Origin: Candidatus Zixiibacteriota bacterium
GTDB lineage: Bacteria; Zixibacteria; MSB-5A5; GN15; FEB-12
Direction: 5' to 3'
Assembly: GCA_034439475.1 (NCBI GenBank)
Contig: JAWXAN010000031.1
Coordinates: forward strand, 1-64,000
DNA: 64,000 nucleotides
Positions 1 to 64,000 of the stretch are shown here, in pieces. Within the stretch, counting starts at the first letter, position 1. The number at the start of each line of letters is the position of its first letter. A model generated the notes under the pieces. The model saw only the letters and a list, made by a program, of their open reading frames with translations, searched no databases and had not been told where the DNA came from. Made by a program: the position numbers and the translations under genes.

Positions 1-41
1 CACTGCTTGCGGTGTGATCTTTATCTTGGCGAATATCGGAC

Positions 42-66
42 GTCAGTCCGCCGCGGCGGGACTGAC
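42..66. repeat. Imperfect GC-rich palindrome
   Basis: Arms GTCAGTCCGCC and GGCGGGACTGAC face each other with one extra base. The core resembles the perfect palindrome at 45834-45859, so both probably belong to one dispersed intergenic family. Confidence 0.6.
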
Positions 67-211
67 CTACAAATATCGTTAGTGTGGTGTCGGGCGCCCC
101 CTGCTGGGGATGCTATCCCTCGCCCGACTCTATGGTTGAACTGTCAGGCGGGGGCTTTCAAGTCCGCCGAAGGAGGACGCCTGACTGCATTTCTGTAAAT
201 CTGTGCAGACT

Positions 212-243
212 AGAGATTTTCGAATCCGCCGACGGTGGACGGC
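212..243 (+). repeat. Dispersed 32-bp repeat, copy 1
   Basis: This 32-bp segment is the exact reverse complement of 960-991. The two copies lie on either side of the tRNA-Leu gene and the SET-domain gene. Confidence 0.85.
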
Positions 244-336
244 TCGCACGAAGATGAATTCTCCGCCACGGAGGACGGTGGGTTCTTTTATTTCCCCCTC
301 TCCCACTGAGAGAGAGCGGGCTGATTTCGTATTTTC

Positions 337-365
337 TTGACATGTCCCGCGCCCTGACGTAGTTT
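337..365 (+). promoter_or_regulatory. Probable tRNA-Leu promoter
   Basis: TTGACA (337-342), a 17-nt spacer and TAGTTT (360-365). The -35 is perfect and the -10 is weak, but the distance puts initiation just upstream of the tRNA 5' end at 375. Confidence 0.5.
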
Positions 366-374
366 TATCCAATT

Positions 375-458
375 GCCGGAGTGGTGAAACTGGTAGACGC
401 AGAGGACTCAAAATCCTCCGGTAGCAATACCATGTCGGTTCGATTCCGACCTTCGGCA
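375..458 (+). tRNA. tRNA-Leu (anticodon CAA)
   Basis: The acceptor stem GCCGGAG/CTTCGGC (one G-U pair), anticodon arm GAGGA-CTCAAAA-TCCTC with anticodon CAA at 409-411, a long variable arm (GGTA...TACC) and T arm GTCGG-TTCGATT-CCGAC all fold. The long variable arm is the class II form expected for tRNA-Leu. No 3' CCA is encoded, so CCA must be added after transcription. Confidence 0.95.
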
Positions 459-504
459 TATTTCAATATACACGGACACTCCAAATTTCTATATACTAAC
501 GCGT

Positions 505-891
505 ATGCTTGAAATTAGAATGATCGAGAAGCTTGGGAGGGGCGTGTTTGCGACCGAAGCCATCGCCGAAGGGCATATTCTTGAATCTGTCCCTACGGCA
601 TTTTTGTCGGCGGATCAACGCGGTATAATCAAGAGCACGGTCGTCTTTCAATACTGCTTTGTGGAACCTGATTCCTATAAAACGAGAGGCGAAAACAACG
701 CCTATCTGGTGTTTGGGTTGTCATCGCTGTGCAATCATTCGGACCAGCCTAATGCGTCGATGAAATGGGAAAAAAGAGAGACCGGAATGTGGGCGAGCCT
801 TGTTGCTTCGCGCGATATTGCAGTTGGCGACGAGATAACGCTTTTCTATACGGATATAGACGAGTATCCCGATGCCGAGCAGTTTGTCTGA
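505..891 (+). CDS. SET-domain protein (putative lysine methyltransferase)
   Basis: This 128-residue protein is almost only a SET domain, the fold of S-adenosylmethionine-dependent protein-lysine methyltransferases. Visible motifs are GRGVFAT near residue 12, NHSDQPNA (family NHSxxPN) in the middle and GDEITLFYTD near the C-terminus, where the tyrosine is the usual catalytic residue. There are no pre- or post-SET zinc clusters, and the length fits the small stand-alone bacterial SET proteins. The ATG at 505 has no clear ribosome site, and neither does the in-frame ATG at 520, so the start is uncertain. It may be read from the tRNA-Leu promoter, since only 46 bases separate them. The substrate cannot be told from sequence. 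Confidence 0.85.
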   Translation: MLEIRMIEKLGRGVFATEAIAEGHILESVPTAFLSADQRGIIKSTVVFQYCFVEPDSYKTRGENNAYLVFGLSSLCNHSDQPNASMKWEKRETGMWASLVASRDIAVGDEITLFYTDIDEYPDAEQFV

Positions 892-910
892 GAAAGAAAT
901 CTCATTCCCC

Positions 911-1001
911 ATGTCATTCCAGTCTGCCGAGGCGAGAATCCATTTTAATCTTGGTGCAGGCCGTCCACCGTCGGCGGATTCGAAAATCTCTGGCCTGCAC
1001 C
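911..1001. repeat. Compound dispersed element between convergent genes
   Basis: A GTCATTCCAG...AGAATCCA unit (913-942) is followed by a stem-loop with perfect 10-bp outer arms, GGTGCAGGCC (953-962) and GGCCTGCACC (992-1001). Its interior carries the 32-bp repeat copy 2 (960-991). It lies between the convergent SET and penicillin-binding-protein genes and could also end transcription, but there is no strong T-run. Confidence 0.7.
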
Positions 1002-1045
1002 AAAAATACAAAATATTTGTAGCCCGCCTAACAGGTGGGTTTTTG

Positions 1046-3205
1046 TCAAAACCGCGTTCGCTCTTCGGTAGAATCAAGAGACTCCACCACTCGCGGTTCA
1101 TCGCGGGGCACATATCGTCTCGACGACGGATGAAGCGAGCAGGTCTTATTGGGCTGATTGTCGAGAGTAAAAACCTCATAGCCCACATTCATGCATTTAT
1201 CCGTTGCGACCTCGCCTGATTCGAGGCAGGCATAGGCATGGACAATGCCTACCGGCTCCTCAAAACCTATCAGAGGAAGAGAATCATGAGCGGCAATCAT
1301 AAAGTCAGTCCAGGTCGGAACCGCGTTACGACCGCCGTCCTCGCTTGACCCGAGGGATGTTTTGTCATCAAATCCAACCCATGTTCCGGCGGTGAATTGC
1401 GGTGTAAAACCGACAAACCAGTTATCGCAGAAATTGTCCGATGTGCCTGTTTTGCCGCCAGCAGGGCGAGTGAAACCCATTGACCGAGCGCGACGGGCTG
1501 TGCCGTTATCGACAACCGAGCGCATCATATCGGTCATGATGTAGGATGTCTGTGCCGAGAGCACTTCTTCTTTTTGTACGGCGCCGTTATCTTCAAGTAC
1601 CCTTCCGTATCGGTCGATGACTTTGAGCACCATTCGGTGCGGGATATGCAGGCCGCCGTTTGGATAAACTGAAAACGCCGACACGAGTTCAATCAGCTTA
1701 ACTTCGCTGGCTCCAATGGCAAGCGACGGAACTGCTGCAAGAGGGGTTGTAATCCCAAGTCGTTTCGCGTAAAAAATTACTTCCTGCGGCGTGATCTTCA
1801 GGATAAGCCGAATAGCCACGAGGTTGCGGGATTGGCGCAAGGCATCGCGAAGCGTGATCGGTCCCAAAAATTTATCGTCATAATTGTGCGGTCGCCATTC
1901 TTTGGCGCCTGGAATTTCAAGCACAATAGGATTGTCATCAATTATATCTGTTGTGTGGTAGCCGTTATCAATACAGGCCGTGTAGACAAATGGTTTAAAA
2001 GATGATCCGGGCTGGCGCAAAGCCTGAACGGCGCGATTAAACTCGCTCTCCTGAAATGAGCGTCCGCCGACCATTGCGATAATATCGCCGTTGGCGTTAT
2101 CAATCGCAACAAATGCTCCCTGGACTTTCTTATAGACCCGTATCGAATCGCCCGGCTTGCCATTGGTATCTGGGACAAATTCTGAATAATTCGGATTGGT
2201 GACCGGGTATGTGCGTTCAATCTGCGCCCGGAGCGAATCAATCCGACGGTGGATAGAACTCTGGGCGACTTCTTGCAAGCGGCTGTCTAGTGTTGTGAAT
2301 ACTCTCAGCCCGCCCGAGTAGAGAACTTCTTCGCCGTACTTTTCGAGCAGATATTGTCTGACCGCCTCGGAAAAATATGGAGCAGTGCCGGCCTTTTCGC
2401 CCGGCGATGCCAGCTTGATCGGTTCGCTGCTGAGTGAATCATATTCTTCGCGGGAGATACCCCCGACATCGAAATACGAATATAACACCCGATTCCTTGC
2501 TAAGAGTGACTTATCTATATTATTCAGCGGCGAATTTATATTCGGTCCTTTGAGCAGGCCGATAATTGTCGCGCATTCATTTTTGTCCAACTCAGCGACA
2601 GACTTGTCAAAAAATAATCGCGCCGCTGCTGCCACTCCATACGCTCCACGACTGAAATAATGTTGATTGAGATACATCTCCATTATCTCTTCTTTGGAGT
2701 AAGTCCGTTCAAGTTTCACGGCAGTCAGGGCCTCTTTTACTTTTCGCGACAAAGTCTGTTCAGGAGTTAGAAAGAGCATCCGCGCAACCTGTTGGGTAAC
2801 TGTCGAGGCGCCTGCACGAATATCCCAATGAACAAGGTTTGTGACGGCGACAATGGCAGTCCGCCGAATGTTTAGTCCCCAATGGGTACTAAACTCGCGA
2901 TCTTCGCTCGCCTGAAGCATACCGGTCAGGTACGGGGGGAATTCTCGAAACGGTGTCAAGGCGCGGTTTTCAGAGAAGAATTCATCAATGATATCGCCGT
3001 TTCGGTCATATACTTTCGTATTGACACTCGGTTCGATATTATGTAACTGTTCAAACGAAGGCAGGTCTGATTGATAAATCTCATACGTCCGGTATAGCAG
3101 AACGCCAAAGAATACCAGAGACAGCATCGCCAGTGCGACTAATGAGTTGCGAAGCCTATGGCTTTGCTTGTGGGGAAAGATTTCATTGGGCATTTTAGTT
3201 TCCAT
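1046..3205 (-). CDS. Class A penicillin-binding protein (PBP1A family)
   Basis: Bifunctional peptidoglycan synthase of 719 residues anchored by one N-terminal membrane helix (about 21-41). The glycosyltransferase (GT51) domain covers roughly 75-250: catalytic Glu101 sits in EDREFSTHWG, followed by GASTVTQQ (132-139) and RKVKEALTAVKLER. The transpeptidase domain has SSFK (Ser401, Lys404), SRN (459-461) and KTGT (585-588), the three penicillin-binding motifs in correct order and spacing. It polymerises lipid II and cross-links the stem peptides on the outer face of the membrane. Length is typical. The ATG at 3205 was kept; an ATG at 3193 is an alternative and neither has a convincing ribosome site. 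It is divergent from tyrS. Confidence 0.95.
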   Translation of the reverse strand: METKMPNEIFPHKQSHRLRNSLVALAMLSLVFFGVLLYRTYEIYQSDLPSFEQLHNIEPSVNTKVYDRNGDIIDEFFSENRALTPFREFPPYLTGMLQASEDREFSTHWGLNIRRTAIVAVTNLVHWDIRAGASTVTQQVARMLFLTPEQTLSRKVKEALTAVKLERTYSKEEIMEMYLNQHYFSRGAYGVAAAARLFFDKSVAELDKNECATIIGLLKGPNINSPLNNIDKSLLARNRVLYSYFDVGGISREEYDSLSSEPIKLASPGEKAGTAPYFSEAVRQYLLEKYGEEVLYSGGLRVFTTLDSRLQEVAQSSIHRRIDSLRAQIERTYPVTNPNYSEFVPDTNGKPGDSIRVYKKVQGAFVAIDNANGDIIAMVGGRSFQESEFNRAVQALRQPGSSFKPFVYTACIDNGYHTTDIIDDNPIVLEIPGAKEWRPHNYDDKFLGPITLRDALRQSRNLVAIRLILKITPQEVIFYAKRLGITTPLAAVPSLAIGASEVKLIELVSAFSVYPNGGLHIPHRMVLKVIDRYGRVLEDNGAVQKEEVLSAQTSYIMTDMMRSVVDNGTARRARSMGFTRPAGGKTGTSDNFCDNWFVGFTPQFTAGTWVGFDDKTSLGSSEDGGRNAVPTWTDFMIAAHDSLPLIGFEEPVGIVHAYACLESGEVATDKCMNVGYEVFTLDNQPNKTCSLHPSSRRYVPRDEPRVVESLDSTEERTRF

Positions 3206-3387
3206 TGGGCGCCAGTATGAGGTAGGACATGGCAGAAGTCAACTTAAATTGAAAATTCGAACTATTGTCTTGTCGTTGATTTTTGCCGATTAATTTGGTA
3301 TTGTCGAGGCATGAAAGTAAGCATATATCGTTCGTGACGATTGTTATACTCTTAGTCTGTTAAAAAGTCTTGTTTGAAGGAACTAAT

Positions 3388-4647
3388 TTGAGCGTCTCGT
3401 TTGATGATAAAGCGGTGAAAAAGGAGTTGGAACAGCAACTTTCGATATTGGAAAGGGGTACTGTTGACATTCTTCCCATGGATGAATTCAAACAGAAAAT
3501 ATACTTCTCGATAGCTCAAAAAAAACCACTCCGCGTCAAGCAGGGTTTTGATCCGACATCGCCGGATATTCATCTGGGACATACAGTAGGCTTGCGGAAA
3601 CTTAAACAATTTCAGGAGCTTGGCCACCAGATCGTCCTTATCGTTGGCGATTATACTGCCGCGGTAGGAGACCCATCGGGACTGTCTGCAACTCGACCGA
3701 CACTCTCCTATGATGATATTATGCGGAATGCAGAGACATACCAGACACAGTTTTTTCGGATATTGGACAAATCCAAAACCGAAGTCAGATTCAACAGCGA
3801 ATGGTTCAAGAAAATGGAGTTTCTTGAGGTTATCCATCTGACATCCAAATTCACAGTCGCGCGGCTGTTGGAAAGAGATGACTTCACCAAACGCTTCAAA
3901 GCCAATATTCCCATCTCAGTTCATGAACTTCTGTATCCGCTCATGCAGGCGTATGACTCCGTCGCTATAAAGGCCGATATCGAGCTTGGAGGCACCGAGC
4001 AGAAATTTAATCTTCTTGCAGGCCGGACAATTCAGGAAGCGTATAGTGTGATCCCGCAGTGTATTATGACACTGCCCATCCTTGTTGGTCTCGACGGTGA
4101 GAAGAAAATGTCGAAATCACTCGGCAACTATATCGGAATAACCGAATCGCCAAAAGAAATATTCGGCAAAGCGATGTCAATCCCCGATAACCAGATCATT
4201 AAATATTTCAAATTGGCGACCACCCTTGCCTCAGGTGATATCGATAAAATCGAACGGAGTATGAGCGTCTCAAATGCCAATCCAATGCCGTTCAAAAAAG
4301 AACTGGGGGAGACGCTGGTGGATTTGTTTCATCCTGAAGGGTCAGGGAGAGCCGCGAGGGAGGAATTTGAGCGGGTCTTCTCAAAAAAAGAACTCCCCGA
4401 TGAGATTGAGCAGATTGATATCTCTGGCCTAACAAAACATGAAATAAACCCTGAGAAAATTTATTTGGCCATGCTGATGACCAAAACAGGCATGACCAAA
4501 TCCAACAGCGAGGCTCGCAAACTCATCGAAGCAGGTGGTGTGACGCTCGGAGCTGAGAAAATCACTGACCCGGCATATGAATTCGGTATCAAAGAGACCA
4601 CAATTTTGAAGGTCGGCAAACGGCGATACCTGAAGATAGTGGTATAA
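3388..4647 (+). CDS. tyrS: Tyrosyl-tRNA synthetase
   Basis: Class I aminoacyl-tRNA synthetase charging tRNA-Tyr. In the 419-residue form starting here the HIGH-like motif HLGH is at 62-65 and KMSKS at 240-244; the C-terminus carries an S4 RNA-binding domain (GMTKSNSEARKLIEAGG). A literal KMSKS places it with the TyrZ-type enzymes rather than the KFGKT type. The TTG at 3388 was chosen because GAAGGA ends six bases before it; an in-frame TTG at 3370 would place that ribosome site inside the gene. It heads a plus-strand run with the TPR lipoprotein, the Ig-like lipoprotein and the MscS channel. Confidence 0.95.
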   Translation: MSVSFDDKAVKKELEQQLSILERGTVDILPMDEFKQKIYFSIAQKKPLRVKQGFDPTSPDIHLGHTVGLRKLKQFQELGHQIVLIVGDYTAAVGDPSGLSATRPTLSYDDIMRNAETYQTQFFRILDKSKTEVRFNSEWFKKMEFLEVIHLTSKFTVARLLERDDFTKRFKANIPISVHELLYPLMQAYDSVAIKADIELGGTEQKFNLLAGRTIQEAYSVIPQCIMTLPILVGLDGEKKMSKSLGNYIGITESPKEIFGKAMSIPDNQIIKYFKLATTLASGDIDKIERSMSVSNANPMPFKKELGETLVDLFHPEGSGRAAREEFERVFSKKELPDEIEQIDISGLTKHEINPEKIYLAMLMTKTGMTKSNSEARKLIEAGGVTLGAEKITDPAYEFGIKETTILKVGKRRYLKIVV

Positions 4648-4688
4648 GCAGATATTGATTCATTGTATGAAACTATTGAGGGAAGCCG

Positions 4689-6386
4689 ATGAGATTTGAG
4701 ATAACCGCGGTGAGTAAAAAAATGATAAATCCTGCCTTTAAAATAGTGGTTCGTCTGATGTTGAGTCTCATTCTGGTCTTACTGAGTGTGAGTTGCTCGA
4801 GAACAGCTTCCAACCAACCCGAGATCGCGGAACAGACTCGAGTCATCACTCAGTCCTCTAACACCGAGATACGGAATCCGGAGAAGCGATCTTCAGTCCC
4901 CCTTGAGAAAATTGACGTAACGGCATATAACTATTATGTGAACGGCCTTATCTTCACCGACCTTGGAGATATGAACAATGCCGCTGAGAGTTTCCGGCAG
5001 GCCTGGACGCTCCACAATGATTCCTATGAGATCGGCCTTGCTTACGCGCAGGCCCTGATACAGCTCCGGAGGGTCGATGACGCGCTTGGTGCGCTCTCCA
5101 AGATCCCAAACCCCGATGCCGAAATATATCTGCTCAGCGCAAATTGCTATCGAATGAAGGGGGATGACCTCAACGCCCGTAAAGCCTATTTTAACACAAT
5201 CAAAGTCGACCCGAAGAATGTCATGGCCTATTCCTTTCTGGCAGGATTTTACCGAAACGAGGGTCTGCTCGATTCGACACTGTGGGCCTTTGAGAATATC
5301 GCCCGGCTGGTGCCGGATAATTTCAGAATATGGAATGACCTCGCCGCAATTGCCCTTCAAAAAGGGGATATTGAAAGAGCCAAATCAGCCTATCTGAAGT
5401 CATTGGATGTCAATGCAGGCATTACCAACACTGCCGTCTATTTTAGTCTTGGGAAAATCCATCAGGTAAGCGGGAAGGTGGATTCGGCCGTTACGCTTTT
5501 CCAAAAAGGACTTCAGCTTGAGCCTGATAATGTCCAGTTCATGTCCGAGCTCATACCAATTTATGTGAGCCAGGATTCTTTGACATTGGCCCTCACGTAT
5601 GCGCGAAAAATTACTCAGATTGCCCCAAGCGACCGCGTGGCTTCTCGACGACTCGCCGCGCTCTATGTGGCGGTCGACTCGCTTGATCGGGCCGACTCTC
5701 TATTTTCGGAACTCATATCGAATGGCGACAAGGCTACAGTGAATTACTATTATTTGGGAAGAATTGCAATACTGCGTGAAGATTACGAAGCCGCCCTGCC
5801 GAATCTTGAGCAGGTCGCGGCTATGGCAGATACCATTCCTGAAAGCTGGACCGACCTTGCTTTTGTCCACAGACAGCTTGGCCGTATAGACAAAGAGATC
5901 GAGACCTACAAGTTCGGGCTGAACCGAATGAGGGCGGAAAGCTCGGCGGTCATCCTCTCACTTGCCCTCGGTGCCGCGTACGAACGCTCGGGACGAATCG
6001 AAGACGCTGTTGTCACATTCGAAGAGATACTCACCCATTCGCCCGACCACGCCCAGACCCTTAACTATCTCGGTTATATGCTTGCCGATCGGGGAAAGCG
6101 ACTCGATTATGCCCGCGATCTTATCGCTCGAGCAGTAGAACTCAACCCCAAGAATGCCGCGTTCCTTGACTCTTATGGCTGGGTGTACTATCGTTTGGGA
6201 GATTATGAAAAGGCCGTCATGTATCTCGCCAAAGCAATTGAACAAAGTTCTGATCCGGTCATCTTTGACCATCTCGGCGATGCCTATGCCGCAATGGGCA
6301 AAAAGCAGGAAGCGAAGCAGTCGTGGGAAAAAGCGCTAACGCTTCAACCGACAAACACAAAGATAAAAGAAAAGCTGGAACACTGA
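4689..6386 (+). CDS. TPR-repeat lipoprotein
   Basis: A 565-residue protein with a long N-terminal signal and a lipobox-like LLSVSC near residue 36, so it is probably a lipid-anchored envelope protein. The rest is a long array of tetratricopeptide units (for example NAAESFRQAW, AVTLFQKGLQLEPDN, AVMYLAKAIEQSSDP), a scaffold for protein contacts. A GAGGGA ribosome site lies just upstream of the ATG. Its end overlaps the next lipoprotein gene, suggesting coupled expression of two envelope proteins with the MscS channel. The repeats give no specific function. Similar TPR lipoproteins serve in outer-membrane assembly or secretion, but nothing here selects one role. Confidence 0.85.
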   Translation: MRFEITAVSKKMINPAFKIVVRLMLSLILVLLSVSCSRTASNQPEIAEQTRVITQSSNTEIRNPEKRSSVPLEKIDVTAYNYYVNGLIFTDLGDMNNAAESFRQAWTLHNDSYEIGLAYAQALIQLRRVDDALGALSKIPNPDAEIYLLSANCYRMKGDDLNARKAYFNTIKVDPKNVMAYSFLAGFYRNEGLLDSTLWAFENIARLVPDNFRIWNDLAAIALQKGDIERAKSAYLKSLDVNAGITNTAVYFSLGKIHQVSGKVDSAVTLFQKGLQLEPDNVQFMSELIPIYVSQDSLTLALTYARKITQIAPSDRVASRRLAALYVAVDSLDRADSLFSELISNGDKATVNYYYLGRIAILREDYEAALPNLEQVAAMADTIPESWTDLAFVHRQLGRIDKEIETYKFGLNRMRAESSAVILSLALGAAYERSGRIEDAVVTFEEILTHSPDHAQTLNYLGYMLADRGKRLDYARDLIARAVELNPKNAAFLDSYGWVYYRLGDYEKAVMYLAKAIEQSSDPVIFDHLGDAYAAMGKKQEAKQSWEKALTLQPTNTKIKEKLEH

Positions 6387-8080
6387 GACCCACTTATGCT
6401 TCCGGGGCCTCCTTCGCTTTATTTCTATCAATTATCTGCATTAGCTTGGTTTTGGCCTGCGCTGAAGTCATTGCTCCTCCCGGCGGAGAAGTTGATACCA
6501 CTGCTCCGCAAATTATCAGTTCATCCCCCGAGAATGGCGCAACCGGCGTTACAAATGTGGAGACAATTGAAATTGTTTTCTCTGAAAGAATTACCCGGCC
6601 CAGAACGGGCCGCGCTGTTTTTATTTCCCCGCGTCAGGCCGAAGCTCCAGAGATAAAATGGAAAGCAGACAGATTGAGTATTACGCTGCCTGACACTTTG
6701 AAGCCTGACCAAACTTATGTAATTTCCTTCAGCAGCACCGTTACCGACCTGCGTAATAATCAAATCGACAGCGTTACCTCAGTCGCCTTCTCAACCGGCT
6801 TAATGCTTGATTCCGGGGTTGTCACGGGTGTTGTTAGCGACATCTCAGGCAAACCCCAACCGAGTCTGTTCGTGGGACTGTACGATTTTCCGGAGGGTGA
6901 CACAGTGCAGTCATTTGATTCCCTTTTCCCCGAATATGCGACCACAACAAATAAAGCCGGTGAATTTTCTTTCAGATATCTGCCAATGAAAAACTTCTTG
7001 CTGGTGGCTTTCAATGATAAGAACAAGGATGAATATTTCAAACCCCGCACAGAGTCCTACGCTCTCCCCGACAGGCCGGCTAATTTGGATTCAAATTCGT
7101 CGCTCACCGGGCTGAATCTCTTGTTGGCGTTTGCTGATAGCGGCGCTGTGAGAGTCGTTTCCACAGAGTTTACTGCCGACAAAGTCATCCGCGCGAGGCT
7201 CTCGTCTCCAATCCCCATGACATATCTCAGTGATCGTTACGACGGTGTACAACTGTCTCCGGTAAATGATTCTCTGCGAATTCTCTCTGCAACCGGTTTG
7301 CTCGAACAAAATGAACGCGAATCGTCTACGCTTACTTTCGCCTTTCCGCCTCTTGACTCGGGTCAATACAGGCTGGTAGTTCCATACAGCGAAGATATCG
7401 CTCCGTTGGTCGTCGACACCTTTACAATTCGATTCAAGACGGATAAGACCATGCCGACGCTCTATACCTTCCTGCCGAAGGAGACACCCGTGTTCGAGGG
7501 AGGGAAGAAGATAGAGCTTGTATTCAGCGAACCCCTCGATACTGCGGCAATGGATGCACAGACTATCCTGTTATCTCAAAGTGACAGCATCCCGATACCG
7601 ATAGTTCCTCGATGGATCGACCCCTTTCATCTTGAAGCTACGCCGCCGTCTGTTGTTGTCGGCGAAAGCTACCGGATAGATCTGAACGAATCCGAAATCG
7701 TGGACCTGAGCGGCAACAGGCTTGGGGATTCAATAATTACTCGTCGCTTCTCAATTTTTGACCCCGATTCACTTGGGTTGGTTACCGGCGAAATAATCAG
7801 CCCGCACTTAGCCGACACGGGCACACAAACTATTCTCACCTTTACCCGAATAAGTGATAAACGTGTTTTTGAATCGAATGAAGACGAGCGCATTTTTTCA
7901 ATAGATCTTCCTGCCGGCAGATATTTGCTTCGGGCGATCCGTGATAGAAACGCAGACGGTCGGTTGACCGCAGGATCGCTCAGTCCGTTTCGGTATTCTG
8001 AACCGGTCTCGTCACATCGCGATACAATCGCGGTGCGGGCGAGATTTGAGACAGGCGGAATTAGAGTGGAGTTCAAATAG
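6323..8080 (+). CDS. Lipoprotein with SbsA-type Ig-like domain
   Basis: Secreted, probably lipid-anchored protein: a hydrophobic stretch ends in LVLAC about 45 residues in. It is followed by a Big_5/SbsA-type Ig-like domain (PQIISSSPENGATGV, IEIVFSERI, LKPDQTYVISFSS), a pattern often seen in cell-surface proteins. A carboxypeptidase-like regulatory fold (SGKPQPSLFVGLYDF, FSFRYLPMKNFLLVAF) and a second Ig-like unit (KKIELVFSEPLDTAAM) follow. The GTG at 6323 would overlap the TPR gene by 64 bases. A CTG at 6383, overlapping the TPR stop as CTGA, would give a cleaner signal peptide, so the start is uncertain. No enzymatic motif is visible; a structural envelope role is inferred. Confidence 0.75.
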   Translation: MGKSANASTDKHKDKRKAGTLRPTYASGASFALFLSIICISLVLACAEVIAPPGGEVDTTAPQIISSSPENGATGVTNVETIEIVFSERITRPRTGRAVFISPRQAEAPEIKWKADRLSITLPDTLKPDQTYVISFSSTVTDLRNNQIDSVTSVAFSTGLMLDSGVVTGVVSDISGKPQPSLFVGLYDFPEGDTVQSFDSLFPEYATTTNKAGEFSFRYLPMKNFLLVAFNDKNKDEYFKPRTESYALPDRPANLDSNSSLTGLNLLLAFADSGAVRVVSTEFTADKVIRARLSSPIPMTYLSDRYDGVQLSPVNDSLRILSATGLLEQNERESSTLTFAFPPLDSGQYRLVVPYSEDIAPLVVDTFTIRFKTDKTMPTLYTFLPKETPVFEGGKKIELVFSEPLDTAAMDAQTILLSQSDSIPIPIVPRWIDPFHLEATPPSVVVGESYRIDLNESEIVDLSGNRLGDSIITRRFSIFDPDSLGLVTGEIISPHLADTGTQTILTFTRISDKRVFESNEDERIFSIDLPAGRYLLRAIRDRNADGRLTAGSLSPFRYSEPVSSHRDTIAVRARFETGGIRVEFK

Positions 8081-8083
8081 TTT

Positions 8084-9187
8084 ATGGAATGGCTCCTGAA
8101 AGATATTCCGATTGAATCAGGTCTTCGCCCTCTCTTTGGCGCCGGGTTCATTGTCGCGGTTACCATCCTTGCGGCCTTAATCGTACGTTTCGTGATTTAT
8201 GTAGTGGTCGTAGGATTGACCAAACGAACCAAGACCGAACTCGACAATCTTCTTCTCCTCGGAACGCGATCCTATGTTAATTTGCTGGTCTACCTGTTTG
8301 GTATGTCGGTTCTGTTTAATTATCTGGAGTCCCTTTACGGCGAATTATACGGAGAGAAAATTTTTATTGTAATCGACGGGATAAATTATGCGGCGGGAGT
8401 GATCGTCGTTGCGCTAATGCTCGTCAATATTCTCACTATCAGCCTACGTTGGAAAAGCGCTCGTTTGGTTGATCAGACCCGGAGTGCCGTGTCCGAAGAG
8501 CTTGTGCCTTTGATTGAGCGGGTCGCTAAATTAGTCGTCTTCATTGTCGCGTCGCTGACGATTCTCGACTATTTCCATGTCGATGTAAAGGGGTTGGTGG
8601 CGGTTCTCGGAATTGGCTCATTGGCCATTGCGCTGGCTTCTCAGGAAACAGTCGCAAATATGATTGGCGCTTTTGTGATTATGATCGACCGCCCCTTCCG
8701 AATCGGTGACAGAATTAAAAGAGCCGATGGGACCGTTTGCGTTGTTCAGCAAATCGGCATGCGCTCAACTCGCATGCTCACCTTTGATAACAGTCTAATA
8801 ATCATCCCGAATGCAGAACTGATGAAAAGCACGATACATAATCTGTCCTATCCTACGCTTGAGTCTCCGGTGAAGATAGAACTTGCAGTCGCCTACGACT
8901 CAGATCTATCAGTCGTCAGGAAGATTCTGCTTTCGGAGGCGGCCCAGCACCCCAATGTATTGACGTCACCCGCCCCGGATTTTGCCTTTCGGTCTTTTGG
9001 AGAAAACGGACTCAATGTCACTCTTGTGTGTCGGGTGGCCGATATCGCCCAAGATTACCAGACCGGCAACGAGCTTCGCGAGTCTATCCTTGCTGCTTTT
9101 AGAGCGCAAGGTATCGAGTTCGCCTTGCCGCATCGCGTTGTCACACTTGTTCAGCCTGACGGTACGCCGGACTCCAATAAAGCATAA
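8084..9187 (+). CDS. MscS-family mechanosensitive channel
   Basis: A 367-residue membrane protein with three N-terminal hydrophobic segments and the MscS pore and beta-domain signature: VAVLGIGSLAIALASQETV followed by NMIGAFVIMIDRPFRIGD. MscS channels open under membrane tension and release solutes during osmotic downshock. A C-terminal alpha/beta domain matches the family cytoplasmic cage. The ATG lies three bases after the preceding stop, with GGAG a little far upstream, consistent with co-transcription. Downstream is a strong symmetric terminator. Confidence 0.93.
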   Translation: MEWLLKDIPIESGLRPLFGAGFIVAVTILAALIVRFVIYVVVVGLTKRTKTELDNLLLLGTRSYVNLLVYLFGMSVLFNYLESLYGELYGEKIFIVIDGINYAAGVIVVALMLVNILTISLRWKSARLVDQTRSAVSEELVPLIERVAKLVVFIVASLTILDYFHVDVKGLVAVLGIGSLAIALASQETVANMIGAFVIMIDRPFRIGDRIKRADGTVCVVQQIGMRSTRMLTFDNSLIIIPNAELMKSTIHNLSYPTLESPVKIELAVAYDSDLSVVRKILLSEAAQHPNVLTSPAPDFAFRSFGENGLNVTLVCRVADIAQDYQTGNELRESILAAFRAQGIEFALPHRVVTLVQPDGTPDSNKA

Positions 9188-9228
9188 AAACCGCACTGTA
9201 TTGATGTCAAGTCAATACAGTGCGGTTT
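9188..9228. terminator. Bidirectional terminator
   Basis: A perfect 17-bp stem (9188-9204 with 9212-9228) and 7-nt loop lie between the convergent mscS-type and OmpA-like genes. On the minus strand the stem runs into a short T-run, so it serves the OmpA-like gene best and probably both. Confidence 0.88.
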
Positions 9229-9256
9229 GAAATTATGTATTCCGTGCTGGTGTTGT

Positions 9257-9886
9257 TTAGTTGATAGGAAGCGCGCTCTGTGATCCATCCGAATTCGGAG
9301 CAGGTCCCCAGACCTTGACTTCGACTCGGCGATTACGAGAGTTCGATCCACGTGAGTCTGCCATGGTTATCGGTTTGCTTTCGCCGTAAGAAATATCAAA
9401 CATGCGATAGAGCATGACCCCAAACTGGTCGGCCAGGAAACGCTTCGAGGCATCGGACCGCCTTTGACCCAGCATCAGATTATAGTTCTGCGAGCCAGTG
9501 GCATCGGTATAACCGCTAAGTTCAACAATGGATTTCGGGGTTTCTTCCAATTTTCTGCCAGCTTCGGCCAAAACGCCTTCGCCTGTCTCACCGAGTTCAT
9601 CTGAATCAAAACCAAAATTTATTTCGCCTGTCCAGAGAACAACATAATCCTCGAATCCGGTGGCCTTGTTTATGGCTTTATCCGTTTTGGCATCGAGTTC
9701 AACTGCTAGCCTGTTGAGGCGTTCGACTTCGGCAGCAGTCGCAGCAGCCTGTTGGGCTACGGTCTGCACGCGCTCTGATGTTCGCGATTCTGACGAAGAG
9801 ATTTGCTGGTCGACATACGACTTTTTGACGCCACAACCCGCAAACAGGGCGAGCGCCAAAGTAATACCTATCAAGGTTGTTTTCAT
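9257..9886 (-). CDS. OmpA-family peptidoglycan-binding lipoprotein
   Basis: A 209-residue lipoprotein: signal MKTTLIGITLALALFAGC with lipobox FAGC, a coiled-coil-like Ala/Glu-rich segment, then an OmpA C-terminal domain. The domain shows the murein-binding pattern (FGFDSDEL, LSGYTDATGSQNYNL, RRSDASKRFL, NSRNRRVEV). It probably tethers the outer membrane to peptidoglycan, like Pal. The ATG at 9886 was chosen because AAGGA stands nine bases upstream; longer in-frame starts put that site inside the gene. It is followed by the bidirectional terminator. The importer genes upstream lie on the same strand 136 bases away. Confidence 0.9.
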   Translation of the reverse strand: MKTTLIGITLALALFAGCGVKKSYVDQQISSSESRTSERVQTVAQQAAATAAEVERLNRLAVELDAKTDKAINKATGFEDYVVLWTGEINFGFDSDELGETGEGVLAEAGRKLEETPKSIVELSGYTDATGSQNYNLMLGQRRSDASKRFLADQFGVMLYRMFDISYGESKPITMADSRGSNSRNRRVEVKVWGPAPNSDGSQSALPIN

Positions 9887-10022
9887 ACTGTAGCGTCCTT
9901 TCATTAAAGAGCTTGTGTAAAGATTTCTCATAAGTGGCCGCAATAGTACCTATTGGCCTTTTGGGTTATACCCCTGGTTTGCCGTCTCCGAACCAAGAAA
10001 AATGCAAACCGGCAGCGGCAGA

Positions 10023-10850
10023 CTATTGTTTGATGGCCCCGGCAGTGATACCGGAGACAATATATTTTTGCAATATGACAAAAAGAAGCAGAATTGGGAG
10101 GATTGCCAAAGTCGAGCCGGCCATAAGGTGTTGCCAATCAATTGCCTGATGCCCTTGGTACAACGCGAGCGCGACCGGGAGTGTGCGTAGATTTTCACTT
10201 GATGTCAAAATAAAGGGGAAGAAAAATGAATTCCAATTCGTAAAAAATACCTGTATTGCCAAAACAATAAGAACTGGTTTGCAGACAGGCATCACGACCC
10301 GCATAAGTATTCGCATCTCTCCAGCTCCGTCTATTCGAGCGGCTTCTTCCATAGCTGTGGGAATTGAATCAATATATTGCTTTACAAGGAATATCCCGAT
10401 CGGAGTCACAAGCCAGGGGATAATAAGCACGGTATACGAATCATAAACCCCTGCTTTGATTGACATCAGATACAGCGGAATAATCACAATATGCGACGGA
10501 ATAAAAAGAACAGCCAGTATAGTGACGAAAAGTAACTTATTCATAAACATTCGGTGTCTGGACAGGCTGTAGGCGGTCATAAAACAGAAGAGAATGTTCC
10601 CAATCGTGACCGCCAGCGCAACCACCACCGAATTGATGAACGGGCGTGCCAGATTATGGGTGGTTAGCAAATCGTGAAAATTAGACCATGTGAAAAGCGA
10701 ACTGACCAGCCCATCAAAATTGAGCGATGTCCCAGTTGGCAGGAAAGCCACACGGACCATCCATACCATCGGAAAGACCATCCCCAAAAAAAGAAGCGAA
10801 AGCGACGAATACTTTGCGATATTCATAGAGAGTGAGGACTGTCTTATCAT
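10023..10850 (-). CDS. ABC sugar importer permease (MalG type)
   Basis: Inner-membrane permease of 275 residues with about six hydrophobic segments and the EAA loop (EEAARIDGAGEMRILMRVV) that docks the ATPase. This is the MalG/UgpE-type partner in carbohydrate uptake-1 importers. It overlaps the upstream permease by 4 nt (ATGA), so the two are translationally coupled. No MalK-like ATPase follows: the next gene is the OmpA-like lipoprotein. The ATPase must come from elsewhere, as with shared MsmX-type ATPases in other bacteria. The sugar cannot be deduced. Confidence 0.9.
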   Translation of the reverse strand: MIRQSSLSMNIAKYSSLSLLFLGMVFPMVWMVRVAFLPTGTSLNFDGLVSSLFTWSNFHDLLTTHNLARPFINSVVVALAVTIGNILFCFMTAYSLSRHRMFMNKLLFVTILAVLFIPSHIVIIPLYLMSIKAGVYDSYTVLIIPWLVTPIGIFLVKQYIDSIPTAMEEAARIDGAGEMRILMRVVMPVCKPVLIVLAIQVFFTNWNSFFFPFILTSSENLRTLPVALALYQGHQAIDWQHLMAGSTLAILPILLLFVILQKYIVSGITAGAIKQ

Positions 10851-11710
10851 GGTTGCCCGCCCCTGCGCATGAGGAAAAACTGAATCATCGAAAAAACGGC
10901 AATAATAAGAAAGAGTATATAGGCCGCAGCTGAGGCATAGCCGAATTTGAAATCTGTAGTCAGACTTGTTTCATAAATGAAGTATACAAGCGTCGCGGTA
11001 TCGAATTTTCCTTTGGTCATGACAAATATCTCAGTGAAGACTTGAAATGACTTAATCGTATTGATGACAATTATATAGAGTCCGACCGGCCTCAAAAGCG
11101 GCAAAGTAATAGAGACAAACTGTCTCCATCGGCTCGCCCCTGCTATCTCTGCGGCCTCGTATAATTCAGTCGGAATAGCCTGAAGTCCCGCCAGAAATAT
11201 TAACATATAATATCCGACTGACATCCAGACATCCATCCCCATAATTGCATACAGAGCCGTCCCGTAATCGTAGAGGAAGCCATGCTCGGGAGGAGTTAGG
11301 TTAATCAATTCGGCCAGAAGTGATATGTAACCGCCACGCTGAAAGAGATTGCTGAAAACCAAGGCGATAACAACGATAGAGGTTAGCCAAGGGAGAAAGA
11401 ATCCGGCTCGAAACAGGGTACGACCTCTAAACGGCTTATGTACCAACAGCGCTAATCCCAGCGCTATGACAGTTGTTAGTGGAACTGTCCCGCCGATAAA
11501 AATGAAAGTATTCTTCATTGCCTGCAAAAAACCGGAGTCCGCAAAAAGATTGCGGTAATTTTCCAAACCGATATAGTGCGACTCACGAAACAGCTGATAG
11601 TCGGTGAAGCTCAATACAAGGGAATATCCGATAGGGAAGAGCCACAACAAGAGGAAGGCAATGATCCAAGGGGAGGAAAACCCGAGAGCGGCAAGTTGCC
11701 GGTGATTCAT
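10847..11710 (-). CDS. ABC sugar importer permease (MalF type)
   Basis: A 287-residue permease with six hydrophobic segments and the EAA motif (YEAAEIAGASRWRQFVSI). It pairs with the adjacent MalG-type protein as a heterodimeric channel for a carbohydrate importer. Four-nt overlaps link it to the binding protein upstream and to the second permease downstream, fixing the order binding protein, MalF type, MalG type. It lacks the large periplasmic loop of enteric MalF and resembles the shorter UgpA/LacF form. Confidence 0.9.
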   Translation of the reverse strand: MNHRQLAALGFSSPWIIAFLLLWLFPIGYSLVLSFTDYQLFRESHYIGLENYRNLFADSGFLQAMKNTFIFIGGTVPLTTVIALGLALLVHKPFRGRTLFRAGFFLPWLTSIVVIALVFSNLFQRGGYISLLAELINLTPPEHGFLYDYGTALYAIMGMDVWMSVGYYMLIFLAGLQAIPTELYEAAEIAGASRWRQFVSITLPLLRPVGLYIIVINTIKSFQVFTEIFVMTKGKFDTATLVYFIYETSLTTDFKFGYASAAAYILFLIIAVFSMIQFFLMRRGGQP

Positions 11711-12939
11711 TCGGCTTTAATCTTCGAGATGGCAATGCGGGCGTTGCGAAGCGGAGTCGCAATCAACCCGGAACCGAAAAGAGCATCTTCAACAGCTCTT
11801 TCAATTTCCTGCTCGATGGACGACCAATCAGGGTCAACCGGCGGGTATTTGCTCATTCGAATCTGACTGATGAATGACTGAAAATGGTTGTTCGAGCTGA
11901 AATATGGGTCGGCTTGGGCTTCAATGCTGGAGGGACAGGCCGCAAAGGCGGCTTTGCAAAAGCGGACCTGATTTTCAGCCGATGTAACAAATGCGATGAA
12001 TTTGGACGCGGCTTCTTTATTTTCGGACGCTTCATTAATTGCCAAAAATTCACCTCCCAAAAATGATCTACCGGGAAAATTAAGTCCGGGCATGATCGTC
12101 GACATTAAGTTAATCTTCCTGTTCTCCAGCGTGATACGCTTCAAAAGCCAATCACCGGACATGACATAGCCGACCTTGCCGTCGAGAAAAGCGTCTTCAA
12201 TCCCGCGCTGGTCCGCGACATAACCGCATGAGTCATGAAGCATTTTATAAAAGCGAAGCGATGCAATGGCCATATCCGACGCCACCAAACAATATTTGTT
12301 GTCTTCACTGAAAATCTGCGCTCCGGCTGTCCAAAAGAAGGGCAAAAACTTTTTATACAGTCGGTGCTTCTCGGCCGTATTTGAACCCCATCCGTATATT
12401 TCCTTGGAAAGCTGGTCGATCTTAAACGCGGATTCGCCGAGCTGAATTAAAGTCACCGGAACAAAATCCTCTCCATAGCCAGCTTTGGCTAAAAGGTCGC
12501 GGTTTCCAAAAATTACCCGCGTGCCGAGGATCCAAGGTCTTGCGTAGACAGTGTTCTTATATGTTGCGAGACCCCAGCCCTGGAATTTGTTGCTGTCGGC
12601 GGCGATAAACTGTCCCATCTCAGCCAGTTGACCAGCATCGGCAAATTTCGCTATCCAGTCAGAACCAAGCTCTACAATGTCAGGCCCGGTTTTCGATGCA
12701 AAGGCTATCGCAATCTTTTCCTGTCCATTGGCCCAGGTCAAATCAGTGATATTTATTTGGATGTCTGGATTCTCACGTTCAAAATCGCTCACCATCTCCT
12801 GTATCGCCGGTTTTATATCAGGATCAGTCCAAAATTGCCACCATTGCAGTGTTGTTTTTGCCTGAGCAGTATTAGTGATGCTAAAGGTGATAAACGCTGC
12901 CAGAAACAACGCAGATTCCATGGTGATTCTTTTAATCAT
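11707..12939 (-). CDS. Periplasmic sugar-binding protein of ABC importer
   Basis: A 410-residue family 1 extracellular solute-binding protein. It starts with a signal peptide ending in NTAQA, then the typical N-terminal lobe (LQWWQFWTDPDIKPAIQEMV, FERENPDIQI, KTGPDIVELGSDW) and the hinge-region pattern GKVGYVMSGDWL. It captures a sugar or related ligand in the periplasm for the two downstream permeases. The ATG at 12939 gives a slightly long signal; an internal ATG at 12921 would also leave a full signal peptide. A promoter candidate sits so close upstream that initiation at 12939 would be nearly leaderless, which favours 12921. Confidence 0.9.
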   Translation of the reverse strand: MIKRITMESALFLAAFITFSITNTAQAKTTLQWWQFWTDPDIKPAIQEMVSDFERENPDIQINITDLTWANGQEKIAIAFASKTGPDIVELGSDWIAKFADAGQLAEMGQFIAADSNKFQGWGLATYKNTVYARPWILGTRVIFGNRDLLAKAGYGEDFVPVTLIQLGESAFKIDQLSKEIYGWGSNTAEKHRLYKKFLPFFWTAGAQIFSEDNKYCLVASDMAIASLRFYKMLHDSCGYVADQRGIEDAFLDGKVGYVMSGDWLLKRITLENRKINLMSTIMPGLNFPGRSFLGGEFLAINEASENKEAASKFIAFVTSAENQVRFCKAAFAACPSSIEAQADPYFSSNNHFQSFISQIRMSKYPPVDPDWSSIEQEIERAVEDALFGSGLIATPLRNARIAISKIKAE

Positions 12940-12946
12940 AAAGTAG

Positions 12947-12974
12947 AATATATTCTGGTGAGACTCTTGGTCAA
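12947..12974 (-). promoter_or_regulatory. Candidate promoter of sugar-importer operon
   Basis: On the minus strand TTGACC (12974-12969), a 16-nt spacer and TATATT (12952-12947) resemble a sigma-70 promoter. The predicted start of transcription is within a few bases of the annotated ATG. Confidence 0.45.
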
Positions 12975-13076
12975 ATAAAAATTAGTTGATTCGGCGGATA
13001 GAGCAGATAGTTTATATGTATATGTCTTCAAAGCAAACTACAGGCATCAAACAATTTAGAGTTTATTTGGGCTCGC

Positions 13077-13850
13077 ATGTCTGAATGGTTTGATATAACA
13101 AAACTTCCAATCCTTATCGCAACGGTGGTTTCTGTCGCGATTGTGCTTTATACGACTTATCACTCTAAAAGCCGTGACCGATTCACAATCCGTCAAATCC
13201 CCGGTCTGAAAGCCGTTGAGGAGGCTATTGGCCGCGCCACAGAAATGGCACGTCCGATTCTATTTACCCCCGGTTGGGGCGGAGATATCCAAAGACCAAC
13301 AACGATCGCATCGCTGAATATCCTCTCAAGCGTCGCCGAGAAAACCGCCGTCTATGATTGTGAGCTTATATTTCCAACCCATGACCCGGTTATTATGACA
13401 GTCGCCCAGGAGGTTGTCAGGGAAAGTTACATTCGAGCCGGAGTGCCGGAAAGGTTCAAGGAGAACAACATCCGTTATGTATCATCGTCGCAATTCGGCT
13501 ATGCTGCGGCTGTCGAAGGTATAATCAGCCGCACTAAGCCAGCCTCGATATTCCTTCTTGGCACATTCGAAGCCGAGTCCCTTATAATGGCCGAGACCGG
13601 CAACAGCGTCGGTGCCATTCAAATAGCCGGCACAGATTCAACAATCCAATTGGCCTTTTTTATCGTGGCCTGTGACTACACATTGATAGGCGAGGAGCTA
13701 TTTGCCGCTTCCGGCTATCTTTCAAACGATCGATCAATCCTGGCATCAGTGAGAGCGCAGGACATTCTCAAAGTGATTCTGGCCGCGCTTCTGGTTGTCG
13801 CGATGATTTCGGCTTCGTTCTCCCCGACTTCGAACTGGTGGAAAATCTGA
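13077..13850 (+). CDS. DUF6754-like membrane protein
   Basis: A 257-residue protein with a hydrophobic helix at about 11-27 and another near 231-250, flanking a soluble alpha/beta domain. Runs such as IPGLKAVEEAIGRATEM, GRPTTIASL-like and ETGNSVGAIQIAGTDST match what I recall of the DUF6754 family found in Chloroflexi, Planctomycetes and Zixibacteria; this was not searched. No catalytic motif is recognised. It is first in five genes with stop/start overlaps (13077-16024), so its job is probably within a membrane complex built by that cluster. The ATG at 13077 lacks a strong ribosome site. Function unknown. Confidence 0.8.
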   Translation: MSEWFDITKLPILIATVVSVAIVLYTTYHSKSRDRFTIRQIPGLKAVEEAIGRATEMARPILFTPGWGGDIQRPTTIASLNILSSVAEKTAVYDCELIFPTHDPVIMTVAQEVVRESYIRAGVPERFKENNIRYVSSSQFGYAAAVEGIISRTKPASIFLLGTFEAESLIMAETGNSVGAIQIAGTDSTIQLAFFIVACDYTLIGEELFAASGYLSNDRSILASVRAQDILKVILAALLVVAMISASFSPTSNWWKI

Positions 13851-14473
13851 TGCGCCGTAAAATTCCGCAAATAATCTGCTCTGTGGTCGGCATCCTGATG
13901 CTCGCATTATTTTTTAGCCGCCATCCAACCGCGCAAGCAATTAGCCAGACAATTCTCGTGGAATACTGGCAGATTATTTTCGCCTTCACACTTATCGTTG
14001 GTGTATTGAGCTTCATGCTCGGCCAGCTCCGCGGTATTGAGCGGGGAGAAGACCGCTTTTATAAAATTATCTCCTTGTCCGGTGTGGTTCTCATGCCCGT
14101 TCTGGCTCTTATTTGGGGTATCCGCGGCGGCACGCCATTTGTCTGGATATTTGACAATGTTCAGGCGCCTCTTCAATCCACTGTATTTGCGCTCCTCGCT
14201 TTTTTTGTGGCTTCGGCCTCGCTCAGAGGCTTTCGGGCGCGATCTCTGCCTGCCGCGATTCTTCTTTTTTCTGCCGCACTGATTCTCTTTAGTCGCTCGT
14301 ATTTAGGCGACTCAACCTTCGCGCCATTGTCAGAATTCTCCGATTGGATTCGCTCGTATCCATCAATGGCAGCCCGTCGCGCCATTCTTATCGGTATCGG
14401 ACTCGGATCTCTGACAACATCCCTGCGCGTTATATTAGGAATTGAACGCACATGGCTGGGAGGGGAGAGATGA
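13850..14473 (+). CDS. Unknown multi-pass membrane protein
   Basis: I do not recognise this 207-residue protein beyond its place in the DUF6754-type cluster. It shows about five to six hydrophobic segments (IICSVVGILMLALFF, IIFAFTLIVGVLSFMLG, GVVLMPVLALIWG, VFALLAFFVASASL, AAILLFSAALILF) and a basic loop after the fourth. The ATG at 13850 shares its A with the upstream TGA stop (TGATG) and has GGTGG about eight bases upstream; a GTG at 13838 is the alternative. Overlaps at both ends mean it is translated with its neighbours. An integral inner-membrane subunit of an unknown complex is inferred. Confidence 0.75.
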   Translation: MRRKIPQIICSVVGILMLALFFSRHPTAQAISQTILVEYWQIIFAFTLIVGVLSFMLGQLRGIERGEDRFYKIISLSGVVLMPVLALIWGIRGGTPFVWIFDNVQAPLQSTVFALLAFFVASASLRGFRARSLPAAILLFSAALILFSRSYLGDSTFAPLSEFSDWIRSYPSMAARRAILIGIGLGSLTTSLRVILGIERTWLGGER

Positions 14474-15282
14474 AAAAGCTCGAAACCCGGCACTATGCCT
14501 TCCTTGGTCTATTTCTTGTTGTCTTAATAACCATGCTTCTCAATATTTCCCCCGGGGTTGCCGTCTCGCCAGAGACGCAGAAACTGTATGATTACATCGA
14601 CTCCCTGCCGCCAGCATCCACACTGATAGTCTCATTTGATCATGAGGCGTCTGCTTTACCCGAAATCAATCCACTCTCACTTGCGATATTGAGGCATCTG
14701 TTCAGCAAAGGGCAGAGACTTATCGGTGTTTCTCTTTTGGCCGAAGGAACCGCCATTGGCTACCAGATAATTTCACGCACAGCCGAAGAATACAAAAAAG
14801 TCTACGGACAGGATTATGTATTCCTGGGATTCAAATCGCAGCAGATTGCGGCTATACTATCCATGGGCGAATCTATTGCCGCAACATATCCCCAGGATTA
14901 TATGGGTACTCACTATGCTGAACTTCCCCTGCTTGATAGTGTGAAGGACTATAGTGATGTTGCGGGGGTAATATCAATTGCCGATGGCTCTCTGACTGTG
15001 CAGTGGATAGAATACGGCAAAGCCCGCTTCAACGTACCCATACTTGGTGTAGTCACAGCCGCAATGGTCACAACCTATGACCCGTATTTGTCTTCCGGAC
15101 AGCTCACCGCCTTGCTCGGAGGACTCCGTGGCGCGGCTGAATACGAGACTTTGCTTGGGACAAAAGGGGGAGGGGTGCGAGGAATGGTCGCTCAGTCGAT
15201 CTCTCACCTATACATCATAGCCATGATCATTATCGGAAATATCCTCTATTTCAAATCCCGTCGGGTGGGAGGTCGAAGCTGA
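14470..15282 (+). CDS. Unknown membrane-anchored protein of DUF6754-type cluster
   Basis: A 270-residue protein with an N-terminal helix (AFLGLFLVVLITMLLNI), a large non-cytoplasmic domain and a C-terminal helix (YIIAMIIIGNILYF). The pattern YDYIDSLPPASTLIVSFD, DYVFLGFK and LGGLRGAAEYETLLG resembles a family I recall beside DUF6754 genes in several phyla; it has no assigned function to my knowledge. The ATG at 14470 overlaps the upstream TGA (ATGA) and follows GGGGAGAG, so it was preferred to the ATG at 14452. Its topology mirrors the first cluster gene: a soluble domain between two terminal helices. Confidence 0.78.
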   Translation: MKKLETRHYAFLGLFLVVLITMLLNISPGVAVSPETQKLYDYIDSLPPASTLIVSFDHEASALPEINPLSLAILRHLFSKGQRLIGVSLLAEGTAIGYQIISRTAEEYKKVYGQDYVFLGFKSQQIAAILSMGESIAATYPQDYMGTHYAELPLLDSVKDYSDVAGVISIADGSLTVQWIEYGKARFNVPILGVVTAAMVTTYDPYLSSGQLTALLGGLRGAAEYETLLGTKGGGVRGMVAQSISHLYIIAMIIIGNILYFKSRRVGGRS

Positions 15283-15896
15283 TGGACTGGGGAACACTTG
15301 TCGCTGGCCTGCTGACTCTGGCAATTCTAACATTTTTGTACGGGGATAACCCGATCTATAAATTTGCCGAGTCGCTTCTTATAGGCGTCTCGATTGGCTA
15401 CTTTTTAGTCATTACATGGACAAACACGCTCATGGACCTGCTTTTTGATCCTCTCCTTAACGAGGGCCGGCTCATGTTGTTAATCCCGCTTGTGCTTGGA
15501 GGACTCATGTTCCTCCGTTTTAATAAAAAAACCGCGAGTCTGTCCCGAATTCCTATTGCCATTCTGATCGGCTCCGGGGCAGGTGTGGCCATACCTGCGA
15601 TGCTTCAGGCCCGCACCATGTCTCAAATCTCTGCAACAGTTGCCCCGCTATGGAGCCCGTCGGGAATTCCTGATTATAACGCAATTGTTGTTCTGATTGG
15701 AGTGTTAGCCACACTATCCTATTTTTATTTCAGCCGCGAACACAGCGGGGTCTTAGGCAAATCAGCCAAAGTCGGGATTTATTTCCTAATGATTTTCTTT
15801 GGGGCGACTTTCGGATATACCGTCATGTCCCGAATGTCTACATTCATAGGGCGCATGGAATTTCTCTTGACGGACTTTCTCCATTTAGTCGGATGA
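15282..15896 (+). CDS. Unknown multi-pass membrane protein
   Basis: A 204-residue protein with about six hydrophobic segments (LVAGLLTLAILTFLYG, LIGVSIGYFLVITW, LMLLIPLVLGGLMFL, IAILIGSGAGVAIPAM, AIVVLIGVLATLSYFYF, IYFLMIFFGATFGY). I do not recognise a family. The ATG shares one base with the upstream TGA, and its own stop overlaps the zinc-ribbon ATG by 4 nt. This is the second polytopic subunit of the cluster; together with 13850-14473 it could form the membrane core to which the two single-domain proteins attach. That assembly is inference. Confidence 0.75.
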   Translation: MDWGTLVAGLLTLAILTFLYGDNPIYKFAESLLIGVSIGYFLVITWTNTLMDLLFDPLLNEGRLMLLIPLVLGGLMFLRFNKKTASLSRIPIAILIGSGAGVAIPAMLQARTMSQISATVAPLWSPSGIPDYNAIVVLIGVLATLSYFYFSREHSGVLGKSAKVGIYFLMIFFGATFGYTVMSRMSTFIGRMEFLLTDFLHLVG

Positions 15897-16024
15897 CCTG
15901 CCCGCGATGCAAAGTGGCAATGAACGAGATGAAGCGTAGCTTCCACAAACAGCGCAAATGGGTCTGTAAAGCGTGCGGAAAAGTCCGCTTTCAGCGGCCA
16001 AAACAAATCAAAAAAACCGACTGA
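15893..16024 (+). CDS. Small zinc-ribbon protein (43 residues)
   Basis: This short gene begins with ATGA overlapping the previous stop and encodes 43 residues with CPRC (3-6) and CKAC (25-28), a four-cysteine zinc ribbon, ending in a strongly basic tail (QRPKQIKKTD). No large enzyme is attached, so it may be a nucleic-acid or protein adaptor. The overlap with the fourth membrane gene and intact cysteine pairs support a real gene despite its size. It closes the five-gene cluster; the following DUF72 gene starts 50 bases later without overlap. Confidence 0.75.
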   Translation: MTCPRCKVAMNEMKRSFHKQRKWVCKACGKVRFQRPKQIKKTD

Positions 16025-16074
16025 ATATCGAAGTTATGCCGAAACAACCTCATACTTATGACGTTGCATAGACC

Positions 16075-16917
16075 GTGCAAACTATGCCGGATAAGATTCA
16101 AACTAATAATACGAGTGATTCGCAGCCTAAAGCCGACCGGCCAATTGGCTCTGTCCAAATCGGAACCTCAGGCTACAGCTTCGAAGACTGGCGCGGAAGC
16201 TTCTATCCTGATAAAATCGATAAGGGGAAAATGCTTGATTACTATGTTCAACATTTTCCCACTGTCGAAATAAACTCAACCTACTACGGAATCCCGCATC
16301 CGCGCGTGATGGCAAATCTGATAAAGAAAGCCCCTGATGGTTTTGATTCTCTTGCCAAGCTTCACCAGTCGTTTACCCATCGAAGATCTGACCTTGAAAC
16401 CGACCGGAAATCTTTCAGCGAAGCGATATTGCCGCTTGTAGAAGCAGGGAAGCTCTCTGGACTCTTGGCGCAGTTCCCGTATTCATTCAAATACAGCGCC
16501 GATAATCTCGACTATACCTCTATTTGCAGGGAGGCCTTTCCTAATGTTCCTCTCTTCGTCGAATTCAGACATAATAGCTGGGTAAACCGGACAATGTATG
16601 AGAGATTAAAGGGAGAAGGCGTAGGATATGTCTGCGTCGATGAACCTCAGCTTGACGGATTGCTCAAACCTGACGTTTTTGCAACCACAGAGACCGGCTA
16701 TATCAGACTCCATGGACGCAATGCAGAAAGCTGGTGGACCGGGGGAAGTCTTCGTTATGATTACCTGTATTCAAATGACGAGCTTCAGGAGTGGAACGCT
16801 AAAGTCAAGAGACTCACCGCCAAGGTGAACAAAGTCTATGTTCTATTCAATAACTGCCATCAGGGGAAAGCTGTCTCAAACGCCCGCCAATTTGTCGAAA
16901 TGACAAAATATCTTTGA
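16075..16917 (+). CDS. DUF72 family protein (YecE type)
   Basis: A 280-residue TIM-barrel-like protein of the DUF72/YecE family: IGTSGYSFEDWRGSFYP, VEINSTYYGIP, GLLAQFPYSFKY, FVEFRHNSW and YIRLHGRNAESWW are the family's conserved blocks. The function is not established; the fold resembles sugar- or phosphate-handling barrels. Start is GTG 16075 or ATG 16084, neither with a clear ribosome site. It follows the zinc ribbon by 50 bases and may share its transcript. Confidence 0.9.
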   Translation: MQTMPDKIQTNNTSDSQPKADRPIGSVQIGTSGYSFEDWRGSFYPDKIDKGKMLDYYVQHFPTVEINSTYYGIPHPRVMANLIKKAPDGFDSLAKLHQSFTHRRSDLETDRKSFSEAILPLVEAGKLSGLLAQFPYSFKYSADNLDYTSICREAFPNVPLFVEFRHNSWVNRTMYERLKGEGVGYVCVDEPQLDGLLKPDVFATTETGYIRLHGRNAESWWTGGSLRYDYLYSNDELQEWNAKVKRLTAKVNKVYVLFNNCHQGKAVSNARQFVEMTKYL

Positions 16918-16932
16918 GAATAAATGTTTTGG

Positions 16933-16962
16933 TTGACGACGACTACCTTATATTGGTATCTG
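16933..16962 (+). promoter_or_regulatory. Candidate promoter of ABC exporter operon
   Basis: TTGACG (16933-16938), an 18-nt spacer and TATCTG (16957-16962) precede the ABC ATPase gene by about 27 bases. The -10 match is partial. Confidence 0.35.
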
Positions 16963-16988
16963 TATTCAATGATCTCTGAAAGGCCGAA

Positions 16989-17924
16989 ATGACATACCTA
17001 TCTCTCGAAAACGTTCGTAAGGTTTACGACGAAAAGGTCGCCGTGAACGATCTCTCTCTGCAAGTCCCAAAAGGCGTGATTTTGGGAATCATTGGCCCAA
17101 ACGGCGCAGGAAAGACAACCACAATTCGGATGGTCATGAATATTACCGCTCCGGATTCCGGTTCGGTTCTCTTTGAGGGACGTAAGATAGATGAATCCTT
17201 TAAAAATCGCGTGGGCTACCTTCCCGAAGAACGGGGCCTCTATAAAAAGATGACCCTTGAAGAAATTATTCTCTATATGGCCCAACTCAAAGACTGTCCT
17301 CGAGCTGTCGCTCAAACTCGTATTGCTCCTTGGCTTGAGCGGATGGGACTGTCTGATTACCGCCTCAAGAAAGTTGAAGAGCTTTCCAAGGGAATGCAAC
17401 AGAAACTGCAGTTTATCACCACGATCCTTCACGATCCCGATATTATTATTCTCGATGAATTATTCTCCGGACTTGATCCCGTCAATATGGAGCTTATGAA
17501 AGGTGTCGTTCAGGACTTGAAACGCTCAGGAAAGACCATCTTGTTCTCGACCCATGTTATGGAGCAGGCCGAGAAGCTGTGCGACCATATTTGTATGATA
17601 TCGGGTGGGAACAAAGTCATTGATGGAACAATGGCTGAGGTGAAAGCCCGATTCGGGAAAAACTCAGTGCAAATCGTTATTGACGGAGATGGTTCATTTA
17701 TCCGTACTTTGCCGGGAGTAAAATCAGTGATGGAGTTCGGCACGTATCACGAACTCAAACTGGTCGAAGGAGCCGACACACAGGTCATTCTTCGCTCACT
17801 TATCGAACGAGTCAATCTCTACCGGTTTGAAGTCGTTGAACCGTCTCTCTATGATATTTTCATCGACATGGCCAAAGTCAATCCAGCCGAGATGACTCAG
17901 GATGCGGTAGAAGCGAATGTCTAA
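16989..17924 (+). CDS. ABC exporter ATPase (NatA-like)
   Basis: Cytoplasmic ATPase of 311 residues: Walker A GPNGAGKTTT, signature LSKGMQQKLQ (family LSGGQ form), Walker B IIILDELFSGLDP and switch His in FSTHVM. A C-terminal DUF4162-type extension follows (about 220-300). With the next gene it forms an ABC-2 exporter of the NatAB type, known for Na+ or drug export. The start has AAAGGCCGAA upstream. An eight-base overlap with the permease supports one operon. Confidence 0.92.
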   Translation: MTYLSLENVRKVYDEKVAVNDLSLQVPKGVILGIIGPNGAGKTTTIRMVMNITAPDSGSVLFEGRKIDESFKNRVGYLPEERGLYKKMTLEEIILYMAQLKDCPRAVAQTRIAPWLERMGLSDYRLKKVEELSKGMQQKLQFITTILHDPDIIILDELFSGLDPVNMELMKGVVQDLKRSGKTILFSTHVMEQAEKLCDHICMISGGNKVIDGTMAEVKARFGKNSVQIVIDGDGSFIRTLPGVKSVMEFGTYHELKLVEGADTQVILRSLIERVNLYRFEVVEPSLYDIFIDMAKVNPAEMTQDAVEANV

Positions 17925-19233
17925 GTTTTGGATAATCTTCAAAAGCGAATACGGACAAGTAGTCCGCAAGAAGAGCTTTATTGTCGGAATCTTCCTCACG
18001 CCCCTTCTCATGGCGACATTCACAATATTGCCAACTCTCCTGGCTGACACTAAAGCCACTGAGAGCGAAAAATTGGCTATCATTGATCAAGGTGGCCAAG
18101 GCGTAGGGAAGGCCTTTAGCGAAGGACTTAATGAATATAAGCTCGAGGATTCTGTCGGGGCCTACTATTCAGTCACAAATATATTCACCCTTGAATCGGG
18201 TGACAGCGAGGAATACCAAAGGCTTCGTGATTCTCTCGATGCAGAGATTAACGAGAAGAATATCTTGTATCTTCTGGTTGTCCGACCTGACGCTCACCTC
18301 AATGATAGTAACGTGTTCTTAGTTACCAACAGCGATAAAATAAAAAGCCTCAACCGATTCGAGCGCGTCCTCACAGACATCCTCTCATCCAAACGACTCT
18401 CTGAGTCAAATGTCAACATGCCTGTCGATTCAGTGCTCCACTTGACTCGTCAACTTGAACTTGGCCTGCAGGACACTCAGGGAGAATCCATTCCATTTTT
18501 TGTCAAATACATGGGCGCGATTGTTTTTGTTATGCTGACCTTCACCATGATTATCACCTACGGCCAGATGGTCATGCGCTCGGTCATCGAAGAGAAGAAT
18601 TCGAGAATTATGGAAGTTCTTATCTCATCGGTCAGCCCATTTCAACTGATGTTTGGCAAATTGATGGGACTTGGCGCGGCGGCCTTTACACAAGTGCTCG
18701 TCTGGGTTTCTCTCGGAGCTCTTTTATTCGTCTCCCGTGGAATGTTGGGACTCAATATCGACTCTTCAATAGACCGATTGTTGTTTAATCCTGTAATAAT
18801 ATTCTTCTTTGTCGCGTTTCTGATTACCGGCTATATCATGTATTCATCGATATTTGCCCTAATAGGGTCGATAGTTAACACCGAAAAGGAAGCGCAGAAC
18901 TTCATTTTCCCTATAACAATGTCGTTGATTCTGCCGATGATGGTAGCAATAGCCGTAATTCAGGAGCCGCATTCGGTACTCGCGATGACACTTGCTTTCA
19001 TTCCCTTTTTCACACCAACAATGATGATTATGCGGATTATATTTATTGCGCCGACTGTCACTGAATACTCGCTCTTTTCAGGAATTGTAGGGGAGGCCCT
19101 CTTAGGCCTGATCTTAGTTATTCTCACCTCTATGGTTATTGTATGGCTCACTTCCCGAATATTCCGCGTCGGGATTCTCATGTACGGCAAGCGCCCAACG
19201 CTTCCTGAACTTGTAAAGTGGGTTAAGTATTAA
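17917..19233 (+). CDS. ABC-2 exporter permease (NatB-like)
   Basis: A 438-residue permease: one helix near the N-terminus (LTPLLMATFTILPTLL), a large external domain (about 45-195), then five to six helices (IVFVMLTFTMIITYG onward) with the family motif MRSVIEEKNSRIMEVLISSV. This is the ABC-2/NatB layout. It forms the membrane half of the exporter powered by the preceding ATPase. The substrate is unknown. The carboxypeptidase gene follows after four bases and may be in the same transcript, suggesting an envelope-related role. Confidence 0.9.
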   Translation: MSKFWIIFKSEYGQVVRKKSFIVGIFLTPLLMATFTILPTLLADTKATESEKLAIIDQGGQGVGKAFSEGLNEYKLEDSVGAYYSVTNIFTLESGDSEEYQRLRDSLDAEINEKNILYLLVVRPDAHLNDSNVFLVTNSDKIKSLNRFERVLTDILSSKRLSESNVNMPVDSVLHLTRQLELGLQDTQGESIPFFVKYMGAIVFVMLTFTMIITYGQMVMRSVIEEKNSRIMEVLISSVSPFQLMFGKLMGLGAAAFTQVLVWVSLGALLFVSRGMLGLNIDSSIDRLLFNPVIIFFFVAFLITGYIMYSSIFALIGSIVNTEKEAQNFIFPITMSLILPMMVAIAVIQEPHSVLAMTLAFIPFFTPTMMIMRIIFIAPTVTEYSLFSGIVGEALLGLILVILTSMVIVWLTSRIFRVGILMYGKRPTLPELVKWVKY

Positions 19234-19237
19234 ACCT

Positions 19238-20164
19238 ATGCATATTTCATTTATCCGACCGCTCTCATATCTCAAACTTCTGCTTTTATCGTGTTGCTTT
19301 ACACTCTTCATGGCCGGCGGAACGTACTTTGTAGAACTCGACGGCGGCCAATTGCAGGCATCGGAGACAGCTGACACGCTTGCCAGCTATAAACTGAGCT
19401 TCGACACGGCCTGCAAACTTGATAAATTTGCTCCAAAAGTAAATAGCAAATCAGCGATACTTGTGGACTGGAACACTGGTAATGTGCTCTACGCCAAAGG
19501 TGCCGAGGAAACTAGGCCAATTGCTTCGATCTCAAAGCTCCTCTCTGCGATGGTAATTCTCGATAAAGGCACCGACCTCGCGCTCACTGAGGTTATCACA
19601 AAAGAAGATGCTCGCCGATCGTCGCGTTCAAGATTGCCCGTCGGCACCAAGCTCACCTTGAGAGATTTCCTCAACGCCTCGCTTCTGGTCTCTGATAACC
19701 GGGCGACCCGTGTTCTTGCCCGAGCCACATGCGGCTCAATCGATGCCTTCGCGATTGAAATGAACAAGAAGGCCAAAGAGCTTGGACTGACCCATTCTCT
19801 GTTTTTTGAGCCTACTGGACTTGATTCAAGGAATGTGTCTACAGCCCACGAAGTGGCAATGATTCTCTATCATGCTTCCAAATACAAACTCATCACATCG
19901 ATCACTTCGAGCAAGTCGAGCAAGATTCGTCTGCTTAACCGCAAGAATCGCTTCATGACCCTCACTAATACAAATCGCCTGACCCTGTCCAAGATGAAAG
20001 TTCTTGCGGGAAAGACCGGCTACATCAACGAAGCCCAGCACTGCCTGGCGACTATTGTTCAGAACAGTAAAGGGGAGAAGCTCTCGCTTGTTGTGTTAGG
20101 TGTCCCGGGCGATAAGCTCAGGTTCCGCGAGGCTCGTAAGCTTGCGGAATGGGGCTTTAAATAG
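19238..20164 (+). CDS. D-alanyl-D-alanine carboxypeptidase (peptidase S11)
   Basis: A 308-residue periplasmic serine peptidase trimming terminal D-Ala from peptidoglycan stems. After a signal/anchor (LKLLLLSCCFTLFMAGG) the S11 motifs appear in order: SISK (Ser97, Lys100), SDN (152-154) and KTG (259-261). It lacks the C-terminal amphipathic domain of longer PBP5-like enzymes and is closer to PBP7 in length. The gene starts four bases after the ABC-2 permease. Confidence 0.9.
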   Translation: MHISFIRPLSYLKLLLLSCCFTLFMAGGTYFVELDGGQLQASETADTLASYKLSFDTACKLDKFAPKVNSKSAILVDWNTGNVLYAKGAEETRPIASISKLLSAMVILDKGTDLALTEVITKEDARRSSRSRLPVGTKLTLRDFLNASLLVSDNRATRVLARATCGSIDAFAIEMNKKAKELGLTHSLFFEPTGLDSRNVSTAHEVAMILYHASKYKLITSITSSKSSKIRLLNRKNRFMTLTNTNRLTLSKMKVLAGKTGYINEAQHCLATIVQNSKGEKLSLVVLGVPGDKLRFREARKLAEWGFK

Positions 20165-20176
20165 TCCTGAATCTTC

Positions 20177-20362
20177 TCAAGATATAATTTCCATCCAGTC
20201 GTAAACCAATGTCTCATCACGCCAGAGTGTTTGAGATATGTTTATTCTTTCACCTAACCCATAATAGGCAGCCTGTAAGGCGCCCCATGCGGTAACCCAC
20301 CGCTGAGAACAACAGATCGTTGCGAACCGAAGAGGGTCTAACTGCCCTCAGAATCTAAGCAT
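20177..20362 (-). pseudogene. Open frame of unknown gene, broken or start-less
   Basis: Read on the minus strand, 57 codons end in TGA at 20177. They encode a protein-like, Trp/Tyr-rich segment (QRWVTAWGALQAAYYGLG, then LWRDETLVYDWMEIIS). An in-frame ATG lies at 20362, but TGA is its fifth codon and no ATG, GTG or TTG follows near the start. A promoter-like pair stands 23 bases upstream (20385-20413). Composition argues for a real gene or gene remnant; the family is not recognised. A base error near 20350, or genuine decay, could explain the stop. It occupies the gap between the carboxypeptidase and leuS. Confidence 0.45.
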
Positions 20363-20384
20363 ATTTAAAGGAGTAACGTCCCAT

Positions 20385-20413
20385 AAGATATATTATGTTA
20401 ACTAATGCGTCAA
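20385..20413 (-). promoter_or_regulatory. Candidate promoter upstream of open frame
   Basis: Minus-strand TTGACG (20413-20408), a 17-nt spacer and TATCTT (20390-20385). It faces the unexplained open frame at 20177-20362. Confidence 0.5.
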
Positions 20414-20447
20414 CTATACAGAAATGCCTCTAATATCATGTTGCTTG

Positions 20448-22961
20448 TCACTTCACAACTATGTTTAGTAGCCTACTTGGGACATAGATTTTGCGGATGA
20501 TTTCCTTGCCTAAGGTCTGACTCTTCACCTTTTCTGTGGCCATAGCAACCTGTTCTATCAATTCCTGGCCGGCGTTTGTGGGTACGGTCACTGAATCGCG
20601 GAGCTTCCCATTCACTTGAATCGCTATGACAATCGTCTCACCTACACTTGCATTCTGGTCAGCCACAGGCCAGTTCGATTTGAAAATTGAAGTGGTAAAG
20701 CCAAACGATGCCCACATCTCTTCCGCCATATGGGGCGCAAGCGGCGCTATGAGTTGAACGGCTTTTAGGATAACCGAGTCATTCAACTTGTCGGTTGGAA
20801 TAACATTTGGATCGTAGTCACGAATCAGCTCCATAAGGGCCGAGACGACGGTGTTAAACTGCAGACGTTCAGAATCATCGGTAATTTTTTTAATAGTCTG
20901 ATTAAGCCTGATATAGATTTCTTTCTCGGCTTCGCTCAAATCCGCGAGATTAAAGCGTTGCTTTAAGTCCGGATTACTCCGGCGATACATATCCTTCAGT
21001 GGATAAAACTTCGAGAGCACAAACTTCTCTACACCAGTCAACGAATCACTGCTCCACAACACAGGCATCTCCGACGGAGCAGTGAAAAACATTCCGAGCC
21101 TCGTAATATCGACCCCGCGCGACTCCATAAGCGCAATCGGAGAAACGACATTCCCTTTTGATTTAGACATGACCTCACCTTTTGAGTCGGCAACCATTCC
21201 ATGGTTAAAAAAGCGTGTGGCAGGCTCAGAAAAGCTCAAAAGACCGAGATCATGCAGAAACTTGGTGAAAAAGCGGAAATAGATGAGATGGCCAGTTGCA
21301 TGAGTAATCCCACCCACATAGAGATCAATAGGCATCCACGATTTGGCTTTTTCGGCATTTACCGGAGATTTATCGTTATTGGGATCCATATAACGAAGAT
21401 GATACCAGGACGAACAGGTGAATGTGTCCATCGTGTCCGAGTCCCGTTCAGCCGGGCCACCGCATTTGGGGCACGTTGTATTTATATACTCCGGGACATC
21501 GGCAAGCGGCGAGCGTCCTTTTGGCATGAAGTTATCCACTTTGGGAAGAATCACGGGAAGCTGGTCATCTGGAACGGGAATCTCTCCGCATTTTGGGCAG
21601 TGAATTATTGGTATCGGGCAACCCCAGTAACGCTGGCGTGAAACCGACCAGTCTTTTAGCTTATAATTAACCCTAATCCGCCCGATAACTTTGGACTCGG
21701 CAAAGCTATTTACCGCCGCTATAGCTGTCTCGCCGGACAATCGGTTAAAGTTGCCGGAATTGACCATTGCACCATAATCGGTAAAAACCGTTGATGGCGA
21801 TTCGAGACTTTCTCCAGTAGATGCTGGACCTTGAAGTACTACTTTAATCCCAAGATTGTACTTTGTTGCAAATGAGAAATCCCGTTCGTCATGCGCCGGA
21901 ACAGCCATGACTGCGCCGGTTCCGTAACCGGCCAGAACATAATCGGCAACCCAAATCGGGATTTTCTCTCCGCTGAATGGATTGACCGCATACAGCCCGG
22001 TAAATACTCCGTCCTTTTCCCTGTTGGCAGCAACGCGTTCGATATCAGTTCGGCCAGCCGACTTTTTGATATAATCTTCAACTAATACTTTATATTCACC
22101 GGCTAATTGCATGCGGGACAAACTCTCAGACTCCGGCGCAATTGCCAGATATGTAACTCCATATACCGTATCCGGGCGGGTTGTAAAGATTGGTATCTTC
22201 TCCCCTGTTGATTCAACTTTAAAATCGATTTCAAGTCCGTGCGACCGTCCAATCCATTCCCGCTGCATAGTTTTCACATTTTCAGGCCAACCGGGCAGTG
22301 TGTCCAAATCATCAATAAGCCTGTCAGCATACTCGGTTATTTTGAAATACCACTGAATCTGGACCTTCTTTTCGACAAGACTTCCGCAACGCTCGCATTT
22401 GCCGTCTTTAACTTGCTCATTAGCAAGCACGGTCTTGTCTTCGGGACACCAATTGACAAAACCGCGCTTTCTGTAAGCCAATCCCTTTTTAAAGAGCTGA
22501 ATGAAGATCCACTGCGTCCATTTATAGTACTCCGGGTCGCAAGAGGCTACTTCCCGCGACCAGTCGTATGATATTCCCACTTTTTTGAGGGTATCTCGCG
22601 ACACTTTAATGTTGCTGTACGTCCAATCCGCAGGATGAATGTTGCGCTGAATTGCCGCCCGTTCTGCAGGAAGTCCAAAGGCATCCCAGCCAAGCGGGTG
22701 AAGAACATCTTTGCCAAGCATCATTTGCCTTCGAGCGACAGCATCGCCGATTATATAATTGCGGAAATGACCCATATGGATGTCACCCGACGGATAGGGC
22801 CACATGACCAGCATATAAAACTTCTCAGCCGGTCGGGCGATTTCTGGCGCTTGGAATGTCCGATTCTCTTCCCAATACGTTTGCCATTTGGCTTCGATTG
22901 ATTCAAAATCGTATTTCCGGGCGGGTTTTTCGGTCTGTGGCTGTTCTTTTGGAGTTTCCAT
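20448..22961 (-). CDS. leuS: Leucyl-tRNA synthetase
   Basis: Class Ia synthetase charging tRNA-Leu, 837 residues from the ATG chosen. It shows PYPSGDIHMGH (HIGH motif), the CP1 editing domain (TTRPDTVYGVTYLA, GTGAVMAVPAHDERD), a zinc-type insert (CPKCGEIP, CPKCGGPAERD) and the signature loop as VMSKSKGNVV, where the first Lys of KMSKS is Val. The ATG at 22961 gives a normal N-terminus; a longer frame from 23036 would run into the deacetylase gene and adds unconserved sequence. It is the last gene of the long minus-strand translation block. Confidence 0.95.
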   Translation of the reverse strand: METPKEQPQTEKPARKYDFESIEAKWQTYWEENRTFQAPEIARPAEKFYMLVMWPYPSGDIHMGHFRNYIIGDAVARRQMMLGKDVLHPLGWDAFGLPAERAAIQRNIHPADWTYSNIKVSRDTLKKVGISYDWSREVASCDPEYYKWTQWIFIQLFKKGLAYRKRGFVNWCPEDKTVLANEQVKDGKCERCGSLVEKKVQIQWYFKITEYADRLIDDLDTLPGWPENVKTMQREWIGRSHGLEIDFKVESTGEKIPIFTTRPDTVYGVTYLAIAPESESLSRMQLAGEYKVLVEDYIKKSAGRTDIERVAANREKDGVFTGLYAVNPFSGEKIPIWVADYVLAGYGTGAVMAVPAHDERDFSFATKYNLGIKVVLQGPASTGESLESPSTVFTDYGAMVNSGNFNRLSGETAIAAVNSFAESKVIGRIRVNYKLKDWSVSRQRYWGCPIPIIHCPKCGEIPVPDDQLPVILPKVDNFMPKGRSPLADVPEYINTTCPKCGGPAERDSDTMDTFTCSSWYHLRYMDPNNDKSPVNAEKAKSWMPIDLYVGGITHATGHLIYFRFFTKFLHDLGLLSFSEPATRFFNHGMVADSKGEVMSKSKGNVVSPIALMESRGVDITRLGMFFTAPSEMPVLWSSDSLTGVEKFVLSKFYPLKDMYRRSNPDLKQRFNLADLSEAEKEIYIRLNQTIKKITDDSERLQFNTVVSALMELIRDYDPNVIPTDKLNDSVILKAVQLIAPLAPHMAEEMWASFGFTTSIFKSNWPVADQNASVGETIVIAIQVNGKLRDSVTVPTNAGQELIEQVAMATEKVKSQTLGKEIIRKIYVPSRLLNIVVK

Positions 22962-23013
22962 AACTGGAATTATAGTAAAGAAAATTTGCAGGACAGGCAA
23001 GAAGTTTGGCGTG

Positions 23014-23781
23014 TCAATCGATCGGCTTGAATCCACGCAGACGGTGTAATAAAATTGTTCCGCCGGAGAGTTTGTTCGTCACCAGCGCCTTTGCTCGTTC
23101 CAGATGATATGGCAAGCCGTCCCCGAATTTGCAATCAATCGTGTAATTGGTGTCGTAGCTATAAATCGGAAATCGCCCTCTGGATAGTGAGGTATCGTTA
23201 CTCATCGGAAATTGCATTCCGAAACCGCTCGTAAAACTAGCTTCTTCAACAAATTCGAGCACCCGACTATCAAATCGACCAAATGGATAACTGATAGTTT
23301 GGACCTCCCGGCCGGTAATATCCTCAAGTATTGCTTTTGAACAGTACAGCTCGTCTCGAAGCCTGTCGTTAGAGAGAGTTCTGAGGTCACAGTGAGTATG
23401 CCCGTGAGAGCCAAAATTGACACCTTGAGAACTCAGCGTCATAATCGCTTCTTTTCCGAGGTGCGGGGTGGGCGCGAAATGAAAGCTGTAATCCCAACGG
23501 TTGCTCTTTCCAATCAGCGCAGTGGGGATGAATATAGTCGGTCTGATTCCGAATTCCTCTATAAACGTCGGCAGAATGTCTTGAAGATGAGCATAGCCAT
23601 CATCGAAAGTCAGCGCAATCTCATTGATTTTTGCCGTATTGTGGGCCTGAAATAAAGAAGCGAAGATCCATCCTTCGCTCCGCAATGTGCTCAATAATTT
23701 TATAAGCCGCTTCGGTGAGAAATTGGTGACTCCATAGCTGAACGACGGAATCAGCTTATGAAAGGCCAGTACATGCGGCAT
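23014..23781 (-). CDS. Polysaccharide deacetylase family protein
   Basis: A 255-residue NodB-type esterase: LTFDDGYAH supplies Asp60 and Asp61, and GSHGHTH supplies the His126/His130 metal pair. RPTIFIPTALIG and SYPFGRFD are further family blocks. Such enzymes remove acetyl groups from sugar polymers such as peptidoglycan or GlcNAc oligomers, using a divalent metal. No signal peptide is evident, so the substrate may be cytoplasmic or an intermediate of polysaccharide assembly. It lies between an M16 peptidase and leuS in one direction. Confidence 0.87.
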   Translation of the reverse strand: MPHVLAFHKLIPSFSYGVTNFSPKRLIKLLSTLRSEGWIFASLFQAHNTAKINEIALTFDDGYAHLQDILPTFIEEFGIRPTIFIPTALIGKSNRWDYSFHFAPTPHLGKEAIMTLSSQGVNFGSHGHTHCDLRTLSNDRLRDELYCSKAILEDITGREVQTISYPFGRFDSRVLEFVEEASFTSGFGMQFPMSNDTSLSRGRFPIYSYDTNYTIDCKFGDGLPYHLERAKALVTNKLSGGTILLHRLRGFKPID

Positions 23782-23801
23782 ACTTGCAGCGCTTCGTTTG
23801 C

Positions 23802-25082
23802 TTAAGCGACGTGGGCAAGCGCCTGTTTGTCGGCCGGGCCAAGCACCGCGACGGCCATTTTAGAATCGTCAAAAAGTCGGTTGGCCAATTCAAGTACCTG
23901 ACTCGGGGTCACACGATCGATCTCTTTGAGTGTCTCAGATAAGGGTTGGAAGCGTCCCAAGAGAAGTTCGAGGCGGGCGATTCGGTTCATGCGGTTTGAG
24001 GTTGATTCCAGTGACAGCGTCAATTGACCTTTAATCTGCGCTTTTACAGGGTCGAGCTTTTCAGCCGTAAGCTTGGTGCGTTTCATGCGCCGACATTCGG
24101 CCAGAACGATGTCGCTTGCTTGTTGCAAGTGGTCGACGTCAGTACCGAGGTAAGCGCCGAAGATTCCCGTATCTCGTTGGAAATCATGAAAAGTATAGAC
24201 AGAATATGCCAATCCCTTTTCCTCACGGACTTTCTGAAAAAGAACTGAGGACATTCCGCCGCCAAGATAGGCATTTAACGCAAGCGCCGTCATGCGGTCT
24301 TTTGATCCATAGCTTACGCCCGGAAATCCAAGACAAAAATGGGTCTGGTTGTTTGTGCTTGAGGTTATGCTGATATTTTTCTCAAGAGATCTTTTTGCGG
24401 CTACCGGCGCTGCCGCAACACCCATGGGAAAGCTGAATTTATCCCGAACCAATTTCACGAGCCGGCGATGAGAAATCGAACCGCTGGCTGCGACAACAAT
24501 TGAGCCCGAACGATAGTGGCGCTGAACATATTCAAGCATAGTCGCACGATTGAAGCTCATTATGTTTTCCTTGGGGCCGAGAATCGGAGCTCCAAGGGGA
24601 TGGTCCCCCCAATATGTCTTGGCAAATAGGTCATGGATCTGGTCCGATGGATTGTCGATTGATTCTTTTATCTCTTCGCAAATGACCAAACGCTCACGGT
24701 CCAAATTGATCTTGGTATAGGTCGAGCAGCAGGTGATATCAGCGAGGACATCAATGGCCTCGTCGAGATATTCATCAAGCACACGAGCGGTATAGCACGT
24801 CTGCTCGCGAGAGGTGAAGGCGTTCAGTCCGCCGCCAATGGATTCAAGCGAATAGGCAATCTGTTTGGCGGTGCGCCTTTTGGTTCCTTTAAAGAGCATA
24901 TGCTCGATAAAATGAGATATCCCGTTTTCTTCACGAGTCTCGTTTCGAGAACCCACCTCTACCCACACGCCAATTGAAATCGACCGAACGGAGGGGATTT
25001 CCTCTGTGACTATACGCAATCCATCACTTAATGTCGTCTTTTGAAAGAGACCGCCACCAATAGCGGCTGTTCTAATCGCCAT
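23802..25082 (-). CDS. M16-family zinc peptidase
   Basis: A 426-residue M16B peptidase (processing-peptidase or YmxG type). The inverted zinc motif HFIEH (57-61) and the distal Glu near 137 (ICEEIKE) fit HxxEH-x(~75)-E. GGGLNAFTSREQT and the C-terminal half (GGGMSSVLFQKVREEKGLAY) complete the two-domain fold. It lies 15 bases downstream of pnp, the same neighbourhood as the ymxG gene in Bacillus. No signal peptide is seen, so it is probably cytoplasmic. Its natural substrate is unknown. Confidence 0.92.
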   Translation of the reverse strand: MAIRTAAIGGGLFQKTTLSDGLRIVTEEIPSVRSISIGVWVEVGSRNETREENGISHFIEHMLFKGTKRRTAKQIAYSLESIGGGLNAFTSREQTCYTARVLDEYLDEAIDVLADITCCSTYTKINLDRERLVICEEIKESIDNPSDQIHDLFAKTYWGDHPLGAPILGPKENIMSFNRATMLEYVQRHYRSGSIVVAASGSISHRRLVKLVRDKFSFPMGVAAAPVAAKRSLEKNISITSSTNNQTHFCLGFPGVSYGSKDRMTALALNAYLGGGMSSVLFQKVREEKGLAYSVYTFHDFQRDTGIFGAYLGTDVDHLQQASDIVLAECRRMKRTKLTAEKLDPVKAQIKGQLTLSLESTSNRMNRIARLELLLGRFQPLSETLKEIDRVTPSQVLELANRLFDDSKMAVAVLGPADKQALAHVA

Positions 25083-25097
25083 ATCTGATTCCCACTT

Positions 25098-27185
25098 TTA
25101 TTGCTGTTGCTCGACAAGGAGGGCTCTTCGTGAAAGTCGGATTTTACCATCATTGTCGATGTTTATTACTTTTACATCGATTCTATCCCCGACCTTGACA
25201 ACGTCTTCTACCCTGCCCACACGCTTCACATCCAGCTCTGAAATATGAACCAAGCCATCTGTTCCTGGGAATATCTCCACAAAGGCGCCGAAATCTGCCA
25301 CACGGCGGACTGTGCCATTGTAAACGCGTCCCATTTCAGCTTCGGCGGTAATCTCCATCACACGGGCAAGAGCCGCGCGTCCGGCATCGGCATCGACTGA
25401 TGCAATAAGCACTGTGCCGTCATCATTGATGTCAATTTTCGCGCCCGTTTCCTCGACAATTCCACGAATGATTTTGCCGCCAGGGCCAATCAACTCGCCA
25501 ATCTTGGAAGGATTAATTTTGACGGTGATAATCCTTGGGGCAAACTCTGAGAGTTGATCGCGATGTTTCGGTAGAGCGGCATTCATGACTTCAAGTATCT
25601 TCAGTCTCGCCGTGCGTGCCTTGTCGAGCGCAACTCGCATTGTTTCAATATCCAGCCCGTCGATTTTAATATCCATCTGGATTGCAGTCACACCATTAGC
25701 CGTTCCGGCAACTTTGAAGTCCATATCGCCAAAATGATCCTCATCGCCGAGGATGTCGGTCAGAATGGCGACTTTGCCATCACCTTTGATCAGACCCATT
25801 GCAATACCGGCAACCGCAGTCTTGATGGGAATACCCGCATCCATCATTGAGAGCGAGCCGCCGCATACCGTAGCCATGGAGGATGAACCATTGGATTCCA
25901 TGATATCCGAGACAACGCGAACCGTATACGGAAAGTTCGTCTCGCTGGGTATCACAGGAATCAAGGCGCGCTCGGCAAGTGCGCCATGGCCGATTTCTCT
26001 GCGGCTTGTGCCGCGAAGCGGTTTGGTTTCTCCGGTGCTGAACGGCGGGAAATTGTAGTGGAGCATGTAGCTTTTGGTCGATTCACCCTCGAGTTCATCA
26101 AGCCGTTGCTCGTCAACCTTTGTTCCCAAGGTCACAGCAACAAGTGCCTGCGTTTGACCGCGGGTGAAAAGCGAAGAGCCGTGGGCGCGAGGAAGAACAC
26201 CGGTCTCGCAGCTAATCTCACGAATGTCATCGGGCTTGCGACCGTCGATTCTCACATTGTCTTTGAGAATCATATTACGCATGGAAAGAGAATCAAGATC
26301 ATGAAGAATTGTCTTCGCCTTGCTACCCATGTCGGGGAACTCATCTTTCAGTTTTGTAACAATTGATTTATCGAACTCTTTCTTTTTCGTCCGACGCGTG
26401 TCCTTATCAGAGATTTTATTGAGGTTGTCATACTCATTTCCGACGAGCGAAGTCACTTTGGCTGTCAGCTCAGGATTTGTAGCAACAGGAGTGTAGGTAA
26501 ATTTCGGCTTGCCGGCTTTTGAACGAAGCTCATCGATTTTGGCAACTATGGTTTTGATATGCTCATGCCCAAACAGAAGCGCATTGATGATATCCTCTTC
26601 TGATATCTCATGACCGCCGCCTTCAACCATCGTGATGTCGTTCGCCGAGCCAGCCATAGTGATTGAAATATCGCTCTCTTCCATTTGCTGAATTGTCGGA
26701 TTGACAACAAATTCGCCATCGATTTTGCCGACTCTGCAGCCAGCGATCGTTTTCAATGCGGGGACATCGGAAACTGCGATTGCTGCGGCGGTGCCTATCA
26801 GCGCAAGGATATCGGTGTCATTCTTCTGATCGTGAGAAACGACATAACTGATGCACTGTGTCTCTCCAAGAAAATCATCAGGAAAGAGCGGCCGTATGGG
26901 CCGGTCGATAATACGCGAGGAGAGGATTTCCTTTTCGGTGGGACGTCCTTCTCGTTTGAAGAACCCGCCCGGAATCTTTCCGGCGGCATACGATTTTTCT
27001 TTGTATTCAACAGTAAGAGGGAAAAAGTCAAATCCCTCTTTCGGCTCTGTTCCGGAGCAGACAGTGGCAACTACCATTGAGTCTCCGTACCGGACAGTTA
27101 CCGCACCGTTTGCCTGTTTGGCAATTCGGCCGGTTTCGATGATCATGCGGCGTCCACCGAGATCAAATTCTACAGTATGAACCAT
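25098..27185 (-). CDS. pnp: Polyribonucleotide nucleotidyltransferase
   Basis: PNPase of 695 residues: two RNase PH domains (start VEFDLGGRRMIIETGR; second GQTQALVAVTLGT), a KH domain (IGELIGPGGKIIRGIVEETG) and a C-terminal S1 domain (GTVRRVADFGAFVEIFPG). It degrades RNA 3' to 5' using phosphate and works in mRNA turnover. It sits directly after rpsO, the order found in many bacteria. Confidence 0.97.
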   Translation of the reverse strand: MVHTVEFDLGGRRMIIETGRIAKQANGAVTVRYGDSMVVATVCSGTEPKEGFDFFPLTVEYKEKSYAAGKIPGGFFKREGRPTEKEILSSRIIDRPIRPLFPDDFLGETQCISYVVSHDQKNDTDILALIGTAAAIAVSDVPALKTIAGCRVGKIDGEFVVNPTIQQMEESDISITMAGSANDITMVEGGGHEISEEDIINALLFGHEHIKTIVAKIDELRSKAGKPKFTYTPVATNPELTAKVTSLVGNEYDNLNKISDKDTRRTKKKEFDKSIVTKLKDEFPDMGSKAKTILHDLDSLSMRNMILKDNVRIDGRKPDDIREISCETGVLPRAHGSSLFTRGQTQALVAVTLGTKVDEQRLDELEGESTKSYMLHYNFPPFSTGETKPLRGTSRREIGHGALAERALIPVIPSETNFPYTVRVVSDIMESNGSSSMATVCGGSLSMMDAGIPIKTAVAGIAMGLIKGDGKVAILTDILGDEDHFGDMDFKVAGTANGVTAIQMDIKIDGLDIETMRVALDKARTARLKILEVMNAALPKHRDQLSEFAPRIITVKINPSKIGELIGPGGKIIRGIVEETGAKIDINDDGTVLIASVDADAGRAALARVMEITAEAEMGRVYNGTVRRVADFGAFVEIFPGTDGLVHISELDVKRVGRVEDVVKVGDRIDVKVINIDNDGKIRLSRRALLVEQQQ

Positions 27186-27204
27186 TCACAACTTCCTTTT
27201 CTAT

Positions 27205-27474
27205 TTAGCGACGTAGCCCCAACTGAACCAGCATATCGCGATAACTTTCGATATCGCGGCTCTTAAGATAATCAAGCAGGCGGCGTCTTTGACCGACCAG
27301 CTTGAGCAGCCCATGGCGGCTGTGAAAATCCTTCTTATGTACCTGCATGTGACCCGTTAAATGATTTATCCGTTCAGTCAGCAGGGAAATTTGCACTTCG
27401 GGTGATCCGGTATCTTTCTCGTGCAAACGGTGTTCTGCCATAAGCGCAGCTTTGCGCTCCTTTGTTACTGGCAT
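27205..27474 (-). CDS. rpsO: 30S ribosomal protein S15
   Basis: Full-length 89-residue S15 with [39 protein letters not shown] and a [13 protein letters not shown] tail, binding 16S rRNA. AAAGGAG lies eight bases upstream of the ATG, inside the end of ribF, which it overlaps by 10 bases. Confidence 0.97.
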
Positions 27475-28418
27475 GTCGTTTCTCCTTTACTTATTATTTC
27501 CAAAACATGTTTCTTATCTAATTCAATTTGAGCAATCAGAGCTTCGGTGGACTCGAATTTACGGCTCTCCCGAATATAATACATGGGACAGACAGTAATT
27601 ATGGAATAATATATGTCCTTATCAAAATCAAAAAGATTTGCTTCAACCGTCACTCCGGAGACGGGATTTAAATGATTTTGCCCGATAAAGAGCATTCCGT
27701 GCTTTTCCTCCCCTTCAACAAGGGCTTTGCATGCATACACGCCTTCTTTGGGCAGTAGTTTCCGATCATGACAGCGGACATTTGCCGTCGGGTATCCCAA
27801 CTTTCGTCCCATCCCAATTCCTCGCTCGACGGCGCCGGTGATGGCATAGGGATGGCCAAGCATTGTCAAAGCGTCTTCCAGATGACCATCCATAAGCGAC
27901 GAGCGAATCCGAGAGGAAGAAATAGGTTTGCCGCTAAACAGGACAGGCTCTACGACCTCAACTTCGAAGCCAAACTCCCGGCCAAGTCTCTGCATCTCCG
28001 GAATCGTGCCCCCTCTGTTCCTTCCAATGAAGTGATTGAATCCAACAATCAGGCGTTTGGTCTTGAGCTGAGCGACCAATATCTCCCGAGCAAAATCTTC
28101 ATGTGTCAAATTCTTCACAGTTTCGGTAAACTCTATTACAATCATGCGTCCGGAAACAGAATCACCCATAAAGTTCTCTTTTTCTGTTGGAGAAGTCAAG
28201 AGGCGAGGCGCTTTGTCCGGGACAAGAAGCTCCAAAGGGTGATTTAAAAATGTCAGTACAACCGACTCAAGATCTTCACTTTGCTCGGATTCCCTAAGCC
28301 GGTTGAGGATGGCCTGATGTCCTCCGTGGACTCCATCAAATACGCCAATCGTCACAACCGAGCCATGTTTTTTGCTTTTGCCGATATTATTCAAGCCGTG
28401 GACGACTTTCAAGCTCAT
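27465..28418 (-). CDS. ribF: Bifunctional riboflavin kinase / FAD synthetase
   Basis: Makes FMN and FAD from riboflavin. The N-terminal adenylyltransferase shows [17 protein letters not shown] and [13 protein letters not shown] with [12 protein letters not shown]. The C-terminal kinase shows [15 protein letters not shown]. Start is the ATG at 28418, which overlaps the truB stop as ATGA; a longer frame reaching 28565 would lie inside truB. This gives 317 residues, the usual family size. Confidence 0.95.
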
Positions 28419-29362
28419 GATAGCACCCGCTCGTAGCTGAGGATGGCGTTTGTCGTGCCAGGCAGGCGCATCAAGTCCTCTGACGAATAGTTGGCTTTGG
28501 CCACAGCCAAAGCCTTTCCGGACTGGCTCTGAAGCAGTATTCGTTCGCCGGTACTGAATACGCAATTTATTTCGGCTATGTCCTGGGGCAGAGGCACCAC
28601 GCCGTTCGCCACACGGGAGAGAAACGTGTCATGGATTGTAATTGCGCCGAAATGCAGAACATCTTCTGCAGACAGAAGTCGACCTTGGAGTAACTTATCC
28701 TGATGGAGGGCTCTAATTTCTGAAAGATTCACCGATTTCGAGAGGGAAAGCATTCCCACATGACTGCGTTTTAGGCCTGAGAGATATGCGCCACATCCGA
28801 GCTTTTCACCAATATCCACTGCCAACGATCGGATATATGTCCCCTTTGAGCACCTTACGAAAATAAAAAGACGATTCTCTTCGTGTCCCAGAAGCTGAAG
28901 CTTGTGAATACAGACCTGCCGAGACGGCCTTTCGACCGTTTCGCCCCGTCTGGCCGACTTGTAAAGCCGTTCCCCGTCGACTCTGACTGCCGAGTAAAGA
29001 GGAACCTGCTGCGTGATCTCGCCTCTAAACGACCCTAATACTTCGCTTATTTGGTATGGTGTAATATGTGAAATATCCAGTGATGTTTCATTGGGAGAAA
29101 CACCTTCTGCGTCGCCTGTTTCTGATCGGATACCCAAGGTTATTTCGGCCTCATAACACTTATCGCAGTCTGAAATGAATTGGCTCAGACGGGTCGAACG
29201 ACCCAAGCAAAGAACAAGAAGGCCCTCTGCCAGGGGATCCAATGTGCCAGTGTGACCGATTGATCTCTGTTTTATTGCGCGTCGAACCATCACCACCGCA
29301 TCGTGGCTTGAGATTCCACGCAGCTTATTAAGAAGAAGCACTCCGTCGTATTGCTCACTCAT
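28415..29362 (-). CDS. truB: tRNA pseudouridine-55 synthase
   Basis: A 315-residue TruB, forming pseudouridine 55 in the tRNA T loop. The catalytic Asp lies in GHTGTLDPLAEGLLV, and KCYEAEITLG, YSAVRVDGERLY and CSKGTYIRSLAVDIG are further conserved blocks. It overlaps the phosphoesterase upstream by 8 nt and ribF downstream by 4 nt. Confidence 0.96.
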   Translation of the reverse strand: MSEQYDGVLLLNKLRGISSHDAVVMVRRAIKQRSIGHTGTLDPLAEGLLVLCLGRSTRLSQFISDCDKCYEAEITLGIRSETGDAEGVSPNETSLDISHITPYQISEVLGSFRGEITQQVPLYSAVRVDGERLYKSARRGETVERPSRQVCIHKLQLLGHEENRLFIFVRCSKGTYIRSLAVDIGEKLGCGAYLSGLKRSHVGMLSLSKSVNLSEIRALHQDKLLQGRLLSAEDVLHFGAITIHDTFLSRVANGVVPLPQDIAEINCVFSTGERILLQSQSGKALAVAKANYSSEDLMRLPGTTNAILSYERVLS

Positions 29363-30380
29363 GAGGGCTGAATTGCTCCTGAAGGTGAGTGAGGATTTCC
29401 AATTTTGCTTCTTCTATCGATTTCGGGAGAAGGCAACCGGCGGCATTGAAATGCCCCCCTCCGCCATAAATTGCAGCTATAATTGAGGCATTGACATGAT
29501 CTTTTGTTCTCAGAGACACCTTGGTATGGGATTTGTCTACCTCTTTGAAAAGCGCGCCAGCTTCGACTCCCTGAGAATAGAGTGTGTAATCCACAAGGCC
29601 GTCAGACTCAGACTCCTGTGCCCCGTTTTTTTTGAGCATTTCTTTTGTCAGGCTGAGAAAGCATGCCTTTCCCTGGGCATGAAATTCGAGGCTCTGCAGA
29701 ACCACGGCGAGGAGCTTTGTCCATGACTGGGGGGTGTTATAGTATATCTGGTCACAAATATGTCTTGGATTCGCACCGCATCGTACAAGTTCAGCGGCAA
29801 CTTCAAATGTTCGTGCCGAAGTTGTGCCATAGCGAAAACGGCCGGAATCTGTCAAAACGGCAGTATAGAGATGCTCGGCCACAGATTGCGGAATCCGATA
29901 GCCAGTCTGCGCAAAATATTCAAACATCATCTGCCCGACTGACGATGCAGAGACATCCAGCCAATTAATGTGGCCGTAATGGTTATTGTCTCGATGGTGA
30001 TCTATATTTATGATAGTGTCTGACTGAGCGAGATAGTGTGCGCTATTCCCGGCTCGGTCAATGACCGGACATTCAAGAACTAATGCGACATCAAAACGTT
30101 GTGTTTTGTCCAATGTGTCGGCCCGAACTATCTTTTCGATTTCCGGCAAAAAGTGATATTTCACTGGAATATTGGAATCATGCGTCATGACGACGGTCTT
30201 GCCAATTTCGGTCAGATAATGACCACAAGCCAGTTGCGTCCCAAGCGCGTCACCGTCGGGGTCAATATGGGAGACGACCAAAACCGTCGATGCGCTGGCA
30301 ATGCGATCATGGATTTCATCGATCTTGGCGACGGCTTCCGATATGAGTGCTTCAGGGTTTACGTTTGTCATTAACTTCAT
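29355..30380 (-). CDS. DHH phosphoesterase (NrnA-like)
   Basis: A 341-residue DHH/DHHA1 protein: VSHIDPDGDALGTQLA (motif I), NIDHHRDN (DHH, motif III) and GGGGHFNAAGC in the DHHA1 domain. NrnA-type enzymes degrade short oligoribonucleotides and pAp, recycling products of RNA decay. The placement between rbfA and truB matches many bacterial genomes. The start (30380, or ATG 30371) has no clear ribosome site, but overlap with rbfA implies coupling. Confidence 0.92.
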   Translation of the reverse strand: MKLMTNVNPEALISEAVAKIDEIHDRIASASTVLVVSHIDPDGDALGTQLACGHYLTEIGKTVVMTHDSNIPVKYHFLPEIEKIVRADTLDKTQRFDVALVLECPVIDRAGNSAHYLAQSDTIINIDHHRDNNHYGHINWLDVSASSVGQMMFEYFAQTGYRIPQSVAEHLYTAVLTDSGRFRYGTTSARTFEVAAELVRCGANPRHICDQIYYNTPQSWTKLLAVVLQSLEFHAQGKACFLSLTKEMLKKNGAQESESDGLVDYTLYSQGVEAGALFKEVDKSHTKVSLRTKDHVNASIIAAIYGGGGHFNAAGCLLPKSIEEAKLEILTHLQEQFSPHE

Positions 30381-30708
30381 TCAATAACCGTTCAATTTTT
30401 AAACCGGCCTCTGTCGAAGGATCGAATTTGAAGAGGAGTTCGGGAATGTGGCGGATGCTCAGATTCTTTCCGATTTGGCCCCGGAGCCTGCGAGCTTCGC
30501 GAAAAAAGAAATTATCAATTAAAATACGCGACTCTTCGCTTCCCAAAAACGAATAAGAAACCTTGGCATGCCGAAGGTCTCTGGAAAGCTGGACAGCAGT
30601 TATCGTGACCATTCCATAACCGAAATCTTTCAACTCGTTTTCAAGTAAGATTGAAAGATCCCGGCGAATCTGTTCACCTAAGCGGTCTGAACGCTGAAAT
30701 TGTTTCAT
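30352..30708 (-). CDS. rbfA: 30S ribosome-binding factor RbfA
   Basis: A 118-residue RbfA from the ATG at 30708, which has GGAGG ten bases upstream. RSDRLGEQIRRDLSILLENE and IRHIPELLFKFDPSTE are the family's conserved ends. The protein helps mature the 5' end of 16S rRNA during small-subunit assembly. A longer frame extends towards infB but lacks family similarity. It overlaps the next gene by 29 bases. Confidence 0.93.
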   Translation of the reverse strand: MKQFQRSDRLGEQIRRDLSILLENELKDFGYGMVTITAVQLSRDLRHAKVSYSFLGSEESRILIDNFFFREARRLRGQIGKNLSIRHIPELLFKFDPSTEAGLKIERLLNEVNDKRKP

Positions 30709-30864
30709 AATATGATTGCCTCCGTTTAGAGTAAGAGACGGTGTGAGATCAGGATGTGGAATTAAATCCGGCAAACTCGATAGCTCGCCCATACCTGCCA
30801 ACTGACATACGCGCGGCATATTGAAGAAAAGGCTTTGCAATGTATCAATATGCGGAAACATAGA

Positions 30865-33135
30865 TCAACTAAGCGTTCGAGCTGTCTCGACAAGCTCTAT
30901 CGCTTCTATAATATCTCCAACTTTCAAATCGTTATAATTCTCGATCCCTATTCCGCATTCAAAGCCTTCCTTGACTTCGCGCGCATCATCTTTGAACCTT
31001 CTGAGCGATCCAACCATACCGGAATAGATAATTTTACCATCTCGAAGTAGACGCACACGGTCTTTGCGGTTCATGCGGCCTTCTTTGACATAGCATCCGG
31101 CGATGACGCCGATTTTCGGCACTTTAAAGAGGTCGCGCACTTCAGCCATACCGACAAAACGCTCGGAGACTGTCGGAGATAGAAGTCCCTCAAGGGCTTT
31201 TCTTACATCGTCCTCAGCTTCGTAAATGATATTGTACTGGCGAATATCCACCTTCTCGCGTCGGGCAACTTCGCGGGCGCGAGGGTCGGGAGCGACATGG
31301 AATCCGATAATAATGGCATCCGAAGCCGCAGCAAGCAGAACGTCCGATTCAGTTATCGCACCTACCCCCCGGTGAATGATTTTTGTGGCAACTTCAGTTG
31401 TCGAAATCTTTCCGAGTGTGTCGGCAAGGACTTCGACCGAACCATCGACGTCCCCTTTAATAATAAGTTTAACTTCCTTGATTTGCCCTTCCTGAATTCG
31501 GTCGAAAACCTTTTCCAGTGATACAGGGGCCGAAGGACGGCGGAACTCATATTCGCGCTTCAACTGGCCTCGTTTGAGTGTGATTTCTTTGGCTTCCTGA
31601 TCATCGCGAACACCCAGGAAGCTATCGCCAGCCTGGGGAACACCGGAAAGTCCAGTTATCTGCACTGGGGTGGAAGGACCAACCACCTGAAGGGACTGGT
31701 CTTTGTCATTGACAATTGTTCGCACACGCCCACTATAAATACCGGCAACGATAGGATCTCCGATTCGGCAAATACCTCTTTGGATCAGAACAGTCGCAAC
31801 TGGTCCCCGTCCTCTTTCGAGCTTGGCATCGACAATTGCACCTTGAGCGCGAATCGATGGGTCTGCCTTGAGCTCCATAAGCTCGGCTTGAAGCAGGATC
31901 ATATCGAGAAGCCTATCTACACCCTGACCCGATTTGGCGGAAATCTCAACCATGATCGTCTTTCCACCCCAGTCTTCAGCGAGAAGATTAAGCTCGGCAA
32001 GTTGGCGTCGTACATTTTCCGCATTGGCTTGCGGCTTATCAATTTTGCTCAAGGCAACGATAATAGGCACGCTGCCTGCTCGAGCATGGTCAATAGCTTC
32101 GACGGTCTGAGGGCGAACACCTTCATCTGCGGCTACAACTAATACGACAAGATCGGTCAGCTGTGTTCCTCTGGCGCGCATCGCGGTAAAGGCCTCGTGA
32201 CCGGGGGTATCAAGAAATACAATTCGTTCATCACCGTGAGAAACTTCATACGCGCCGATATGCTGTGTAATTGCGCCGGCTTCGCCCGCGACAACATTCG
32301 ATTTGCGGATGTAATCGAGTAGCGAAGTTTTTCCATGATCGACGTGCCCCATAATCGTCACGACAGGTGCGCGGACGGTAAGCTCTTCTTCCCGCTCGGC
32401 TTCGCGCGAGGATTCTCCAATTTCGGCAAGTTGTTTGGTTTGAAAACCAAACTCAGAGGCGACCATGCTGATGGTATCCATATCCAGCCGCTGATTGATA
32501 GTTGCCATGGAGCCCATCGAGAATAGTTTCCCGACAACTTCGACTGCCTTCACATCCATCAACTTTGCGAGTTCGGCGACCGACATATACTCGCTGACTT
32601 CAATTATGTTTTCGTCAGCAATTTCAACACCACCCTCTTCTCCATCACGTCGGAATCTCTTTTTGCCCTTGGCGACGCCAAGGGTGGCCATTGTCGCTTT
32701 GAAACTTTTTGCGACTTCGCTCTGATCTACTTCGCGCCGGTCTTTCTTCTTACGACGGTCTTTTTTCTTCTGCTTCTTTTCGATTTTGCGCATGATACCG
32801 GTAACTTCGGTGTTGACCTTGGCGACTTTGATACCGCCAATCGACGTGTTATCAGAAGATTGTGATGATTGAGTAGGCGGAGGCGGCTGATGATGCTGCT
32901 GTTGCTGTGATGGCGGCCTGACACGCGAGGCCTGAATTTTATGTTCCATCTCTTTTTTCGCTACAAGACGCTCCTGAGCGAATTTTATGTTTACACCAGC
33001 AATCATTTCCGGAGTTGCGAATGACATATGGGATTTTGGTTCAAATTTTAAATTTCGCAGAATCGTCACCATGGCATTCGAAGATATTTTATAATCTTTC
33101 GCCAGCTCATGAATTCGTTTTGGTTTTGAAGCCAT
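30865..33135 (-). CDS. infB: Translation initiation factor IF-2
   Basis: IF-2 of 756 residues, recruiting initiator tRNA to the 30S subunit. The N-terminal IF2_N domain reads [20 protein letters not shown], followed by a charged, low-complexity linker (Gln/Pro-rich, then Lys/Arg-rich). The G domain has [26 protein letters not shown] and SKIDKP (an SKID form of NKxD), then domains II-IV. It is on the short side because the linker is short. A 156-bp gap separates it from rbfA and the usual YlxP-type gene is absent. Confidence 0.97.
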
Positions 33136-33198
33136 CGCTCATCACCTCCTCTATACTGTAAATAGATGTACCGTCAGAAAGACTAAAATTACTATTCA

Positions 33199-34638
33199 TC
33201 AGCTCTTTTTCTGTTCGTCGTCGACATTATCCGAGGCCGGCGGGGGTACTTCCATTTTCGCGTCTTCTTTTGCCTCTAGATCGGCGTCACTTTCAAAGAG
33301 ATCGTCGCCAAGGGTTTTATCACCCTTGCTCTTGGCTGTTTGCGTCTCCGCGCTCTTTTTGACCTTTTCAATTTTCTTGTGCGTCTTTTCAAGTTCTTCT
33401 ATTGTTGCCTTGGCGCGCTCAAGCAGAGTTTCCGCGGTCTTCTGGCCGATACCTTCAATCTTCACCAATGTTTCAATCGGGGTCGCGGCGAGACGCTGGA
33501 TGCTGCTGATATCGGCTTCGATCAATCGATCCCGGATCTTTTCGCCGACTCCTTCAAGCTGTCCCACAGGCATAAGCATTTCAGCTTCGCGTTTACGGAC
33601 ATCGTTATGCTCGGACTCAGAAAGTATGTTGACTTTCCAGCCTGTCAGCTTTGAGGCAAGTCGGGCATTCTGGCCGTTGCGACCAATAGCAAGTGAAAGT
33701 TTGTCGTCTTCGACGACCACTGTCATCTTCTGTTCAAGTTCATAGGTTTCTATTGAGGTAACTTTCGCAGGCGCGAGGGCCCGTGTGACAAATACCTCAG
33801 GATTTGATGAGTATGGCACAATATCAATTCGCTCGTTATTAAGCTCGCGTACTATAGCCTGAACACGCACGCCTTTGATGCCCACGCAGGCGCCAACCGG
33901 ATCGATTCGGTCATCTGATGAATACACCGCGATCTTTGCCCGTTCACCTGGTTCGCGGGCAATAGCCCGAAGCTCAATGATCTTTTCGTAAATTTCCGGC
34001 ACCTCCATCGCAAAAAGCGCGCGGAGAAATTCATTGTTCACACGAGAGAGGGTTATCTGTGGGCCGCGCGGCGTTTTCTGAACGTCCTGGATATATGCCC
34101 GGATACGATCCCCTTGGCGAAACTTTTCTCTCGGTATTTGCTCGCGAATAGGCATGAACCCCTCGCCGCGTCCGAGATTGACGATAATATTTCCCTTTTC
34201 GATATGCTGAACAACTCCGGATACAAGGGTTCCGACTTTGTCAATATATTCTCCGTAGATTCTCTCATGTTCTGCATCGCGAATTTTCTGAGTCAATATC
34301 TGCTTGGCCGAAGCGATTGCATTTCGCCCAAACTCGGCTTCGTAATCAAGATAGATATCGAGCTCGTCCCCCTCCTCGGCTTCCTTGTCTATTTCTTTGG
34401 CATCTTTCAATCCAATTTCCAAATTCGGATCAGTCACACTCGACACCACTTTCTTGGTGGCCATCATGAACAGTTCATTGGCTTTTCTATCAAACCGAAA
34501 TGAGATGTTGTCGGAGTGCGCATATTTTTTCTTAGCCGCAGCGAGCAAACTGCTTTCAAGCGTCTCGACGACAGAATCAAAGTCAATGTTCTTCTCACGC
34601 GCGATAAGTGTCATTGCCTCGAGCATATCAAATGCCAT
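33199..34638 (-). CDS. nusA: Transcription termination/antitermination factor NusA
   Basis: NusA of 479 residues: N-terminal RNA-polymerase-binding domain, S1 domain (GTLVSGVVQHIEKGNIIVNL), two KH domains (VGACVGIKGVRVQAIVREL, LSLAIGRNGQNARLASKLTG) and paired helix-hairpin-helix segments near 350-420. A charged Lys/Glu-rich tail follows. It modulates pausing, termination and antitermination and is known to autoregulate its operon in E. coli, which matters for the hairpin ahead of rimP. Confidence 0.97.
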   Translation of the reverse strand: MAFDMLEAMTLIAREKNIDFDSVVETLESSLLAAAKKKYAHSDNISFRFDRKANELFMMATKKVVSSVTDPNLEIGLKDAKEIDKEAEEGDELDIYLDYEAEFGRNAIASAKQILTQKIRDAEHERIYGEYIDKVGTLVSGVVQHIEKGNIIVNLGRGEGFMPIREQIPREKFRQGDRIRAYIQDVQKTPRGPQITLSRVNNEFLRALFAMEVPEIYEKIIELRAIAREPGERAKIAVYSSDDRIDPVGACVGIKGVRVQAIVRELNNERIDIVPYSSNPEVFVTRALAPAKVTSIETYELEQKMTVVVEDDKLSLAIGRNGQNARLASKLTGWKVNILSESEHNDVRKREAEMLMPVGQLEGVGEKIRDRLIEADISSIQRLAATPIETLVKIEGIGQKTAETLLERAKATIEELEKTHKKIEKVKKSAETQTAKSKGDKTLGDDLFESDADLEAKEDAKMEVPPPASDNVDDEQKKS

Positions 34639-34652
34639 TCAATCACTCTCCA

Positions 34653-35099
34653 TTAAAAAACTATTTTAGCTCGGCTGATTTCTAATATCTGACAGGAAAT
34701 CATGCCTGACTCATTCTCAAAGCCAACCGACAGATCGTCGGCGGATATTATACGGGCGGTTATCGCTTTCCTTGTGGTATCAGCAAATTCAACCGTTACA
34801 GTCTCGCCTATCCGGTACCGAAAATCCATAGAGTTTGTCAATGGCCGATCCAGACCGGGGGATGAGACTTCAAGGGTGTAGCCTTGGTCGAAAAGATCAG
34901 TAGAATCGATGGCATCGCCGACAAGGCGCGATACATGGGTACACTTCTCAAGCGATACCCCTCCCTCGCAATACACAAACAATCGTACTGTGGCATGGTT
35001 CCGGTATTGTGAAAACGACATATCGGCCAACTCACAACCGTGCTCCGCCAAAGGCTGTTGAACCAATACCTGAATCCTCTCTTTTAACTTTTCTGACAT
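34653..35099 (-). CDS. rimP: Ribosome maturation factor RimP
   Basis: A 148-residue RimP from the ATG at 35099: KLKERIQVLVQQPLAEHGCE, then VSSPGLDRPLT, the family's central signature, and a C-terminal SH3-like fold. It assists 30S assembly. A GGAG abuts the ATG and is too close for normal use, so the ribosome site is unclear; a TTG at 35144 would translate through the terminator hairpin and gives an unconserved N-terminus. First gene of the rimP-nusA-infB block. Confidence 0.92.
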   Translation of the reverse strand: MSEKLKERIQVLVQQPLAEHGCELADMSFSQYRNHATVRLFVYCEGGVSLEKCTHVSRLVGDAIDSTDLFDQGYTLEVSSPGLDRPLTNSMDFRYRIGETVTVEFADTTRKAITARIISADDLSVGFENESGMISCQILEISRAKIVF

Positions 35100-35111
35100 C
35101 TCCAGCAATCC

Positions 35112-35143
35112 AAAAACAAATGGAGTGGGCGCGGCCCACTCCA
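35112..35143 (-). terminator. Terminator or attenuator in rimP leader
   Basis: A perfect 10-bp GC-rich stem (TGGAGTGGGC with GCCCACTCCA, 3-nt loop; 35121-35143) is followed on the minus strand by TTTGTTTTTG (35120-35111). It resembles an intrinsic terminator after proS. Only about 12 bases separate the T-run from the rimP ATG, too few for a promoter, so rimP transcripts must pass through it. Confidence 0.75.
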
Positions 35144-35153
35144 AGAACCTGTT

Positions 35154-35182
35154 ATAATAGGGTTTAAGTTCTTACCACGCAA
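35154..35182 (-). promoter_or_regulatory. Candidate rimP operon promoter
   Basis: Minus-strand TTGCGT (35182-35177), 17-nt spacer, TATTAT (35159-35154). An AAGAAC...GTTCTT inverted repeat flanks the -10 and may be an operator. A perfect TATAAT also occurs at 35192-35187 but with a poor -35. Confidence 0.45.
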
Positions 35183-35194
35183 CTAAATTATACC

Positions 35195-36913
35195 TTAATT
35201 GAGCTCATCCGACAGTTTTTTGACGGCTTGAACGATATTTTCAACCAAAACAAGCGTAACATTCGCCTGACTTCGTGCTTTTAACTCCACATGACCATCT
35301 TTCAACGACTTATCTCCTATCACGATTCGGATGGGCAATCCGATAAGATCGGCATCGTTTAATTTTACTCCGGCCCGGTCATTTCGGTCATCGAGCAGGA
35401 CATCAATGCCCGCATCGATCAAATCTTTATAAATCCGCTCAGCGGCCTCTTTTTGAGGCTCCTTTTCTATGTTAAGAGGGATAAGTTCAACCAGATAGGG
35501 TGCAATGTTTTTAGGCCAAATTATCCCTTTATCATCAGAGTATTTTTCGAGCGCCGCCTGAGGCGTCCGAGTGATTCCTATTCCGTATGAGCCCATGAGC
35601 ATCGGTTGCTCTTTGCCTTCAGCGTCAAGGAATTTTGCTTCGAGAGCAGATGAATATTTAGTCCCGAGCATGAAGGTATTGCCGACCTCAATCCCTCGTC
35701 GAACCGTCAATGTCCCGCCGCAATTGGGACACATATCTCCGGCATTGGCCTTGGAGATGTCTTGCACTTTGGTGGCAGCGAAATCACGCTCGATGTTGGC
35801 GTTGACAATGTGATGCTCACTCTTGTTCGCGCCAACAACAAAATTTTTCATCCTGACTATCATCGGGTCAACATAGAGCGGTATATTTTTGAGTCCAACC
35901 GGACCGGAGAAACCAACCGGCGAACCGGTATGTAGTTCAACCTGAGTGGGATTGGCCATTTCAAGTTCAATCGCGCCCGCTACATTTTTTAGTTTGACCT
36001 CATTGAGTTCCCTGTCACCCCGAACCAGAGCCGCTATCGGTTTGCCATCGGCCATATAAATGAGTGTCTTCACAAGCTGTGACGATCGAACTTTAAGGAA
36101 TGCCGCGACTTGTTCGATTGTCGATGCACCGGGAGTGTGAACGGTTTCCTTTTCATTGAGGATTGAATCCTGATCAGCGAGACGGGATAGGCCAAACATT
36201 GCTTTCTCCACATTCGCCGCATAGCTGCATGTCGGGCATGATATGATGACTTCTTCACCCGCACTTGTATCGACAAGGAGCATGAACTCATGGGCCAGCT
36301 TCCCACCCATCGCTCCGGTGTCCGATTCAACTTTGAGTACATCAAGCCCGGCGCGCTTGAAGATGGAGAAATAGGCATCGACCATTTTCTGATACGATTT
36401 GTTAAACGACGTATCGTCGGCATCGAAGGTATACGCGTCTTTCATAAGAAATTCTCTGCCACGCATGAGGCCAAAGCGCGGACGAATCTCATCTCGAAAC
36501 TTGACTTGTATCTGATAGAGATTTAACGGAAGCTGCTTGTAGCTTTTCACTTCGCCTGCAACCAAATCGGTAACAGTCTCTTCGTGTGTGCCGCACAGGA
36601 CCATATCATGCTGATGGCGGTCTTTCAGACGCATCTGCTCTTTGCCAATAGAATTGTACCGCCCCGAGCGCTGCCAGAGTTCAGCAGGACAGAGGACCGA
36701 CATTGTTATCTCCAAACCGCCGGCTTTATTCATCTCCTCGCGCACGATTGAGCTGAACTTATCGATGACCCGCTGCATAAGCGGCAGATAAATATAGATT
36801 CCTGCGGCGAGTTTACGAATATAGCCGCCGCGAAGAAGCAGTTGGTGGGAAATCAACTCGGCGTCGGTTTGTTTCTCTCTTAAAGTCGGTATATATGTGT
36901 GCGACCAGCGCAT
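35195..36913 (-). CDS. proS: Prolyl-tRNA synthetase (bacterial type, with editing domain)
   Basis: Class II synthetase of 572 residues from the ATG at 36913, chosen because AAAGGA lies six bases upstream. Class II motifs include GIYIYLPLMQRVI and FRDEIRPRFGLMRGREFLMKD, then the inserted YbaK-like editing domain (about 220-390, VKTLIYMADGKPIAALVRGD). The motif 3 region (GSYGIGITR) and anticodon domain follow. It charges tRNA-Pro and clears mischarged Ala-tRNA. It leads the minus-strand block towards rimP and nusA. Confidence 0.96.
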   Translation of the reverse strand: MRWSHTYIPTLREKQTDAELISHQLLLRGGYIRKLAAGIYIYLPLMQRVIDKFSSIVREEMNKAGGLEITMSVLCPAELWQRSGRYNSIGKEQMRLKDRHQHDMVLCGTHEETVTDLVAGEVKSYKQLPLNLYQIQVKFRDEIRPRFGLMRGREFLMKDAYTFDADDTSFNKSYQKMVDAYFSIFKRAGLDVLKVESDTGAMGGKLAHEFMLLVDTSAGEEVIISCPTCSYAANVEKAMFGLSRLADQDSILNEKETVHTPGASTIEQVAAFLKVRSSQLVKTLIYMADGKPIAALVRGDRELNEVKLKNVAGAIELEMANPTQVELHTGSPVGFSGPVGLKNIPLYVDPMIVRMKNFVVGANKSEHHIVNANIERDFAATKVQDISKANAGDMCPNCGGTLTVRRGIEVGNTFMLGTKYSSALEAKFLDAEGKEQPMLMGSYGIGITRTPQAALEKYSDDKGIIWPKNIAPYLVELIPLNIEKEPQKEAAERIYKDLIDAGIDVLLDDRNDRAGVKLNDADLIGLPIRIVIGDKSLKDGHVELKARSQANVTLVLVENIVQAVKKLSDELN

Positions 36914-37099
36914 GTCACATCCTTTACTTTTAACAGTTGCGAGCTGCATCCGGTGCGCTCGTTCAATCCTCAGGCTAAAATGAGAATTAGATTGAAGTTT
37001 ATAAAATAGCTCACAATGTGAAGATAAATCAAATGAAAATTTGACTGATTAAAAACTAAGGGAGTTCATACGAGGAAATATCCCGCGTTTTTGCTCGGT

Positions 37100-37357
37100 T
37101 CAGACCCACCAGGTAACTAAGACGCCGACCCAAATAATACCTGTTGCGACGAAACCGACCGACCGCCCATTACCGACAAAGAGGGCAAGCGCGGAATATA
37201 GAAGAGCGATTCCAAGTTTAGCCGTGGTCTTCATCATGGGATGATAGTCAACGGCGTCGGCCACGAGAATCAATCCGGCAATAAGCAAAGCCAAATAAAC
37301 CAGCCAGTACGGTTGTATTGGGACAGCTTTAGTCTTTGTTTTGTCATTTGCCATCAT
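37100..37357 (-). CDS. Small three-helix membrane protein
   Basis: An 85-residue protein of unknown family with three predicted helices (WLVYLALLIAGLILVADAV, LGIALLYSALALFVG, GFVATGIIWVGVLVTWWV). Two adjacent ATGs (37357, 37354) overlap the amidase stop at 37344, so translation is coupled to the amidase. It is the last gene of the murein-processing operon. Confidence 0.65.
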   Translation of the reverse strand: MMANDKTKTKAVPIQPYWLVYLALLIAGLILVADAVDYHPMMKTTAKLGIALLYSALALFVGNGRSVGFVATGIIWVGVLVTWWV

Positions 37358-39365
37358 TGAACTCTTTGAGAAAAGTCTCGATCCCTCTCACTACAGCACC
37401 GGCTGCTTTTTTGCGAAAGTCATCGGTCTTAAGCATTGCTTCCTGGTCAGGGATAATCATGAAGGCGCATTCGACCAGCACAGCCGGAAACTGTGTGGGA
37501 CGATTCACCGCGAGGTTGCCATAGAAGAGCCCGTAATCTGGAGATTTTGTCGCTTTAAGCAGTTCCGTCTGGATTGCTTTGGCAAGGTTTATCGAATGCG
37601 GATGGTAATAATATGTCGAGACGCCGTTATTCGTTATCGGATTAATGCCGTCGGGAAGAGCGTTATTGTGTATGGAGACAAACAAATCGGCATTGTTCGC
37701 TCTTGCGATGGCGGGACGGTCAGCCAGGGCCACATGGCTGGTATCAGAACGAGTCATGATTACATTAGCCCCTTTTTGTTTGAGCATCTTTGCCAGTATC
37801 AGGGAAATGCCAAGATTTGCATCGGCTTCAGTATATCCAGTGGGGCCAATCGAACCCGGGTCAGAGGAATGTCCCGGATCAACGATTATTGTTTTGCCGC
37901 GAATTGACTTGGTGTTTTTCGGGGGCTTATGGAGGACAAATGAAAACTTGCTTCCATTGTAATAGCCATCGTAGCCCCATACGTCCTGAGATATGTTCAA
38001 ATCAAGCTGATACAAATTCGGTTCAGGCTGTGACCATTGGGCGCTCTCGACCAAACTGTCACCGAAATCATATCGTATCCAGTCGGTGTTACTGGTAACA
38101 CCGAATATTTGAATGCGAATTGACCGCGAGTCGAGCTCTGTAATTCGAAAGGGATGTTTGCCGCTCAAGGCAAAATCTATTTTCACGCTGTCATCATAGC
38201 TGTGGCTTCTAATGACGGACAGAAAAGACTTGGGCGGTCGTATGCCGCTGGGCAGGGACACAACCGATATTTTATTTACCCATGCAAATTGGTTTTCAGA
38301 CAGCCGAAGCTTATACCAGTCCCCCTCTGCACCGACTGCCAGTGCTTCAACTCCCTTGGGCTGTAAAATTGAGAAGTATCCTTTTTGCGGAGCGTGGCGC
38401 AAAACCAGAACAGAATCATTGAAGCGAATCGTGAACGGATATTCGGGAGGATTGATGCTCACTTTATAGATCGATGCGCTGACCAACGGATCGAGGGTCC
38501 CCGGAGTGATCGACGGCGGTGGTTTTCTGATCGGAACAGGATGCATTGATGCTGAATCCATGCTTTTTGGAGGCTCCTTGAGTTCGCCGGTAAGCAGTTG
38601 TTCGTGAGTCGAGGTTCTGTCGCCAAGGTGATATGTGATAGGCGATTTCTCGACAACTACGGAAGAAGGAATTGTATAAAAACCTGCGTATATTCCTCGT
38701 ATCAATACCGAGTCAGGAATCCTTCCTTCGCCGAACACGGCTTCGCCCCAATATGGCTGTTGACGCGGCTCCGTCTCGGACATGGGAACCGAATCAATTA
38801 CCCCGGGAATCGAGAACCATGCTGTGTGGCCGGGAGTTGCCAGAAATGAAACTTCCAATACATCTCCCTCAATCAGCACGAGATCCCCAAGGGGAGCGCG
38901 ATAGTCGCCGGCGATTGCCAGGCTATCCTCGGGAATTGACTTCAGCGGTTCGGGAACCAACACAAAAAGGGAATCGATGCCAATTGGGTCCTGGACAACG
39001 ACCACACTTGACTTTTTTGATACACTTAGATGAAAGACAAATTCGCCCGGAGTTATTGGAAGAAACGCCAAAAATCCGCCGTCCTTATGGATAGGAATTT
39101 CGTGACCGTTTATGTCAAGTCTGTAATCTGAGAGATTGTTTCGATCGACTGAGACACTACCAAGAATAAAGGTCGAATCAACAGCCGTGATGATCTGGTT
39201 TGGTTTTGGGTAGACAACGCGGATTGTTGCCGAAGGCGGTTTTGGCGGCATGGTAGCCAATACGCCAAATCCGAGAATAAGCGCAAGACCACTACTCGCT
39301 AATATATTTTTCGACAACGTCCCGAAGAAGGCGCGGGCCGCCGATAATTTCTCTGTCGACTTCAA
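37344..39365 (-). CDS. N-acetylmuramoyl-L-alanine amidase (Amidase_3) with long N-terminal region
   Basis: A 673-residue exported protein. The C-terminal quarter is a zinc amidase cleaving the MurNAc-L-Ala bond: VDPGHSSDPG, Glu in GYTEADANL, SIHNNALPDG and VECAFM give the zinc and catalytic residues. An N-terminal helix (SSGLALILGFGVLAT) acts as signal or anchor. The middle holds Ig-like and SH3-like segments (LAVGAEGDWYKLRLSENQFAWV). The frame starts at TTG 39365 and overlaps the epimerase by 74 bases; a TTG at 39317 is a more economical start. It lies after NlpC/P60 and epimerase genes, so murein turnover is the common theme. Confidence 0.9.
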   Translation of the reverse strand: MKSTEKLSAARAFFGTLSKNILASSGLALILGFGVLATMPPKPPSATIRVVYPKPNQIITAVDSTFILGSVSVDRNNLSDYRLDINGHEIPIHKDGGFLAFLPITPGEFVFHLSVSKKSSVVVVQDPIGIDSLFVLVPEPLKSIPEDSLAIAGDYRAPLGDLVLIEGDVLEVSFLATPGHTAWFSIPGVIDSVPMSETEPRQQPYWGEAVFGEGRIPDSVLIRGIYAGFYTIPSSVVVEKSPITYHLGDRTSTHEQLLTGELKEPPKSMDSASMHPVPIRKPPPSITPGTLDPLVSASIYKVSINPPEYPFTIRFNDSVLVLRHAPQKGYFSILQPKGVEALAVGAEGDWYKLRLSENQFAWVNKISVVSLPSGIRPPKSFLSVIRSHSYDDSVKIDFALSGKHPFRITELDSRSIRIQIFGVTSNTDWIRYDFGDSLVESAQWSQPEPNLYQLDLNISQDVWGYDGYYNGSKFSFVLHKPPKNTKSIRGKTIIVDPGHSSDPGSIGPTGYTEADANLGISLILAKMLKQKGANVIMTRSDTSHVALADRPAIARANNADLFVSIHNNALPDGINPITNNGVSTYYYHPHSINLAKAIQTELLKATKSPDYGLFYGNLAVNRPTQFPAVLVECAFMIIPDQEAMLKTDDFRKKAAGAVVRGIETFLKEFNDGK

Positions 39366-40320
39366 TTGATTCCCGATTGTAATTTATTCCTTGGGCTATA
39401 TCATGTTCAAGCAGATGCGGTCCATCAAGGTCATAATAGTCAGCCAGCGACGACATGTAAACGGATTGAGCAATACCGACCGAAGATTCAACCATACATC
39501 CAAGCATGACTTTCTTTCCGTCTTTTCGGGCATTGATGGCAATCCGCGCGGCTTCAAGTATCCCACCTGACTTCTCCATTTTGATATTAATGCCGTCGAC
39601 CGATTCGAACGCATTTTGGTAGTCCTCAAAGGAGTTCAGTCCTTCATCCATGATCAGTTCAACGTCGCACTTCCCTTTCAGGTGTGGCCATTCTTTGACA
39701 AACTCAGCTGATGTCGGTTGCTCAATGATTCGCACACCGGCTCGTGAAAGAAAAAATATCATCTCTTCGGCCTGCTCACAACTCCAGCCAGCGTTAGCAT
39801 CGACACGAATCTCTTTATTTTCGATAGTCTGAAAGGCTTGAAGCAGTGTGGCGTCTCCCTCACCCCCCATTTTCACTTTGATAATTGGAAAGTCGCTCTT
39901 TCTGATGGCCTCTATCATCGCAATCGGATTGTCAATGGCTACTGTCATGGAGCTTTTTATTCCGACCGGAGTGCTCAGCGAAAGGATTTCCCATGGATAG
40001 CGCTGGGTTTCGCCGGAAATATAGTTGAGCACCATGGCTATGAGAGCCGAACGAGCGATGGGGTGAATATCAAATTCATTTATGTCCAAAAGTGTCTGGG
40101 TGTCGAGGCTCTTGCGGCTGGCAAGAAGTTCGATGCCCTTGTTGACATCTTCTTGAAGCTTTTCTATTCCGGGACCATACTTTACCGATGCAGCAGCTTC
40201 GCCAAAATAGCGATTGTTAAGGACGGTTAAGACGTTTGTTTTAATGTCCGCTGAGCCGCCCGATACCGCGAAGGTCTTTTTGAGCGGAAGACTTACCTTT
40301 AATGTGTCAAATTGTATCAT
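39292..40320 (-). CDS. Dipeptide epimerase (enolase superfamily)
   Basis: A 342-residue enolase-superfamily enzyme of the muconate-lactonising subgroup, most like L-Ala-D/L-Glu epimerases. Catalytic KVK (Lys148, Lys150), metal ligands Asp174 (RVDANAGW), Glu200 (EQP) and Asp225 (DEGL), and the opposite base Lys247 (INIKMEKSGG) are all in place. It would convert L-Ala-D-Glu from murein peptides into L-Ala-L-Glu for catabolism. It overlaps the NlpC/P60 gene by 4 nt, the same pairing as ykfB-ykfC in Bacillus. Confidence 0.93.
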   Translation of the reverse strand: MIQFDTLKVSLPLKKTFAVSGGSADIKTNVLTVLNNRYFGEAAASVKYGPGIEKLQEDVNKGIELLASRKSLDTQTLLDINEFDIHPIARSALIAMVLNYISGETQRYPWEILSLSTPVGIKSSMTVAIDNPIAMIEAIRKSDFPIIKVKMGGEGDATLLQAFQTIENKEIRVDANAGWSCEQAEEMIFFLSRAGVRIIEQPTSAEFVKEWPHLKGKCDVELIMDEGLNSFEDYQNAFESVDGINIKMEKSGGILEAARIAINARKDGKKVMLGCMVESSVGIAQSVYMSSLADYYDLDGPHLLEHDIAQGINYNRESIEVDREIIGGPRLLRDVVEKYISE

Positions 40321-41108
40321 AATACTCTTCTCGCTTGTTGAAAATTTCTGTCCAAATCTTCGCGATATTCCGGCATGCCCGATTTCAAGCTGTTTATCCT
40401 GACACCGCCGCCGCCAATTGACGCATGGATTATGCTTTCTCTGTCTATGACGATTCCGACATGACGTTTGAAAAACAGCAGGTCCCCCTTTTTGGCTTCG
40501 TCACGACTCACTTCTTTCCCCGAGCCAATCTGATCTTTTGTATCACGCGGCAATCTCACTCCCACAGAACCATATATCGTCTGGACAAATCCAGAGCAGT
40601 CAAAACCAAGAGTTGTGATGCCGCCCCAGAGATATGGAATGCCAAGAAATTTCCGAGCATCTCTAACAATCTGCACAGCCAAACTTTTATCGTTCTTCTG
40701 TTTTACCGGACGTGTACTTGACCGAGACAAATAAATTGCTGAGTCATCGGGTAAAGAAAACTTGTTCCGCTGTGAAGCTACATTCTTTCCATGCAACTTT
40801 GTTCCGTAGAACAGCGAAAAAGGGGAAATGACATCTCCTTTTGATGTTCCAAAAGTCTTGGCGAACGGCGTTTGCACGACATTCTCACTATCAGCCCGAA
40901 CAGCTTTTTGGGTTTGCTCACTGGCTTTTAGAAATCGTTCGTCAGCCCAGCCGCTATAACCGTCATTCTGCTTCACAAATACATAACCGTCTTTTGAATC
41001 GTATAGTTCAAGCTCTTCTCCGAAGAACAGCTGGGACACCCGCTCGCTGTTGTATTTCGGCTCGGCCCATAGGTCAAGCAGATTGGTTGTAACAAATGCT
41101 CTGTTCAT
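40317..41108 (-). CDS. NlpC/P60 murein-peptide endopeptidase (YkfC-like)
   Basis: A 263-residue cysteine peptidase with an N-terminal SH3-like region (LLDLWAEPKYNSERVSQLFFGEE begins it) and a C-terminal NlpC/P60 domain. The catalytic Cys171 is in FDCSGFVQ, His216 in KRHVGIV and the third polar residue is His228. YkfC-type enzymes cut murein tripeptides after D-Glu to release L-Ala-D-Glu, the substrate of the epimerase translated next. No signal peptide is seen, so it acts on imported peptides. Confidence 0.92.
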   Translation of the reverse strand: MNRAFVTTNLLDLWAEPKYNSERVSQLFFGEELELYDSKDGYVFVKQNDGYSGWADERFLKASEQTQKAVRADSENVVQTPFAKTFGTSKGDVISPFSLFYGTKLHGKNVASQRNKFSLPDDSAIYLSRSSTRPVKQKNDKSLAVQIVRDARKFLGIPYLWGGITTLGFDCSGFVQTIYGSVGVRLPRDTKDQIGSGKEVSRDEAKKGDLLFFKRHVGIVIDRESIIHASIGGGGVRINSLKSGMPEYREDLDRNFQQARRVL

Positions 41109-41240
41109 ACACCTATCCTACAGCTTGTGTCGGATGAATCAATTAAAAAATGAATAGCTGTTTAAGATGGAGAACCTGATGGGATGAGGGGCGGATGGAG
41201 AGATCGGTGTAAATCCGCCGGCGCTGTTAAACCAGAAGGT

Positions 41241-42413
41241 TTAAGCTTTGCGGACTCCGGCAAGGGCCTGCTTGAGCAACGCTACAGCTTTTCGGATATT
41301 CTCGGCGGAATTGGCGTAAGACAATCTGATATACCCCTCGCCGTGCCTGCCGAAGGCAGTTCCGGCAAGACCGGCAACACCGGCCTGCTCCAACATCAGA
41401 TCGGCAAACTCTTGTGACGTCAAACCGGTTCCGGTGATATTGGGAAAAACGTAAAAAGCGCCTTCGGGACGAAGACACGTTATCCCCTCGATTGAATTCA
41501 GGCCATCAACTATAATATCCCGCCGAGAACGAAACTCCTCGACCATTTTATCGATAGCAACCTGCGGCCCCTGCAAGGCTTCGATAAGCGCGTATTGAGA
41601 GAATGTCGCTGTTGAAGAAAAGTTATTTATTGCAATGGTAAACATGTAGTCGGCCAGCTTTTTGGGCATGACCCCAAATCCAAGACGCCATCCGGTCATG
41701 GCATAGGTCTTGGACATCCCGTCAATCATAATCGTCCGTTCCAAGGCGCCGGGGACAGAGCCCACGGACTGAAACGCGACATCATAGATAATTCGGGAGT
41801 ATATTTCATCAGACAATATCCAGAGGTCATGTTTTTTTGCAAGCGTGTACACACCTTCGAGATCTTCATGAGTCAAAATACCGCCGGTTGGATTGTGCGG
41901 AGAATTGAGTATTATCATTCGCGTTCGAGTTGTAATCGCTGTCTCAACATCCCTCAGTGAGAATCGAAAATTATTCTCTTCACGCAATTTTACGGTAACA
42001 GGCTTGGCTCCAAGAAAGTTGGTGACAGACCGATAAGTCGGATAGCCTGGGTCCGGAATGATGACCTCGTCTCCTGGGCTTATAAGAGCAAGCATCGAGC
42101 AGAAAATCACCGGCTTACAGCCCGGCATAATAATGGAGTGTTCGGGACCAACATCGATTCCCCGTGTTCGGCTCATATAATCTGCGACAACTTTACGGGC
42201 AGCGGGTATCCCTCCCGATGGGGCATAATGGGTATGGCCATCTCGGATGGCCTTTATTGCGGCCTCGCAGATGTTGGGGGGGGTGTCAAAATCTGGTTCG
42301 CCAATCTGGAGATGAATAATGGACTTGCCTTCGGCTTCCAATTTCTTGGCTTTGGCAAGAACAACAAATGCGCCTTCGGATTCAAGCAGGTCGACTCGTT
42401 CAGGATAGTGCAT
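41241..42413 (-). CDS. Class I/II aminotransferase (PLP-dependent)
   Basis: A 390-residue fold-type I aminotransferase. The PLP lysine lies in MIDGMSKTYAMTGWRLGF, with HYAPSGGIPAAR, NSPHNPTGGIL and the C-terminal Arg region (GEGYIRLSYA) as further marks. The ATG at 42413 was chosen since GGAG lies nine bases upstream; GTG 42428 would include that site. The family is aspartate/aromatic-type; the amino acid acted on cannot be fixed. It is in a run with coaE and the DUF457-like gene. Confidence 0.92.
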   Translation of the reverse strand: MHYPERVDLLESEGAFVVLAKAKKLEAEGKSIIHLQIGEPDFDTPPNICEAAIKAIRDGHTHYAPSGGIPAARKVVADYMSRTRGIDVGPEHSIIMPGCKPVIFCSMLALISPGDEVIIPDPGYPTYRSVTNFLGAKPVTVKLREENNFRFSLRDVETAITTRTRMIILNSPHNPTGGILTHEDLEGVYTLAKKHDLWILSDEIYSRIIYDVAFQSVGSVPGALERTIMIDGMSKTYAMTGWRLGFGVMPKKLADYMFTIAINNFSSTATFSQYALIEALQGPQVAIDKMVEEFRSRRDIIVDGLNSIEGITCLRPEGAFYVFPNITGTGLTSQEFADLMLEQAGVAGLAGTAFGRHGEGYIRLSYANSAENIRKAVALLKQALAGVRKA

Positions 42414-42479
42414 CAGCTGTTTCTCCACATTTGTTTCATGTTGTCCTCGAATGCAAAAATAGCAATAATCGGAAGTCTG

Positions 42480-43073
42480 TCAATGCTTTTCGTCCGTTAT
42501 CTGCTTCCACACAGACCTCACTTTTCGACCGAGAGCATCTTTAGTCGAATCATTGATAATTATGAAGTCAGCGGCTTTGTTAAACTCCCTCACGGTCGGG
42601 AGTCGCTTCATTCGCTTTTTGGCATCGGATCGTGAAATTCCGCGTCCTTCCAGTTGCGCGAGACGCTGCTCTCTTGGTGCCTCGACAACTATTACAAAGT
42701 CGCACTTATTGATTATATCCCAATCCAACAGAAGCGCGGCATCGATGATTATGTATGAATGTTTCTCTTTGGCAGCAGCCACTCTCCGGTTCAGTTCTTT
42801 GAGCAAATAGGGCTGGACGATGCTGTCCAGAAGGGCCTTTGTGTCATCGTCGACGAAAGCCCGTCTTGCAAGCTCGCTCCGGTTAAGGATGCCGGATTCA
42901 TCGAGTATGTCTTTGCCATATTCACGCGCCAACCTGTTCAGGACGGTTTTTGACGAGACAACCACCTCGCGGCCTATCTGGTCGGCTTCGATTATATGCG
43001 CCCCACGCTTTGTCAACATTTCTGCCACAGTAGATTTACCTGCGCCGATCTGTCCGGTAAGGCCAATTAGCAT
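42480..43073 (-). CDS. coaE: Dephospho-CoA kinase
   Basis: Last enzyme of CoA biosynthesis, phosphorylating dephospho-CoA. A 197-residue P-loop kinase: GLTGQIGAGKSTVAEML, IIEADQIGREVV, IIIDAALLLDW and ISRSDAKKRM (lid) are all present. GGAG lies about 11 bases upstream of the ATG. Length is normal. Confidence 0.95.
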   Translation of the reverse strand: MLIGLTGQIGAGKSTVAEMLTKRGAHIIEADQIGREVVVSSKTVLNRLAREYGKDILDESGILNRSELARRAFVDDDTKALLDSIVQPYLLKELNRRVAAAKEKHSYIIIDAALLLDWDIINKCDFVIVVEAPREQRLAQLEGRGISRSDAKKRMKRLPTVREFNKAADFIIINDSTKDALGRKVRSVWKQITDEKH

Positions 43074-43095
43074 TTATTAACAACTCCGGGATTCA

Positions 43096-43587
43096 TTAAG
43101 CCACCCACAGAATCAGGTATGAGATCGCCAGCAAACCATAATTGAGGCGCATGAACCACGGCACGCCCCAGCTGATACCATCGACAGTAAAGCGGGAAAT
43201 TGGCCACAAAAACGGTGTCGGAAAGAAACGTTTGGAGTGTGTTGGAATATCCACCAGGATATGCCCAAGCCAGCCGAAAGCCTGCCAGGGCATCTCGCCT
43301 AACAACGCCCATGCTAAACCAAAGGCAAGGCTCCAGAGCGGAATGCTGTGCGTAATATCATAGAGAAGATATACCCACCAAGGGATTGAGCGGTTTAGTT
43401 CCTCAAATGACGACGGATCAACTTTCTTCCATTGTGATATTTTCTTTTTGGCGAAAGAATGAATTAATGCCGGGGCAAAGGCTGCCATATCCGCCGCTAC
43501 TGAATATGCGATTGCCCAATAACGGGTTGAGTCTTCTGCTTTTTGGCAGGCAAGATTTGTCCAAAGGGCATGAGCAAAAATATCCAT
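43096..43587 (-). CDS. DUF457/YdjM-like membrane protein
   Basis: A 163-residue protein with four hydrophobic segments and conserved His/Asp positions: FAHALW at the N-terminus, DITHSIP in the middle, GHILVDIPTHSKRFF towards the end. These resemble the metal-binding residues of the DUF457/YdjM family of inner-membrane proteins, suggested to be metal-dependent hydrolases; activity is unproven. It is 22 bases upstream of coaE on the same strand. Confidence 0.7.
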   Translation of the reverse strand: MDIFAHALWTNLACQKAEDSTRYWAIAYSVAADMAAFAPALIHSFAKKKISQWKKVDPSSFEELNRSIPWWVYLLYDITHSIPLWSLAFGLAWALLGEMPWQAFGWLGHILVDIPTHSKRFFPTPFLWPISRFTVDGISWGVPWFMRLNYGLLAISYLILWVA

Positions 43588-43775
43588 AGAATACCTTCAA
43601 TATTGACTTCAGTGCGCTTCAGGTCAAGGAAACTGTTTGCTGTCATTATACGTTTTGATGGTACAACCTTTATATTGCAGTCCGTGAAACAGGACAGGTA
43701 TATTTTGGCAGTGTTTTAGCCGATAATAACTGCGGAACAGAATCGGTAGGTCTTCTGTGGAAAGAGTCGCTGGGT

Positions 43776-44954
43776 ATGGGCATTCTCGTCAAAAGATTTC
43801 TTTTCATAAGCGTCGTTCTTATTCTTGCTGGAGCTGCCTTCGCAGGAGATAAGCATATTTGTTCGTCCTGTAATCGAACTATTGATGGCGGGCGGTATCT
43901 GGAAGTTGAAGGGAAATATTTCCACCCCGATCATTTCAAATGCGCCAACTGTAAAATCGCAATCGGCAGCAAACGCTATTACGAAAATGACGGAAAGTTT
44001 TACGATGACAAATGCTACACTGCCCTCTTTGTACCCCAGTGCGGTTATTGCCATGAATCAATTGTCGGCCGATATTTTGAAAACAGTGGCAAGCGCTATC
44101 ACGCGGAATGTTTCCAAAATAATATCGCCCCGAAATGCGCCGAATGCAGAAAACCGATTTTAGCCGAATACACCGTTTCTGACGCCAAAAGTTATCATGC
44201 CTACTGTTATAATCAAAATGTCGCTCTCCGCTGTACCCTCTGCGGCGATGTAATCGAAGGCGCCTATCTCAAAGACAACTGGGATAATGCGGTTCACAAA
44301 TCCCATCAGGGGGAAATCCCCCAATGCGAATATTGTCACCGCTTCATCTCGGAATCATCCGACGGTGGCCAAAGATATGCCGATGGCCGTCATATCTGCG
44401 GTTTGTGCCATAAATCTGCGGTGTCCACGCCTTCTGAAGCTAAGCAGATCATGTATAACGTCATAGCATCACTCGCGAACTACGGCATTGTTATCGACAT
44501 GGAAAAACTGCCGCTCCAGTTAGTTGACAAAGATGATTTGGTGACCGAGGCGCGCAAAGGCCGAAGTGACCTGCTTGGATTGACAAAGTACGACGAAGCC
44601 GGCTGGCTGGGCGGGCTGGTGAAGACAAAAAATCTGAACATTCTCATGCTTGATGGTCTCCCCCGCACGCTTTTCACTTCGGCGCTTGCTCATGAACTAA
44701 TGCATGTCTGGCAATATATGAATGCCCCGCTCAGAAATAACCCAAGCCTGTGCGAAGGCAGTTGCAACTACGCGGCGTATCTGATACTCCGCGAGATTCC
44801 AGGTTCAGAGTCACGGTTCTACGCGGAGAATATGATGAAAGATAAAGACCCCGATTATGGCGAGGGCTTCCGGCAGGTGAAGGAATATGTCGAAGCCAAC
44901 GGCATCCCGGCATGGCTTCACTGGCTCAAAGAGAATAAAGAGAAGATGTGGTAG
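43776..44954 (+). CDS. Secreted LIM-type zinc-finger protein with DA1-like metallopeptidase domain
   Basis: A 392-residue protein. Residues 1-23 form a signal peptide ending AFA. Residues 29-212 hold a series of LIM or LIM-like zinc fingers: C29/C32 with H50/H53/C56/C59 (the HPDHFKCANC form), C89/C92-H109/C112, C121/C124-H141/C144, C153/C156-H174, C184/C187 and C208/C211. The C-terminal domain has AHELMH (HExxH, 306-310) and Glu327 in CEGSCNYAAYL, the spacing of the DA1-like peptidase domain known from plant DA1 growth regulators, where LIM and peptidase also occur in this order. I infer a periplasmic or exported zinc protease with reducing or metal-rich fingers. It stands alone on the plus strand. 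Confidence 0.85.
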   Translation: MGILVKRFLFISVVLILAGAAFAGDKHICSSCNRTIDGGRYLEVEGKYFHPDHFKCANCKIAIGSKRYYENDGKFYDDKCYTALFVPQCGYCHESIVGRYFENSGKRYHAECFQNNIAPKCAECRKPILAEYTVSDAKSYHAYCYNQNVALRCTLCGDVIEGAYLKDNWDNAVHKSHQGEIPQCEYCHRFISESSDGGQRYADGRHICGLCHKSAVSTPSEAKQIMYNVIASLANYGIVIDMEKLPLQLVDKDDLVTEARKGRSDLLGLTKYDEAGWLGGLVKTKNLNILMLDGLPRTLFTSALAHELMHVWQYMNAPLRNNPSLCEGSCNYAAYLILREIPGSESRFYAENMMKDKDPDYGEGFRQVKEYVEANGIPAWLHWLKENKEKMW

Positions 44955-44958
44955 GGGG

Positions 44959-45519
44959 TTACGTTGACTTTCTCAATTCTTTGAATGCTACTATCAACGA
45001 GAGTGCTCCAACTAACAGAGTATATACAACAAATCTCTCACTCTCACGAGACTCATTTACCCACTCAATTATTTCACCGAGAGAACCAAGAGGTAATCCT
45101 TTTCCGCTATCTCTATCTTTTCGAGTGTAATCAAAACCAAGAATAAGCGGGCTAGAAGGAGATGCGTAGAAACGTGTTATCTTATCTTGCAAGTCTGTCA
45201 TGTTTTCTGTACCAGGTGGCCGTGCCACTCCCCCTACTCTTGCTATGGCGGAAAACACAATTCCCTCATCCTTGTATTTCCTTATCTCAGCATTCTGGCT
45301 ATTCGTTATTAAAAACTCTATACCTTTACCAAAGCACGGCTCGTCATTAAAGACGATTACCGAGTCTCCAGATTGAACGAGACTCAATCTTTCCCAAATC
45401 TCAAGCGCACCTTGTCGTCCGCGCAACCAATCCATAATCCCGGAATAGTCAGCAATTGGGTAGCCAAAGCTAACTGCTGCTATTATGAAAGACCAGAATG
45501 TTGACTTACTAATCTTCAT
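44959..45519 (-). CDS. Unknown protein with N- and C-terminal membrane helices
   Basis: A 186-residue protein of unrecognised family from the ATG at 45519 (GGAA upstream). One helix near the start (FWSFIIAAVSFGYPIA) and one near the end (VYTLLVGALSLIVAF) bracket a soluble domain with no known motif. Codon use looks more AT-rich than the neighbours, so it may be an acquired gene. Its stop is four bases from the end of the convergent LIM gene. Confidence 0.6.
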   Translation of the reverse strand: MKISKSTFWSFIIAAVSFGYPIADYSGIMDWLRGRQGALEIWERLSLVQSGDSVIVFNDEPCFGKGIEFLITNSQNAEIRKYKDEGIVFSAIARVGGVARPPGTENMTDLQDKITRFYASPSSPLILGFDYTRKDRDSGKGLPLGSLGEIIEWVNESRESERFVVYTLLVGALSLIVAFKELRKST

Positions 45520-45640
45520 TGTATTATTATTCCAATCAACGTAGTAACCTTGCCCGGCTTTCGTGGACAATTAGGTTTTGTGGGGGAGAAATCCTTAGGA
45601 CGAATATGAACAAACAATACCTCGGTAATCCAAATATTTC

Positions 45641-45712
45641 TACCCCCGCCAGGAATCGAACCTGAATTTCCGGCTTCGGAGGCCGACGCGTTATCCGTTA
45701 CACCACGGGGGC
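45641..45712 (-). tRNA. tRNA-Arg (anticodon CCG)
   Basis: The minus strand folds into a cloverleaf: acceptor GCCCCCG/CGGGGGT (ends with G1-U72), anticodon arm TCGGC-CTCCGAA-GCCGG with CCG at 45679-45677, short variable loop and T arm TCAGG-TTCGATT-CCTGG. No CCA is encoded. The G1-U72 pair is unusual. Confidence 0.93.
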
Positions 45713-45833
45713 AAATCTTGTGTCGGCTCAGAAGGCGTATGGTATGTATGAGAAGCGTGCGAGGCAATAGATTTTTAGGCGGCATTCGCTGTGGGGGCGG
45801 GCGTCTTAGAGGGAGTATCCAGCCTTGATATTC

Positions 45834-45859
45834 GTGCAGTCCGCCGCGGCGGACTGCAC
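45834..45859. repeat. Perfect 26-bp palindrome
   Basis: GTGCAGTCCGCCG joined directly to its complement. It lies in the intergenic gap between tRNA-Arg and the EF-G paralogue and resembles 42-66. Confidence 0.85.
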
Positions 45860-45886
45860 CAGCCGCGGATCAGTGCTCTAAGATGC

Positions 45887-45911
45887 TGTGCGGGGCAGAG
45901 ACGCCCCACAC
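45887..45911. repeat. GTGCGGGGCAGAGACGCCCC-type palindromic module
   Basis: A GC-rich hairpin with a near-invariant CAGAGAC loop, closely similar to modules at 53525-53546 and 58123-58146. One arm has a single-base bulge. Confidence 0.75.
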
Positions 45912-45960
45912 GAAAAGAACTGGATCGCAACGACGAATCAGAAGATTCGCTCCAATCCCT

Positions 45961-48051
45961 CTAATGCCCAGTGTCTCCGTTGCGCTCGGCTTTATGAGCA
46001 TCAATAATCTTTTGCGCCGTCTCATGCGGGACCTCTTCATAATGCGAGAAAGATGTCGCATAGACACCCTGCCCCTGAGTCATCGACCGTAAATCAACCG
46101 AGTACTGATACAATTCCCCTTGAGGAACAAGGGCCTTGATCTTTTGACTATGCCCCTCAGGCTCCATCCCGGCAATCTTGCCGCGCCGAGATGAAAGATC
46201 TCCCATGACATCGCCGGTATAGGTGTCCGGCACGGTCACCTCGATACTATAAATTGGCTCGAGAATCACAGGCTTCGCTTCAAGAAATCCTTCCCTGAAA
46301 GCCATCATCCCGGCAATTTTGAATGCCATATCGGAAGAATCAACATCATGATAGGAGCCAAAATAAAGAGTGGCTTTGACATCCACGATGGGCGCTCCCG
46401 CAAGCGAGCCATTCTGCAGGGCCTCTAGTACGCCCTTCTCGACTGCCGGTACATATTTGCCGGGGATAACCCCGCCCGTGATGGCATCTACAAATTCAAA
46501 CCCCGCCCCTCTTGCATTTGGCTCGAGTCTGAGATAAACATCGCCGTACTGTCCGCGCCCGCCGGACTGCTTTTTGTGTTTGTGCTGTTTGTCAGCTTTC
46601 CCTTTTATAGTCTCGCGGTATGGGATTTTCGGTTTCGCCGTCTCAATCTCAACCCCGAAGCGTTTTCGAAGTTTTTCCATCAATATCTCAATATGCGTCG
46701 AGCCTTGAGCGTAAAGCACCTGCTGATGAAGTGCGCCATCCTGAACGATCTTGAAAGTCGGATCCTCCTCATGAAGCTTATGAAGTCCCGCGGCAACTTT
46801 TTCCTCGTCTCCCTTATGCTTAGGCTTGACCGCGACGTCCATTACCGGTGTGGGGTAAGCAATTTGGGGAATAGTCACGCCAAAATCTTTATCAGCCAAT
46901 GTATTTCCGGTGTGTGTGCTCTTTAGTTTGACGAGCACGCCAATATCACCCGCTGGAGTGCCATGAGTATCTATTCTATTTTTGCCTTGGAAAGTATAGG
47001 TATGGGCTACCCGCTCAAAACTGCTGTTGACCTGGTTGACAACATCGGCTCCCTGCTTGACTGTGCCTGAGAATACGCGGTAGAATGACATATCGCCAAG
47101 ATGCCCTTCAGACATCGTCTTGAAAATAAAAGCTACTGTCTTGCCATTCGGATCGCATGGTATGCTCATCTCAGTTGTCGTGCCGGTCTTGAGCACCTTG
47201 ACCGGGGGCATATCTTTGGGCGAAGGAAGATATTCGGCTATAAACTCAAGCATTGTCTGTATCCCGACATTCTTCTCAGCCGAACCGAAAAGTACCGGAT
47301 AGAGTGATTTGTTAATAAGTCCGCTCAGGATACCCTTTTGAATGTCGGCATCGTTCAATGTGCCATCGGCGAAATATTTCTCGATGAGACTGTCATCGGC
47401 TTCGGCGGCAACTTCGATAAGTTTCGCGCGCTCGTTCTGCACTTGGTCTTTCATATTGTCAGGAATTGGAATTTCAATTCGCCCGCCTTTGTCATCAAAA
47501 GTATATGCCTTCTGATGAAGCAAGTCGACGATTCCCTTGAAGGTCGCGGCTTCGCCAATTGGTAATTCCACGGCCACTGCTTGTTTGCCGAAGGAATTAG
47601 TTATCGAGTCGAGATTTTTCTGCAAACTGGCATGTTCTTTGGCCATCTTATTCACAAAAAAGAAACGGGCAACATTACTCTTTTCGATTGCCCGCCACTG
47701 CAACTGCGTTCCGATCTCCACCCCTGCGGTGGCATCGATTACAATGCCGACGGCATCGCTCACTTTGAGCGCTGCAAGCAATTCACCGATAAAATCGGCA
47801 TGGCCGGGACAGTCAAATAAATTAAGCTTGATCCCTTTACATTCACAGGCAAGCAATTTTGATGATATCGATGTGCGATGATTTATTTCGGCATCGGTGT
47901 AATCAAAGAGTGAACTGCCATCATCGACACGGCCGATTCGGTTATTGACTCCGCACGTAAATGCAACCGCATCGGCCAAACTCGTCTTTCCCGAACCTCT
48001 TTGTCCGGCAAGACAGACATTTCTGATTTTTTCCGTTGGATAATCTTTCAT
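45961..48051 (-). CDS. Elongation factor G paralogue (EF-G2 type)
   Basis: A 696-residue EF-G-like GTPase. The P-loop is GQRGSGKT (16-23) instead of the usual AHIDAGKT, G3 is DCPGH (80-84), and G4 is NKMA (134-137), where the Asp that selects guanine is Ala. Domains II-V are present (QSGGRGQYGDVYLRLEP in domain IV; MTQGQGVYATSF near the end). This is the divergent EF-G2/FusA2 class rather than the housekeeping EF-G; a function besides translocation, or relaxed nucleotide use, is possible. It has its own consensus promoter and no str-operon neighbours. Confidence 0.9.
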   Translation of the reverse strand: MKDYPTEKIRNVCLAGQRGSGKTSLADAVAFTCGVNNRIGRVDDGSSLFDYTDAEINHRTSISSKLLACECKGIKLNLFDCPGHADFIGELLAALKVSDAVGIVIDATAGVEIGTQLQWRAIEKSNVARFFFVNKMAKEHASLQKNLDSITNSFGKQAVAVELPIGEAATFKGIVDLLHQKAYTFDDKGGRIEIPIPDNMKDQVQNERAKLIEVAAEADDSLIEKYFADGTLNDADIQKGILSGLINKSLYPVLFGSAEKNVGIQTMLEFIAEYLPSPKDMPPVKVLKTGTTTEMSIPCDPNGKTVAFIFKTMSEGHLGDMSFYRVFSGTVKQGADVVNQVNSSFERVAHTYTFQGKNRIDTHGTPAGDIGVLVKLKSTHTGNTLADKDFGVTIPQIAYPTPVMDVAVKPKHKGDEEKVAAGLHKLHEEDPTFKIVQDGALHQQVLYAQGSTHIEILMEKLRKRFGVEIETAKPKIPYRETIKGKADKQHKHKKQSGGRGQYGDVYLRLEPNARGAGFEFVDAITGGVIPGKYVPAVEKGVLEALQNGSLAGAPIVDVKATLYFGSYHDVDSSDMAFKIAGMMAFREGFLEAKPVILEPIYSIEVTVPDTYTGDVMGDLSSRRGKIAGMEPEGHSQKIKALVPQGELYQYSVDLRSMTQGQGVYATSFSHYEEVPHETAQKIIDAHKAERNGDTGH

Positions 48052-48128
48052 TGAGCTACCTCCGAACAGTCTTTACATTAGCCCGCATTGCGAAGCGGGA
48101 TACAATCGAAGTTCCAAGTGTCATTTGA

Positions 48129-48157
48129 ATTATATCATACTGTGCGAGATTTGTCAA
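48129..48157 (-). promoter_or_regulatory. Consensus sigma-70 promoter of EF-G paralogue
   Basis: Minus-strand TTGACA (48157-48152), exactly 17 nt, then TATAAT (48134-48129): both hexamers are perfect. It faces the EF-G2-type gene starting at 48051 and predicts strong constitutive transcription. Confidence 0.85.
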
Positions 48158-48196
48158 ACCGATTCGTTCAAGGTCTCCTGTCTGTTCCAAAAAGGG

Positions 48197-48241
48197 CAAA
48201 AAAACACCCCATTTGGCAGTTCTAAGTCGCAAAATGGGGTG
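48197..48241 (-). terminator. Intrinsic terminator of yceI-like gene
   Basis: Stem CACCCCATTT (48205-48214) with AAATGGGGTG (48232-48241), followed on the minus strand by a run of seven T. It lies 20 bases after the YceI gene stop. Confidence 0.88.
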
Positions 48242-48260
48242 AAACGATCGGGAATGACTC

Positions 48261-48854
48261 TTACTTACTTTTCTTGCTTCGGGCCTCTACCTCTAAAAAT
48301 AGGGAGACTTCATCCCCTACGGTGAAGCCGCCGCCCTCAAGCGGTTGGTTCCATTTCACGTTGAAATCCTGGCGGTTTATCTTGCCAACAGCCGAGAATC
48401 CGGCCACGGCAGTTGTGTCCGATGTGGGTCTTGAACCATTATATTCGGCTTCGAGCGTGACGGGTTTGGTTGTCCCTTTCATGGTCAAATCACCAAAAAT
48501 GGTAAACTTGTTATCCACGACAGGGGTAATCTTGGTTGACTTGAAGGTTATAGTCGGGAAGGAATCCACCGCAAAAAAGTCAGGTGATTTCAGATGTCCA
48601 TCACGGTCTTCGTTGTCGGTGTTAATAGAAGCGGCTTGGATAGTCACTTCGGTTGACGCCGCGCTGAAATCTTTTCCATCATAATTGATGGTTCCTGAAA
48701 AATCGGTAAAGTTACCGGTGGCCTTCGCTACGAGAAGGTGCGAAACTTTGAAGGCGACCGAAGAGTGCTTGGTGTCGATTTTCCACTCTGCGGCCTGTGC
48801 GGATAGACCGAGCGCGAAAATCGCTGCGGTTGCAAGGGCAACACGTTTAAACAT
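48261..48854 (-). CDS. YceI-family periplasmic protein
   Basis: A 197-residue exported protein: signal MFKRVALATAAIFALG ending AQA, then a YceI lipocalin-like fold (WKIDTKHSSVAFKVSHL, GTINYDGKDFSAASTEVTI, HLKSPDFFAVDSFPTITF, GDLTMKGTTKPVTLE). YceI proteins bind polyisoprenoid or similar lipids. The ATG at 48854 has GGAGGA upstream; longer frames skip the signal peptide start. Ends in an intrinsic terminator. Confidence 0.92.
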   Translation of the reverse strand: MFKRVALATAAIFALGLSAQAAEWKIDTKHSSVAFKVSHLLVAKATGNFTDFSGTINYDGKDFSAASTEVTIQAASINTDNEDRDGHLKSPDFFAVDSFPTITFKSTKITPVVDNKFTIFGDLTMKGTTKPVTLEAEYNGSRPTSDTTAVAGFSAVGKINRQDFNVKWNQPLEGGGFTVGDEVSLFLEVEARSKKSK

Positions 48855-48993
48855 TGGACTTCCTCCCAGAATTATCGTTAAGTGTTTTTCCATATCAGCC
48901 AGTTTTAACAGCAATCAGGTTAATTGGTTCTGGATTGACCGGCAAGCTTTATATTTATCGATGTTTAATTGAGAATCAGCTAAAGCCATACTT

Positions 48994-49623
48994 TTACTGC
49001 TTAAGCGCTTTCCTTTGTCGAACAGCTTCAAATAAGGTAACTCCGGTCGCAACGGAGACATTAAGGCTTTCCACAGACCCCAACATTGGAATACTCGCCA
49101 GAAAATCACATTTATCAGCTGTCAGTCGCCGTATCCCCTCTCCCTCTGATCCCATAACTATGGCCAATGGGCCTTTGAAATCAATATCGTAAATTGATTT
49201 GGTCGCTTGGTCTGTAGTCCCGACAACCCAGATATTTCTCTTTTTGAGCTGATCGATTATCCGGGCAAGATTTGTCACTTGGACAAACGGGACATGTTCA
49301 GCTGCCCCACAGGCGATTTTCCTGACAGTGTCGGTCATGGAAACCGAGCGATCTCTTGGGGCCACAACCGCGTGTACCCCAGCGGCATCGGCGGAGCGTA
49401 AACAGGCGCCTAAATTATGCGGGTCCTGTACCTGATCCAAAATCAGCAGGAACGGCGGAACAGCCAATTTGTCCAAAATCGAAAATAGCTGATCATCGAT
49501 TAGCGTATCTATTCGCGCCGTTAGATCAACATGACGATTGGTTCTTGCGGTTTTCTTCGGACCACCGGCTGGTTTGGCAAAGGACTTTTTAAACATAACT
49601 TGGCTAATATCAGTCATCTGCAA
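48994..49623 (-). CDS. rlmB: TrmH/SpoU rRNA 2'-O-methyltransferase (RlmB-like, short N-terminus)
   Basis: A 209-residue SPOUT methyltransferase with the three family motifs: [20 protein letters not shown] (motif 1), [13 protein letters not shown] (motif 2) and [18 protein letters not shown] (motif 3), which bind S-adenosylmethionine through a knot. RlmB methylates 23S rRNA G2251. Typical RlmB has an extra N-terminal L30e-like RNA-binding domain; here only about 65 basic residues precede motif 1, so that domain is missing. It may use another site or partner. No ribosome site is clear for the ATG. Confidence 0.85.
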
Positions 49624-49755
49624 AGGATTGTAAAGAAATGGATTACAGGCGCAAGAAGAATTAAGCGCAAATATCCATAATTCTTTTGTCAGATATTGCT
49701 GTATTTCCTGTATATTATGCCAGATGTACGAACGCCTCCAATTCAGGGTTATCTC

Positions 49756-50958
49756 ATGATATTAAGAATACTTACTACGCTATGCTTCTTTTTAGTTTCT
49801 GTTTTGTTCCTATCCTGTGATGGCAGTAAGCCTCCCGATGGGCCCGTTGACCCCGGTCCTGATACTACGCCGCCGACAGCCTCTTTATCAAATCCAAGCG
49901 ATGGCAGCATTATCGGAGACAGCGTGACTATTATTGTCGACGCTGCTGATAATGTCGGTGTCAGTTTTGTAGAATTTTATCTCGATGGGTCGCATGTTCC
50001 TGGGGCAACTGACAGCCTCGCTCCGTTTCAGTATCATTGGGATGCGTCGTCGCTTATCCTCAGCAGTGCGCATGTCATAATCGCACGAGTGTATGACGCC
50101 GCTGACAATAGTAAAACGACAACACCCATAACCGTCTATTCAAAAATGAAAGATCCCGACGCGCCGCTTGTATCTCAATTCGCCTATCCCCCGGACAGTT
50201 CAGTCATCGGCAATTCGGTACTTGTGCAGGTGGCGGCAAGTTCCGGTGCCGGCATTTCCCGTGTTCAATTTTTTGTGAACGGAACTGCCCCTGTTCTGAA
50301 TGGTATCGACAGCATCGCTCCGTATGAATATACATGGAACACAATGAATCATCCTCTTGCAAGCGCCAACTTGCTCTCCACCATTACGACAGACTTGGCT
50401 GGTAAAAAGGATACGTCCGAATCGCTTGTGCTATTCGCAGAGTGGCGAATGATGATATCCGATGACGATTCCGCCCTTCCGCGCGACCTGAGCGCTTTGT
50501 ACATCAGGAGCACCTTGACTAACAAACTTCAGTTCAGAGTTGAAATAAAACCGGGCTGGGGACAATACAAAGACACTGCAACTGGAATTGATGTTGCTCT
50601 CTTTTTTGATACCGACCGCAACGCCGGGACAGGAGCCTTCACAGTTGCAGGCGGAACGATTCCGATAAATGATATCGGAGCCGATTACAGAGCGGTTGTC
50701 GGATTTCATGGTGATGTTGTGGATCAGTTTTCAGGGACTTGGGGCTTCATACGGAACATAGCTCCTTTGTCCGTGCCCAATAACGGCAACGCCTTTGAAT
50801 TTTCGCTTCTGCTTCTCGATCTTGGCAACCCGGCGGCCATTGATATCGTCGGAGCTAATGTGAATCTGATTGCCAATCCTGATACTTGGGACTGGGCTCC
50901 AAATCAAGGCGCCGGACATGTCACATATTTTGTCGACAAGAAATATATCTCTCAATAG
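49756..50958 (+). CDS. Lipoprotein with two bacterial Ig-like domains
   Basis: A 400-residue exported protein from ATG 49756: signal with lipobox-like LFLSC, then a Pro/Asp-rich linker and two bacterial Ig-like (Big_17 type) domains ([20 protein letters not shown] and [16 protein letters not shown]). The last 170 residues are an unfamiliar beta-rich domain with [13 protein letters not shown], which looks like a calcium-binding loop. A surface or periplasmic adhesin-like role is inferred. AGGG stands about eight bases before the ATG. A terminator-like hairpin follows. Confidence 0.78.
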
Positions 50959-50990
50959 AATATTATCTTAAATACCATTACCGAATAATC

Positions 50991-51021
50991 AAAAAGCTTG
51001 GCAGTTATCATACTGCCAAGC
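50991..51021. terminator. Bidirectional terminator candidate
   Basis: Perfect 10-bp stem GCTTGGCAGT/ACTGCCAAGC (50996-51021) with 6-nt loop; on the minus strand it runs into TTTTT. It serves the frameshifted DUF2267 gene and possibly the Ig-like lipoprotein gene on the other strand. Confidence 0.78.
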
Positions 51022-51057
51022 CAATTAAATTAGCGTGTGACCTTGTTGGATCGCGTA

Positions 51058-51479
51058 CTAGTGACGACGAATGTCGGGAGGTGTCTGCAACCTCGGGACT
51101 GTGGCATTTTTCACTGCTTCGGCCCATTCACCGGAGAGATTCTTGCTCAACTGGGTGAAGCGCTCGACGCCGACAGCCGTCTTGGCAGTCTGCCAAACGG
51201 TGTTGACTAATTCCAGAGCCTGTGTATCATCAAGCTTGAACTGACGGCCGACAAGTCTTACATACTCACCGATCGGAAGTTATTCGGATCGGACATGTGA
51301 CCGCGAAGTCTTTCAAACGAAAGCTCCGAAGGAAGCTTCTCTGTCAAATTGCGGGCCTGTGGCTCCTGAACATAGGTTGTCAGCAGACCGAGAACAGTCT
51401 TGACTGCGGCATCGGCTGTTCTGTCATCCTGGATATAGCCAAGCTGACGCACTTTCTGGGTGAAATTTTGATATTCCAT
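51058..51479 (-). pseudogene. DUF2267-like gene with a one-base frameshift
   Basis: The frame from ATG 51479 (AAGGAGG upstream) encodes MEYQNFTQKVRQLG to DPNNF and then stops. A second frame runs on from there (IGEYVRLVGRQFKLDD, VERFTQLSKNLSGEWAEAV) to TAG at 51058. Adding one base to a short C run (plus-strand GG near 51275) joins them into one 140-residue DUF2267 protein. The family is widespread and of unknown function. Either the gene is broken or the assembly has a homopolymer error; both halves look conserved. Confidence 0.8.
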
Positions 51480-51834
51480 TAAGAATCCTCCTTGAAAAAT
51501 GACAGGTAGTAAAATCAAGGCGGGAGCTTTGTTTTTACTGGTTAAAAGAGAGAACTACCTGAACTGTCACTGCCCGCCCAACTCTTTCTCTAATCTTACT
51601 CTTTGGATAAAGGTCAGGTTCCAAAAGATTGACGTGCGATGTACGAATAGATTGAGAACTTTAGAAAACGCGCCGACCCGGCAACATTTCGCAACTGTGT
51701 TAGTCTGAAGGTAGTAATACTTTGCCACCGGGATTCCGCGGATGTCGATAACAACAAAGCAAAGTATTAACAAAGAAAAAGCGCGGGGCCGACAAAAAAG
51801 ACCCCGCACTTGTATAAGAAACCGATTCCGATTG
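51480..51834. other. Intergenic region with terminator, no gene
   Basis: Small open frames on both strands lack ribosome sites and look spurious. It contains an AATACTTTGC/GCAAAGTATT inverted repeat (51716-51768) and the terminator of the Cys-rich gene. Confidence 0.6.
51774..51808 (-). terminator. Terminator of Cys-rich gene
   Basis: Stem GTGCGGGG/CCCCGCGC with a T-rich loop, followed on the minus strand by TTTTTC. It lies 26 bases after the stop at 51835. Confidence 0.78.
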
Positions 51835-52221
51835 TTAGATCGTCGATTCCGATTTCACACAACAGCCCTCGCATGATTCACAAGGACCATCGCATTTATC
51901 TTCACAGACCATCGTGCAGACTGCCGCCTCAGTCGCTACTGCCAGAGTAGAGACTTCCGTAGAAGCAGTCAGCGAAGCGCCAGCTCCACACTGGCTCGGA
52001 TCACATGGCTGACACGGCCCAACACACGAGCCGGGCGGACATGGTTCGCAGCAGCAGCCGCCATCTGATGCGGCGCCCGAAGTTGTGGCTGTATTCATAG
52101 CACAGCCGAGAGCGGTTGAGCACAAGGTCTCAGTTGTCGAGGTGGATGACTTCGATGCGCCCAAAGCTACGAATAAACCGGCGCAAACGATAACACCAGA
52201 TAGGATGTTCTTAAATGACAT
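51835..52221 (-). CDS. Secreted cysteine-rich small protein
   Basis: A 128-residue protein with an N-terminal signal (ILSGVIVCAGLFVALGA) and 17 Cys after it in clusters (GGCCCEPCPPGSC, CQPCDPSQC, CEDKCDGPCESCEGCC). Such density suggests metal binding (metallothionein-like) or many disulfides. TAAGGAG lies seven bases upstream of the ATG and a terminator follows. The family is not recognised. The next gene upstream also encodes a small exported protein with Cys pairs, so they may act together. Confidence 0.75.
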   Translation of the reverse strand: MSFKNILSGVIVCAGLFVALGASKSSTSTTETLCSTALGCAMNTATTSGAASDGGCCCEPCPPGSCVGPCQPCDPSQCGAGASLTASTEVSTLAVATEAAVCTMVCEDKCDGPCESCEGCCVKSESTI

Positions 52222-52338
52222 ATATTCTCCTTAGATGTCCGCCAAGGCAAAAGACCACGCGAACATTCAATCGATTATTTTCTCAAGGCCCTACTCACAT
52301 ACATGTGTAAGGCCGTACTTCAATTTGGAAAAAGAAAA

Positions 52339-52785
52339 TTAAACGGTGGTCGGCGGACCACGGAGAGTAAATGAAAAGTCATAGAGAAGCTGATTGCTGA
52401 GCGGCGGCGCGTGGGTATCATAGCCATGAATATCAAAAACCGGCCGCTCGATGAATATCTCGGAATAAGTAAAATCAAGATCGTCATTTGAATCTGTCTG
52501 GAGAGTCAGGACAAAAGAGGGCGTGAAAGTGACTTCAACCGAAACAAAACAACAGGAAGTAACACCCGAAGACTGTTCGGATTTTGAACAATCGTCCGCC
52601 ATAGCGGCGCTACAACTGGTGACTCCGCACTCAAAGTTGTCAGCCGACTCGGGAGCAAACTCGCAACTGCCTTTGGGACATAGCACTATTCCGCCATTCA
52701 CGGCTTGCAGTGAAATCAGAGAGAATACCGCAATAGCTATAAGCGTCATTAATGAAGCCGATTCAGTTTTTGGTCGATTTGTCAT
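52339..52785 (-). CDS. Small exported protein with conserved Cys pairs
   Basis: A 148-residue protein with an N-terminal helix (LMTLIAIAVFSLISLQAV) and seven Cys in a short region after it (LCPKGSC, FECGVTSC, DDC, SCC). The end RGPPTTV resembles small exported proteins I recall from metal-related operons; this is weak. Start ATG 52785 or ATG 52800; neither has a good ribosome site. The first codons are duplicated upstream (see repeat at 52768-52851). Confidence 0.6.
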   Translation of the reverse strand: MTNRPKTESASLMTLIAIAVFSLISLQAVNGGIVLCPKGSCEFAPESADNFECGVTSCSAAMADDCSKSEQSSGVTSCCFVSVEVTFTPSFVLTLQTDSNDDLDFTYSEIFIERPVFDIHGYDTHAPPLSNQLLYDFSFTLRGPPTTV

Positions 52786-52851
52786 ACCATTATTAAACAT
52801 TAAATATTTTCAAACTGGTAATAGTTCCGCTTTTGGTCGATTTGTCATACC
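52768..52851. repeat. 21-bp direct repeat spanning a start codon
   Basis: The 21-bp segment 52768-52788 recurs at 52831-52851. On the minus strand each copy begins a reading frame MTNRPK: the downstream copy is the start of the exported protein, the upstream copy opens a 12-codon frame ending in TGA. Confidence 0.8.
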
Positions 52852-52865
52852 TGTCTTATACGCTT

Positions 52866-53201
52866 TCATACTGGTACAATATCGGCGAATTTAGAACTTT
52901 CGCAAGATAAAAGTGAGTGGTCTTGTTCACGTGCCAGAAATCGACTATCTCCTCTACCGGCACGTCTCAAGTATAAATCCAAGTTGGAAGGCGTAGCGGG
53001 CGTCTTTCCTGCAATCCGAGCAAGCATGATATCATTCCAATAGACAGTGTGCGCCAACTGCTCCCATATTGTCGCGACACTTTCCGCAACACGCTCACAC
53101 GCCTGTGCTGAGGTAACTGCTTCAAGGGCGATCATTGGGTTGACATGGGAGTGTTGAGCAGTGAGCGTTTCGAGCGCTACTTTGCGAAGTTCGGCTGATA
53201 T
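52866..53201 (-). CDS. DinB-like domain protein, possibly damaged
   Basis: The segment VAESVATIWEQLAHTVYWND then IMLARIAGKTP matches the DinB_2 four-helix fold, whose members are metal-binding, often thiol-linked enzymes. The frame reaches upstream of ATG 53135 without a stop; AGGAGA is placed five bases before an ATA at 53201, implying a rare start codon or a nearby sequence error. The C-terminus (from about residue 75) loses family character, and a different frame nearby looks more protein-like (VEEIVDFWHVNK). I suspect a decayed or frameshifted gene. Confidence 0.5.
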   Translation of the reverse strand: MSAELRKVALETLTAQHSHVNPMIALEAVTSAQACERVAESVATIWEQLAHTVYWNDIMLARIAGKTPATPSNLDLYLRRAGRGDSRFLAREQDHSLLSCESSKFADIVPV

Positions 53202-53559
53202 GTTTTCTCCTGTGTGACAAAGCTCATTTTGATGCTGCTAATTTATCGTGAAATACATCCTGATTGAACAAATGTCAATCAGAAGTTGGTGCGCGCAAAG
53301 CAGAGGGTAGTGCAAAGTTGAGAGAGCTTAACTTCAGGGCTTATATGCAGACACTTCCCGCTCCGTCATTGTGAGTTTCGCTTCGGAGTGAAACGTGGCA
53401 ATCTCAGTTCGTCTTCCGTGCAGTAAGACCTCTATTCTGTCATTCCAGTCCGCCATCGGCCGGGAATCCAGGGTAAATCATCGTGCAGGCCGTCTTCGAT
53501 CGGCACAACCTCATCTTAGATGGCTGTCGGGCAGAGACGCCCGACACCACTTTGATCCG
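53202..53559. other. Intergenic region with dispersed repeat
   Basis: No gene is visible. The right half carries the compound repeat described at 53439-53546. Confidence 0.6.
53439..53546. repeat. Compound dispersed element
   Basis: GTCATTCCAG (53439-53448) with GGAATCCAGG, then CGTGCAGGCCG, and ending in the perfect hairpin TGTCGGGC-AGAGAC-GCCCGACA (53525-53546). The same order of modules recurs at 57.8-58.3 kb. Confidence 0.75.
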
Positions 53560-53889
53560 CTACCCCTTAAACTTCAGCCGCTCGGCCCCCCTGTCTGACA
53601 TGAAATGATAATGCAAATACTCGACCTCCTGCCCGAATCCATTGTTTATCTGGACGCGGAAGTGATCCTCGATTCCAAGCTTTGTCGCCACATCTTTGAC
53701 GGCTTGATCAAGCAAGGCAATCACATCGGCTGGGGTTTCGAAAAAGTTCCGATATTCCGCTTTGGGAATAATAAGCAAGTGAACGGCTTCCTTGGGATTA
53801 ATATCGGCGATGACAATGACATCACCTGTCTCATGAAAGATTTTGGCCGAAATCTCTCTATTTATAATGCGGGTAAATATAGATGGCAT
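53560..53889 (-). CDS. HIT-family hydrolase, altered triad
   Basis: A 109-residue HIT protein (HINT type, nucleotide phosphoramidase). SIFTRIINREISAKIFHET and ADINPKEAVHLLIIPK are typical. The histidine triad reads YLHYHFM (91-97): the first His is Tyr, but the middle, nucleophilic His93 and the third His95 remain. The ATG at 53889 follows GGAGG at a rather long 13 bases; a TTG at 53916 is possible. It is directly downstream of the nuclease-like gene on the same strand. Confidence 0.87.
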   Translation of the reverse strand: MPSIFTRIINREISAKIFHETGDVIVIADINPKEAVHLLIIPKAEYRNFFETPADVIALLDQAVKDVATKLGIEDHFRVQINNGFGQEVEYLHYHFMSDRGAERLKFKG

Positions 53890-53916
53890 GGTGGATGTTA
53901 TACCTCCGTTGTTCAA

Positions 53917-55095
53917 TTATTGTATTTTCATGATTTCCAAGGACTTAAAGTCAAATTTCGAGGATGCTTGTGTAATCTCCCAATCTTTAGATTTAGGATT
54001 AAACCAATACACTTCACATAACTCAAAAACCGGAATAGCATCAATGTTTGGTATGAACGGATTTAAAATCAAAGATGGGATTTCAGTCGAATCATAATGA
54101 GTTGAACCTATATTATGAAAAAACAACACCGCTGGGACTCTGGTGTTCTGAGCTACGCCTCTGTGCTGCCAAAATCCGTTATGTGCTCTGCTTGGCTCGG
54201 TACTTATAATCTCGCCTTGAGAACTTATTCCGCAATGTAGCACAGTGTCGCCGAAAAGAGCATCGCATACACTATCGAAGTCAAATCCCATTGATCCCAC
54301 AATGTTGCAACAGAGAACTGTCCGCAATTCCGCAGCATAATGAGAACCTTTTTTCTGCAGAGCCTTTCTCACCAATTCATGAGTGTTATCTAAGTGTGCT
54401 GAAGAGCCCATTCTTACACCTCTACCAAGTGAGCTAGACATCATTCCGTCGGAAGCAATGTGAGGATAGACCTTCAAAACTAACTCATCAATCTTACACG
54501 TTTTCGCATGCTCCCAGCAAGGACCGCTCAAGTTCTTTTGAGAAGTAAACATCTCATCGAAGATACTTATGACATTACCAAATCTTAGAATTATACCAGA
54601 AAGTGATAATGTCCGATTTACCTTATTCATAAATTCTATAGACAACGTGTACTGAAGATTAGGATAACGCTGGTTTATTGATTTCACCAGGGAATATTCA
54701 AACAAGCGAAAGGCATTTGTTTCATTTGGGCTAAATACACAGTGTGCTTCAAAAGACAATTTACCGCCTTGATCATTCTGAAATAAAAAATCCGGTCTCC
54801 CTCCGGGTGTTTGATCGGCGACCGTTTGTGTGACAGGGATTAATCCGCAAGTTAGAAGCAAAGAATGAAGATAAAGCTCAAAAGCGGCAGATTGATGCTG
54901 TTCAAACGATTTGCTCTTGAAGCGTGCTCGTACATCATTTTTAGAATATTCCGGAAAGCTTTTAAATGCGGTTTCCCATGCAGAACGCATTTCCGGGTAG
55001 CCTTCCCTTGAACAGCCATTTAGAAAGTCATAATGGGCTATCCCATACCATGGCTCATCGATTACTCTGGTTGGCTCATTAAATAGGGTTCCCAA
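53917..55095 (-). CDS. Unknown AT-rich gene, possible nuclease-like fold
   Basis: A 392-residue protein not assigned to a family. The segment AAFELYLHSLLLTCGL, then GGRPDFLFQND and LSFEAHCV, resembles a PD-(D/E)xK nuclease core (Glu, PD, E-x-H in place of E-x-K), but the lysine is missing, so activity is doubtful. No helix or signal is seen. TTG start at 55095 has AAGGGA six to seven bases upstream. Base composition is visibly more AT-rich than hutH on one side, suggesting recent transfer. Confidence 0.6.
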   Translation of the reverse strand: MGTLFNEPTRVIDEPWYGIAHYDFLNGCSREGYPEMRSAWETAFKSFPEYSKNDVRARFKSKSFEQHQSAAFELYLHSLLLTCGLIPVTQTVADQTPGGRPDFLFQNDQGGKLSFEAHCVFSPNETNAFRLFEYSLVKSINQRYPNLQYTLSIEFMNKVNRTLSLSGIILRFGNVISIFDEMFTSQKNLSGPCWEHAKTCKIDELVLKVYPHIASDGMMSSSLGRGVRMGSSAHLDNTHELVRKALQKKGSHYAAELRTVLCCNIVGSMGFDFDSVCDALFGDTVLHCGISSQGEIISTEPSRAHNGFWQHRGVAQNTRVPAVLFFHNIGSTHYDSTEIPSLILNPFIPNIDAIPVFELCEVYWFNPKSKDWEITQASSKFDFKSLEIMKIQ

Positions 55096-55121
55096 GAATT
55101 ATCCCTTCTTCTTCCCCACCG

Positions 55122-56654
55122 TCACAACCTCAACTCCCCGACTGCCTTTTCAACAGCCTCAACTATCGAACCATCGCGGACCATCTGTGTGACCAACTCA
55201 ATATCGGGATAGAGCGGACGGTCATTGATGAGCCGCGTCAGTTTCGCGCGAATGACTTTGTATGCGGCTTCGGTCCCCTTCCCGGCTTTTAGCGGACGTC
55301 GGAAATCAAGCGCCTGCGCGTTGCACATCATCTGAATGCCAACCACAATCTCTGTATTGCGAACAATCTCAGTGAGTTTCTTTGCCGCATAATATCCCAT
55401 GCAGACATGATCTTCCTGGTCGGCCGATACCGAGATATTATCCACCACTGCGGGATGGGCAAGAATCTTATTTTCCGAAACAAGGCAGGCCGCAGTGTAC
55501 TGCGAGACCATGAGACCCGAATTGAGACCCTTGCCTTCGACCAGAAAATCCGGCAACCCGGATAGCACGGGATTGAGCAGACGGTTTGTATGCCGCTCGG
55601 ATAGGTCGGCAAACTCGGCGACTGCAATCGAGAGAAAATCCTGCGCCATCGCGGTAGGCTGACCATGAAAATTTCCGGCGGCGATATAATCATCATCTTC
55701 GGTGAAGAAAAGCGGATTGTCCGAGACTCCGTTCATTTCATTTAAATGCGCCTCTTTTCCATAGCTGATGGCGTCGAGCGATGGCCCCAATATCTGCGGA
55801 CAACAGCGAAGCGAATAGGCGTCCTGCACTTTTGTTTTGTTGGCTGGAATCGTCGCCGAACCCGCGATGAGCCGTCGGATATTCTCTGCCACAACCTGCT
55901 GGCCCCGATGGTTGCGAATTTTGTGCGGACGCGGATCATATCCTTTTGTGGTCGCCCCGACGGCATCGATTGTCATACCCGATGCAATGAGCATATTTTT
56001 GGCGAGCCTGAATATATCAAAGAGCGCCAATGCGCCGACCCCGGTAAAGGCCTGAGTACCGTTGATTAGCCCAAGTCCCTCTTTGAAAGACAAAACCACC
56101 GGCGCAATTCCGGCCGCTTTCATTGCCTTCGCGCCAGTCATCTTTTTGTCTTTATAATGCGCGAATCCTTCACCCATGACAACCTCGGCCATTTGAGAGA
56201 GTGGAGCAAGGTCTCCTGATGTTCCAAGCGACCCTTTTTCATACATGATCGGGTGCACTCCCTTGTTAAGCATCTGCACAAGGGTATCTACAAGAATCGG
56301 ACGTACTGCCGAGTAGCCTTTGGAAAGTGTATTGACCCGGAGCAACATCGCGACTCTTGTGTCGGCTTCGGAGATTGTATCTCCGACAGCCGCGGCATGT
56401 GAGTAGACAATTCTCTTTTGCAGTTCCGCGCTCTCAGCTACCGAAATGCTGATTCTTGCAAACTCTCCGATTCCGGTCGTCACTCCGTAAATTGCCTCGC
56501 CTGCTTTGACTTTTCTTTCGATAACCGCGCGGTTTGCCTTGATGGCCGCCTGTGCAGTTTTGGAGAGTTTAATCTTCGCGCCGTTGCGGCAGACATTGTT
56601 GACATCATCGAAGGATAAACCTTCGCCTGTTATAGTAATCTCTTTCATAGCCAT
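55122..56654 (-). CDS. hutH: Histidine ammonia-lyase family enzyme
   Basis: A 510-residue aromatic amino acid lyase of the MIO family. YGVTTGIGEF contains the catalytic Tyr56, and RIVYSHAAAVG has the Ser-His pair typical of histidine lyases rather than phenylalanine lyases. The MIO tripeptide is Thr145-Ser146-Gly147 (GSLGTSGDLAPLS), whereas most family members use Ala-Ser-Gly. The enzyme would deaminate L-histidine to urocanate. No hutU, hutI or hutG is nearby, so it may feed another pathway or act on another amino acid. Start ATG 56654 or 56648. Confidence 0.88.
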   Translation of the reverse strand: MAMKEITITGEGLSFDDVNNVCRNGAKIKLSKTAQAAIKANRAVIERKVKAGEAIYGVTTGIGEFARISISVAESAELQKRIVYSHAAAVGDTISEADTRVAMLLRVNTLSKGYSAVRPILVDTLVQMLNKGVHPIMYEKGSLGTSGDLAPLSQMAEVVMGEGFAHYKDKKMTGAKAMKAAGIAPVVLSFKEGLGLINGTQAFTGVGALALFDIFRLAKNMLIASGMTIDAVGATTKGYDPRPHKIRNHRGQQVVAENIRRLIAGSATIPANKTKVQDAYSLRCCPQILGPSLDAISYGKEAHLNEMNGVSDNPLFFTEDDDYIAAGNFHGQPTAMAQDFLSIAVAEFADLSERHTNRLLNPVLSGLPDFLVEGKGLNSGLMVSQYTAACLVSENKILAHPAVVDNISVSADQEDHVCMGYYAAKKLTEIVRNTEIVVGIQMMCNAQALDFRRPLKAGKGTEAAYKVIRAKLTRLINDRPLYPDIELVTQMVRDGSIVEAVEKAVGELRL

Positions 56655-56957
56655 TTCATTATTCCATCTATAAGATTGGTTCTTCGCCCGAGGCCGATCG
56701 AACTAACGCCCGACAGACACTATTATCAAAAGAGCCGTAAAAACACGGTTCCTCGTGGCCGAAGCAATTGCTATTCGTCCTGAAGACCTGAGGCGTCGAG
56801 CGAATTATACCGATGAGCAAACGAGTCGAGACTTGACGCTTGTATCAGCGGATTGAGATGGGATGTGTCGATATCTTTCATAAAATCACGTGCATATATA
56901 ATACCGTATCTAAATAATGATTGTCAATCTCAAAGGAATGTCCCTATTTTTCCACTT
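56655..56957. other. Intergenic region between divergent genes
   Basis: No clear gene. A 50-codon plus-strand open frame ends at 56856 but has no start with a ribosome site. TATAAT at 56897-56902 is a possible -10 for the exonuclease gene, with a poor -35. Confidence 0.5.
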
Positions 56958-57812
56958 ATGAATCCGGCTGAACTAAATGACTATCTAAAAAGAGTGCGCT
57001 TTGTCGCCTTTGACTGCGAAACAACCGGTCTCTGGGCGGCATCGCACCGAATGGTGGAGCTTGCTGGAGTCAAATTTTCAATGGGCATTGACACGGTCGA
57101 GACTTTCCAATCCCTCATCAATCCTGAGCGGACTATCCCCCGCGAAGTTATCCCCGTACATGGCATCACCGATGAAATGGTAGCCGATGCCCCAATCGCC
57201 AAAACTGTCTTAACACAATTCTCCGATTTCTGCGGTACAGACACTATTCTGGTTGCGCACAACGCCCCTTTCGATATGTCATTTCTCGGCCACGAACTTC
57301 AGCGCGCCGGGCTGCCTCTCGGTTCGAACCTTATTCTTGATTCATGCGATATAGCTCGAAGGATTTTCCCTGGCCTGTACTCCTATTCCCTGTTATCGCT
57401 TGCTCAGCATTTTCAAATAGCCGCCACTCAGGACCATCGTGCGCTTGGCGATGCCCTGCTCGTAGGATCATTGCTTGCGACTTTCCAATCCAAATTTCCG
57501 AAAATAGAAAAAGAAGACGACTTTGCTGTCCATTTTATGTCCTACCGAATGTCAGCATGGAAATCATCGGCAGTCGAGCTCCCCGATAAGTATTCTGACA
57601 TTTCTCTTGCTATCAAAGAAAAGCTGGAGATTGAGATTATCTACCAATCGCAGGCATCAGGGAAAGCGGCTTACGCAAGAACCATTATCCCGCTTCGGGC
57701 TTTTGAGAAGGGCGTACATCTGTATCTCAATGCCTTTTGTCTTTCGACACAAGCCGAGCGAACCTTCAGATTTGACAGAATCACATCGTTTCGTTTGCTC
57801 ACAAAAGCCTGA
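56958..57812 (+). CDS. DEDDh exonuclease fused to a WYL-like domain
   Basis: A 284-residue protein. The N-terminal half is a DEDDh 3'-5' exonuclease of the DNA polymerase III epsilon type: VAFDCETTGL (Asp19, Glu21), HNAPFD (Asp106) and QDHRALGD (His160, Asp165). The last 70 residues (about 215-284) resemble a WYL domain: IEIIYQSQ, ARTIIPLRAFEKGVHLYLNA, FRFDRITSF. WYL domains sense ligands such as nucleic acids in bacterial regulators. Start ATG 56958 gives the usual exonuclease N-terminus; a longer frame to 56853 adds unconserved residues. The gene is unaccompanied, so target and role are unknown. Confidence 0.85.
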   Translation: MNPAELNDYLKRVRFVAFDCETTGLWAASHRMVELAGVKFSMGIDTVETFQSLINPERTIPREVIPVHGITDEMVADAPIAKTVLTQFSDFCGTDTILVAHNAPFDMSFLGHELQRAGLPLGSNLILDSCDIARRIFPGLYSYSLLSLAQHFQIAATQDHRALGDALLVGSLLATFQSKFPKIEKEDDFAVHFMSYRMSAWKSSAVELPDKYSDISLAIKEKLEIEIIYQSQASGKAAYARTIIPLRAFEKGVHLYLNAFCLSTQAERTFRFDRITSFRLLTKA

Positions 57813-57854
57813 GACCAACGAGTCATTCTGATTAGCTAAACGACCCTTTCACAA

Positions 57855-57880
57855 TGTCATTCCAGCGCAAGCTGGAATCC
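57855..57880. repeat. GTCATTCCAGC-type palindrome
   Basis: ATTCCAGC-GCAA-GCTGGAAT forms a perfect 8-bp hairpin (57859-57878), followed by TCCAGG. Related to 53439 and 58181. Confidence 0.8.
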
Positions 57881-58122
57881 AGGACAACTGGAATCCAGAG
57901 TAAATAGACGTGTGGGCTATCTTGGGCCCGCACCTGCATAAAAAACAACCCACCGTCCGGACGAATGTCGGGAGTGGAGTACCCTATATCGAAGCAGACA
58001 CCCCCTAACATCTACAATTGCGAGGAGCGACTTCCGAGACCTCCGCCGCGGCTGATAGCAATCTCAGTTCGTCTTTACCTTGTAGATCACTCCGACGCGG
58101 CTGATTGACGTCTTAATCCTCG

Positions 58123-58146
58123 GTGCGGGGCAGAGACACCCCGCAC
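58123..58146. repeat. GTGCGGGG-CAGAGACA-CCCCGCAC hairpin
   Basis: A perfect 8-bp stem with the CAGAGAC-type loop shared with 45887-45911 and 53525-53546. Confidence 0.8.
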
Positions 58147-58180
58147 GAAGAACGAGGAAGTGTGGTCAGCCCTATATCTT

Positions 58181-58243
58181 GTCATTCCAGCATACGCTTG
58201 AATCCAGGATAAATAGACGTGCAGGCCGACTCTGGCCAGCACC
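58181..58243. repeat. Compound GTCATTCCAG element
   Basis: GTCATTCCAG, GCTTGAATCCAGG, then ATAAATAGACGTGCAGGCCG and a TGGCCAGCAC partner. It is the clearest copy of the compound layout. Confidence 0.75.
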
Positions 58244-58574
58244 ACATCTAACTACCCACCGACTGCGGACTTGAAAGCCTCGTGCACCGACTCTCCTATG
58301 ACGTAACCCCATTGGCGGATGACGCGGTAACACATATCGTCTTCTCTGTTCAGTCAGTCGCCTCTGCCGGATAGACTTCAACGAAATCTGTGAATCATAT
58401 TACCGAGTCGTCTGTCTGCTCACAAAGGTTTAATAATTCTGTCCAAAGAAACTATGGCCTGATTCAAGAAAACTCTTTTGATTTTTGCGATTTACACTAT
58501 ATTTCCAGCTACTTACTTTTACCCCTTTGTTGATTTCTCTATAAAGTGTGTATTGGGAAGAAAGCTCACAGTCA

Positions 58575-60008
58575 ATGAATCACACGTCGAAAACATTTTT
58601 ATTCAGCAGCAGTATAATTGGCTGTTTCCTGCTTTGTTTTGTCAACTCAATTGTGGCGGCAACACAAATTGGAAAATCGCTTGTAGCATCCGGGCTTACT
58701 GAGCCACTTTTTGTCGCGTCTGCCCGCCTTGACAAAACCCGCCTGTACGTGGTTGAGAAGAATGGTATAATCAAGCTCATCAAAAACGGCGTACTTTTGC
58801 CAACCCCTTTTCTTGACATCACTGACCGAGTGCTCAACAATGCGAGCGAGCGCGGGTTGCTGGGACTTGCATTCAGCCCGACATACCCTTTTTCAAGCAA
58901 TTCGTTTTATGTGAACTATACCGATGGCGGCGGCGCTAGCGTCGTATCCCGTTTTCGCATTTTCGATGACCCTGACTCGGCAGTGAGAGACTCCGAAGAA
59001 ATAATCATCACTATTCCCCAGCCATTCATAAACCACAATGGCGGCATGATTGCATTCGGACCGAACGATGGATATCTCTATGTTGGCATGGGTGACGGCG
59101 GCGGCGCAAACGACCCGCAAAGCAACGGTCAGAAGCCGACCACACTTCTCGGTAAGATGCTTCGCCTCAACGTAAGTCTCCCTGGACCCGGTTACCAAAT
59201 TCCGCCAACAAATCCTTTCGTGATATCTGATACCGCCGAACATGAAATCTGGGCTTTCGGCCTGAGAAACCCTTGGCGCTGGTCCTTTGATCGGCTGAAT
59301 GGCAACCTCTGGATCGCCGATGTCGGCCAGGCACTCAGGGAGGAAATCGACTGGCAATCGGCCGCAAGCCAAGGGGGCGAAAATTATGGCTGGAGGCTCA
59401 AAGAGGGCCTTTCTTGTTTTATTCCCTCAGCAAGTTGCGACCCCGGTTCAATGCTCACCGATCCGATCACGCAATACTTTCATGGAAGCGGACGCTGCTC
59501 TATAACTGGCGGCTATGTTTATAGCGGTTGCGCTATCCCCGATTTACAAGGCACATATTTCTACGGCGATTATTGCACCGGTGAAATCTGGTCATTCCGA
59601 TATGATGGCACAAATATTTCAGATTCGACGGATCGGACGCCTGAACTCGGTCTGAATGGATTCGATCTCGTCTCGTTTGGCGAAGATGCCGAAGGCGAAA
59701 TATACATGGTCGGAATCACATCCGGCGACATTTATAAAATAGTTCCGGCCGACAAAGAACCCGTGTCATGCGGTTCATGCTGTTCAGGAACCGTAGGCAA
59801 TGTTGATTATTCTTTCGACGGGATTGTGGATATAAGCGACCTGACATCGCTCATTGATTTCCTCTTTATTTCGCAACTACCAGTTTACTGCGACGGAGAA
59901 GCGAACATCGATGCCTCGCCTGATGGAATTATTGATGTCTCCGATTGGACTCTTCTCATCGACTATCTTTTCATCAGTTTCAATCAACTTCCTTCTTGTC
60001 CGCAATAA
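58575..60008 (+). CDS. Secreted PQQ-type sugar dehydrogenase with dockerin-like tail
   Basis: A 477-residue exported protein: signal around IIGCFLLCFVNSIVAA, then a glucose/sorbosone dehydrogenase propeller (GLTEPLFVASARLD, ERGLLGLAFSP, NHNGGMIAFGPNDGYLYVGM, EIWAFGLRNPWRWSFD, IADVGQ, EEIDW, GENYGWR). Such soluble enzymes oxidise sugars with PQQ. The final 65 residues hold two repeated Asp-rich units (DGIVDISDLTSLIDFLF and DGIIDVSDWTLLIDYLF), dockerin-like calcium motifs typical of secreted proteins in this lineage. No PQQ synthesis genes are nearby. Start ATG 58575 gives a normal signal; a longer frame begins at 58548. Confidence 0.87.
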   Translation: MNHTSKTFLFSSSIIGCFLLCFVNSIVAATQIGKSLVASGLTEPLFVASARLDKTRLYVVEKNGIIKLIKNGVLLPTPFLDITDRVLNNASERGLLGLAFSPTYPFSSNSFYVNYTDGGGASVVSRFRIFDDPDSAVRDSEEIIITIPQPFINHNGGMIAFGPNDGYLYVGMGDGGGANDPQSNGQKPTTLLGKMLRLNVSLPGPGYQIPPTNPFVISDTAEHEIWAFGLRNPWRWSFDRLNGNLWIADVGQALREEIDWQSAASQGGENYGWRLKEGLSCFIPSASCDPGSMLTDPITQYFHGSGRCSITGGYVYSGCAIPDLQGTYFYGDYCTGEIWSFRYDGTNISDSTDRTPELGLNGFDLVSFGEDAEGEIYMVGITSGDIYKIVPADKEPVSCGSCCSGTVGNVDYSFDGIVDISDLTSLIDFLFISQLPVYCDGEANIDASPDGIIDVSDWTLLIDYLFISFNQLPSCPQ

Positions 60009-60110
60009 CTCTATACGGTTTAAATCATGCGCGCCACTCAAGGCGCCAAATGTAAAATCACAAAAGTTAACGAATTAGGCTATCCCATTTGGGGGACAAA
60101 TGAATTGCCG

Positions 60111-60626
60111 CTACTCAAAAAAGCTTCCGTACTTCCGCGAGAGTAAAAGCCGGTCAAGACTTCCAAACAAAACCATTGTCAGCCCGGCCATTCCTCCGAT
60201 CATCAGAAAACTTGTTTTGATCGACAGCAACGACGTCTGGAGGGAGTTTAGTACGGAGAAGTCAGGCATGAATCTTCCGAAATCGAACTGAGTCAGCAAG
60301 CTTGTCAATGATGATAATTCAAATGGAGTCACTATGATCGCAAGCGCTATTGCTGTGGAAGCGATAAGGCAGAATAGCTTTACCAATTCAGGTGTCCTGC
60401 CGGCCAGAGGCGCGATGGTTATCCTGCGCAGAAGATTAGGAGCGAAAGATTCCTCAAGGTAGTCACAATTCAAAGTATGTATTGACGAATACAGACTCTG
60501 ATAGGCTTTATACGAATTCGAGCATTCGCCGCAGATAGTTAAATGCAGCTTTGCCTCATCCTTTCTTCTAAGCGTACCATCGAGATACTGCTGTACTTCG
60601 GAGTCAGTGAGATGGCTTATGCGCAT
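60111..60626 (-). CDS. Anti-sigma factor with zf-HC2 domain
   Basis: A 171-residue membrane anti-sigma factor. The N-terminal zinc-finger domain has the H-x3-C-x2-C motif in LHLTICGECSNS; two helices follow (LIASTAIALAIIVTPF, FLMIGGMAGLTMVLFG). It overlaps the sigma gene by 10 bases, so both are made together and the sigma factor is held at the membrane until a signal. The tail after the second helix is short. Confidence 0.9.
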   Translation of the reverse strand: MRISHLTDSEVQQYLDGTLRRKDEAKLHLTICGECSNSYKAYQSLYSSIHTLNCDYLEESFAPNLLRRITIAPLAGRTPELVKLFCLIASTAIALAIIVTPFELSSLTSLLTQFDFGRFMPDFSVLNSLQTSLLSIKTSFLMIGGMAGLTMVLFGSLDRLLLSRKYGSFFE

Positions 60627-61189
60627 AGCTCTTCCCTATTGAACCTAATGACAAGCCGGTCTTTCAGCATTTTTCGACCTCGAAAGAGATAGCTTTTCAC
60701 CGTGCCTTCGGGGAGCTGAAGGATATCCCCGATATCCTTGTAGGTCATGTCGTGAAAGTGATAGAGGCTGATAACCGTTCCATGAAATAGCGGCAGTTGG
60801 TCTATCTCCTCGCAGAGTCGGACTGATAGTTGACGGCTTCCCGTATATTGTTCGGGGCAGCTCAATGTCCCTTGGCAGTCATCGACAGTTTTCCCTTCAG
60901 CCGCATGGTCGCTATAGAGCGGGGTTCGCTTCTTTTCGAGGTAATTGAGCGATGTGTTGTAGGCAATTTTTGCAATCCATGTGGAGAGTTTGCAATGCCC
61001 CTGAAACGAAACCAGATTCTGGTACACTTTGATAAACGTGTCCTGGCTCAAATCAATCCGGTCTTCCTCGTTTTTCACCAGTCTGGCGACAATCTGCCCC
61101 ACAAGCCGCTTATGGCCGTTGACTATGGCCTCGAAAGCTTTCGGGTCACCGGCTAATGTCTGCTTAATGAGTACATTTGTTTCTTGCAT
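60617..61189 (-). CDS. ECF-type RNA polymerase sigma factor
   Basis: A 190-residue ECF sigma factor with region 2 (VARLVKNEEDRIDLSQDTFI, STWIAKIAYNTSLNYLE) and region 4 (YHFHDMTYKDIGDILQLPEG, TVKSYLFRGRKML). It recognises stress or envelope-signal promoters under control of the overlapping anti-sigma gene. A GGAG lies in the very short leader. Its promoter candidate at 61206-61233 matches the divergent promoter in structure, implying autoregulation. Confidence 0.94.
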   Translation of the reverse strand: MQETNVLIKQTLAGDPKAFEAIVNGHKRLVGQIVARLVKNEEDRIDLSQDTFIKVYQNLVSFQGHCKLSTWIAKIAYNTSLNYLEKKRTPLYSDHAAEGKTVDDCQGTLSCPEQYTGSRQLSVRLCEEIDQLPLFHGTVISLYHFHDMTYKDIGDILQLPEGTVKSYLFRGRKMLKDRLVIRFNREELCA

Positions 61190-61205
61190 ATCGTCTCCAT
61201 ATTGG

Positions 61206-61233
61206 TAGACTTTGATTTATGAAAAAAGTTGCA
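61206..61233 (-). promoter_or_regulatory. Candidate ECF promoter of sigma operon
   Basis: Minus-strand TGCAAC (61233-61228), 17 nt, GTCTA (61210-61206). The AAC -35 core and GTC -10 core fit ECF promoters, and spacing equals that of the divergent partner. Confidence 0.7.
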
Positions 61234-61246
61234 TTTTTCTTCCCCC

Positions 61247-61274
61247 TGCAACATTCAAAACTCAAACCTGTCTA
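61247..61274 (+). promoter_or_regulatory. Candidate ECF promoter of divergent membrane gene
   Basis: Plus-strand TGCAAC (61247-61252), 17 nt, GTCTA (61270-61274), about 42 bases before the ATG at 61317. Confidence 0.7.
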
Positions 61275-61316
61275 ATAGGCCAGATAGATTGAATGACAGA
61301 CTGAAAGGAGTCTACG

Positions 61317-61667
61317 ATGCAAGAAGCTCTGCAAATGGCTGTGGTATTCTTTTCCATAGTCGCGATCGTGAAAATAATAAGTGATGGACGCACAAGAAAA
61401 CAGTTGATCGAAAAAGGGCTTGTCGACGATAAAGCCAAGCTGTTCTTAAGGGGTCAGTCAGAAATGAATGCTCTTGCGAGCCTTAAATGGGGTATGGTTT
61501 TGGTCGCTGTCGGACTTGCCGCTATACTCAGCCAAATGCTCGATTACTGGTGGGCTGAAGAGGGAATGTTCGGGCTTATGTTCCTTTTTGCCGGGGTGGC
61601 CTTTCTTATCTACTACCCGATTGCGCAAAAGCGGTTTAAGGACATGGAGAGTCGCCGTCCCGAATAG
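61317..61667 (+). CDS. DUF6249-like membrane protein
   Basis: A 116-residue protein with an N-terminal helix (MAVVFFSIVAIVKII) and two C-terminal helices (LKWGMVLVAVGLAAIL, MFGLMFLFAGVAFLIYY). The LKWG start of the second helix resembles the DUF6249 family, common next to ECF sigma systems; function unknown. AAAGGAG lies before the ATG. Through the divergent promoter it is probably a target of the neighbouring ECF sigma factor. Confidence 0.8.
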   Translation: MQEALQMAVVFFSIVAIVKIISDGRTRKQLIEKGLVDDKAKLFLRGQSEMNALASLKWGMVLVAVGLAAILSQMLDYWWAEEGMFGLMFLFAGVAFLIYYPIAQKRFKDMESRRPE

Positions 61668-61702
61668 ACCAATATTAATAAATTAACAATTAGTCTTCGA
61701 CT

Positions 61703-61744
61703 AAAGTCGCTTCATGTCAGCCATGAGGTGACTTTACTATTTTA
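61703..61744 (+). terminator. Terminator candidate after DUF6249-like gene
   Basis: Fourteen-bp stem with two mismatches (AAAGTCGCTTCATG and CATGAGGTGACTTT, loop 5), followed by ACTATTTT. Confidence 0.6.
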
Positions 61745-61924
61745 CAGCAACAGCCAATGAAGCCAGGTCAGACTTCATTGAGCGCTATCCTGCTAAGTGC
61801 CATTGTCATACAACGATTGCGGGCGTTTTTTGCATCAGCCAAAAATGCGCTGTTTCTTCCTCAAGGTATGGACATCCAAAGCCGATACTATTGGCAAACA
61901 GAATATTACTTGAAAGAGGACGTT

Positions 61925-62785
61925 ATGCGTTTAACGCTTATACTTGTCACAGTCGGCCTTTTGACCGCCAGTTCGGTGCTCTCACAAACCCGTGAGTCAA
62001 ATCCAAGGGAACAGGAAATAGTCAATTCGTACCTTAAGAAATCCGTTTCCCAGCATAACTCGAAGTTGAGCTGGTTCTCGGCGAACTTTGGGTTGAATCG
62101 TATCTTTCGCGACAATGATTACAACAAATTTGTCGATAATCAGCGCGCCACCTTTTCAAATGGCCGTTTCGGCTACCTGAATATGGCATCCTCTATCGGT
62201 CTTGAGGCCGCTGTTGTCTTCAAGGAGAAGTTTGCCTGGACAATTGGCGGCGAACTATGGCTCAAGATGGGCGAAACGCTTGAGGGCAGCTATTCATACA
62301 ATGTCCCAGGCGGCAGCGGGCCATCCACAGTAACAAATCCGAAATCCGAAATCAGCGTGACCGGCTTCAGCAGTGGACTTCAGTATTTTATCTTAAATCC
62401 GCCAAAACTCGGCGAATCTTTGTCAAAAATGGCTGTCCGCATCGGCGGAACAGTCGGACTGTATCAGGTCAACTGGGAACTCTGGCAGCAGTATCAGAAC
62501 CTCAATTTAGCCACTTCGAATTCTGCAGCCACTAATACCACTTTCAAAGATAATACTGTTGGATTTGGACTTAACCTCGGTCTTGACTATCCGATCAACT
62601 TTGGCGGTTTGATAGTTGCCGCAGATTTAAATTACCTTCATTTGAACTTCGACAACGTTGCATGGTATAACCTTCAAAATGAAGAAATCATTGCCTCACT
62701 TAACGGCCAGGAGGATGGTAGAGTCGATCTGAATCTTTCCGGCGGCCGTGGTAAAATCGAGCTGAAGAAATTCTTTAGCTGGTGA
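61925..62785 (+). CDS. Putative outer-membrane beta-barrel protein
   Basis: A 286-residue exported protein from the ATG at 61925 (GAGGA five to six bases upstream): signal MRLTLILVTVGLLTAS to about residue 21, then alternating hydrophobic and polar beta-like strands (GFGLNLGLDYPINF, LIVAADLNYLHLNF) and a C-terminal Phe-Phe-Ser-Trp end. This layout fits an outer-membrane barrel, but no named family is recognised. The larger frame back to 61757 lacks a signal peptide and was not used. The next gene follows in the same direction. Confidence 0.7.
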   Translation: MRLTLILVTVGLLTASSVLSQTRESNPREQEIVNSYLKKSVSQHNSKLSWFSANFGLNRIFRDNDYNKFVDNQRATFSNGRFGYLNMASSIGLEAAVVFKEKFAWTIGGELWLKMGETLEGSYSYNVPGGSGPSTVTNPKSEISVTGFSSGLQYFILNPPKLGESLSKMAVRIGGTVGLYQVNWELWQQYQNLNLATSNSAATNTTFKDNTVGFGLNLGLDYPINFGGLIVAADLNYLHLNFDNVAWYNLQNEEIIASLNGQEDGRVDLNLSGGRGKIELKKFFSW

Positions 62786-62809
62786 AAACTAACGAACCGT
62801 CGAAATTGG

Positions 62810-62837
62810 TTGACAGATTTGCGGGAGAACCTATCTT
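62810..62837 (+). promoter_or_regulatory. Candidate promoter of propeller-protein gene
   Basis: TTGACA (62810-62815), 16-nt spacer, TATCTT (62832-62837). Predicted initiation is about 30 bases before the chosen GTG start. Confidence 0.5.
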
Positions 62838-62874
62838 GAGCCGACCTGTAAACAATAACAACGGAGTAAACCAC

Positions 62875-63927
62875 GTGAGACGGTTCGCAACAGCCCTATC
62901 CCTTAGTATAATTATTGGCGCAACGGCGGTGTTATCGACCGCCTTTGCCGCTGAAAAACTTTCCGTATCCAAAGCCGGGACAATCGGCACGCCATCCGGA
63001 CGCATCGCGTTTATTCGCGAAAAAAACGTCTGGGTTATGGATGCCACCGGAGCCAATCAGATGTCTGTTTCTGAGGTCGGCAATGCCGACGGGCGCCTGA
63101 GTTGGTCACCTGACGGTAAGAGAATCGCCTTCACCCGTTCCGGTACTGTCAATCTTCGCGGCCCTGATATGCTCGGCGGTCAGCACAAAGTGTATGACAT
63201 CTTCCATGCAATTCTCGACTCGGCTAAAATTGGCAACAAATTTTTCTGGTATCGAATCACCGATGATCTTGGAAGCCGCGACGCCGAATGGCAGCCCGAT
63301 GGCCGCATGATCTTCTACAAAGACATGAACGCAAATACGGTCAATTCCGAAATACCAAATTACCAAGTTGCAACGATGGACGCCGAGGGTGGTTCAATTG
63401 AAGTCCTTCGCAAAGATTGGCAGAATATGGGCGAATATTTTATTTCCCCTACCATGAATAACCGCGGCGATATCGCGTTTGTCCATTTTTATTCCGAAGG
63501 AACATCGGGCATGGCTCCGCGAGGAATTGCCGTGCTGCCGAAAGATAAATTCATGGCTCGTCTTGATTCTGTTCGCACAGCCTCAAGCAAATTGACAGGG
63601 AATGTCGGTCCGGCCTGGTCGCCTGATGGAAAGTGGCTTGCTTTTGTAAATAATAGCATGACCGACGGCGGACTGTATATCGCATCCCCCGACCTCAAAG
63701 AGAAGTATCTTGTTTTTGCCCCTCCAGTGGGCACTACGTTGTACACAAGTCCGCCATCGTTTTCGTCCAACTCAAAATGGCTCACCTTTGCCACATCGGA
63801 TGGCTCAATCTGGATTTGCGACATCACTGGCAATGGTTCAAAGAGAATCACTGGACCTGGTATCGACTCGAACCCATCCTGGTCAAAAGGAACGGCGGCG
63901 ACACCAGCGACCACGTCGTCAAAATAG
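62875..63927 (+). CDS. Exported TolB-like beta-propeller protein
   Basis: A 350-residue protein with a signal peptide (FATALSLSIIIGATAVLSTAFA) and PD40/TolB-like propeller blades: SWSPDGKRIAFTR, EWQPDGRMIFYKD, AWSPDGKWLAFVN and SFSSNSKWLTFAT. These are periplasmic binding scaffolds. GTG 62875 was chosen because GGAG lies eight bases upstream; a GTG at 62782 overlaps the barrel gene stop (GTGA) but would bury the signal peptide. A strong terminator closes the gene. Confidence 0.87.
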   Translation: MRRFATALSLSIIIGATAVLSTAFAAEKLSVSKAGTIGTPSGRIAFIREKNVWVMDATGANQMSVSEVGNADGRLSWSPDGKRIAFTRSGTVNLRGPDMLGGQHKVYDIFHAILDSAKIGNKFFWYRITDDLGSRDAEWQPDGRMIFYKDMNANTVNSEIPNYQVATMDAEGGSIEVLRKDWQNMGEYFISPTMNNRGDIAFVHFYSEGTSGMAPRGIAVLPKDKFMARLDSVRTASSKLTGNVGPAWSPDGKWLAFVNNSMTDGGLYIASPDLKEKYLVFAPPVGTTLYTSPPSFSSNSKWLTFATSDGSIWICDITGNGSKRITGPGIDSNPSWSKGTAATPATTSSK

Positions 63928-63959
63928 CTATCCTGATTTCCCAAATTTATATCTGAGTA

Positions 63960-63997
63960 AAAGTGCGTTGTCCGAAATGGCAACGCACTTTATTTCT
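63960..63997 (+). terminator. Intrinsic terminator
   Basis: Stem AAAGTGCGTTG (63960-63970) with CAACGCACTTT (63981-63991), 10-nt loop, followed by ATTTCTT. Confidence 0.85.
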
Positions 63998-64000
63998 TGG

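Follow-up and report, generated by a model that had tools for sequence, protein, structure and literature searches.

A conserved four-gene DUF6754 membrane module in Zixibacteria and Poribacteria

Gene organization at the locus

The window (the whole stretch of 64,000 nucleotides analyzed here, which belongs to a Zixibacteria genome) carries on its forward strand, from position 13077 to 16024, five open reading frames, coding for four membrane proteins and then a CPRC/CKAC zinc ribbon. We refer to them as g1 to g5. The genes of the locus and its closest neighbors, with the basis of each description, are as follows:

10023-11710: two ABC permeases (PF00528), after the solute-binding protein gene
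11707..12939, minus strand: extracellular solute-binding protein (PF01547), divergent from g1 and having a 137-bp intergenic region in common with it
13077..13850, plus strand: g1, DUF6754 protein, 257 aa (PF20539, AlphaFold2 model, topology counts)
13850..14473, plus strand: g2, six-helix membrane protein, 207 aa (topology, conserved position in the module)
14470..15282, plus strand: g3, predicted transmembrane (TM) helix, extracytoplasmic alpha/beta domain, and TM helix, 270 aa (AlphaFold2 model, topology)
15282..15896, plus strand: g4, six-helix membrane protein, 204 aa (topology, conserved position in the module)
15893..16024, plus strand: g5, basic zinc ribbon (CPRC...CKAC), 43 aa (motif conserved across loci)
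16075..16917, plus strand: DUF72 (YecE-like) protein (PF01904; E value, 1.6e-60), downstream of g5 and often found behind the zinc ribbon

The junctions read TGATG (g1/g2), ATGA (g2/g3), TGATG (g3/g4), and ATGA (g4/g5), that is, overlaps of 1, 4, 1, and 4 nt, so that the claim of an earlier sequence-only reading of this DNA, overlaps of 1 to 4 nt at every junction, was borne out with corrected gene starts. Among window-type loci, the first three overlaps were kept in 38 of 50 (g1/g2), 38 of 53 (g2/g3), and 39 of 53 (g3/g4) cases, a conservation that exceeds chance. The g4/g5 overlap was kept in just 7 of 42 loci, a short gap being the usual arrangement.

Distribution and conservation of the module

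The window's genome contains five DUF6754 genes, each at the head of a complete set with g2, g3, and g4: contig C23 has three sets in tandem, contig C54 has one, and the fifth is the window locus. DUF6754 was present in all 133 sampled genomes of the window's phylum, most of them with 3 to 6 copies, as well as in all 59 Poribacteria, usually as one copy, and in none of 14 control genomes. The order g1-g2-g3-g4 was the same in 88 complete modules (102 after adding further families of the phylum), and the neighborhood is therefore shared rather than scattered, as the idea of a conserved cluster had predicted. Four loci (L006, L007, L014, and L039), whose records bear the names FCB group, Calditrichota, Calditrichaeota, and Ignavibacterium, gave genome tallies equal to those of window-phylum genomes and are probably mislabeled, so that the evidence for the module covers two phyla.

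The pairwise distances of the g1 to g4 proteins covaried (r = 0.85 to 0.92 over 99 modules, paralogues included), in part because of a shared species history, but the modules of any one genome remain whole sets. In the g1 tree, window-type modules formed a clade of their own (36 members; support, 1.0). No gene fusions between subunits were found among the collected modules. Spread by phage or plasmid was rejected, since viral contigs and plasmids yielded no relatives of the module. The genes g1 to g4 are a vertically maintained module that exists in several paralogous copies, and these four genes are the core unit, with the zinc ribbon outside it.

Protein families, topology, and predicted folds

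The g1 protein is a full-length member of PF20539 (DUF6754), with 335.4 bits against a curated cutoff of 27 bits (E value, 2.4e-100; profile positions 3 to 249 of 257). No match to curated Pfam and NCBIfam models was found for g2, g3, or g4; of the earlier suggestion that g1 and g3 both belong to DUF families, the part on g1 stands and the part on g3 does not. Conserved motifs were FxAFRARNxEA and GIERxxLG in g2 and FLYxDNPxYKxxE and GYTVMxRxSxxxGR in g4. DUF6754 is already catalogued as a Pfam domain without function, and our literature search for DUF6754 and PF20539 returned no paper naming the family and no description of a biochemical activity. The PF20539 entry describes a single domain and, as far as we know, does not contain the four-gene module, its sidedness, or the MutL link described below.

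Sidedness was predicted from Lys plus Arg (positive-inside) counts in the loops of about 100 members per family (114 for g1). In g1, there were 4.8 positive residues just after TM1 and 0.4 before it, which places the soluble domain on the predicted cytoplasmic side and gives a predicted layout of an outside N terminus, one TM helix, a cytoplasmic alpha/beta domain, and a C-terminal TM helix. The g3 protein, with 2.7 positives before TM1, 0.8 after it, and 3.8 after TM2, is predicted to have its soluble domain outside the cytoplasm. By the same computed counts, g2 is predicted to be N-in and g4 N-out, and hence both the g1/g3 and the g2/g4 pairs have opposite predicted orientations in the membrane. 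The alternation of soluble and polytopic proteins noted from the sequence was thus confirmed, although the soluble domains of g1 and g3 are predicted to lie on opposite sides.

Many g1 proteins of the tandem and Poribacterial modules have an apparent signal peptide and an FnIII-like stretch at the N terminus (seen by eye; Pfam matches were not significant), and one Poribacterial g1 (L099:8343-10298) has LysM domains (E value, 2.5e-11) N-terminal to its TM helix and DUF6754 domain. Signal peptides or LysM domains on the outside in these relatives provide independent support for a cytoplasmic DUF6754 domain. The window-type g1, of 257 aa, is devoid of any wall-binding domain. The LysM-bearing protein is the product of a second, divergent Poribacterial copy.

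The AlphaFold2 model of g3 had a pLDDT of 93.3 and a pTM of 0.87, and that of g1 was moderate (pLDDT, 80.4). Both models had the same order of elements, namely, TM helix, helix, six strand-helix units, and TM helix, a match that is suggestive. The pairs g1/g3 and g2/g4 showed no significant homology by hhalign, trimmed and global runs included, and we do not claim that they arose by inverted duplication. Foldseek searches of the g1 and g3 models against solved structures in the PDB gave generic Rossmann-like matches, none of them at an E value of ≤0.001, and a sequence profile search against PDB sequences gave nothing meaningful. By probability, the best match of g1 was the RCK domain of MthK (2aej_B; E value, 6.4e-3; probability, 1.00; TM-score, 0.32). 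Like it, g1 has a predicted membrane-tethered cytoplasmic alpha/beta domain. However, with TM-scores of 0.32 to 0.37, this E value, and no sequence match, the fold of g1 does not match those of solved RCK domains significantly, as a place in RCK/TrkA-N would require, and the resemblance is at most a works-like analogy.

The zinc ribbon

The consensus of g5, MxCPRCKxxMxExKRSFHKQRKWVCPKCGxVRFQ, was found in 30 loci, the window included, and 13 of another 20 loci, drawn from other families of the phylum, had a counterpart, which indicates that g5 is ancient in Zixibacteria. Counterparts of the zinc ribbon were thus present elsewhere, in more than 40 loci, as the sequence-only reading had anticipated, but its proposal that the ribbon is a general part of the complex was not supported: g5 occurs behind the window-type module only, does not accompany the four sister modules of the genome, is not present in Poribacteria, rarely overlaps g4, and twice stands beside DUF72 instead. 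It is also missing in one subclade (L019, L024, L030, and L053). We conclude that g5 is a lineage-specific accessory and not a core part.

With two CxxC knuckles in about 43 aa, g5 resembles the small zinc ribbons Zn_ribbon_TFIIB (PF13453) and YnfU (NF038384), but it scored below all curated Pfam and NCBIfam cutoffs, those of these two families included (20 bits against 22 and 16.4 bits against 36, respectively), and differs from them by its conserved basic loop, KRSFHKQRKW. The strongly basic character of this conserved loop (KRSFHKQRKWVCPKCG) would be no less suited to the binding of nucleic acids or phospholipids than to a role as adaptor. Along these lines, g5 might work with DUF72 or in some other downstream process (nucleic-acid binding), its only tie to the module being cotranscription, an explanation that we regard as plausible, if somewhat doubtful. 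The conserved, highly basic loop, the overlap with g4 in so few loci, and two loci (L035 and L136) in which g5 is apart from g4 and followed by DUF72 speak for it, but in four others (L008, L015, L020, and L139), g5 follows the module with no adjacent DUF72.

Genomic neighbors and the MutL/GlmL-like ATPase

The divergent solute-binding protein and the two permeases flanked the window-type module in 35 loci, and the linkage to the solute-binding protein was also found in other families of the phylum with a differing wider neighborhood. This operon (10023-12939), which diverges from the module throughout the phylum, is without an ATPase gene. An OmpA-like gene at 9257-9943 comes after the permeases. 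The surroundings of the window copy, with D-Ala-D-Ala carboxypeptidase and OmpA genes nearby, were partly syntenic, broadly, within the phylum. The Poribacterial modules had ordinary metabolic genes as neighbors (DHQ synthase, sulfatase, and a TIM barrel), not common to Zixibacteria.

The tandem arrays adjoin a gene for a MutL/GlmL-like actin-fold ATPase (PF13941; 432 bits), whose 375-aa partner, c1, has weak biotin/lipoyl-like barrels. In five families (L069, L071, L081, L082, and L083), MutL and c1 are directly upstream of the arrays and co-directional with them; in the window's family (L054 and L078), they are transcribed divergently from the array and are linked to TolQRAB. Gene coordinates placed MutL at 0.9 to 4.4 kb from a DUF6754 gene in 20 more genomes. 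MutL and the solute-binding protein are linked to different copies of the module, and neither is linked to all of them.

MutL was near-universal (56 of 61 relatives and 24 of 26 genomes in a mixed set), while glutamate mutase E (PF06368) exceeded its cutoff in only 3 of 41 relative genomes and was absent from the window's genome, in which MutL is probably not part of a glutamate mutase system. The single gene adjoining the tandem modules is like the glutamate mutase accessory ATPase (PF13941, MutL/GlmL), but here, it mostly occurs without glutamate mutase E. Given this near-universal MutL and the rarity of glutamate mutase E, MutL probably works with something else in these genomes, and the DUF6754 complex would be the best candidate partner.

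On contig C23 of the window's genome (L054:615-6024), the genes for the MutL/GlmL-like ATPase, for TolQ/TolR, and for two proteins of 247 aa (TM) and 379 aa (barrel) form one block, and the MutL-c7-c1-TolQRAB block is kept across several families of the phylum, with glutamate mutase mostly absent. Some genomes have another copy of MutL within open frames of 933 to 982 aa, possibly fused to another domain (G065:C109, G082:C15, and G083:C26).

Proposed function of the complex

The genome evidence argues that g1 to g4 very probably form one obligate four-subunit inner-membrane complex. The common order in 102 modules, the five paralogous copies, and the covariation of the four proteins (r = 0.85 to 0.92) all support the membrane complex first suggested by the sequence. 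The contrary explanation, that there is no complex and the four membrane genes are neighbors through lineage synteny only, would draw on the partial synteny around the window across the phylum, but we consider it very improbable, since the five paralogues of a genome, and also a second phylum with otherwise different neighbors, have kept the gene order, and the start/stop overlaps are conserved.

What such a complex does is less certain. We tentatively favor an envelope transport or remodeling machine, a reading that falls just short of an even chance and, as no significant structural relative was found, is drawn from architecture alone. A rather unlikely alternative is a ligand-gated signaling or regulatory complex, in which g3 would sense, g2 and g4 would relay, and DUF6754 would give the output via a partner, for example, MutL or the zinc ribbon. 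The presence of an alpha/beta domain on either predicted face of the membrane, the divergent solute-binding protein gene, multicopy paralogues with conserved cores, and the regulatory RCK domain as the best, weak fold match of g1 would all fit signaling, but the RCK similarity does not reach significance, neither the modules nor the adjacent genes have a known output domain (kinase, cyclase, or HTH), and the 12 TM helices of g2 and g4 exceed what a relay needs. Somewhat less probable still would be a purely structural scaffold that links peptidoglycan and Tol-Pal to the inner membrane; MutL would then act as an actin-fold organizer, as PilM, FtsA, or MreB do with their membrane partners. The extracytoplasmic LysM and FnIII-like regions of g1, the MutL-c7-c1-TolQRAB cluster adjoining the arrays in f1, and the carboxypeptidase and OmpA genes close to the window copy are consistent with a scaffold; against it, the window-type g1 has no domain to bind the wall, Tol-Pal is not adjacent in the families with co-directional MutL-c1-module arrays, and the strong conservation of the alpha/beta domains suggests ligand binding.

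The four subunits of the complex are probably made by coupled translation. Under the transport or remodeling reading, the membrane core of the complex would be formed by g2 and g4, with six helices each. On the inner face, DUF6754 would bind either a ligand in the cytoplasm or the MutL-type ATPase; on the outer face, the g3 domain would bind a periplasmic ligand, and the states on both faces would be coupled. In tandem and Poribacterial modules, the N terminus of g1 may reach out to the cell wall via its FnIII-like or LysM domains. The paralogous copies would serve different ligands, being specialized by extracytoplasmic additions and by partners, and the window copy would represent the type linked to a solute-binding protein, the zinc ribbon being its cytoplasmic accessory, specific to the lineage.

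The anatomy of the module was matched by no known system with which we compared it (by fold, for g1 and g3) and was not found in the literature searched. More speculatively, and we would hold this to be improbable as a whole, the module could stand for a novel class of inner-membrane complexes that are energy coupled and occur universally in Zixibacteria and Poribacteria, with an inside-out pair (g1 and g4 N-out, g3 and g2 N-in), like-folded domains on opposite faces, a repurposed GlmL/MutL ATPase that drives or assembles it, and a LysM/FnIII-like wall tether. Every sampled genome of the two phyla has between one and six copies of the module. Three of its four subunits are without a curated family, and none of the four has a known solved relative; the conservation across two phyla suggests a basic, indispensable envelope function. 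The tight four-gene definition, the predicted sidedness, and the links to MutL and to the solute-binding protein make the proposal directly testable, and a role of MutL/GlmL-type ATPases outside cobalamin-dependent mutases is suggested.

Other features of the window

Two further observations concern other parts of the window. The product of the gene at 43776-44954 is secreted and contains several LIM-like Cys/His knuckles as well as a HELMH motif at its C terminus; by eye, it resembles a DA1-type LIM metallopeptidase. On the minus strand, two adjacent genes at 51835-52221 and 52339-52800 code for small proteins, the first of which is very cysteine rich (CCCEPCPPGSCVGPCQPC).
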